Below, piece by piece: positions 1-31,660 of a DNA stretch of 31,660 bases. A program made the translations under genes and the position numbers. Origin of the DNA: a virus; the IMG/VR virus record IMGVR_UViG_3300025687_000196, positions 1-31,660 of that record. The stretch is one strand, 5' to 3'. A model generated the notes under the pieces. It was not told where the DNA came from, made no database searches, and worked only from the letters and a program-made list of their open reading frames with translations. Position 1 is the stretch's first letter. Every line of letters begins with the position of its first letter.

Positions 1-261
1 AACCCGCCGCCGTTGTTCGATGCTCCGGATCAGCCAGTATTGCCTCCAATGAGTCGCCAAGAACGGACTATTATCCAGAAAAAAGCCGGATTAGATTCAG
101 ATGATGATGGTAACCCATTGACAGCGGATAAGGCTAGCGATCTTAAATTGAAGGAAGCTCAGTCAAAAGCAGCTGCAAAGCCCGCGCCTAAAGCCAAGAC
201 TGGGGGTACGGGAAAAAGTAAAGGGGTTTTGAAGAAAGGCCCGACATCTAAACAAAAATAG
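1..261 (+). CDS. C-terminal end of an upstream gene, probably portal protein (partial)
   Basis: The frame is open from the first base and stops at TAG 259-261, so this is the tail of a gene that starts outside the window; the in-frame TTG at 13 is unlikely to be a real start. The visible 86 residues are low-complexity and hydrophilic: a proline-rich stretch, a short charged region, then a Lys/Ala/Gly/Pro-rich tail. Nothing in this fragment is diagnostic. The portal call rests only on gene order: in phages with N4-gp56-type capsids the gene just before the scaffold and capsid is normally the portal, and portals often end in a disordered tail like this. The stop sits beside the AGGAG that serves the scaffold gene. 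Confidence 0.5.
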   Translation, partial: NPPPLFDAPDQPVLPPMSRQERTIIQKKAGLDSDDDGNPLTADKASDLKLKEAQSKAAAKPAPKAKTGGTGKSKGVLKKGPTSKQK

Positions 262-270
262 GAGAATCGC

Positions 271-1185
271 ATGAGTGATGAAATCGAGGAAAATACAGAC
301 GACGGTTTAGACGACTTAGGCTTGACTGAGGCCGAGCTCGAAGCTGTTCGTGGTAAAGAAGAGGAGGAAGTTGAAGAAACAAAAGAAGATGAACCCGAAG
401 CCGACGATAGTGCTGAGGACGCCGGGGATGTGGAGTCTGCTGAAGAAGACGCTGAGTCCGAGCAACCTGAAGTGGAGGCTGGAAAAAGCGATACGCCGAG
501 AACTGATGCAGATGTGGATTCGGCATTCACCCCTCAATTCACTGCTGATAGCACAGACGGGCTCAAGGAAAAACTCGATCAAGCGACCGAAGGTTATGAG
601 AAATACGTCGATGACTTGGCGGCAAAATACGAGAACGGCGACATTACATTCTCAGAATACCGTAAGCAAGAAAGGGAAGCTCAGCGCGTATACGATGAGT
701 ACAAAGAGAAGACCTCAGCATCGATTCTGAAAGCAGAGATTGCGGAAGAGCACAGTAGACAGGCTTCCCAACAGAGATGGGAAACCGAGCAGCAAATCTT
801 CTATAGCGACAACCCGTCGTACAAAGACGATCCGGTATTGCGCGGAGCACTTGGCGCTCAGCTTGAAGCCCTTTATGCGAATGAAGAGAATAAAGGACGT
901 TCGGGTTTGTGGTTTTTACGAGAAGCCGGACGTTTAATTGACGAACGCTTCAACCGAACTCCGGGTACTGAGAAGCCAGCCGAACTGGCGAAGGCCCAAG
1001 AGACTATGAAGAAGCGAGCCGCTAAACCGGTGAATGCACCTAAAACTCTGGGTGATTTACCTGCAGCCGAGGCTAATGAGGACGGTGGCGAGTTTGCGTA
1101 CATGGACAGACTCCAAGGGCTGGATTACGAGAAAGCCCTGATGAAGATGTCTCCGGATCAGTATGAGCGCTTTATGGCGGCCTAA
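271..1185 (+). CDS. Capsid scaffolding protein
   Basis: 304 aa. Residues 1-90 are extremely acidic (runs of Glu/Asp with Ser/Ala) and presumably disordered. Residues about 95-190 are charged and helical, with a coiled-coil look and many Lys/Glu/Arg/Gln. The C-terminus is a compact, more hydrophobic helix ending in YERFMAA. This composition and the position between portal and major capsid protein are typical of internal scaffolding proteins, which guide procapsid assembly and are then removed. No protease is seen next to it. AGGAG at 260-264 with a 6-base spacer fixes the ATG at 271. Its TAA overlaps the next ATG (TAATG). The function is inferred from composition and synteny, not from a sequence motif. 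Confidence 0.75.
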   Translation: MSDEIEENTDDGLDDLGLTEAELEAVRGKEEEEVEETKEDEPEADDSAEDAGDVESAEEDAESEQPEVEAGKSDTPRTDADVDSAFTPQFTADSTDGLKEKLDQATEGYEKYVDDLAAKYENGDITFSEYRKQEREAQRVYDEYKEKTSASILKAEIAEEHSRQASQQRWETEQQIFYSDNPSYKDDPVLRGALGAQLEALYANEENKGRSGLWFLREAGRLIDERFNRTPGTEKPAELAKAQETMKKRAAKPVNAPKTLGDLPAAEANEDGGEFAYMDRLQGLDYEKALMKMSPDQYERFMAA

Positions 1186-1370
1186 TGTTGTACTTAGACG
1201 TTCAACAAGGTGAGTGTCTACGTATCGGGGATTTGAAGATTACATTAATTCGTAAGGCGGGTAAACGTGCCCGCCTCGCACTTGATATCGATCCCTCAGT
1301 TAAAATAACCCAATACATAGCAGAAAAACCGGATAATGAAAGAAAAATATTGACACGTAAAACAAAATAG
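1185..1370 (+). CDS. CsrA/RsmA-like small regulator
   Basis: 61 aa. The N-terminal 40 residues follow the CsrA pattern: start MLYL, then GEC-L-R-IGD at 9-16, a basic beta-strand region with G26 and R30, and a proline at 37. In E. coli CsrA the same places hold M1-L2-L4, G9-E10-L12-I14-G15-D16, G27, R31 and P37. CsrA dimers bind GGA motifs in RNA and control translation and mRNA stability. The residues that contact RNA in E. coli CsrA (R6, R7, R44) are not conserved: V6, Q7 and, by my alignment, Y44. It may therefore bind RNA differently, pair with host CsrA, or have another job. It starts inside the scaffold stop codon (TAATG), so it is translationally coupled, and its 3' end carries the -35-like box of the capsid promoter. 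Confidence 0.72.
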   Translation: MLYLDVQQGECLRIGDLKITLIRKAGKRARLALDIDPSVKITQYIAEKPDNERKILTRKTK

Positions 1371-1380
1371 CTAATATACT
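1350..1380 (+). promoter_or_regulatory. Sigma70-like promoter upstream of the capsid gene
   Basis: A perfect TTGACA lies at 1350-1355, inside the last codons of the CsrA-like gene. Two overlapping -10 choices follow: TAATAT at 1372-1377 (16-base spacer, 4 of 6 matches) or TATACT at 1375-1380 (19-base spacer, 5 of 6). Transcription from here would give the major capsid gene a separate high-level mRNA with a leader of about 85-90 bases. No start site has been measured. Confidence 0.55.
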
Positions 1381-1390
1381 AGCAAATAGT

Positions 1391-1412
1391 AATGCCCCTC
1401 ATTTGGGGCGTT
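1391..1412 (+). promoter_or_regulatory. Hairpin in the capsid 5' leader (weak terminator or mRNA stabiliser)
   Basis: GCCCC at 1394-1398 pairs with GGGGC at 1405-1409 around a TCATTT loop; A-T and T-G pairs extend the stem to about 8 bp. No T-run follows, so it is a poor intrinsic terminator. Being just downstream of the promoter-like boxes, it would sit near the 5' end of the capsid mRNA, where such hairpins commonly protect against decay. It could equally trim read-through from the scaffold transcript. Confidence 0.45.
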
Positions 1413-1432
1413 ATACAATTAGGTTGACGCGC

Positions 1433-1462
1433 ATGAGTGCTCAGGAAATTCTATTTACTTAA
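1433..1462 (+). other. Possible 9-codon leader ORF before the capsid gene
   Basis: ATG at 1433 opens a frame for nine residues (MSAQEILFT) ending at TAA 1460-1462, twelve bases before the capsid ATG. A weak AGG at 1421-1423 is the only ribosome-binding candidate. An ORF this short can arise by chance. If translated, it could couple to or modulate capsid initiation. Confidence 0.15.
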
Positions 1463-1474
1463 GAGGTAAATCTC

Positions 1475-2575
1475 ATGGCGCAAACTGTCATCGGCCTTAA
1501 TGACGTAAAGGCTATTAAAAAGTGGAGCGGCGACTTAGCGGTCGATACAGCTCGTAAATCTTATTTCAATAAAAAATTCATGGGTAGCGGGTCTAATACG
1601 TCCGCTCCTATTCAAATGATCACTCGCTTGGAAAACGAAGCGGGCGATAACATCAGCTACGATTTGAGCTTGCAATTAAAAATGGCCCCTATTGAGGGTG
1701 ATTCTGTATTGCGTGGCTCAGAAGAAGACCTGAATTTCTACACTGACAACATCTACGTTGACCAAGCCAGAGCGGGTGTAAACACCGGCGGTCGTATGTC
1801 ACGTAAGCGCACGCTGCATGACCTGCGTTCCGTTGCGAAAGCACGCCAATCTGAATGGTGGGCTCGCATGTTTGACGAACAGTTTTTTATGTATTTGTCA
1901 GGCTCACGCGGCGTCAATACCGATTTTATCTTTCCGTTAGGTTATACCGGACGCGCTAACAACGCATTCGAAGCTCCGGATTCAGATCACGTATTGAAAT
2001 CCAACGCGGGTGCGGGTGGTGCGGATAATACGATTGCGGCGGACGATATCTTCGATCTGACCTTAATCGATCGCGCTGTAACCAAAGCGACTATGATGGG
2101 CGGTGGTACTGAGGGTATCCCTCAAATTCAACCGATCATGATCGAAGGTGAAGAGCACTTTGTTGTCGTGATGAACCCATGGCAAGAATACGATTTGCGT
2201 ACTAACTCAGCTACCGGCCAATGGCTGGATATTCAGAAAGCCTCGGCTGCGGCTGAAGGTCGTAAGAGCCCAATCTTTAAAGGTTCTCTGGGTATGTACA
2301 ACAATGTCGTTCTGCATTCGCATAAAGCGGTTATCCGTGACACCATCGATACTGTCGCCTCAGCTCGTGCGTTGTTCTTAGGCGAACAAGCTGCGGTCTG
2401 CGCATTTGGTTCTGGTGGTTCAGGTATGCGCTTTGACTGGCATGAAGAAATGGAAGACCGTGGTAACCAAGTTGTTATCAGTACTTCTTCTATCTTCGGT
2501 ATCAAGAAAACTCGATACAACGGCAAAGACTTCGGCGTTATGCAGTTGCAAACTGCTGCGGCTGATCCTGCTTAA
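1475..2575 (+). CDS. Major capsid protein (N4-gp56 family)
   Basis: 366 aa. Recognised as an N4-gp56-type major capsid protein from characteristic blocks: the N-terminal MAQTVIGLND, the segment YFNKKFMGSG, 'ISYDLSLQLKM', 'LNFYTDNIYVDQARAGVNTG', the basic RMSRKRTLHDLRSVAK stretch, and 'SEWWARMFDEQFFMYLSG'. This family adopts the HK97 fold and forms the icosahedral shell. The length is slightly under that of many relatives. GAGGT at 1463-1467 with a 7-base spacer supports the ATG. The gene has its own promoter-like boxes and leader hairpin and is followed by a UUCG hairpin, consistent with separate high expression. Hand-counted G+C over 1801-1860 is 34 of 60, higher than in the fibre genes downstream. 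Confidence 0.95.
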   Translation: MAQTVIGLNDVKAIKKWSGDLAVDTARKSYFNKKFMGSGSNTSAPIQMITRLENEAGDNISYDLSLQLKMAPIEGDSVLRGSEEDLNFYTDNIYVDQARAGVNTGGRMSRKRTLHDLRSVAKARQSEWWARMFDEQFFMYLSGSRGVNTDFIFPLGYTGRANNAFEAPDSDHVLKSNAGAGGADNTIAADDIFDLTLIDRAVTKATMMGGGTEGIPQIQPIMIEGEEHFVVVMNPWQEYDLRTNSATGQWLDIQKASAAAEGRKSPIFKGSLGMYNNVVLHSHKAVIRDTIDTVASARALFLGEQAAVCAFGSGGSGMRFDWHEEMEDRGNQVVISTSSIFGIKKTRYNGKDFGVMQLQTAAADPA

Positions 2576-2585
2576 TATTGAATCC

Positions 2586-2601
2586 GCGCCCTTCGGGGCG
2601 C
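2586..2601 (+). terminator. GC-rich UUCG hairpin after the capsid gene
   Basis: GCGCCC, loop TTCG, GGGCGC: a perfect 6-bp stem closed by C(UUCG)G, an exceptionally stable tetraloop. It lies 10 bases after the capsid stop. There is no T-run downstream, so it is either an inefficient terminator or a 3' mRNA stabiliser that sets capsid mRNA above its downstream neighbours. Confidence 0.6.
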
Positions 2602-2625
2602 AACTTCCGAATTAGGAGAATTTAA

Positions 2626-3039
2626 ATGGCTGTTATTACATCTGTTGCGGAGATTGCGGGTACTAAGAATATCCCTGCTCCGAATGAAGTCGGTAAGGTC
2701 TACGAGTATGATGTAGTCGTAGATACTTCCTCAATTAATTTAGCGTCCGGGGATTTCCTGCAGTTGTGCGTATTACCTCCAGAAGTTGTAGTCACTGAAT
2801 TGGCTATTGTGGCTTCTGGTACAACTACCGCGACTTTTGACTTAGGTATTGCCGACGCCGAAGCCACCACTGCGATTACGTCATTGTATGATCCTGGTAC
2901 TCTTTCGACTACAAGTGAAGGCGCAAAAATCTTTGGCGACACAAAATCTTCAGTTAATCGTATTTTGGCTGCAGAGATTGGTGTTGCTGCCGAGTCTACG
3001 GTTACTGTTACGGTTCGTGTACAGTATAGAGCGGGTTAA
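2626..3039 (+). CDS. Small beta-rich head protein, possibly capsid decoration
   Basis: 137 aa. No enzymatic motif, signal peptide or membrane segment. The sequence alternates Val/Thr/Ile/Ala in the manner of beta-strands and is rich in small residues, ending with a strand 'VTVTVRVQYRAG'. Proteins of this size and composition directly after the major capsid gene are commonly head decoration or head-completion proteins, but no family was recognised, so the role is inferred from position. AGGAG at 2614-2618 with a 7-base spacer fixes the ATG. The next gene starts two bases after its stop. Confidence 0.6.
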   Translation: MAVITSVAEIAGTKNIPAPNEVGKVYEYDVVVDTSSINLASGDFLQLCVLPPEVVVTELAIVASGTTTATFDLGIADAEATTAITSLYDPGTLSTTSEGAKIFGDTKSSVNRILAAEIGVAAESTVTVTVRVQYRAG

Positions 3040-3041
3040 TT

Positions 3042-3728
3042 ATGAACCTAGGCGAGCTGCGAAACGCGGCTCGTCTCCGTCTCGATGATGCTGTTGAGCC
3101 TTATCTGTGGTCGGATGACGAGCTAAACGGGTATATTAATGAGGCTGTAAATGAGGCGTGCCTTCGTGCTCGGCTTAATACGGACTCAACGACGCCTGAG
3201 GTCACTGAGATTGCAGTGATCGCCGGTACGTCATCTTATGATGTACACAGCTCGGTGTTCTTTATAGAACGCGTTTATATGGAAACACTTAAACGCGTTT
3301 TACATAAAACCAGTTTCCATGATCTGGATGCTGAGGATGATCAGTGGCAAACCCATACGGGTAACCCCACCCATTACAGCATGGATCTAGATCATTATGC
3401 CGATTACGGCGATCTATATAACAAGTTAACCTTGTACCCAATTCCAGAGGCTGACGATACGATCAAACTGATTGTGTATCGACTCCCTCTATCCCCTATG
3501 AATTCTGACAGTGAATTCCCCGAAATTCCTGTACCTCACCACCCATACTTGGTGGATTGGGTTTGTGCACAGGCCTACCAGAAAGCGGATGCGGATTCAG
3601 AGCAATTAAACCGCGCCGCTAGATTCGATCAGATATTTACTTCGCGCTTTGGGCCTCGCCCCGAAGCACGTCGTTTAGAATGGCGTCGTAAGCAACGCCC
3701 AAAGCGTGTGATATCTAGGTGGCTGTGA
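3042..3728 (+). CDS. Head-tail adaptor (connector) protein
   Basis: 228 aa. The N-terminus 'MNLGELRNAARLRLDD', then 'YLWSDDELNGYINEAVNEAC' (about residues 27-46), is the helical start typical of podoviral adaptor proteins that form a ring beneath the portal. It is followed by a beta-rich middle ('PEVTEIAVIAGTSSYDV', about 58-75) and a helical, very basic C-terminus (RRLEWRRKQRPKR), suited to contact with the portal or DNA. Position after portal, scaffold and capsid fits. It starts two bases after the previous stop with no strong Shine-Dalgarno, so it probably depends on coupling. The TGA at 3726-3728 overlaps the lysozyme ATG (TGATG). A terminase-like or closure protein is less likely from this sequence. 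Confidence 0.62.
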   Translation: MNLGELRNAARLRLDDAVEPYLWSDDELNGYINEAVNEACLRARLNTDSTTPEVTEIAVIAGTSSYDVHSSVFFIERVYMETLKRVLHKTSFHDLDAEDDQWQTHTGNPTHYSMDLDHYADYGDLYNKLTLYPIPEADDTIKLIVYRLPLSPMNSDSEFPEIPVPHHPYLVDWVCAQAYQKADADSEQLNRAARFDQIFTSRFGPRPEARRLEWRRKQRPKRVISRWL

Positions 3729-4141
3729 TGGACCCATTAATCGAACAGCTTAAGCGGCATGAAGGCTTTAGTGCAAAACCGTATTTTTGTACTGCTAATA
3801 AATTAACAATTGGCTACGGTAGAAACTTGGATGATGTTGGCATTACAGAATCAGAAGCGTCTGAATTGTTACGTCAAGATATTGCACGTGCGCGTCATGA
3901 TGTGTTTGTGAATATTGCTTTTGCGCATTTACTCGATGATGCCCGCCTCGATGTGCTGATCAACATGTGTTTTAACCTAGGAATTTACCGTTTGCTGGGC
4001 TTTAAAAAAATGCTAGCGGCTTTAGAACGGCGCGATTATATACAAGCATCGATAGAAATGATGGACAGCAGATGGGCACATCAAGTTGGTGGTCGAGCTG
4101 TTGAATTATCGGTGCAGATGCAGACCGGGATGTACCAATAA
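3728..4141 (+). CDS. Endolysin, GH24 (T4-type) lysozyme
   Basis: 137 aa from ATG 3728, which overlaps the previous stop (TGATG); the in-frame GTG at 3719 would add three residues and is less likely. Near the N-terminus E12 (in RHEGF), C21 and T27 (in LTIGYG) reproduce the GH24 triad spacing E-8aa-[D/C]-5aa-T, so cysteine in place of aspartate is a normal variant. The rest matches the lysozyme fold: 'LINMCFNLG' helix, 'FKKMLAALERRDY', 'SRWAHQVGGRA'. It hydrolyses the MurNAc-GlcNAc bond of peptidoglycan. No signal peptide or N-terminal membrane anchor is seen, so release through the holin encoded next is expected. It is coupled to that gene by TAATG. Confidence 0.92.
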   Translation: MDPLIEQLKRHEGFSAKPYFCTANKLTIGYGRNLDDVGITESEASELLRQDIARARHDVFVNIAFAHLLDDARLDVLINMCFNLGIYRLLGFKKMLAALERRDYIQASIEMMDSRWAHQVGGRAVELSVQMQTGMYQ

Positions 4142-4518
4142 TGTGGCAGGCGATGATCGCTCCGGTTTTAGGTACGCTCGATAACATCTTAGATAAGTTT
4201 GTCGAAGATGCGGATTTAAAAACTAAGCTCAAGCATGAAGCGAGTTTGGCGTTAATTACGACGCAAAACAAAGAACTCGAAAACGCAGTACAGATTATTT
4301 TAGCGGAAGCTAACGGTGAAAGCTGGTTACAACGCAACTGGCGTCCCATGCTGATGCTGTGGTTTGCCGGATTAGTGGGCGCGCATTGGTTAGGATTTAC
4401 CCCGGAAAATTTATCTGAAAGCACCGTTTTAGCCCTGCTGGATATTGTGCAAGTCGGGATCGGCGGGTATGTCTTAGGCCGCTCTGGAGAAAAAATGATA
4501 CGGGAGTGGAAGAAGTAA
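4141..4518 (+). CDS. Holin, GTA_holin_3TM-like
   Basis: 125 aa. An N-terminal amphipathic stretch (1-20) is followed by a charged helical region, then the motif 'WLQRNWRPMLMLWFAGLVG' (62-80), characteristic of the '3TM holin for gene-transfer release' family. Membrane segments are about 69-86 and 95-113; a third is not obvious. The C-terminus is basic (REWKK) and presumably cytoplasmic. Holins permeabilise the inner membrane at a set time and let the endolysin out. It starts within the endolysin stop (TAATG) and its own TAA overlaps the next ATG, so the three genes form a coupled lysis cassette. Confidence 0.85.
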   Translation: MWQAMIAPVLGTLDNILDKFVEDADLKTKLKHEASLALITTQNKELENAVQIILAEANGESWLQRNWRPMLMLWFAGLVGAHWLGFTPENLSESTVLALLDIVQVGIGGYVLGRSGEKMIREWKK

Positions 4519-4901
4519 TGTTTTTTAGCAATGAGCGGCAGAAGATGCTTGAGGACCAGTTTCGAGTGCACACAGAAAAAGAAGAACAGCTATTCACGAA
4601 GCTCTTTGAGTCGCTCACAGGGATTCGTGACGAGATACACAAGATTAACGAATGCCAAGCGGAAGCTAACTCAAGTCATACTTTAGCGATCATCAAAGCA
4701 AGACAAGAGGTTTTAGAAACCTGTTTCGACCGATTACTTGAGAAAAAACGATACGAGCGTGAGATGGACGAACTGCATAGGGTTGTAGAATCAAAAGTTG
4801 ATTTATCGCACGTTAAAGCAATCTGGGCTGTGGTCAGTTTGTTTGCAATTACGAGCGCTTGGGTCATTGAGAAAATCATCAGCATCAAAGGTGGTATGTA
4901 A
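4518..4901 (+). CDS. Coiled-coil protein with C-terminal membrane anchor (lysis-associated)
   Basis: 127 aa from ATG 4518, chosen because it overlaps the holin stop (TAATG); an in-frame GTG at 4506 is possible. Residues 1-97 are highly charged and helical with heptad character. Residues 100-118 (AIWAVVSLFAITSAWVI) form one membrane segment close to the C-terminus. This topology recalls XhlA-type haemolysin/holin-accessory proteins, not Rz/Rz1 spanins, which have an N-terminal anchor or a lipobox. Position after lysozyme and holin suggests a role in lysis timing or envelope disruption, but no family motif was recognised and the function is inference. No spanin gene was found elsewhere in the window. 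Confidence 0.6.
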   Translation: MFFSNERQKMLEDQFRVHTEKEEQLFTKLFESLTGIRDEIHKINECQAEANSSHTLAIIKARQEVLETCFDRLLEKKRYEREMDELHRVVESKVDLSHVKAIWAVVSLFAITSAWVIEKIISIKGGM

Positions 4902-5021
4902 ATGACAACGATTACATCTCAAACAACAGTCTCGGAATCCCCCAATGACCCCTCAAATCTTAGAGTTTAGAGTTTATATCCGACAAACAGTCACATTTAA
5001 CACCAATTTATAGGTAACGCA
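4902..5021 (+). other. Intergenic stretch with two overlapping mini-ORFs
   Basis: ATG 4902 (overlapping the previous stop as TAAATG-type spacing) opens 22 codons to TAG 4968-4970. In another frame ATG 4945 opens 22 codons to TAG 5011-5013 (start MTPQILEFRVYIRQ). Between them is a short tandem TAGAGTTTAGAGTTTA at 4961-4976. Neither peptide is recognised. They may be chance, or the two halves of a small gene broken by a frameshift. The last 25 bases resemble the leaders of other genes starting ATGGC (AATT..TAGGTAACGC before ATG 5022). Confidence 0.2.
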
Positions 5022-5438
5022 ATGGCAAACGCAATTTATCCAAAGTGGAAAGAAACTATCATGAAAGCTGAGGCTAACTCCGAGTTAGATTCAGCTGAAG
5101 GCGCAACCGGTGTATTCGTAGCATTAGTGGATACGGGTACTTACACTTATAGCGCGGCACATCAATTTTATTCCGACCTGTCAGGCGTGGTTGGAACAGA
5201 CCAAGAAATTACGACTAAGACTCAAACGAACGGCACATTCGATGGTAGCGATGTGACCTTTACTTCGGTATCGGGTAACACGGTAGAAGCCTTAGTCTTA
5301 TATCGTAAGAATGGCGGTGCAAACACTACCTGGCCTTTGATCGCATACATCGATACCGGCGTAACCGGATTACCCGTTACACCGAATGGCGGTAATATCG
5401 ATGTGACTTGGAATGCGTCCGGCATCTTTACGCTGTAA
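5022..5438 (+). CDS. Phage tail-region structural protein, 138 aa
   Basis: A recognisable but unnamed phage family: N-terminal 'MANAIYPKWKETIM', the block 'VFVALVDTGTYTYSAAHQF', 'NGTFDGSDVTFTSVSGNTVEALVLY', then 'LIAYIDTGVTGLPVTPNGG' and a final 'DVTWNASGIFTL'. Members are small beta-sandwich proteins in the tail-fibre or neck region of many phages of proteobacteria; their precise role is not settled. No catalytic or membrane features. It follows a 120-base gap with a weak AGGT ribosome site and starts the tail cassette. Its stop overlaps the next ATG (TAATG). Confidence 0.7.
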   Translation: MANAIYPKWKETIMKAEANSELDSAEGATGVFVALVDTGTYTYSAAHQFYSDLSGVVGTDQEITTKTQTNGTFDGSDVTFTSVSGNTVEALVLYRKNGGANTTWPLIAYIDTGVTGLPVTPNGGNIDVTWNASGIFTL

Positions 5439-5626
5439 TGCTCTGGGTTGATACGGCTGAAGAATGGGCTTTGAACGCACTATTTTGTATTGCGTTCATT
5501 GTCTTTTTCATTTTTGCGTTTGTGTATGCTTCGGTGGCCGCTTTGTATTATGTGCTGCTGGCTGTGATGAAGTGGGACTTGGGATATTTAACAGAAAATG
5601 TGCGAACTCTTAGTAAAAGCGATTGA
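5438..5626 (+). CDS. Small membrane protein, 62 aa
   Basis: Start taken at ATG 5438 because it overlaps the previous stop (TAATG). A short N-terminal polar segment (1-10) precedes an unbroken hydrophobic, Phe-rich stretch from about 12 to 44, long enough for one long or two short membrane helices; the tail 45-62 is polar. There is no lipobox. The function is unknown. As a small membrane protein a few hundred bases after the lysis cassette it could be an accessory holin, antiholin or host-membrane factor, but nothing in the sequence decides this. It overlaps the next gene by 29 bases. Confidence 0.6.
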   Translation: MLWVDTAEEWALNALFCIAFIVFFIFAFVYASVAALYYVLLAVMKWDLGYLTENVRTLSKSD

Positions 5627-5948
5627 TGCGAATCACCCAGACGCTGAGATAGATAAAGCGGGTTGCTATAAGACCGGTGACGTTGTTTATATTGCTGATG
5701 ACAACCATGCGTGGGGTGCTGGTGAGAAAGACATTTCGGTGTTTCATATCGTGAAGATGGCAGGCGTCCCTAAAGAATCTATGCAGTATCTGTTGAACGA
5801 TGAGAAAGAACCGATCCCTTCGAACGCTGCATCTAAAATTCCAGCATTAAAACGACATATCCAACAGCGTGACAGAAAATCGATAACCTTGAAACGTTAT
5901 CGTATCGACCCCGTGACTCAACAAATTACAGATAAAGCGAGGCCGTAA
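5598..5948 (+). CDS. Conserved phage protein of unknown function, 116 aa
   Basis: Starts at ATG 5598 inside the 3' end of the membrane protein gene. The pattern 'MCELLVKAIDANHPD', then 'GCYKTGDVVYIADDNHAWG' and 'FHIVKMAGVPKES' is one I recognise as recurring in phage tail regions, with two early cysteines and a compact SH3-like beta N-terminal half (about 1-60). The C-terminal half is basic (KRHIQQRDRK, LKRYRID). The role is unknown; relatives sit among small structural genes. The weak ribosome site suggests translation coupled to the upstream gene. Its TAA overlaps the next ATG. Confidence 0.65.
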   Translation: MCELLVKAIDANHPDAEIDKAGCYKTGDVVYIADDNHAWGAGEKDISVFHIVKMAGVPKESMQYLLNDEKEPIPSNAASKIPALKRHIQQRDRKSITLKRYRIDPVTQQITDKARP

Positions 5949-6238
5949 TGCCATTAACATTAACCACACCGACTGCGATCAGTGATACAGTCAACTCTTT
6001 TAAGATAAATTCTTTCGCTGTTGATTTAGATCGGCTTGAGATTTATGTAGCTTATACAGAATTGAATTCCAGCAATCATGTCATTTCGGAAAAAGCAATG
6101 ACGATTGTTGAACCTGATTTCACCAATGCGATCACAACAGCAAGTACAGAAGCCGGCTATGACGTTTATTTGGCGCTGAAGAACAGTTTATATGCCCAAC
6201 TACAGGCGCAAACAGGACAGACAGGAACAGTTGCATGA
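5948..6238 (+). CDS. Hypothetical small structural protein, 96 aa
   Basis: TAATG overlap with the upstream stop defines the start. The first 65 residues look like beta-strands ('INSFAVDLDRLEIYVAYTEL'), and the C-terminal 30 form a helix ('EAGYDVYLALKNSLYAQLQAQ'). No recognised domain. It lies in an unbroken run of coupled small genes thought to serve tail assembly. The stop overlaps the next start as ATGA. Confidence 0.55.
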   Translation: MPLTLTTPTAISDTVNSFKINSFAVDLDRLEIYVAYTELNSSNHVISEKAMTIVEPDFTNAITTASTEAGYDVYLALKNSLYAQLQAQTGQTGTVA

Positions 6239-6654
6239 ATTACGAAATCTTAAAGGTTGAGTTACAAAACCCTACATACTCGGTGTTATCAGATACAGAA
6301 GTGACAGCGGCTTTAAATGCAGAAAGTATCACGGTAAAAACTTCAGTATCAGCACATGATATTCGGAAATATTTAATGCTCGTTGACAAACTGTTGTCTA
6401 TCGAAGCCAGCAGTTTAAACTCAGCTAAAGCTGCAACACGATCCTTAGAAATTTTTTCCTCTTTTGACTTAACAGAAAGCGCAGTTGAGGCGAAATTAAC
6501 TGCTGTACTGGATGCTTTGATAACAGACGGATTGATTGATGGTACAGACAAATCCACTATTTTAGCTTTGGGAGATAAGTTAATTAGTCGAGCAACCGAA
6601 CTGGGTCTACCTAAAATCTCTACTTGGAATGTCACTGAAGCGAGGGCAATGTAA
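6235..6654 (+). CDS. Conserved phage tail-region protein, 139 aa
   Basis: Mostly helical. It begins 'MNYEILKVELQNPTY' followed by 'LSDTEVTAALNAESITVKTSVS', a pattern similar to a family of small phage proteins that start with an 'LK-EL..DP..Y.., D.EVA..LN' motif and are encoded next to tail-fibre genes. The rest is amphipathic helices rich in Leu/Ala/Ser. No catalytic or membrane features. The start is fixed by the ATGA overlap and the stop by a TAATG overlap with the next gene. A structural or assembly role is inferred from position only. Confidence 0.6.
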   Translation: MNYEILKVELQNPTYSVLSDTEVTAALNAESITVKTSVSAHDIRKYLMLVDKLLSIEASSLNSAKAATRSLEIFSSFDLTESAVEAKLTAVLDALITDGLIDGTDKSTILALGDKLISRATELGLPKISTWNVTEARAM

Positions 6655-7070
6655 TGGCAACCGCATATAAAAAATATTCAGCACAAACTGAAATTATTAC
6701 TACTGAATTAAACTCTCTGGCAGATACCAGTGCGGCAACAGCAACAACCGAAGTGGATAACAGCACGAATCGATATATTGAGGGATTCTTAGATTGTTAC
6801 TTTAACGGCGCAGGAGCAACAACAGGCTCCGTTGCTATTTATATTTTAGGGGGTAACGCTACTGGTGAATTGGCAACTACCGCTAATACTAGCAATATGC
6901 GATATGTCGGTTCAGTAGAATTGAACGGCACAACAGCCGTGCGTAAACAACTCACTTTTTCGGAAATTCCGAAATTCTGGAAAGTTCGAGTGGTCAACAA
7001 TTCAGGTGCGGCATTAGCGGCCTCTGGCAACCTGATTGACTTTACTGGCATTAACTACGCTGACGTATAA
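6654..7070 (+). CDS. Beta-rich tail-region structural protein, 138 aa
   Basis: Starts in a TAATG overlap. The sequence alternates Thr/Ala/Val with small residues: 'LADTSAATATTEVDNSTNRY', 'GSVAIYILGG', 'MRYVGSVELNG', 'FWKVRVVNNSGAALAASGN'. This reads as a single beta-sandwich or jelly-roll. Comparable proteins in other phages precede fibre genes and may be virion decorations or fibre-attachment proteins, but the role is not established. There is a 3-base gap to the fibre gene. Confidence 0.6.
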   Translation: MATAYKKYSAQTEIITTELNSLADTSAATATTEVDNSTNRYIEGFLDCYFNGAGATTGSVAIYILGGNATGELATTANTSNMRYVGSVELNGTTAVRKQLTFSEIPKFWKVRVVNNSGAALAASGNLIDFTGINYADV

Positions 7071-7073
7071 GCT

Positions 7074-8957
7074 ATGGTATTCATACCCCGTTGGGAAAAA
7101 TACAAGGATAAAAAACCGAGCGGGTTGGTTGAGGTTAACTATGCGAATGAGTTAGCAAAAGGTTTAAAAGTAGCAATGATGCCAGAAGCAGGAATGCAAA
7201 ATCTGGCGATTGAAACATTAACAACTGCTACAAACCCATTAGTTACTAATGAGGATCAACAAAAAAACTGGATATTTGATCGTTCGACTGATACAACAAT
7301 CGATACTAAATATTCTAATAGTTCAATAGCAGAACATAGTTGTTTCTTAATAACCCGGCATAGGTTATTACTTAGTGTAAAACTCGAAACCTATGTCACC
7401 AACCGTGTTTCAGCAAACAATGGATTTGCATTCTATACAGAGTCGGCGAGTGGATCATTTCCCAATCAAACCTTTCGTTGTGGGTATGTACATGGGGGTG
7501 TAGCTGCTTATACATCGTCATATACTATAACCGGGAGCAATACGAATTTTATACCCATAGGATTTGCTGCAAAAATAAACTCAGCAGTTGATTTTTATGT
7601 TAATGGTAAAAATGTAGATTCCGTTGCAATTGGTAGCATTAATAATAATTCAGATACCTTTCGGATTGGTAAAGATGGTTTTTTCAATTCGGCACTTTTG
7701 CATAATGAAATGCCTGTCTTATATCACTTTGATAGGCAGTTATCTGAGGAAGAGTTTGCAACATTATCTGAAAACCCATACCAAATCCTAAAACCCAGAC
7801 AAAAATTCTTTGTTATGTCTGGTATGGATGGTAGTGTTAAAAAAGCTATTCGTTCAAACCAATCTATTTCTACTATTAGTCGTTCATCAGAAGTTGTTTC
7901 TGTTACTCTTTCATCAGCTTACCCAAATAATGCTTTAAAAGTAGGCGATACCATTGTTATTGATACGGATGGTGGAACTACTTCATTTGATGGTGAACAT
8001 ACTATAACATCGGTTGCTTCTCAAACCTCATTTACTTATAACCAACCTGGTGTTGATGCTTCGGGCAGTTTAGGCGCTTCACCCACTGCTGGTGGCCATT
8101 ATGCTTCTTTAAGTTCTTGGGTTGCAGCCATGCAATCCACTTATCCAAACTTAGTGACTTCGGATGTTGTACTTATAGCAGAATGTTATAACGATTGGCC
8201 CAGTGGTTTAAATGACCAAGTCGGTATTACTGGGTTTACTACAGACTCAACCAGAAATATTATTGTTAGAGCTGCGGATGGACACCAACATACTGGTATT
8301 CCAGGAACAGGATTTTGGTTGTACTTTAACACAAATGGGGTAATATTTTCTTTAGGCACGGGTTCAAATGTTGTAGTTGATGGTATAGAAATTAATTCGG
8401 TAGGTTCAAGTTATTCTTATAGTTATTTAGTACAACTAGGAACATTAACGATATTACAGAATTGTTTATGTGTTGCCGATGCAAAAACCCATCAGGGTAT
8501 TAAATTTATGGTGGGTGCTGGGGGGAATTTTAGCATTGCACCAAAAGCAATAAATTGTATAGTTTTTAATGCCGGTACATCAGGAGCGTATCGTTCGAAT
8601 GCTGGAGGTTCTTTTCATGCAGCCATCGCTTATAATTGTAGCGCGATAGATAGTACTGTTGGGTTTTCTACTGGAAATTCTGAAATGCTTGTACAAAACT
8701 GCCTTGCATATAATTGTACAACTAGCTACCAAAATTCATTCTATTCAACTTCATCTAATAATGCGGCATCAGATGGTTCAACTGTTACTCCACCAGGAAC
8801 TAATCCTTTAACTGTTAATATAGTTTCTAGTGATTTTGTTGATCCTGCTAATGGAGATTTCTCAATCCCATCAACATCTCAGCTTAGAGATGCTGGCGCG
8901 GATTTAAGTGCAGAAGGGTTTACGACCGACATTCTCGGTAATCCGAGGGGTGTGTAA
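7074..8957 (+). CDS. Tail fibre/spike: LamG-like domain plus parallel beta-helix
   Basis: 627 aa. Residues about 30-235 look like a concanavalin/LamG-type sandwich, with 'FYVNGKNVDSVAI' and the typical closing 'FDRQLSEEEFATLSENPYQILKPRQ'. Residues about 290-330 hold a small beta domain ('GEHTITSVASQTSFTYN'). From about 340 to 600 the repeats 'NCLCVADAKT', 'NCIVFNAG', 'YNCSAIDS', 'NCLAYNC' mark rungs of a right-handed parallel beta-helix, the fold of many glycan-binding or glycan-cleaving spikes. The end 'GDFSIPSTSQLRDAGAD... DILGNPRGV' is the usual beta-helix terminus, which in relatives continues into WDIGAFEY; here that part begins the next gene. No obvious Shine-Dalgarno. Three hand-counted 60-base lines give 28-37% G+C, well below the capsid gene, suggesting acquisition by exchange. 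Confidence 0.8.
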   Translation: MVFIPRWEKYKDKKPSGLVEVNYANELAKGLKVAMMPEAGMQNLAIETLTTATNPLVTNEDQQKNWIFDRSTDTTIDTKYSNSSIAEHSCFLITRHRLLLSVKLETYVTNRVSANNGFAFYTESASGSFPNQTFRCGYVHGGVAAYTSSYTITGSNTNFIPIGFAAKINSAVDFYVNGKNVDSVAIGSINNNSDTFRIGKDGFFNSALLHNEMPVLYHFDRQLSEEEFATLSENPYQILKPRQKFFVMSGMDGSVKKAIRSNQSISTISRSSEVVSVTLSSAYPNNALKVGDTIVIDTDGGTTSFDGEHTITSVASQTSFTYNQPGVDASGSLGASPTAGGHYASLSSWVAAMQSTYPNLVTSDVVLIAECYNDWPSGLNDQVGITGFTTDSTRNIIVRAADGHQHTGIPGTGFWLYFNTNGVIFSLGTGSNVVVDGIEINSVGSSYSYSYLVQLGTLTILQNCLCVADAKTHQGIKFMVGAGGNFSIAPKAINCIVFNAGTSGAYRSNAGGSFHAAIAYNCSAIDSTVGFSTGNSEMLVQNCLAYNCTTSYQNSFYSTSSNNAASDGSTVTPPGTNPLTVNIVSSDFVDPANGDFSIPSTSQLRDAGADLSAEGFTTDILGNPRGV

Positions 8958-10213
8958 TGGCCGGATGGGACATAGGAGCGTTTGAGTATCAGCCCTCAGC
9001 AGGAACACAAACCCTCACGCCTTCTCTGGTTACTAACACCAGCACGTTCTATGCAGCAACCATATCTCAAGCTGGCAGTACACAGACGTTAAGCCCGTCC
9101 TTAGTCACTAACACCAACACGTTTGAAACAGCGACTGTAACCCCACAGAACACGTTAACTGCAAGCGTTGTTACGAACGATCAGACCTTCCACGACGTTA
9201 CGCTTACAACATCCAATTCAGTTGTTGTTGTTGATTTATACACGAATAGCTCATCATTTCATAGTGCGACTGTTACCCCATACAACAGTTTACAAGCGCC
9301 TTTAGTTACAAACAGCCAATCTTTTTATAGTGCGGATGTAACGCCATCCACTAGTTTACAAGCATCGTTACTTACTAATAATCAGACCTTCCATACTCAC
9401 GTTGTTAGTTTAGAAGGCGCACAAGTCGTTGCGCCGAATTTATTAACTAACACACAGAGTTTCTATAGCGCAAGCGTTCAACCAGGTGCAGTATCCGTTA
9501 CCGCACCGTTGGTTACGAATATTCAGACGTTTTATGCTGCAAACGTCAGTCAGGGCGCGGTCGTTATACAGCCTGATGTTTTAGTTAATAACAGCGCGTT
9601 TTATAACGCGACTGTATCGCCCGGCACTGTAGCGTTACAACCTTCGCTGCTTACCAGCTCTAATTCGTTTTACACTGCGGTTGTTAGTCTTGAAGGTTCT
9701 AAGACATTAGCGCCATCTGTAGTTACCAACAGTTCTACGTTCCATAACGCGACAGTTACCACCGGCACGGTTACATTAACCGCAGATCATTGGAGCAACA
9801 CAAACTCGTTTTACGCGGCTACAGTAACACCGGTCAATACGCTGCAACCCGCATTAGTCACGAACGCACCGAGTTTCTACACGCACGTGGTTACAGCTGG
9901 CGCCCCGACATTACAGCCATCGTTACTGACAAATAGCTCCGTATTTTATACTGCGAACGTAACGCTTGGCGCTGGCACGCAGACTTTACAACCGCCATTA
10001 GTGGTTAACAACAACGTCTTTTATAATGGTCAGGTTGTATTTGATCAGACTTTGGCCGCTGGGTTATTCGTCAATCAGCCGGCGTTCTATACGCACCTGA
10101 TTTATGATGCGGCGTTGTATAAAGAGGTCATCGAGTTTTCTGTGTCGATCGCACAGCTAGATGCGAAGTCTGTGTCGATACAACAAGAGAAAAATTTTAC
10201 TTTAGGATTATAG
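8957..10213 (+). CDS. Repeat protein: 16 copies of a 'TLxPsLvTNsxtFYxAxVt' unit
   Basis: 418 aa. The N-terminus 'MAGWDIGAFEYQP' is the motif that normally closes a beta-helix fibre, here separated from the preceding gene by a TAATG stop/start. From residue 18 to about 375 I count 16 imperfect repeats of 20-24 residues with consensus TL-P-L-TN---FY-A-VT, plausibly a stacked beta fibre. Similar repeats occur in phage and prophage tail proteins. The C-terminal 40 residues are non-repetitive ('EVIEFSVSIAQLDAKSVSIQ'). It probably forms a shaft or extension of the fibre. Made separately or as a fusion with the upstream product is undecided. Confidence 0.72.
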   Translation: MAGWDIGAFEYQPSAGTQTLTPSLVTNTSTFYAATISQAGSTQTLSPSLVTNTNTFETATVTPQNTLTASVVTNDQTFHDVTLTTSNSVVVVDLYTNSSSFHSATVTPYNSLQAPLVTNSQSFYSADVTPSTSLQASLLTNNQTFHTHVVSLEGAQVVAPNLLTNTQSFYSASVQPGAVSVTAPLVTNIQTFYAANVSQGAVVIQPDVLVNNSAFYNATVSPGTVALQPSLLTSSNSFYTAVVSLEGSKTLAPSVVTNSSTFHNATVTTGTVTLTADHWSNTNSFYAATVTPVNTLQPALVTNAPSFYTHVVTAGAPTLQPSLLTNSSVFYTANVTLGAGTQTLQPPLVVNNNVFYNGQVVFDQTLAAGLFVNQPAFYTHLIYDAALYKEVIEFSVSIAQLDAKSVSIQQEKNFTLGL

Positions 10214-10215
10214 TC

Positions 10216-10536
10216 ATGGCATGCGAGATTCATTTAGGCGATATCGGTACCGCATTTAGATTAACCATATTGGATTGCGCCGGTGCGATCGTTGATATCT
10301 CAGCAGCGAGCGTGAAGGAAGTTGTATTCCGTAAACCGGATATGACGGTGGTTACTCAAGCAGGCGCGTTTTATACAGACGGTACGGATGGTGTTGTGCA
10401 GTACGTTACGGTTGCAGACGATTTAGACAAGCTAGGTAACTGGAAGATTCAGGCTGAAGTGACGCTACCAACTGGAAGGTGGTCTTCAAACGTAGAGACG
10501 TTCAAAGTCTATAAGAATTTGAAACCTGTATTATAA
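10216..10536 (+). CDS. BppU-N-like Ig-fold baseplate/tail protein, 106 aa
   Basis: The whole protein matches the pattern of the BppU N-terminal domain family: 'IHLGDIGTAFRLTILDCAGAIVDIS', 'VVFRKPDMTVVTQAGAFYTDGTDGVVQY', 'LDKLGNWKIQAEV', ending 'ETFKVYKNLKPVL'. These Ig-like domains attach receptor-binding proteins to the phage tail. Here it stands alone with no fused binding domain, so it may act as an adaptor between the repeat fibre and the hub encoded next. AGG at 10204-10206 serves ATG 10216. The TAA stop is embedded in a TATAAT box of the shared leader element. Confidence 0.72.
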   Translation: MACEIHLGDIGTAFRLTILDCAGAIVDISAASVKEVVFRKPDMTVVTQAGAFYTDGTDGVVQYVTVADDLDKLGNWKIQAEVTLPTGRWSSNVETFKVYKNLKPVL

Positions 10537-10572
10537 TCTCTTTAAGCAACTCATTTTAAAGGTTATGCTCCG
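10532..10572 (+). promoter_or_regulatory. Shared leader element, copy A (before the hub gene)
   Basis: Three blocks occur in order: TATAATC (10532-10538), GCAACTCATT (10546-10555) and GGTTATGCT (10561-10569). The same three blocks precede the giant gene at 24720-24758 with different spacers. CTTTAA 10540-10545 and TTAAAG 10556-10561 also form an inverted repeat. No good -35 box is visible. It may be a phage promoter plus leader or a translational control site; the AGG at its 3' end doubles as the ribosome site for GTG 10573. Confidence 0.45.
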
Positions 10573-11739
10573 GTGGCAAACGATCCGACGGTTAACATCA
10601 CAAAGTTTTTAGGGCTGTATAACAAACAGCAATCGCGGCGTTTACCTGTAGGAGCGCTGACTGTAGTAGAGAACGTAGATATAGACGATACGGACGGTAT
10701 AGTACGTAGGCAAGGTTATCAGTCTAAATTATCTTTGCCTAACGTGACTTCAGCCTTTGCTACGCAAGACCAGCGACGGTGTTTTGTAATTAGCGATGGT
10801 AATCTTTTATTCCTGCAAGAAGACCTTTCTTATACAAGTTTAGCCTCGGGATTATCTACGGAATTTGTGTACTGGGAAGAAGTTGCAGATTATGTACTGC
10901 TATCCACCGGGCACGTTATCGATGGCGATAATCAAGTATCGATGTGGCGTATAGATTCGCCCCCACAACCCAAAGTTACGCTATCAACCGGCGATTTACG
11001 TGAAGGGCAATATCAAGTGGCCGTGACTTATGTTGATAGTTTAGGTCGCGAGGGCGGAGCAAGTCCGGTTGTAGTATTGAATATTAACGCTGGAGAGGCG
11101 ATAACGGTAACCCCGAATATGGGTAATTATTCACTCGCTCGCGTGTACTGCACTGAGGCCAACGGATCGCAATTATATTTAGCCGGGGAGACCGCTACCG
11201 CGATTACATTGGCTACGGACTCCAGTTTAGTATCCCCTATAGAGGCGGATCAACTAGGAGCGTTTCCCGCCCCAGCCCAAGCACAAATATTAGCTCATTA
11301 TGATGGGCGTTTGTTTGCTGCGGAGCCTGGTAATGGCGTGAGTATCGTTTGGTTTTCAGTCCCGTATTGGTGGAATTTATTTAAATTACAAAGCGACTTC
11401 TTCACCGTACCTGGGGATATTCGCTCTATAGTTAGCCACTCAGACGGGCTGATAATCGGTACGGATGATGAGATTTACGTCTACAACGGCAGTTTAACTC
11501 GAGTAGCTAAATATGGTGTGCCTGATGGTGTGCCTGCTACTAAAGACGATACGGGTACGGTGTTTCTCTGGACGAAGCAAGGGCTTTGTTCAGCGTTACC
11601 ATTCACTAACTTAACGTCGCAAAAGTGCAGCTTACCCACGGGGAATGTGTGTACCTCTGCGGTCGTAGAACAAAATGGTTTCCGCAAAGTTGTTGTATTG
11701 ACTGACGCGGAAGGTACAGCAGATAATCAACTATTATAG
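10573..11739 (+). CDS. Tail hub/nozzle-like protein
   Basis: 388 aa from GTG 10573; no ATG exists in frame nearby, and AAAGG at 10558-10562 is suitably placed. The N-terminus 'FLGLYNKQQSRRLPVGALTVVENVDIDDTDGIVRRQGYQ' (two adjoining blocks, about residues 11-50) is the hallmark of a family of podoviral tail proteins that build the nozzle or hub: a short linear segment followed by a beta-propeller-like repeat body. Later blocks 'YWEEVADYVLLSTGHV', 'GQYQVAVTYVDSLGREGGAS', 'ILAHYDGRLFAAEPGNGVSIVWFSVP' and 'GDIRSIVSHSDGLIIGT' fit the propeller blades. It supports placing the window in a short-tailed phage. It lies inside the fibre cassette, not next to the adaptor. Confidence 0.65.
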   Translation: MANDPTVNITKFLGLYNKQQSRRLPVGALTVVENVDIDDTDGIVRRQGYQSKLSLPNVTSAFATQDQRRCFVISDGNLLFLQEDLSYTSLASGLSTEFVYWEEVADYVLLSTGHVIDGDNQVSMWRIDSPPQPKVTLSTGDLREGQYQVAVTYVDSLGREGGASPVVVLNINAGEAITVTPNMGNYSLARVYCTEANGSQLYLAGETATAITLATDSSLVSPIEADQLGAFPAPAQAQILAHYDGRLFAAEPGNGVSIVWFSVPYWWNLFKLQSDFFTVPGDIRSIVSHSDGLIIGTDDEIYVYNGSLTRVAKYGVPDGVPATKDDTGTVFLWTKQGLCSALPFTNLTSQKCSLPTGNVCTSAVVEQNGFRKVVVLTDAEGTADNQLL

Positions 11740-11749
11740 AGGCATAACA

Positions 11750-12238
11750 ATGGCTGTTCGATATTCAACTGGATGTTTTAACAAATTATTAGGTACGGCG
11801 AGTCTTAAAGACATTTTTGCGGATGGGGTGATTAACATCTACACCGGTACGCAACCCAGCTTGGCCGATAATGCAGCGACGGGAACGTTACTGGCAACCG
11901 TGACCGTAGATGCTGGCGCTTTTGCGGCAGGCGTAGCGACTAATGGCTTAGAGTTTGACGCTCCGGTTGGGGCGGTAATAAGTAAGGCCGCTGCAGAAAA
12001 CTGGAAGTACACGGGTGGTACTGCAGGTACTGCAGGTTGGTTCCGTCTGGTTGGTAATGCAGCGGACGGGCATAACCAATGGGAAACTTCCAGCCCTGAA
12101 GCTTCTTCTACTACGCTACCACGTATTGATGGGTCTATTGGCGTATCCTCCGGAGATATGCGCCTATCAAATGTGAATATTGCTGTAGGTGCTCCAGGTA
12201 CAATCGACGAATTTAATATTACGTTAAGTAATCCGTAG
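11750..12238 (+). CDS. Conserved phage structural protein, 162 aa
   Basis: A known unnamed family: 'RYSTGCFNKLLGTASLKDIFADGVINIYTG' at the start, 'ADNAATGTLLATVTVDAG', 'VISKAAAENWKYTGGTAGTAGWFRLVGN', then 'TTLPRIDGSIGVSSGDMRLSN' and a final beta strand. Beta-rich, no catalytic residues, found among tail-fibre genes in many phages. The role is probably structural or decorative. AGAGG at 11738-11742, 7 bases before ATG, is a good ribosome site and overlaps the hub stop codon. Confidence 0.7.
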   Translation: MAVRYSTGCFNKLLGTASLKDIFADGVINIYTGTQPSLADNAATGTLLATVTVDAGAFAAGVATNGLEFDAPVGAVISKAAAENWKYTGGTAGTAGWFRLVGNAADGHNQWETSSPEASSTTLPRIDGSIGVSSGDMRLSNVNIAVGAPGTIDEFNITLSNP

Positions 12239-12241
12239 AGC

Positions 12242-14683
12242 ATGAGCTTCACCTGGTCTGGAGATTTTAATACCTGCAACTTCTGGCGTCCTTTTGCTGA
12301 GGATCGCCAGCGGGTGCTGGATCAGACGGTCGGGATGCGAAGTCTCCATGCGGGGGGTGGGGTTGGTGGGAAATCTTTGACTCGTACTTTGTCTCAGGTA
12401 TATTTCCCCGTGCCTGGGGTGAAGATTATGATTCAGATCAACCCGCACCATATTCATATTATGGCGGAAGGTGGGTGCAAACATTATCTAGAATCCGGGT
12501 TTTATGAGATTTATAGTACCGCTATATATAATGAAGGGTCATATATAGCCGAAAAGTTACGCTTAATCGAGAACGGTTTTGTGGAAGCGGTGATGTCCTG
12601 CGAAATAACGGGCGTTTCTGGGCCTCCGCAAGGTGAGTTAAAACCCTCGAAAAAATCAGCGCCCTTATGCGACTCTGATTTCCCGTTCTACGGGGGAAGG
12701 TGTATGCATGGGGATGACATGCAGGATGGCTTTGAGTCCCATGCTATGGGTAGTCCAAACTTCGAAGGGCAAGACTCTTTGGTCGTCTATTCTGCATCCG
12801 GAGAGCCTAGAATCTTGGAAGGGAACGGGCCATATTATGAAGGGTTACGAGAATTAAAACAGACTCAATTAAAAACACCGAGTTGTTTCTATACAGGTAA
12901 GCTGCAGCTTTTTGTGCAAGCTTTGTATGGAAGTGTAAGAAAGGATTATTACGAGGCTTTTCCTGGACTAGGTATTCCAGGGATTATATTTCAGGGTTTT
13001 TTATTAGAGCGAGATTGTGGGCTTTTGACCACTTCAGACTATCGATATTTTTTGTGCCGTATCAATACTGATGATGTAGTGTCCTTTAGGGAGATTATCC
13101 CGAGCCGCGCTGCTGACTGCTATTTGAAGTTTCTACGAGAATATGGGGAGGAGACGTGGCTAACCTCGAAGCATAAAGCCTATTTAGAGGCTTATATTTT
13201 TTCTGCTTGTGATCTAGCGGCGGAAGATACCGAGCAGCGCGTCTCTTTAGGCTTTAGTGCCGCGTTTGAAGACACTATCGATGGTTGGAAATTCGCTAGA
13301 GAGCGCAACGAATTTGCGGCCATTGTCCATGAATTTATCTATGTAGACGCGAACGATAGTCATGGGCACATGCGTCCTACCTTGTTTGTAGCTACTGTGG
13401 ATTATTTTATTGGGGGTGATGGCGCGGTATCTTTTTCAATATCACACCAAGAGACGGAATATCCGCTATGGCAGCAGAGTCAGTGGTTCGTTGCTTGGAT
13501 CCCGCAATATATGCCTATAGTGTCCCACTATTCATTTGGTGCAGGATACCCTTCTTTACCCGATCCGTCCATCGACGGACCTACTCCGATTGCCGGATAT
13601 TATTCCAAAGATGACGAATACGTCATGTTTTGGGTGAAAATAGAAAAGATTGTAGAGACAACTGGGACGTATGATACCGGACTTCCTTATGCTTGGCCGT
13701 TCTACGAATCAGAGATGGGGGCGTTCTCTAGGAGGTCACGAATTATCGCCAATAACGGGTATAGGTATGAGCTATCTTCCGGTGTAGGGGCCACCCCCAC
13801 CATAGACCGTACCGAAATATGTGAGTCATGGGATGACTTTAAGGATTTAACCTACAAAGAAGTTCAATTTAGATCGGGGCAGTATTTAGGCTCCCCTCAA
13901 AGCTCACTTTCGGCGGCTTATGCTGATAATCGCGAAACACTATATGGCCCGCTTAGTGATTGGTTAAGAGACGTACATAATTGGAGATCGAATAGGGCGC
14001 CGCCTATGGACAATATAGGGGATACGTCTCCCTGGGTGCAAGATTTAAGCTGCTCTATAGCTGCGGAGTATGAATCCTATGGGAGTATATACCGTTATGG
14101 GGTTGCTATGGTAGCCCCTATGTTGTACGACCGAACGGGGTTTGTACACGGTATCCATAAATACCACTCGGCCCCCTCTGCTATAGAAGGAGAGGCTCAG
14201 ACCTGGAATGACCCAAGCAATTCGGGCGCATATTCTTTAGGGCATCAGTATTCCCATCGCGTGGTAGAAGTAACGTATCTTGGTGACGGTAATTACTCCT
14301 ACGGCCCTGAGATAGATAGAGTGGATACCTTATGGTACGCAGTCGGGGGGAATAATTGGTGGATCGCGGAAATACCAATTAATATCCCAGAACATACGTC
14401 GTGGATCTGGCAGGAACATATTAAGGGGTATGCTGAAGAGGTGGGCGATGGGTATACTCTAATCGACGGGTATGAAGAACCCTCAATATATGATCCGTGG
14501 CATGACGTATATTTTAGCCAGCCGCCACTTATTGGGCCGCCTATTATGATACAAACGACATTAATTGGACGTGGGACATTTGGTGGGGCGAGTAAAATAT
14601 TATTTTTTGATATGAATAAATCATTTGATATTGCGGTGAACGGCTTTTCTCGATCTTATTTTTCTGCGGTAGGGTGGATATAA
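12242..14683 (+). CDS. Large unrecognised tail-cassette protein, 813 aa
   Basis: No family recognised. The N-terminus 'MSFTWSGDFNTCNFWRPFAEDRQRV' is followed by a 20-residue Gly/His-rich patch and a strand-rich segment. The body is unusually rich in Tyr, Trp, Gly, Pro and acidic residues (e.g. 'WWIAEIPINIPEHTSWIWQEH' near residue 700), with about ten scattered cysteines, and has no membrane segment, coiled coil or repeats. Aromatic-rich composition suits a carbohydrate-recognising or receptor-binding role. It is flanked by structural genes and coupled to the next by TAATG, so a virion role is likely. By eye it uses GGG, ATA, AGA and AGG codons more freely than the capsid gene. A receptor-binding or depolymerase function is a guess. 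Confidence 0.6.
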   Translation: MSFTWSGDFNTCNFWRPFAEDRQRVLDQTVGMRSLHAGGGVGGKSLTRTLSQVYFPVPGVKIMIQINPHHIHIMAEGGCKHYLESGFYEIYSTAIYNEGSYIAEKLRLIENGFVEAVMSCEITGVSGPPQGELKPSKKSAPLCDSDFPFYGGRCMHGDDMQDGFESHAMGSPNFEGQDSLVVYSASGEPRILEGNGPYYEGLRELKQTQLKTPSCFYTGKLQLFVQALYGSVRKDYYEAFPGLGIPGIIFQGFLLERDCGLLTTSDYRYFLCRINTDDVVSFREIIPSRAADCYLKFLREYGEETWLTSKHKAYLEAYIFSACDLAAEDTEQRVSLGFSAAFEDTIDGWKFARERNEFAAIVHEFIYVDANDSHGHMRPTLFVATVDYFIGGDGAVSFSISHQETEYPLWQQSQWFVAWIPQYMPIVSHYSFGAGYPSLPDPSIDGPTPIAGYYSKDDEYVMFWVKIEKIVETTGTYDTGLPYAWPFYESEMGAFSRRSRIIANNGYRYELSSGVGATPTIDRTEICESWDDFKDLTYKEVQFRSGQYLGSPQSSLSAAYADNRETLYGPLSDWLRDVHNWRSNRAPPMDNIGDTSPWVQDLSCSIAAEYESYGSIYRYGVAMVAPMLYDRTGFVHGIHKYHSAPSAIEGEAQTWNDPSNSGAYSLGHQYSHRVVEVTYLGDGNYSYGPEIDRVDTLWYAVGGNNWWIAEIPINIPEHTSWIWQEHIKGYAEEVGDGYTLIDGYEEPSIYDPWHDVYFSQPPLIGPPIMIQTTLIGRGTFGGASKILFFDMNKSFDIAVNGFSRSYFSAVGWI

Positions 14684-15441
14684 TGGCAGGTGATCCTTTT
14701 TACGACGATATGGTTTTGCTATGGCGCGGGAATAATGGTTTTGTAGATGAATCTGATTCCGGGCTTACGTTAACCCCCCAGCAAGGGTATGACAACCCAG
14801 CGTATAATGCAGGGGGGTGGGCGTGGGTAGAGGGTAAGTTCCCAGGGACAACCGCTGGAAAATTACAAGGGAATCGCCCTAGAATATCTATCGGGGCGAG
14901 CCTTTTAAATGGGGCGACTGCCTTTACCCTAGAAGCGTGGGTAAATTCCGGCACATCGGCCACCGGATCGCGGTGGATAGCCGCTCAAAATTCCTGGGGG
15001 GTTGCGTCTTCTTTTGGATTATATATTAGCCACCTAAATGGGGTATCCGTCGCTTATAAACCCGGATCAACCACTTACTCTTTGGCTCAAGGAAACAACC
15101 CCCCGAATAATACATGGGTACATGTAGCGTGGACGCGCTCTGGAGGGACGCACTATTTGTTTATAGACGGAATATTGAAATCATCCGGGGCCGTCTCTGG
15201 GACTATGGGGGCGGAGACAATGTACATAGGTCAAAATTCAACTTCTTCCGGACTGAACTCACACATAATTGACGATTTCATCGTATATAACAAAGCTATT
15301 TATACATCAAACTTCACCCCTAGAACAATGGAGCCTCCGACGTACCAACTTAACGATAAGCTAATCCCTAGAAAAGAGTTACAGCATCGGCAGCCGACGA
15401 GGCTCAACCAAAATTACTTCATCCATAGAACAGGACTCTGA
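14683..15441 (+). CDS. LamG/concanavalin-like tail adhesin A
   Basis: 252 aa from ATG 14683 (TAATG overlap; an in-frame GTG at 14674 would add three residues). Nearly the whole protein is a Laminin_G_3-type sandwich: 'ALTLEAWVNSG'-like strand ('AFTLEAWVNSG'), 'NTWVHVAWTRSGGTHYLFIDG', 'AETMYIGQNS' and 'IIDDFIVYNKAIYTSNFTPRT', the classic closing block. Such domains bind glycans or mediate attachment. The C-terminus 'RLNQNYFIHRTGL' is nearly the same as the end of the adhesin at 17002-18165, pointing to duplication or a shared attachment or trimerisation tag. It probably sits in the virion as a receptor-binding or decoration protein. Confidence 0.75.
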   Translation: MAGDPFYDDMVLLWRGNNGFVDESDSGLTLTPQQGYDNPAYNAGGWAWVEGKFPGTTAGKLQGNRPRISIGASLLNGATAFTLEAWVNSGTSATGSRWIAAQNSWGVASSFGLYISHLNGVSVAYKPGSTTYSLAQGNNPPNNTWVHVAWTRSGGTHYLFIDGILKSSGAVSGTMGAETMYIGQNSTSSGLNSHIIDDFIVYNKAIYTSNFTPRTMEPPTYQLNDKLIPRKELQHRQPTRLNQNYFIHRTGL

Positions 15442-15443
15442 AC

Positions 15444-15860
15444 ATGCCAACCGCATACACGCCCGAAGAGGGTCAACAACTTATTGCTAACATGATCTTT
15501 AAACAAGCTGACTCAAATCGAGGCACTGACCTTCAGCTTGGGCTGATGACTAACACAACGGGCATCGGGGAGACTACCGTCTATGGTGACATTACGGAGC
15601 CTACAGGCGGTAACTACGCCCGCTATACCTTGCTGGATACGGGTTGGACGATCTCTTCAGCAGGGCTGGCTTCGTATGTGAAGCAGGTATTTACTGCGAC
15701 GGTCACGCCTTACTCAGCAGACATTACAGGTTTTTTTATCTGCTCAACGGGCGTTGCCCCTAAGATTCTGCGTATTCAGGTAGAAGATGCGGCGGCCTCT
15801 ATCGCCGTGAACGAAAGCTACGCGGTAACTCCGTCTATTGACATCGGGACTTCGAGCTGA
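15444..15860 (+). CDS. Beta-rich tail-region protein, 138 aa
   Basis: Begins two bases after the previous stop. The order 'YTPEEGQQLIANMIFKQ', 'TDLQLGLMTNTTGIGE', 'YARYTLLDTGWTIS', 'FTATVTPYSADITGFFICSTG', 'ILRIQVEDAA' resembles small phage proteins of similar length (the 138-aa protein at 5022 has the same overall size and strand pattern, though without clear identity). Structural role inferred from context. It separates two LamG adhesins and ends in a TGATG overlap. Confidence 0.6.
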   Translation: MPTAYTPEEGQQLIANMIFKQADSNRGTDLQLGLMTNTTGIGETTVYGDITEPTGGNYARYTLLDTGWTISSAGLASYVKQVFTATVTPYSADITGFFICSTGVAPKILRIQVEDAAASIAVNESYAVTPSIDIGTSS

Positions 15861-17005
15861 TGGCCTACGAACCTATCCCCCATTTAGATAAATACAAGCT
15901 GATTCTACCCCTGAATGACAGCACTCCCACAAATTACGCTCCATACGGGAACTTAGGCATTAGGCTTACTAGGGAAGGGGGGATAACTCACACCGGCGCT
16001 TCCTACAAGCACTACGCAGCTAGTTGGTATAGTGATGGTTCTAGTGATGGTTTGGCCATTACAGGAGGGGCATTCGCTTATGGTACAGAGGATTTCACAT
16101 TAGCTTTTTGGGTAAACGCCTTAACTAGCCCAGAAACCTACCCTTTTATCATGGCGTCGTCCCTATATAACGCAGGGAACGGTTTTATTGTCACTATAAA
16201 TGGCCCAGCAACTGGTTGGGGCGGCCCTGGGGACGTATCCTTCCAAGGGTCTACCGCACTTACTCATAGAGTTTCATTTGGTACAGGTAATGCCTCACCC
16301 ATACTTAACTCAGGGTGGCGGCATATAGCCTTTGTTAGACAAGGGGTAGAACATTACTGCTTTGTCGATGGTGTTTTATCACAACAGGTAACTGCCACTG
16401 GATTAGCAGATTATCAAGAATACCAAACTCCTCGCCTTTGGGGAACTACAGACGCATACACCGCTGGTGATTTTAAAGGGTATTTACAAGACGTTATCTC
16501 CGTTAAAGGGGCTGCCTTATGGACTTCGGATTTTACACCTCCTGGGCCTTTAATTGAAACAAGTTCACTAGGAAACATAATTATAGCGCCTACCAATCCC
16601 ATACCTTTTACGCTATCGTTATCCTTAGTAGAGTCCTTGAGCGCAACAAATTTTTCTGCGGTTGTTACTAATGCTAATACCGGGTTCATTATGTCAAAAA
16701 CAACCGTTTCTGGCGCAAACCCTACTATCAACCTCAGCACAAATGACCCTTGTTTTGTCACACTATATCCTGATTATGGCACGATATGGGCAGCAAATAC
16801 TGCTTATGCGCTCAACGACAAAGTATTCCCAACCGACCCCGCGACCACCCCGTACTATTACGAATGCACCACGGCGGGAACCACTGGTGCGACAGAACCG
16901 ACATGGCCGACATCCGCTGGAACAGTCAATGACGGGACAGTGGCATGGACACTTGTTGAACAAATGGTTCAGCCCATTACTCAAGGCCCCTTGATTCCGA
17001 CATGA
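15860..17005 (+). CDS. LamG adhesin B with C-terminal carbohydrate-binding-type domain
   Basis: 381 aa. Residues about 50-230 are a LamG/concanavalin-like sandwich ('DFTLAFWVNALTS', 'GWRHIAFVRQGVEHYCFVDG', 'GYLQDVISVKGAALWTSDFTP'). A linker at about 230-300 includes 'KTTVSGANPTI', related to a motif at the start of the next protein. Residues about 308-367 form a separate unit, 'WAANTAYALNDKVFP', 'YYYECTTAGTTGATEPTWP', 'DGTVAWTLVE', the pattern of short chitin-binding/CBM5_12-like modules common at fibre ends. So one chain offers two potential glycan-binding modules. TGATG at the start and ATGA at the end couple it to both neighbours. Confidence 0.75.
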   Translation: MAYEPIPHLDKYKLILPLNDSTPTNYAPYGNLGIRLTREGGITHTGASYKHYAASWYSDGSSDGLAITGGAFAYGTEDFTLAFWVNALTSPETYPFIMASSLYNAGNGFIVTINGPATGWGGPGDVSFQGSTALTHRVSFGTGNASPILNSGWRHIAFVRQGVEHYCFVDGVLSQQVTATGLADYQEYQTPRLWGTTDAYTAGDFKGYLQDVISVKGAALWTSDFTPPGPLIETSSLGNIIIAPTNPIPFTLSLSLVESLSATNFSAVVTNANTGFIMSKTTVSGANPTINLSTNDPCFVTLYPDYGTIWAANTAYALNDKVFPTDPATTPYYYECTTAGTTGATEPTWPTSAGTVNDGTVAWTLVEQMVQPITQGPLIPT

Positions 17006-18165
17006 CTGATTTTGTATTTACGGGAAATCCTTATACCCCGTCTGGGTCGTTTACGTTCCAGATATATACAATCATCCATGATGCCACCGGTGTCGGATCC
17101 GTTCTTATTGCGCAGACCTCAGTTTCTGGAGCGAATCAGGCTATCGGCGTAGGGGCTATAAGCCTAACGGGGCTGTCCCCTACGCAACACATTATTAATC
17201 GTATCGGCGTTGGGTCGATTGATTTTAAGCAGACCTCCGCTGTAGAGTTTATCGTAAACCACGTTGGGGTCGGGTCAATACAGGTAAGGTGGCTGTCGTG
17301 GGTGACCCACCCAATACAGAAAGTAGGAATAGGGGGTATCCCCGCCACGGCATCTTCTGCGGTAGAATATATCCCCTATCTGTTTAACCCCGGAGTTGAC
17401 CCACAGTTTAACTTAGTGGAGATATATACCGGATGTGGTTACTATGGCGGGGCAACCGATTGCCGGGAACGCTCCCGTAACCACCACGTGTTAACCTCCG
17501 TGAATGGGGCGCAAGTGGTAAAGATGGAGCCAACTTATAATGGCGGGGTCTACGCTTTAGATGGGGTTAATCAATACATTAGTTCCGACGTTGGCATCAG
17601 TATTGCCCCTTCATCCTCTGACTTTACGATGGAAGCGCGTATTTACCCGAACAATATAACTGCTGACGGGGGTATCGGATTCATCGGTACGTTCGGCTCG
17701 TCTGCGGGTGAGATTGCCTTTATACTTACGGCGAATTACGGTCTTGTCGGGTATGTGAATGATGGTCTCGGTACTACCATCTCCGTAGCGACTGCTGATG
17801 CGGTAGTTGGCAATCAGACGTGGACGCATGTTGCATTTAGCCGTAGCGCATCAGAGTTGACGTTATTTGTCGATGGGGTAAAATTAGCGTATACCGCAAT
17901 AGGAGCGACCTCATTTATCCCCGTAGAACAGTATTTTGTAGGATATGCGTTTTATAACGGACTGGATACTTACTTCAAAGGATTTATAGAAGATGTTATT
18001 TATTGCCGGGCTGATAAGTACCCGTCAGAGTTTACTCCGAGGGAGCGATCCTACCGTTATGAGTTACCGATAGATTCTCGGGAGTTTGAAGAGCGTAAAC
18101 AGAAACGACCTGCACGACCCCGAGCACTTAACCAGAACTACTTTATCAACCGAATAGGAATTTAA
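17002..18165 (+). CDS. LamG adhesin C with N-terminal 'RIGVGSI' repeats
   Basis: 387 aa, start in an ATGA overlap. The first 130 residues carry a loose repeat of about 25-28 residues, seen as 'INRIGVGSIDF', 'VNHVGVGSIQV' and 'IQKVGIGGIPA', with 'AQTSVSGANQAIGVG' before them. Residues about 165-345 are a LamG-like sandwich ('DFTMEARIYPNN', 'WTHVAFSRSASELTLFVDG', 'FIEDVIYCRADKYPSEFTPRE'). The C-terminus is basic and ends 'ALNQNYFINRIGI', matching adhesin A. The final INRIGI also echoes the N-terminal repeat. Likely a tail adhesin; the binding target is unknown. Confidence 0.75.
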   Translation: MTDFVFTGNPYTPSGSFTFQIYTIIHDATGVGSVLIAQTSVSGANQAIGVGAISLTGLSPTQHIINRIGVGSIDFKQTSAVEFIVNHVGVGSIQVRWLSWVTHPIQKVGIGGIPATASSAVEYIPYLFNPGVDPQFNLVEIYTGCGYYGGATDCRERSRNHHVLTSVNGAQVVKMEPTYNGGVYALDGVNQYISSDVGISIAPSSSDFTMEARIYPNNITADGGIGFIGTFGSSAGEIAFILTANYGLVGYVNDGLGTTISVATADAVVGNQTWTHVAFSRSASELTLFVDGVKLAYTAIGATSFIPVEQYFVGYAFYNGLDTYFKGFIEDVIYCRADKYPSEFTPRERSYRYELPIDSREFEERKQKRPARPRALNQNYFINRIGI

Positions 18166-18167
18166 TT

Positions 18168-18635
18168 ATGGCAGGTATTATTGCATCAGCGATCACCGCA
18201 CCTTTAGCTCTGTCCGTTTCAACTGCGGTTTACCCTCTTAATCTGACCGCACCTGCGAATCAGCGAATTAAGATTCTTCGCTGGTCTGTGATGTTCGATG
18301 AAGAAACCGGCGACGCGACCCCCGCAATCCCAATCACTGTAGATGTGGGTAAAGGTACATTGGTCACCGGTACTTCGGCGTTGACGGCTAATAAGGTCAG
18401 CGCGGGGACTGAGACGTTACAGACTACCGTCTTGCAAAACGGGACGGGGATTACCACGTTTTCAGCCTTGGACAGCTCTATTGTTAACCCGCAAACCTCT
18501 TATGAAGTGATCTTCCCAATGGGGCAAGAGTTAATTATCCAAGGCGGAGAAGAGTTTGTCATGCGGGTCACACCTGGGGGTGTTATCAGTACCAATGGGC
18601 TTAACGTCAAAGCTAAAGTCTGGTTTGAAGAATAA
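18168..18635 (+). CDS. Beta-rich virion protein, 155 aa
   Basis: No named family. Strand-rich throughout, with 'LNLTAPANQRIKILRWSVMFDE' and a C-terminal 'EEFVMRVTPGGV' and 'VKAKVWFEE', consistent with a jelly-roll or beta-sandwich of the sort used in small fibre-tip proteins. No catalytic residues or membrane segments. AGGA at about 18156-18159 serves ATG 18168. TAATG overlap with the next gene. A structural role is inferred from composition and neighbours. Confidence 0.55.
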   Translation: MAGIIASAITAPLALSVSTAVYPLNLTAPANQRIKILRWSVMFDEETGDATPAIPITVDVGKGTLVTGTSALTANKVSAGTETLQTTVLQNGTGITTFSALDSSIVNPQTSYEVIFPMGQELIIQGGEEFVMRVTPGGVISTNGLNVKAKVWFEE

Positions 18636-19849
18636 TGAATAAGCGCGGCACAGCCTGGTGGGGTTGGTGGCAGAAGAAGTATATCCCTCCACCCGCTCAC
18701 GCGGATGCTAATCTAGGCACTTTCGCTAGTGATCTAGTCGCATCTGGAGGACCTGTAGCGGGTATTACCGTTAGCTTATCGGGGTTTTCTACATCGATAT
18801 CCGGTTATAGTGGCGGAGCTTCGGCTTTAAAAGGCCCTTCGATTACTATTGAGGTTACCGGTACTTTAGACGGGTATGCTACAGCCGACCTGAATGGATT
18901 TTCCACCGCTATTACTGCGCACGGTCTGAATGGGGCGGTTGGTACGACGGTCAATTTGGCCTATGGTATCGAGTCCCTAAGTGGGTTTGAACTCACTTTA
19001 GACGCGCACGGTGGTGGCTACGCCCACTTAGATTCGGTTGCATCCACCCTTAATTCTTACGGGGGCGGTAGTGCGGCTATTACGTCGTTTGATTCGGTTA
19101 TTGCCGGGGTTGGCACTACGGGTAGTGTCACTTCAACAACGCTCAAGGGACCCGCACGAAGTCTAAGTACTTATGGTGGGGCCTCGGTTACGCTGTCGTC
19201 GTTTACCGCCATCGCATCTGGTGCGGGTGTAACCGGGTTTTATGGTGTAGCCAATCTGAGGGGGCCAACTAGCTCTCTGCAAGCCAGTGCACATAGTCTG
19301 GATTACGGGGTAGCTACTTTAAGCGCACCGAATATGTCTTTAGTATGGGGCGCTGCGACTTTAAACGGGTTCGCTACGCAACTAGTATCGGGCGCGCAAA
19401 TCCAACAAAATCCGGCATTTGCGTATGCTATGAACATCCATTCCGCCGAAACTAGCATCTATACTAATTACGATTTTAGTTATATCATACGACTAGGCGC
19501 GTCGTACTATGGCGTTAAGTCGGATGGACTGTATTTATTGGAAGGCGCTACTGATGCTGATACGGCCATTAACGCCCGAATTAAAACCTCTATGATGGAC
19601 TTTGAGACTGCGTTACATAAGCGCGTGCCGTATGTGTATTTAGACACCGAGTTTGATACGACGATAACGCCGTATGTTGAAGGTGCAGCAACCGGCGAGT
19701 ACACGGCGGGTTTTAACGGTCGTCGAACCCATTTGGCTCGCGGCCCTAGAGGGCGACAGTGGGAATTTGAAGTTAAGAATGTGGATGGTGGTGATATGAA
19801 ACTAGGTTCGCTTGAGGCTTTGGCCCAGGTTATTACGAGGAAAGTATAA
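18635..19849 (+). CDS. Gly-rich repeat protein with conserved phage tail C-terminus
   Basis: 404 aa. The start 'MNKRGTAWWGWWQKKYIPPP' is basic and Trp-rich. Residues about 30-260 are an irregular repeat of 20-25 residues centred on 'L.GF.T.I..YGG' / 'LKGP', poor in charged residues, likely a beta-solenoid or extended shaft. Residues about 265-404 form a conserved domain: 'NPAFAYAMNIHSAETSIYTNY', 'GASYYGVKSDGLYLLEGATDA', 'INARIKTSMMDFETALHKRVPYVYL' and the closing 'RGRQWEFEVKNVDGGDMKLGSLEAL'. This C-terminal domain is recognisable from many phage tail proteins that follow the fibre genes, role undefined. TAATG couples it on both sides. Confidence 0.7.
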   Translation: MNKRGTAWWGWWQKKYIPPPAHADANLGTFASDLVASGGPVAGITVSLSGFSTSISGYSGGASALKGPSITIEVTGTLDGYATADLNGFSTAITAHGLNGAVGTTVNLAYGIESLSGFELTLDAHGGGYAHLDSVASTLNSYGGGSAAITSFDSVIAGVGTTGSVTSTTLKGPARSLSTYGGASVTLSSFTAIASGAGVTGFYGVANLRGPTSSLQASAHSLDYGVATLSAPNMSLVWGAATLNGFATQLVSGAQIQQNPAFAYAMNIHSAETSIYTNYDFSYIIRLGASYYGVKSDGLYLLEGATDADTAINARIKTSMMDFETALHKRVPYVYLDTEFDTTITPYVEGAATGEYTAGFNGRRTHLARGPRGRQWEFEVKNVDGGDMKLGSLEALAQVITRKV

Positions 19850-22362
19850 TGCCGAGTGTAGATAGTCTTATTGCTGCGCAGGAAGCTAGGGCGGAAAGTT
19901 ATGCGAGTGAAGCCGAGGATGAATTACGTTCGGCTATTTCGGCATCTAATACGACATACCCCTTTGAATGGGTAGACTATGACCCTTTAGGCGAGTGGCC
20001 TAAGGATATCGTATTAGATACTCAGACGCCACGGTTTGAAGATGCGTTTATTGAGCAAGTCAATAATGCGATCTATCCGAGTTTTAAAGATGTCTATATC
20101 CCTAGTGTCCCGGAGTTTCCGGAGCCAGTTTCTCCAGACTTAGAGGGACTATTCGATACTCCGGAGCCGGTGTACGATGTACAATCGTTCACTAAGACAC
20201 CTCCTTCATTAAAGACGGATGGATTATTCGACCAAGGCCCATTAGATCTAGATATTCCTGATTTTGAAGGGTCAATCCCTGATGTGGATACGACGGGGCT
20301 ATTTACTCAAACTGCTCCGGATTCAACGGTAGAGGAATTTGCAGGTGAGATTCCACCCATTGATACGGATGGGTTATTTTTACAACCGGTGCCTAATTAC
20401 GAGGTTGATGAATTTACCGGTGAAGTTCCTTCTATTGATCTGGATGATATTAGAGATCAGTTTGATTCGATTGATTCGCCTGATGTTATTACTCACGAAC
20501 CTCCGCCGCTGTCAGATATTACAATCAAACCAGCTCCGGAAGTTACACTACCCGAGTTCGATCCGGTCTATGAGCTTCCAGTTATTGCTGACCCGCAGGA
20601 TTATGCCGCTATGTATGCGACATCCTATCGGGATGTATTACCGGAGATGAAAGGATTTTTAGATCGGACCGTTGATACTTGGATTGCAGAATATGCCCCG
20701 GAGTTTAAGACTAACTTAGCCGCTCTCGAGGCTAAAATTGCGACGGATATGCAGGGCGGTCGTGGATTATCGGATGAATTTGAGGCGCAATTATACACCC
20801 GAGCACGAACCCGCATTGAGGGGGAACGGGTGCGCAATGAGCAACAGCTCATGGATGGCATGACGAAGCGTGGGTTTGTACTCCCTGCTGGAGCGGTGTC
20901 CGCTGGGTTACAGAATATCCATCAGGCGACTTCGGATGCTTTGGCTCAGCAAGCTACGGAAATTGCGATTGAACGGGCCAAAATGGAGCTGCAGCATTTA
21001 CAGTTTGTCATGCAAATGAGTAAAGGCGTGCAGGAATTTTTGCTGGGCTCTGCACTGCAGTATGCTAATACTATTGCAAACCTCAATGGGCAGGCACTGC
21101 AATATTCCAAAGAATTTGCAACATTGGCCGCTGAGTCTTATAACCAGACCTTAGAGCGGGCCAAATTGTTTTTGGAAGTTTATAAGACGGAAGCTGCGGT
21201 ATATGAGACTGAACTTAAAGCGTCGCTAGCGCAGATTGATATTTATAAGCTGGAGTTGGAGGCCGAAAAACTGAAAGTTGAGGTGGATGCAAATCGCGTT
21301 AAGTTGTATAGCGAGTTAGTCGCCACGGAAACGCAGAAGGTCACTCAGTATGTCGCCCGTATTGACGCGGTGGCGAAACGTGCGGAGTTTGAGAAGCTTC
21401 AGTTGGAGTTGTTTAAGTCTCAGGTGGAGGCTTATATTGCTACGACTCAGGCTAAAGAAATCGAGTATAAGATTTACGTTGCCGCGTTAAACGGGGATAA
21501 GACCAAGCTTGAAGCGGAATTATCTAAATTAGAGGTCGTTGATAAAGAACTGAACATCTATAAGGCTAATTTAGAAGCTAAGGAATTAGAGAGTCGGCTT
21601 TATACGGCGGCGATCAATGGCGATAAGGCGAAGTTGGAGGGCGAGTTAGCGAAACTGAAAGTTTCTGAGGTTGAGGTTGAGTTGTACAAGGCTATTCTGG
21701 CCGGTAAAGATTCGGCAACTCAGTTATTCCGCGCTGCTATTGAGTTGGATAAAGCTAAGCTGGAGGGCGAGGTCGCTAAGTTAGAAGTTTATGGTAAAGA
21801 GGTAGACGCTCATAAGCTGCTGCTTCAATCCAAAGAACTGGAACTTAAAATTTATAACGCCGCTTTAGAGGGTGACGCCACTCGATTGAAGGGCGAGGTT
21901 ACTAAGCTTGAAGCGCATAACGCCGAGTTAGAAGCGATTAAAACTCAGTCTGGGGTGGAAGTCGCTATATCTAAGCACGACATTGAGTTTAATAGATCTT
22001 TGATTGAGGCGTACCAAGCCGATCTTGAAGCGTATAAAACCGAGGTTGGTGCGGAAAGCACTCGGTTTAAAGGGGTTGTAGATGAGTACAAGGCTCGATT
22101 GACGGGGTATTTAGAGAAGAATAAAACAGAAATTTTGCGCTTTGAGGCAGAAATGAAAAAAATCAAAGAGCAAATTGAAGATCGGCGCTTTGATACGGAT
22201 CAGGTGAACACGGTTAAAGCTAAATCCGCTGATTTTAATATCCAACAGAAACGATTTCAGGCAGAGTCTCTCACGAATATCGGTAATATTTACGGGTCCA
22301 TGGCCGCTGCTGCATTGAGCTCAACTAATACGATGGTATCTCAGATAGACGAGGGAGGCTAA
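19849..22362 (+). CDS. Large coiled-coil virion protein with two repeat arrays
   Basis: 837 aa. Residues 98-197 hold four 25-residue repeats of the type 'TDGLF.Q.P....V.EF.GE.P.ID', proline- and acid-rich and probably extended. About 215-330 is a mixed region. From about 330 to the end it is almost entirely helical, with long Lys/Glu/Leu/Ala coiled coil. Residues 543-668 contain three 42-residue repeats (six heptads each) and a decayed fourth to about 705. No catalytic motif or membrane segment. Length and coiled-coil content, and the position between the tail genes and the giant protein, suggest an internal or ejection protein; a tape-measure-like role is less likely in a short-tailed phage. 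Start in a TAATG overlap. Confidence 0.65.
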   Translation: MPSVDSLIAAQEARAESYASEAEDELRSAISASNTTYPFEWVDYDPLGEWPKDIVLDTQTPRFEDAFIEQVNNAIYPSFKDVYIPSVPEFPEPVSPDLEGLFDTPEPVYDVQSFTKTPPSLKTDGLFDQGPLDLDIPDFEGSIPDVDTTGLFTQTAPDSTVEEFAGEIPPIDTDGLFLQPVPNYEVDEFTGEVPSIDLDDIRDQFDSIDSPDVITHEPPPLSDITIKPAPEVTLPEFDPVYELPVIADPQDYAAMYATSYRDVLPEMKGFLDRTVDTWIAEYAPEFKTNLAALEAKIATDMQGGRGLSDEFEAQLYTRARTRIEGERVRNEQQLMDGMTKRGFVLPAGAVSAGLQNIHQATSDALAQQATEIAIERAKMELQHLQFVMQMSKGVQEFLLGSALQYANTIANLNGQALQYSKEFATLAAESYNQTLERAKLFLEVYKTEAAVYETELKASLAQIDIYKLELEAEKLKVEVDANRVKLYSELVATETQKVTQYVARIDAVAKRAEFEKLQLELFKSQVEAYIATTQAKEIEYKIYVAALNGDKTKLEAELSKLEVVDKELNIYKANLEAKELESRLYTAAINGDKAKLEGELAKLKVSEVEVELYKAILAGKDSATQLFRAAIELDKAKLEGEVAKLEVYGKEVDAHKLLLQSKELELKIYNAALEGDATRLKGEVTKLEAHNAELEAIKTQSGVEVAISKHDIEFNRSLIEAYQADLEAYKTEVGAESTRFKGVVDEYKARLTGYLEKNKTEILRFEAEMKKIKEQIEDRRFDTDQVNTVKAKSADFNIQQKRFQAESLTNIGNIYGSMAAAALSSTNTMVSQIDEGG
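20140..20439 (+). repeat. Four 75-bp in-frame repeats (25-aa units)
   Basis: Units begin at 20140, 20215, 20290 and 20365. The protein units share GLF at positions 3-5, a proline near 9-10, F at 17 and a Pro/Asp end, while the DNA has diverged considerably, so this is an old duplication kept by selection on protein pattern. Confidence 0.75.
21475..21960 (+). repeat. 126-bp in-frame tandem repeat (42-aa, six-heptad units)
   Basis: Units begin at 21475, 21601, 21727 and 21853; the fourth degenerates after about 36 residues. Each starts (Y/F)-x-AA and carries 'DKAKLEGE.AKLEV' at about 8-21. Exactly 42 residues equals six heptads, so adding or losing a unit keeps the coiled-coil register. Confidence 0.85.
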
Positions 22363-22363
22363 G

Positions 22364-22939
22364 ATGACACTAATAGCATCATTCGATAAGAATAATAATT
22401 CTATATCTAGTTTAAAGGGTATAGATCCACCGAATTATACCCACAACAGTATTACTTCGGGGGCGTCTAGAAATAATGTCGCACCCAGTCAAGATTCTCT
22501 GGCTAAAGTGGGTATGCAGCCGAAACGGAATACATTCGATGGAAGTTACAATGTCCCTAAAGGAGGCGTACTGCCGTCGTTTAATACGAAGAATTATATC
22601 TCGTCACTACGGGCTGACACTGCGGTCAAAGTGGGTGATGCCTATCGACGCGGGGATATTACTTCGGATGAGGCGTCTAGGCTGATGCCTCAAGCGGCTG
22701 CTGGGGCTGGAGATATAAGTATGTTGCCAGCACCACCAGCGCCTGTGGCTAGACCGCCTATGCGGGTGGACGGGCTAACCGCCCTTGATGCGTATAAACA
22801 AACTCAATCGAATTTACCGAAGCGCCCCATTAGACGATCCTCCGGATCTACCCCTCTCGATGCTGCGTTATCTCCGACTATTCCTACAACCGACACCGGA
22901 AGTACTTCGTTGGATATACTACTAGACCCGAATAAATAG
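22364..22939 (+). CDS. Low-complexity hypothetical protein, 191 aa
   Basis: Rich in Ser, Asn, Pro, Asp and Thr, with few hydrophobic clusters; probably disordered except for a helix around residues 80-110 ('TAVKVGDAYRRGDITSDEASRLM'). The C-terminus has two near repeats, 'GSTPLDAALSP' and 'GSTSLDILLDP'. No family recognised. GGGAGG at 22353-22358, 5 bases before ATG, is a strong ribosome site. Its place in the block before the giant protein suggests a minor virion or assembly protein. Confidence 0.55.
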   Translation: MTLIASFDKNNNSISSLKGIDPPNYTHNSITSGASRNNVAPSQDSLAKVGMQPKRNTFDGSYNVPKGGVLPSFNTKNYISSLRADTAVKVGDAYRRGDITSDEASRLMPQAAAGAGDISMLPAPPAPVARPPMRVDGLTALDAYKQTQSNLPKRPIRRSSGSTPLDAALSPTIPTTDTGSTSLDILLDPNK

Positions 22940-22977
22940 GATCTTTATGGCGGGCTTAACTTTCTTGGAGGTTTGTG

Positions 22978-24534
22978 ATGGCTATTAGGCAAGCGTACCC
23001 GTTTTTACCTGAAGCAGCCGATGAAATGCGGCGCGTTTCTATACCAATACCGGCGTCAGACTCGGCGATGACTAATGTGAATCGCACTGGAAATGGGGGG
23101 CAATTTAGAATGGATAATGATCTTATAGATCATTATAAGCGGGTACAGGAGCATGGTAATTACCCTCTATCTAAAAGTACAAAAAATCTTAACCCAAATG
23201 GGGGTAGTCCTGTAATGGATGTACTACGTAAAGGGCGAAACTCCGCAGTCGATTATTTAGCATCGACGGGTATTCCTGCGGCTGTTGACTACGTGAGTAG
23301 AGAGGTCATAGAGCCGTCTGCTAATAGGGATAAATTAATTAAGGCGCAGCGTAAAGGGTCTATGGCGGATTTTGCTAATCCTATCAAAGACCTATGGAAG
23401 CCGGTAACCGACTTTTCGCGTAAAAGATGGGAGCCGTTCAGAAAAGATGTAGCCGATTATGGGTTACTCGCCCCTTTTATAGCTCCGGCGAGGGCAAGTG
23501 AACATATTATTAACGACGCTGTAACCACTGGTAAAAATATGTTTGGCGGGCTAACCACCATCGATACTGAATTAAAGCAACTAGCTGGAGGTTCTGGTGA
23601 ATCCGCAAAAGCGTCTGGAGTAACCGACGCGCAAAAACAAGCGCCACCTAAAGGTAAAGCGTATGTGCCCCCTAAGTCTGCTCCAGCGGCACAACCCAGC
23701 GAATACTTTGATAAAGGCGGTGTATCTTATAGAGCATTCCCTAACGCGAAGGCCTTAGATAAGCGCGTTGAGTTTGGTAATGGTAACTACATTGCATCCG
23801 AGCATTTAACCCCTGAGAAGGCGGCCCGTATGGCACAGCATCTGCGGGAGGGGTCGCCTACTGGGCCTAAAGATCCCGTGTATCCTACGTATCAGCCGCC
23901 GGTGTACCAACAAGCTGCGCCACAAGGTTTGACGATGCAGGATATGTTGGACATGATGCCGGAGCAGCGGGGTGATTTGACTCGTGCGGAAAACGCTCGT
24001 ATTCGTAGACAGCAGAATATCATGATGAAGCTGTTTGCGAACCAGCCTAACCCTGCTCAGGGTAAGGCGGCTGATCCGTTGGGGGCTTATAAGAAACAGC
24101 TAGAAGTTATGAACCTGCAGCAGCAGATGGGTATTAATGCGGATACGGCCAGACGGAACGCGATTAAAGATCATAATGAAGTTGCTAAGTATAAGAACCG
24201 ATATGCACAGGACACTCAAAAGAATCGTCAGGCTGCATTCAAATCGAACCTTGATTTAGCTAAAGCCATTTACGGCGATGACCTTGCAACGGCTTTTGTT
24301 AAGTCTGTCGGGCGCGGCGATAAGCTCCTAAAAGATAGAGGGTTCCCGGTTCGTGCTGCGGACATGGATGCGGATCAGTTTAACGCACTGATGCAGTTGT
24401 TCGCCCCAGAATATCAAGCGGTTAAGGAATCGAATACACCTTGGATCGGCTATGCCGACCCGATAACTACTGAACAACTAGATAATATATGGACTAGGAT
24501 GTTCTCTAAAAAGGCTAATCCCGCCGTACAATAG
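22978..24534 (+). CDS. Putative internal virion protein, 518 aa
   Basis: ATG 22978 is chosen because GGAGG at 22967-22971 lies 6 bases upstream; GTG at 22975 is an alternative. No catalytic motif recognised. Residues about 70-185 are helical with alternating basic and hydrophobic segments; about 200-250 is a Lys/Ala/Pro linker; about 305-450 is Gln/Met/Asn-rich helix ('MLDMMPEQRGDLTRAENARI', 'KKQLEVMNLQQQMGINADTA'). Gln-rich helical proteins of this sort, placed just before a very large virion protein, are typical of ejected internal proteins of podoviruses. The role is inferred from composition and neighbours. Its last 20 bases overlap a candidate antisense gene. Confidence 0.6.
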   Translation: MAIRQAYPFLPEAADEMRRVSIPIPASDSAMTNVNRTGNGGQFRMDNDLIDHYKRVQEHGNYPLSKSTKNLNPNGGSPVMDVLRKGRNSAVDYLASTGIPAAVDYVSREVIEPSANRDKLIKAQRKGSMADFANPIKDLWKPVTDFSRKRWEPFRKDVADYGLLAPFIAPARASEHIINDAVTTGKNMFGGLTTIDTELKQLAGGSGESAKASGVTDAQKQAPPKGKAYVPPKSAPAAQPSEYFDKGGVSYRAFPNAKALDKRVEFGNGNYIASEHLTPEKAARMAQHLREGSPTGPKDPVYPTYQPPVYQQAAPQGLTMQDMLDMMPEQRGDLTRAENARIRRQQNIMMKLFANQPNPAQGKAADPLGAYKKQLEVMNLQQQMGINADTARRNAIKDHNEVAKYKNRYAQDTQKNRQAAFKSNLDLAKAIYGDDLATAFVKSVGRGDKLLKDRGFPVRAADMDADQFNALMQLFAPEYQAVKESNTPWIGYADPITTEQLDNIWTRMFSKKANPAVQ

Positions 24535-24664
24535 GTTGTATAGTCCAATAGATCAACGCGGCTATAATCGCTGTTATTATCCATAGTTTTAACCCGGCTG
24601 ATGCCGTTACCACAACAACCGGAGCACTAATCAGTGCTCTGGTTGTCCAGTGCATATTCTTCAT
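24515..24664 (-). CDS. Candidate antisense small membrane protein, 49 aa
   Basis: On the minus strand, ATG at 24664-24662 follows GGGGGTG three bases upstream, a good though close Shine-Dalgarno. The product starts MKNMHWTTRALISAPVVVVT, has hydrophobic stretches at about 11-22 and 24-42 broken by a lysine, and ends with a basic tail (QPIVRRD), a sensible inside-positive membrane peptide. A longer form from TTG 24733 is possible. It converges on, and overlaps by 20 bases, the end of the preceding + strand gene. No clear minus-strand promoter was found. It fills most of an otherwise empty 224-base gap, which is why it is listed, but it could be chance. Confidence 0.35.
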   Translation of the reverse strand: MKNMHWTTRALISAPVVVVTASAGLKLWIITAIIAALIYWTIQPIVRRD

Positions 24665-24758
24665 ACTCACCCCCAAATAGCTAGACCTTACCACAGGTTC
24701 ACTATCCACGGCAACATGATATAATCCTAGCAACTCATTATAATTACTAGGTTATGCT
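24535..24758 (+). promoter_or_regulatory. Intergenic control region before the giant gene, incl. shared leader element copy B
   Basis: TTCACT 24698-24703, 16 bases, TATAAT 24720-24725 form a fair sigma70-like promoter giving a leader of about 27 bases. A second TATAAT at 24739-24744 lies in ATTATAAT, so it reads the same on both strands. CCTAG 24726-24730 and CTAGG 24747-24751 flank it as an inverted repeat. TATAATC 24720-24726, GCAACTCATT 24730-24739 and GGTTATGCT 24750-24758 are identical to blocks before the hub gene at 10.5 kb. The rest holds the antisense candidate. Confidence 0.55.
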
Positions 24759-27700
24759 ATGGCTGGTCTCACAAGTCCTTATCAAGCCCCATCCATCTGG
24801 GAATCTGACGAAGATATCCAGTACGCACCCAATCGTTTCATCCATGATGGCGATACGCTTGTAGATACCGCTACGGGGCAACGAGTGCGGGTCGGTGGAA
24901 TCCAAGCCCCCGAGATGTACAACCCTCACAAGAATACACCACGCGAAGTGGGTGGACGTGAAGCAACTGCCGCCTTAGCCGATTACGTTACCCAACACGG
25001 GTACAATCCTACGTTCTCTGGGCAAGACAAGTACGGTCGGGATGTTTTAACTGATCCCGATCTGTCCGCATACATGGTCGCCAACGAATACGCATCACCC
25101 ATGACCGGGTTCGATAACCTGAATCCTCAGTTCAAAGACCGAATAACGCAGGCAAATACCGAAGTACAGTTACGCAATCTTGCGGATACGTCTTATGGAT
25201 ATAACCCCTACGGCGGATCACCATACGATGTTCTCCCGGCCCCTTACCACAGAGACCCGAGCACGGGCGTCATGCTGACTCGTGCGATCAAGCGTGGCAC
25301 CGACCAACTCCAAGGCGGCTTGTACGGAGCGGCGCATACTGCGGCCAGAGCACTTGGCGCTGACGGCTTAGCACAATGGGCGGAGACCGGAGTACAGCGT
25401 AACGAAGCCGAAGCAGCTATGAACCCAGCACGATATACTTCGTACAAAGACGTTAAGGGCGTCGGAGACTGGATACCGTTCGCAGCTGAGAAGGCCGTTG
25501 AGTCATTGCCGCAGATGCTGCCGTACGCGGTTGGTGGTCTTGCCGGTGTAGTTGGTAAGACGGCTCTGGGTAAGCTTGGGTTTGAAGTATCCAAGACCGC
25601 AGCTGCTCGGACTGGCGCGATGGCGCTAGGAACTCCGGGTCACATGGGTGAGATCGAGAACGAACAGATGCAACTGGCTGCGGATCGGCAAGCCAGTCCA
25701 CTCGAAGTGATGGCCGCCGGTGTTGTACGTGCGGGTCTGGATGTATTCGGGATGGAGAAAGCACTGGGTAACGTGCTGGGTGAGACTGCGTCCAAGTCTG
25801 CGATGGATATCGCTAAGAACGTATTGAAAGGTATCGGTGCGGGGGCGTTGGCTGAAGCACCAACCGAAGCAGCACAAGAGGCGATCGCTATTGGGCTGCG
25901 TTCAGTACATGATCCTGAGTACGATCCGTTTGGTACCGATGCTATAGAGCGATTGAAAGAATCGTTCATCGCAGGTGGTGCCGCAGGAGGGTTCACTACG
26001 GGCATCGGACGAGGTGCGAAGGCTGTGCTGGATTACTCTGGGGAGAAGATGGCTTCGAATGAAGCTGATAAGCCAGCGGTGAATACTCAGCAGAGTACTA
26101 CGACGGCAGATACTCAGCAGAACGCTACTGAAACCGATCCAGCAATGCAAGATTTGATTCGGCGTGCGCAGGAGTTTGAGGATCAGCAGTCTAGTGATCC
26201 AGAAATAGGGCCGGATTCTCGGGTGTTTTCCGCTGATCAGGAAGAGGCCATCTCAAATATCCTGAACCCTACTTATGGGGATAACCCTACTTCCGAAGAC
26301 ACTGCGCGGGCTGTTACCCTCATCAAAGAGTTGTACCGAGCTTTGGGGGGTACTAAGGAAGAACTGATGGATCGCTTGCAGGTGAACGGATACTTCTTGA
26401 CTGATGCGGTTAAAGAGGCGCTTGGATGGAAAAAGGCCGCCACGAATACAGAGTCTGGGTATTCTGACGATCAGATCAACTGGTTACGTGGTCGCACTAC
26501 GGAGGCGAACTACTGGCAAGATACTAGGGGCGAGATTGATTCGGACATCAATGCTAACACGACAAATATTCTACGCGAGAAAAATCTGAATCCTAACCTA
26601 CAGGCGGAAGGGAAAGTGGTCGAGGCCCTCAAACGCATGCGGGAAACTAAATCACCGCAAGAGGTGCTCGATCTTCTGATGGCGCATGATATCAAGCCTA
26701 ATGATGCGATACTTGAGGCGGCTGGACTTAAACCGAAGGTCACTAATGTAGAAGGGGCGGGCTTGGATCAAGCAGGTATGGATACGGAGATTCCATCTAA
26801 CTTAGATCAAGCAGACATGGATACGGAGATTCCATCTAACTTAGATCAAGCAGGTATGGATACGGAGATTCCATCTAACTTAGATCAAGCAGGTATGGAT
26901 ACGGAGATTCCATCTAACTTAGATCAAGCAGGTATGGATACGGAGATTCCATCTAACTTAGATCAAGCAGGTATGGATACGGAGATTCCATCTAACTTGG
27001 ATCAAGTGGGCGGTACAGGTGGAGCGAAGCTCAATATTAAGAATTTAGCTTTGGCGGCGAAGGATTCAAGTGAGGAGGCTACTCCGCCTGTAACTACGTT
27101 ATCCGAACGCTTAAGTACAACTTTAGCTAAGGCCTCCTCCGCAGCACAACAGTATGTAAAGAAAGACATTGAGAAAGCCAAGCGTGCAAATAAGCTAATT
27201 GCGTTTAGTAACGTAGAATCTTCTACGTCACGTTACGCAGAAGCGGCAGGCGATATGGCTAACACAGGTGAATATGAAGCGACCGATAGTGTAATGGTTA
27301 GCGTTAACGGCGCTCGTAAAGGAGCTACTCCGTTTGCTAAGAACACTCCGTTACATGAGGAATTAGATAAAGCCATTACTGCTGGGGCTACTATCTTAAC
27401 GGATGATGCTGCTAACCGCAATCGAGCGCATAACGTAGGGGAGCGGGCATTAGCTACGCATCTTAAAGGTAAAGGGTATGCGGAGACGGAAGCGGGGGTT
27501 TGGACTCCGAATCAAAACCAGTCTAAAACCTCTGCACTTGGGGATAAGGCCCGCGAAGTGTACGGCGAAGTATCGAGTGGAGATGCTTCTACAACACTCG
27601 ACCCAAATCAATTATCTAAGTCTATAGCCGAAGCCTTTGGTATTGAGGTCGAAACACTAAAAGAAGGCGACCCAGAAACCGTAAAAATGGGTAAAGCTGA

Positions 27701-30700
27701 GGGGCAACGCGGAGCTATCTCTTGGTATGACCCGGCCAATAAGAAAGTTCATTTCACTAAAAAATTATATGGCCACCTTCGTAGCAAAGATCCTATAGTA
27801 AAAGGTTTAGGCTTAGAAACTGTAGCCCATGAGATGGGGCATGCCGCTATTTATCAGTTTTTGCATGAAGGTAAGATCACACAAGCTACAGCTAAAAAGC
27901 TCAAGATCGACTACGATGCTTATCTGACTGATGTGAAGGGTAAAACACCATCCGAACAGATGGCCGCTAGAAGTACGATTCTTCGCGGGCTCAAACGGCT
28001 AACGGCGGGGGATGAACGTGCAGCGAAGAAGGGTGATTACATCCTGAGTTTTGATGAATGGCTTGCTGATGAGGCTGCCAAGTATCTGTTACAACCCGAT
28101 GTTATTACTAAATGGACTCCAGAAACTCAATCCTTTATTCGTAAACTTGCCGGATACCTACAGAAGTTAATTAAAGAATTTATGGGTGTGTACCGCATGG
28201 AAGGCGAGGGTATTAAGGCCTTCTTTGCCGAACTAGAGAGTGCTCGTGCTCAGAGTGAAGCGAATTCTAAGGTAAGCAGCACCTCTTTCGAGTCAACTCT
28301 CCCTCCTTGGGAGGCTGAAAATTTTGCCGGTAGTTTAGGTGATTTAGGTGCCGGTATCACGCCGCCTAGCAATCCTAATGATGGGTTAGTTGGCTCGACT
28401 AACGACACTGTAAAGCCTAAGGCTAAAGTAAGCAACAAACTCTCAGACACAACCGAAGTCCTTAATGCGACGCAGGCGTCTGAAGTGGATAAAGATGATG
28501 TTTATGGTAACGCTGACCAAGAGGTCGATAAACAGTTTACCGTCCAAGATCCGTATAAATATTCTTCCAGTCCTGTGAAATCTCTGAAAGACCTAGAGTT
28601 AGTCAAAGGGTATATGGAGGATTATAGTAAGAAACTGTTTGATACGTTACGGGCGGAACTTAAAGGGCGTAAGGATACTAACCGTGCTTTAGGGGATGAG
28701 CAGGAGCAACTAGATTTATTAAGTGGTGAATTCGTTGTTGCTAGATATTACCCTTCCAAAGACTCATTAACTCAGGCGTGGGGTTACTTCCCTAAAAGTG
28801 CGGTGGTTAATGGTGTAGTAGATACGGTATTCGCGGAGAATTTCCATAACAGTCTAGACTCATATTACACGATCACTGCCGAAAAACGTAGAGATGGCGA
28901 AGTTTATTACGCTATGGAATCCCATCAGAGGGAGGCTTCCAGTCAGCAAGGTATTACAGACGCGAGCATTAGGGCTCGTATAGAAGACGCCATAAAACGA
29001 GTTAATGATAAATCTCGGACTCGCCCAGCGGAAGAAGCTGTATTCTCGATCAACGACCCAGAAGGTAAACCTGTAAAGGTCGCTGCAACGGCCATAACCG
29101 CATTAGGTAAGGCTATCAACGGGTACACAGCGAACCTTATGAAAGTCGAAGAAGCGCAACGAATGTTTTCAGACGGCGTAACTGAGATGATGTCTCGATT
29201 TGGCTACACCCCTATAGAAGGGGGCATTCCGAATAACTTGATTATATACAACCGTAAGGCGAAAGCAGGTGGGCCGATTCGGTTGAACACGAAACCGGAA
29301 GCTAAGGTCGAGAAAACCTATACTGAAGTTGATGAGAATGGTAATGCTATTGATGATGGGGGAGACGCTGTTTATTTAATGGATGAAAACGGGGATTTGT
29401 TTGATCCGGAGACGATGCAACGAGTAACATTCACGGATGCGAAGACTGGTGAGGTACAGAGATTTGCTGAGGAATCTGCTAAGCGTGATACGTCTGTGCC
29501 CTATCTACCGCGGAAGAAGGAATCGACTAAACCTAAAGACCGCTTTTACGCCCGCGATAAGAACTTAGCCTCGATCGAAAAGCTCTTTAATTCAATCGTT
29601 GAGAGTTTAGGTATAAAGATCCCGTTCGCAATTTCACACGATTATAAAGCAGTTAGAGCGCAGTTAGAGCGCGAACTTAAGAACTCTAAGCTCACAGAGG
29701 CACAACGCGGAGCTATACAGTCGGCGCTACGGTCTATGGAAGGCGGAAAGCAGGCGGTTATTATCTATAATGACTGGTATAAGGATGCGAAGAAACGTAA
29801 ACCGATGATTTTCGTACCGATCACTGAGGGTATGAACGCAGTGGATCAAGCGTATGCCGTAGCGCATGAGATCGGGCATTTAATCAAACGCTATCGTGTG
29901 GATGAAATCATAGAACGAGCCCGTAAGGGGGATGTTAAGGCCAAGCAGGTGATCATGTTCCTGTTCCCGGATAACAATATGCGGAATGCTATGCTCAATA
30001 AGAGCAATGTGGAATGGAGGTCATCATCTGCATCGATGGTTGCGGATGAAGTGTTTGCTGCAAACTTTGCACGGTGGGTAACCGAGCGTAGATCACAGTC
30101 CCCAGAAGCGGAGTCGTTCCTGAAATCACTCTGGAATGAGCTGCTAGAGTTTTGGAATCAGCTGAAAGAGAAGCTGTTACCGAATGCGATGGCTCCTATG
30201 ACTAAGAGCAAAGCGCAAGGTGGCTTGGGTTACTCTAAAGAACGTGCTGCGAAGGAGGCTGAAAAGCATTACGAGCGGTTGGGTCGATTCCTATCATCTT
30301 TGACTACGGGCAAAGCACTAGATACTGCGCCGTTGGTTAAGACCTCAATGGATCTACAAGCGGGGTCAAAACCCTTGCAAGAACTGGAGGCTAAGCTTAA
30401 AGAGGCTAAAGCTAAGCTGGCCAGTATCAAGGATGAGCAGGGCATCGCGATTATTAAAGCCCGTATTGCGAAAATGGAAAGTGAGCTGCTTGAAGGGGAT
30501 ACATTACCCACATACGGAGAACTAAGCGCTAAGGAGTGGGAGATATTAACCCGGCTCGAGAAAGCTCGTATTGAGCTCGGTAAAAAGTTCTCTAAGAAAG
30601 CCGAGGCTAAGGTTAAGAAGATTGAAGCTGAGCTGGTTTGGCACCGGGAAAATAATCTGCGGGCTCGTATGGCTAAAAATATCGAGCTTGCTAAGCGAGA

Positions 30701-31660
30701 TTTACAGGCCATGTTACGTAAGTCTAAAGCTGAGGAAGAGCGTGCACAACTACGCGACATGATCAGTGTTATGGAAGCACAGCGACTTGATTTGGTTCAA
30801 TCGCTTATACCTAAAGAGGTGGCTTTACGTTACGTCAGTCTGGGTGATCTACTATCCTACGCGGGAACAGTCCCGTACTTAGACCCTAAACTTGGCCCTT
30901 CGTCTCAGCGTTTAGATGGCGAGCAGATGTATCAAGGGGCTAAGAGCTACGCTAAAGCAGTAGGCGCTAAGGTGCAAGGCGGTAAATACTCCGGCCCTGC
31001 GCTCAGTGGGTTGTCTGCGTTCGTCAAGGATCTGGATGTGTTCTCTCCGGTTATACGATCTATACGCTCAGAGCTGTATGCGATGGATTCATCTACATCG
31101 AAGCTGATCGCTGATGTGTTTGACACTACGCCGGGTAAGGATATGCATGCAGGTGGTACGATACACTCACAGGTGATGGTGGAAGAAGGGCGCTGGCTCC
31201 CTCAACTGGCGGCTGTACTGGATAAGCTGCCTAAACCGTCGGGTAAATGGTTTCGTGATGCCGATCTGCAGGGTAAGGATGCAGACCAGATGGCGTTGTT
31301 TAAAGAAATCGGGGAGCATTTGAATAAGAGCACGAAGTTATCGTACATTCAGAACCCCGAAGTACGCCAACATGTTAAAGCCGTTCGCGATTTCCTACAG
31401 ACGTTTATGTTTGGTAAAGGCGGTATGAACGCCAAGTATAATTTGAATGTTAAGGAGCGCGAGAACTACTTTACGGGTGTACTTAACCTTGAAAAGTGGC
31501 GGGCTAGTCAAGCTGAGGTCATTCAGATACTGCAAGACGTGGCCGGTATGAGCGGACAACAAGCGGCTCACCTCTGGGCGGAGGTCTCTAAACTGAACGA
31601 TGGTGCGTTGCTGGATGTTAACCCTGCGATGCTGGATAGTGTGTTGGCTCCGAACCTGAG
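24759..31660 (+). CDS. Giant polyvalent virion-type protein: SNase-like, two HExxH peptidase-like domains (runs off the right edge)
   Basis: At least 2300 codons without a stop; the C-terminus is outside the window. (1) Residues 27-110 resemble staphylococcal nuclease: DGDT 30-33, R44 and E52 with the spacing of R35/E43, and DKYGR 90-94 giving the R87 equivalent; the calcium-ligand Asp of 'IDAPE' is Gln49. (2) About 195-415 is Gly/Ala-rich with hydrophobic helices ('SLPQMLPYAVGGLAGVVG', 'EAPTEAAQE'), as seen in ejected virion proteins. (3) Residues 670-747 are six 13-aa repeats. (4) HEMGH 1024-1028 with 'FDEWLADEAAKYL' near 1097-1110. (5) HEIGH 1703-1707 with 'ADEVFAANFARWV' near 1762-1775; each pair fits a gluzincin-like HExxH...E site. 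(6) A coiled coil about 1873-2016. This multi-domain build is that of phage polyvalent proteins, packaged in the virion and delivered to the host. Start: ATG 24759 with AGG about 8 bases upstream; the ATG at 24754 is in another frame that soon stops. Confidence 0.85.
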   Translation, partial: MAGLTSPYQAPSIWESDEDIQYAPNRFIHDGDTLVDTATGQRVRVGGIQAPEMYNPHKNTPREVGGREATAALADYVTQHGYNPTFSGQDKYGRDVLTDPDLSAYMVANEYASPMTGFDNLNPQFKDRITQANTEVQLRNLADTSYGYNPYGGSPYDVLPAPYHRDPSTGVMLTRAIKRGTDQLQGGLYGAAHTAARALGADGLAQWAETGVQRNEAEAAMNPARYTSYKDVKGVGDWIPFAAEKAVESLPQMLPYAVGGLAGVVGKTALGKLGFEVSKTAAARTGAMALGTPGHMGEIENEQMQLAADRQASPLEVMAAGVVRAGLDVFGMEKALGNVLGETASKSAMDIAKNVLKGIGAGALAEAPTEAAQEAIAIGLRSVHDPEYDPFGTDAIERLKESFIAGGAAGGFTTGIGRGAKAVLDYSGEKMASNEADKPAVNTQQSTTTADTQQNATETDPAMQDLIRRAQEFEDQQSSDPEIGPDSRVFSADQEEAISNILNPTYGDNPTSEDTARAVTLIKELYRALGGTKEELMDRLQVNGYFLTDAVKEALGWKKAATNTESGYSDDQINWLRGRTTEANYWQDTRGEIDSDINANTTNILREKNLNPNLQAEGKVVEALKRMRETKSPQEVLDLLMAHDIKPNDAILEAAGLKPKVTNVEGAGLDQAGMDTEIPSNLDQADMDTEIPSNLDQAGMDTEIPSNLDQAGMDTEIPSNLDQAGMDTEIPSNLDQAGMDTEIPSNLDQVGGTGGAKLNIKNLALAAKDSSEEATPPVTTLSERLSTTLAKASSAAQQYVKKDIEKAKRANKLIAFSNVESSTSRYAEAAGDMANTGEYEATDSVMVSVNGARKGATPFAKNTPLHEELDKAITAGATILTDDAANRNRAHNVGERALATHLKGKGYAETEAGVWTPNQNQSKTSALGDKAREVYGEVSSGDASTTLDPNQLSKSIAEAFGIEVETLKEGDPETVKMGKAEGQRGAISWYDPANKKVHFTKKLYGHLRSKDPIVKGLGLETVAHEMGHAAIYQFLHEGKITQATAKKLKIDYDAYLTDVKGKTPSEQMAARSTILRGLKRLTAGDERAAKKGDYILSFDEWLADEAAKYLLQPDVITKWTPETQSFIRKLAGYLQKLIKEFMGVYRMEGEGIKAFFAELESARAQSEANSKVSSTSFESTLPPWEAENFAGSLGDLGAGITPPSNPNDGLVGSTNDTVKPKAKVSNKLSDTTEVLNATQASEVDKDDVYGNADQEVDKQFTVQDPYKYSSSPVKSLKDLELVKGYMEDYSKKLFDTLRAELKGRKDTNRALGDEQEQLDLLSGEFVVARYYPSKDSLTQAWGYFPKSAVVNGVVDTVFAENFHNSLDSYYTITAEKRRDGEVYYAMESHQREASSQQGITDASIRARIEDAIKRVNDKSRTRPAEEAVFSINDPEGKPVKVAATAITALGKAINGYTANLMKVEEAQRMFSDGVTEMMSRFGYTPIEGGIPNNLIIYNRKAKAGGPIRLNTKPEAKVEKTYTEVDENGNAIDDGGDAVYLMDENGDLFDPETMQRVTFTDAKTGEVQRFAEESAKRDTSVPYLPRKKESTKPKDRFYARDKNLASIEKLFNSIVESLGIKIPFAISHDYKAVRAQLERELKNSKLTEAQRGAIQSALRSMEGGKQAVIIYNDWYKDAKKRKPMIFVPITEGMNAVDQAYAVAHEIGHLIKRYRVDEIIERARKGDVKAKQVIMFLFPDNNMRNAMLNKSNVEWRSSSASMVADEVFAANFARWVTERRSQSPEAESFLKSLWNELLEFWNQLKEKLLPNAMAPMTKSKAQGGLGYSKERAAKEAEKHYERLGRFLSSLTTGKALDTAPLVKTSMDLQAGSKPLQELEAKLKEAKAKLASIKDEQGIAIIKARIAKMESELLEGDTLPTYGELSAKEWEILTRLEKARIELGKKFSKKAEAKVKKIEAELVWHRENNLRARMAKNIELAKRDLQAMLRKSKAEEERAQLRDMISVMEAQRLDLVQSLIPKEVALRYVSLGDLLSYAGTVPYLDPKLGPSSQRLDGEQMYQGAKSYAKAVGAKVQGGKYSGPALSGLSAFVKDLDVFSPVIRSIRSELYAMDSSTSKLIADVFDTTPGKDMHAGGTIHSQVMVEEGRWLPQLAAVLDKLPKPSGKWFRDADLQGKDADQMALFKEIGEHLNKSTKLSYIQNPEVRQHVKAVRDFLQTFMFGKGGMNAKYNLNVKERENYFTGVLNLEKWRASQAEVIQILQDVAGMSGQQAAHLWAEVSKLNDGALLDVNPAMLDSVLAPNL
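26766..26999 (+). repeat. 39-bp tandem repeat, six copies, in frame in the giant gene
   Basis: Units start at 26766, 26805, 26844, 26883, 26922 and 26961, followed by a truncated seventh (GATCAAGTGGG at 27000). Copies are almost identical at DNA level: unit 2 differs at two bases and unit 6 at the last base. Each encodes DQAGMDTEIPSNL, an acidic flexible linker. Near identity implies recent expansion by slippage or recombination. Confidence 0.97.

Follow-up and report, generated by a model that had tools for sequence, protein, structure and literature searches.

What is the giant protein encoded at the end of this viral sequence, and would it enter the host together with the phage DNA? The window, the whole stretch of DNA analysed here, is a complete IMG/VR record of 31,660 bases without end repeats. 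In it, a reading frame begins with an ATG at 24759 and continues stop-free to the contig end for 2300 codons, the last of which ends at 31658. Because the record is a fragment, the contig stops within the gene, and the true C-terminus of the protein is missing. A search of IMG/VR with the last 59 bases for an extension of the contig found no exact match. The preliminary description had reported this frame accurately. It had also proposed a polyvalent protein that enters the host with the DNA, which is still the best reading, based on the genome position, the polyvalent domains of sister giants and the match of the first zincin-like domain (zincin-1). We consider it probable that the product of the frame is a polyvalent protein ejected by a podovirus that is capsid-related to the Bcep22-like phages; its virion location, cleavage and activity are putative. 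The features discussed below are:

1475-2575, + strand: major capsid protein (PF13252, PHROG 334).
22975-24534, + strand: 519-aa gene directly upstream of the giant gene, at the place of JC1 gp68 (510 aa, virion protein) by position only.
24759-31660, + strand: giant ORF that runs for 2300 codons up to the contig end, its 3' part missing.
24840-25160, + strand: SNase-like domain, residues ~28-134 (PF00565, PHROG 452, alignment to plasmid thermonucleases).
25272-26036, + strand: Ala/Gly-rich amphipathic region, residues 172-426 (similarity to PVS_24; Kyte-Doolittle).
26762-27006, + strand: linker of tandem repeats, in which a 39-bp unit encoding the 13-aa unit LDQAGMDTEIPSN occurs 6.3 times.
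27147-27518, + strand: SLOG-like alpha/beta domain, residues ~797-920 (phmmer, AF2, family alignment).
27591-28208, + strand: zincin-1, residues ~945-1150, with HEMGH at 1024-1028 (27828-27842) and candidate third ligand E1100 (28056-28058).
28446-29498, + strand: uncharacterised region, residues 1230-1580, with no match in searches of Pfam and the local ORF sets.
29556-30197, + strand: candidate zincin-2 (weak), residues ~1600-1813, with HEIGH at 1703-1707 (29865-29879) and candidate third ligand E1764 (30048-30050).
30366-30848, + strand: Lys/Glu/Leu-rich helical, coiled-coil-like stretch, residues ~1870-2030 (composition).
30876-31660, + strand: start of a C-terminal module, in which ENYFTGVLNLEKW (N2236) resembles by eye KNYFPRVWDKGTI of the giant L117; the remainder lies beyond the contig.

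Source virus and genome position

The capsid protein is 47-51% identical to those of the best-matching Bcep22-like podoviruses, including Itty13, Pavtok, Atu_ph08, PBC5, JC1 and others. The same capsid is found in IMG/VR contigs at 100% and at 83% identity. Judged by sequence, the source virus is a short-tailed phage (podovirus) that is capsid-related to the Bcep22-like phages. One criterion for a polyvalent protein is that it is encoded with virion genes. Here, capsid, tail and virion-protein family matches lie upstream of the giant gene and run on the same strand up to it. Elsewhere in the window, the genes at 14674, 15860 and 17002 (14674-18165) are mutual paralogues with matches to baseplate-wedge and virion-structural PHROGs, and they probably encode fibre or spike variants. 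Two TATAAT-type promoter-like sites are found at 24698-24744, in the 225-bp gap upstream of the giant gene; this gene may be transcribed from a promoter of its own.

In Bcep22-like phages and most of the relatives that we fetched, the tail genes are followed by a giant ORF of about 1760-5010 aa. Usually a gene of 350-800 aa stands immediately before this giant, at the end of the tail genes, as in JC1, Pavtok and many relatives from IMG/VR. These sister giants are of the DarB/PLxRFG/LPD type. Their domains include LPD38, LPD39, ART-PolyVal, MuF_C, InPase, SNF2 and methylase, a catalogued kit of polyvalent proteins (PMC5512222). In purified JC1 virions, 51 unique peptides came from gp69, the positional counterpart of the window giant, and the preceding gp68 was detected as well (PMC9144972). 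Since capsid relatives have giants at the same place and JC1 gp69 is in virions, the window giant is most likely an ejected polyvalent protein.

No sequence similarity was found between the window giant and the sister giants tested, so its link to them is by position. The 519-aa upstream gene agrees with its JC1 neighbour in size and place, and a sequence match between them was not found. This gene and the one at 22364-22939 precede the giant gene at places that match JC1 virion proteins; detectable relatives of the two were not found, and they are possibly fast-evolving ejection partners. No full-length relative of the giant was found by tblastn in phages and plasmids or in scans of IMG/VR, for which the queries were the entire protein, its first 430 residues, each of the two zincins and the amphipathic region. 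PDB sequence searches gave nothing useful.

Domains of the giant protein

By its sequence, the N-terminal SNase-like domain is real but borderline. PF00565 scores 17.0 bits (E 0.0083) in hmmscan and 21.4 bits in a six-frame search, barely above the 21-bit cut-off. PHROG 452 ‘endonuclease’ also matches the domain (E 3.6e-4), and phmmer with the local ORF set aligns it with two plasmid SNases (E 4.5e-6 and 1.7e-5). The domain is 28-35% identical to plasmid thermonucleases and keeps the aligned DGDT, Arg, APE and YGR elements (RVRVGGIQAPE, KYGR). In S. aureus SNase, Arg35, Glu43 and Arg87 are catalytic, and Asp21 and Asp40 are metal ligands. Equivalents of Arg35, Glu43, Arg87 and Asp21 are all present in the alignment, but Asp40 is replaced by Gln, changing IDAPE to IQAPE (GIQAPE versus GIDAPE). 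The SNase-like domain named in the preliminary description is present, but it is weaker than stated there, given the score and the changed ligand. A PF00565 search of 39 other records, including JC1, Pavtok, Atu_ph08, PBC5 and Itty13, gave no SNase match.

Residues 172-426 resemble the same region of PVS_24 from Vibrio phage VS-ABTNL-3, with a blastp E of 2e-10 against PVS_24 alone and 9e-9 in a set of 24 giants, and a phmmer E of 1.4e-5. The best 19-residue Kyte-Doolittle mean is 1.16 in this region and 1.18 across the whole protein, so these are Ala/Gly-rich amphipathic stretches and not classical membrane spans. Hydrophobic segments of the ejected-protein type had been described; the hydrophobicity is only moderate. 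The repeat linker that follows was correctly recognised.

The domain at residues ~797-920 had been overlooked. AF2 predicts strands alternating with helices, with a block pLDDT of 73-94 over most of the domain. It recurs within the giants L117, L118, L119, L120, L121 and L123, with phmmer E down to 3e-25, and in giants of cyanobacterial conjugative plasmids, including the 2581-aa WP_011316719.1. L119 is an N4-like virion RNA polymerase (PF21769 E 3.6e-32). Stand-alone phage proteins of Kuja and VPALA also match. We infer that the domain is SLOG-like from the GNAxGTD of the plasmid members and the fold pattern. The corresponding ORFs are at 2446-12339 in L119, 2263-9258 in L117, 1-9447 in L118 and 1498-11199 in L120. 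The domain also occurs in L126 (243-5492), a contig of a Sphingomonas MAG; in all of these it is unannotated.

It is quite conceivable that the SLOG label is wrong and that residues 797-920 form another alpha/beta domain, perhaps one of ribonucleotide metabolism. A GxAxGxD-type loop is a SLOG signature. This loop is absent from the phage members, and in the family alignment the window domain has TDDAANRNRAHNVGER in its place. Neither Pfam at permissive E-values nor a PDB sequence search matched the domain to a SLOG family. The stand-alone genes of the Vibrio phages Kuja (L002, 11971-12381) and VPALA (L084, 2968-3372) are located immediately upstream of the gene for the large subunit of ribonucleotide reductase (NrdA), pointing to ribonucleotide metabolism. 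However, plasmid homologues carry GNAxGTD at the aligned position, and the predicted alternation of strands and helices also favors a SLOG-like domain. At residues ~1502-1756 of L120, the domain is followed by a NADAR / Phage_30_3-like stretch (E 0.0067 for PF08719, and 1.1e-4), hinting at an ADP-ribose link. An association of SLOG with NADAR has been reported for viral SLOG domains (PMC9503650). Designed TIM barrels, a PDB match of the SLOG-like profile, were rejected, as only about 40 residues were covered.

Two HExxH motifs are present, HEMGH at residue 1024 and HEIGH at residue 1703. They are 679 residues apart, in agreement with the spacing of about 680 given before. The count expected from composition is 0.027, and at least two motifs occurred in 3 of 20,000 shuffles of the giant protein. 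A profile of 20 other phage zincins, built without window sequences, finds residues 891-1138 with E 3.2e-4, a score reached by none of 2000 HExxH-preserving shuffles. Zincin-1 also matches PVS_24 (blastp E 1.7e-4). With an HExxH helix, a downstream Glu helix and similarity to polyvalent-protein peptidases, its assignment as a peptidase domain is supported. Zincin-2 has HEIGH and the downstream ADEVFAANFARWV helix, but its score in the same profile is reached by 23 of 2000 motif-preserving shuffles. Of the two peptidase-like domains first proposed, zincin-1 therefore stands, whereas the second is only suggestive of a peptidase. A recent internal duplication as the origin of the pair was not supported (pairwise phmmer E 0.7; only the Glu-helix region aligns). 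Designed ‘Tet4’ proteins, a PDB match of zincin-1, were set aside, as they covered only about 40 residues.

Structure modelling, as suggested in the preliminary description, gave a confident SLOG-like part in the first model, but both peptidase regions are low-confidence, with a mean pLDDT of 50 for zincin-2. In the MAFFT alignments of the second model, only rows up to HExxH were used because MAFFT placed the zincin-2 Glu helix poorly. Fold searches with the models gave unconvincing matches; these were occupied by parts other than the SLOG-like domain, and no zincin or SLOG structure was among the matches listed, which does not argue against either fold.

Self-processing is the published favourite role for polyvalent-protein peptidases. 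Metallopeptidase domains, between one and five of them, occur in about 36% of polyvalent proteins, and about 8% of the proteins with such a domain have more than one, so a pair of HExxH domains in the same protein is nothing new in itself (PMC5512222). The N4 virion RNA polymerase (vRNAP) has kept an HExxH domain but enters the particle without being processed (PMC5512222, PMC12633501), and an HExxH motif is therefore no proof of self-cleavage.

Residues ~1870-2030 are rich in Lys, Glu, Leu and Ala with few prolines. This composition is consistent with long helices; the long coiled coil described earlier is putative. By eye, the last 65 residues of the giant look similar to the ‘NYFPRVWD’ segment of L117, which extends roughly 540 residues past it. 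If the resemblance is real, the full protein would have about 2800-2900 aa. LPD38/39/PLxRFG modules usually sit at the C-terminus of such giants, which here is beyond the contig; no Pfam or NCBIfam match to an LPD38, LPD39 or PLxRFG module was found in the 2300 aa seen.

Proposed role and alternatives

In polyvalent proteins, a single large polypeptide brings together several domains of unrelated biochemistry, and SNase-like, SLOG-like and zincin-1 domains are found here. From its position and relatives, the giant would be synthesised late and packaged into the head, and it would leave through the tail together with the DNA. The amphipathic segment 172-426 probably interacts with the ejection channel or the membrane. 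Once inside the host, the domains would refold on their flexible linkers. Zincin-1, possibly with the second HExxH domain, would cut the polypeptide into working pieces, and it may cut host proteins too. The SLOG-like domain would have a nucleotide as its ligand or substrate, and a defence signal of the ADP-ribose type is the most plausible candidate. The SNase-like domain would bind or cleave nucleic acid, and with Gln at the metal-ligand position it may be weak or binding-only.

Several points weigh against the ejection protein. No full-length relative was found, and the contig does not reach the usual place of LPD38/39/PLxRFG. The upstream gene of 519 aa agrees with its JC1 neighbour in size and place only, models of the peptidase regions are poor, and the SNase has both a borderline score and an altered metal ligand. 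The unprocessed N4 vRNAP argues in the same direction.

It is unlikely that the giant is mainly a structural ejection protein, with a DNA channel built from its helical and amphipathic parts, while the SNase, SLOG-like and HExxH parts lack activity and remain as scaffolds or leftovers. The Asp40 to Gln change, the weak second zincin, the long helical stretch and the Ala/Gly-rich region agree with such a protein. So does a cryo-EM study of N4 vRNAP, the available part of which reports the HExxH motif and does not mention proteolysis (PMC12633501). However, zincin-1 retains HExxH and the downstream Glu, and an independent profile detects it. In addition, conservation of the SLOG-like motifs extends over giants that are unrelated, stand-alone proteins of phages and plasmids, suggesting selection for function.

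A more specific extension of the ejection-protein reading has a slim chance of being right. Within minutes of the start of infection, the virion-delivered SLOG-like domain, released by the joined self-processing peptidase, would capture or degrade an alarm signal of the ADP-ribose type, and the SLOG-like/zincin pairing, which recurs in the unrelated ejected giants L117 and L119, would be a general head-packaged counter-defence module. Least probable is the host attack suggested earlier, with the SNase degrading host nucleic acid and both peptidases destroying host defence proteins on entry: the SNase-like and zincin-1 domains fit it, but a nuclease without specificity that enters alongside the phage genome would endanger that genome, one SNase metal ligand is changed, self-processing is the favoured role of these peptidases, and nothing in the analysis names a host target. 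Metallopeptidases do act as effectors in other conflict systems (PMC5512222).

Comparison with known giants

Ejected polyvalent proteins are a known class, as are multi-metallopeptidase proteins (PMC5512222). What is new is the combination of SNase, SLOG-like domain, zincin and second HExxH. No mention of SNase was found in the polyvalent-protein survey (PMC5512222). A limited literature search found no described protein with this domain order, as the preliminary description had stated. The embedded SLOG-like form deserves attention because viral SLOG proteins are described as typically stand-alone in a survey of viral NAD/ADP-ribose systems (PMC9503650). Ejected giants are the first phage proteins in the cell, and most of their domains are still unread. 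A SLOG-like domain common to podovirus giants, an N4-like vRNAP and conjugative-plasmid giants is a candidate pre-loaded counter to nucleotide-signal defences.

The DarB-like/PLxRFG giants of Bcep22-like podoviruses (JC1 gp69, Pavtok gp27, Atu_ph08) share with the window giant the position after the tail genes, the size class and fused enzymatic domains. Sequence similarity to those tested is not detectable, and the comparison with gp69, which is virion-borne, is by position only. Unlike DarB-like giants, the 2300 residues seen contain no methylase or helicase. JC1, Pavtok and Atu_ph08 in turn have no SNase match.

Like the window giant, PVS_24 (1790 aa) has an amphipathic region followed by a HEMGH zincin, in the same order. 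It lacks the SNase, the SLOG-like domain and the second HExxH, and ends in a PLxRFG module (NF032893). The N4-like vRNAPs (N4 gp50, L119) are giants with an HExxH domain, and their class is known to be ejected (PMC12633501). L119 has the same SLOG-like domain, HELMH about 240 residues after the domain start (226 in the window) and a second HExxH. An RNA polymerase domain was not detected in the window giant, and SNase was not found on the L119/N4-like vRNAP side. In WP_011316719.1, where Pfam recognises no further domain, the same SLOG-like domain lies inside a giant of a mobile element, a cyanobacterial conjugative plasmid, and has the GxAxGxD loop.
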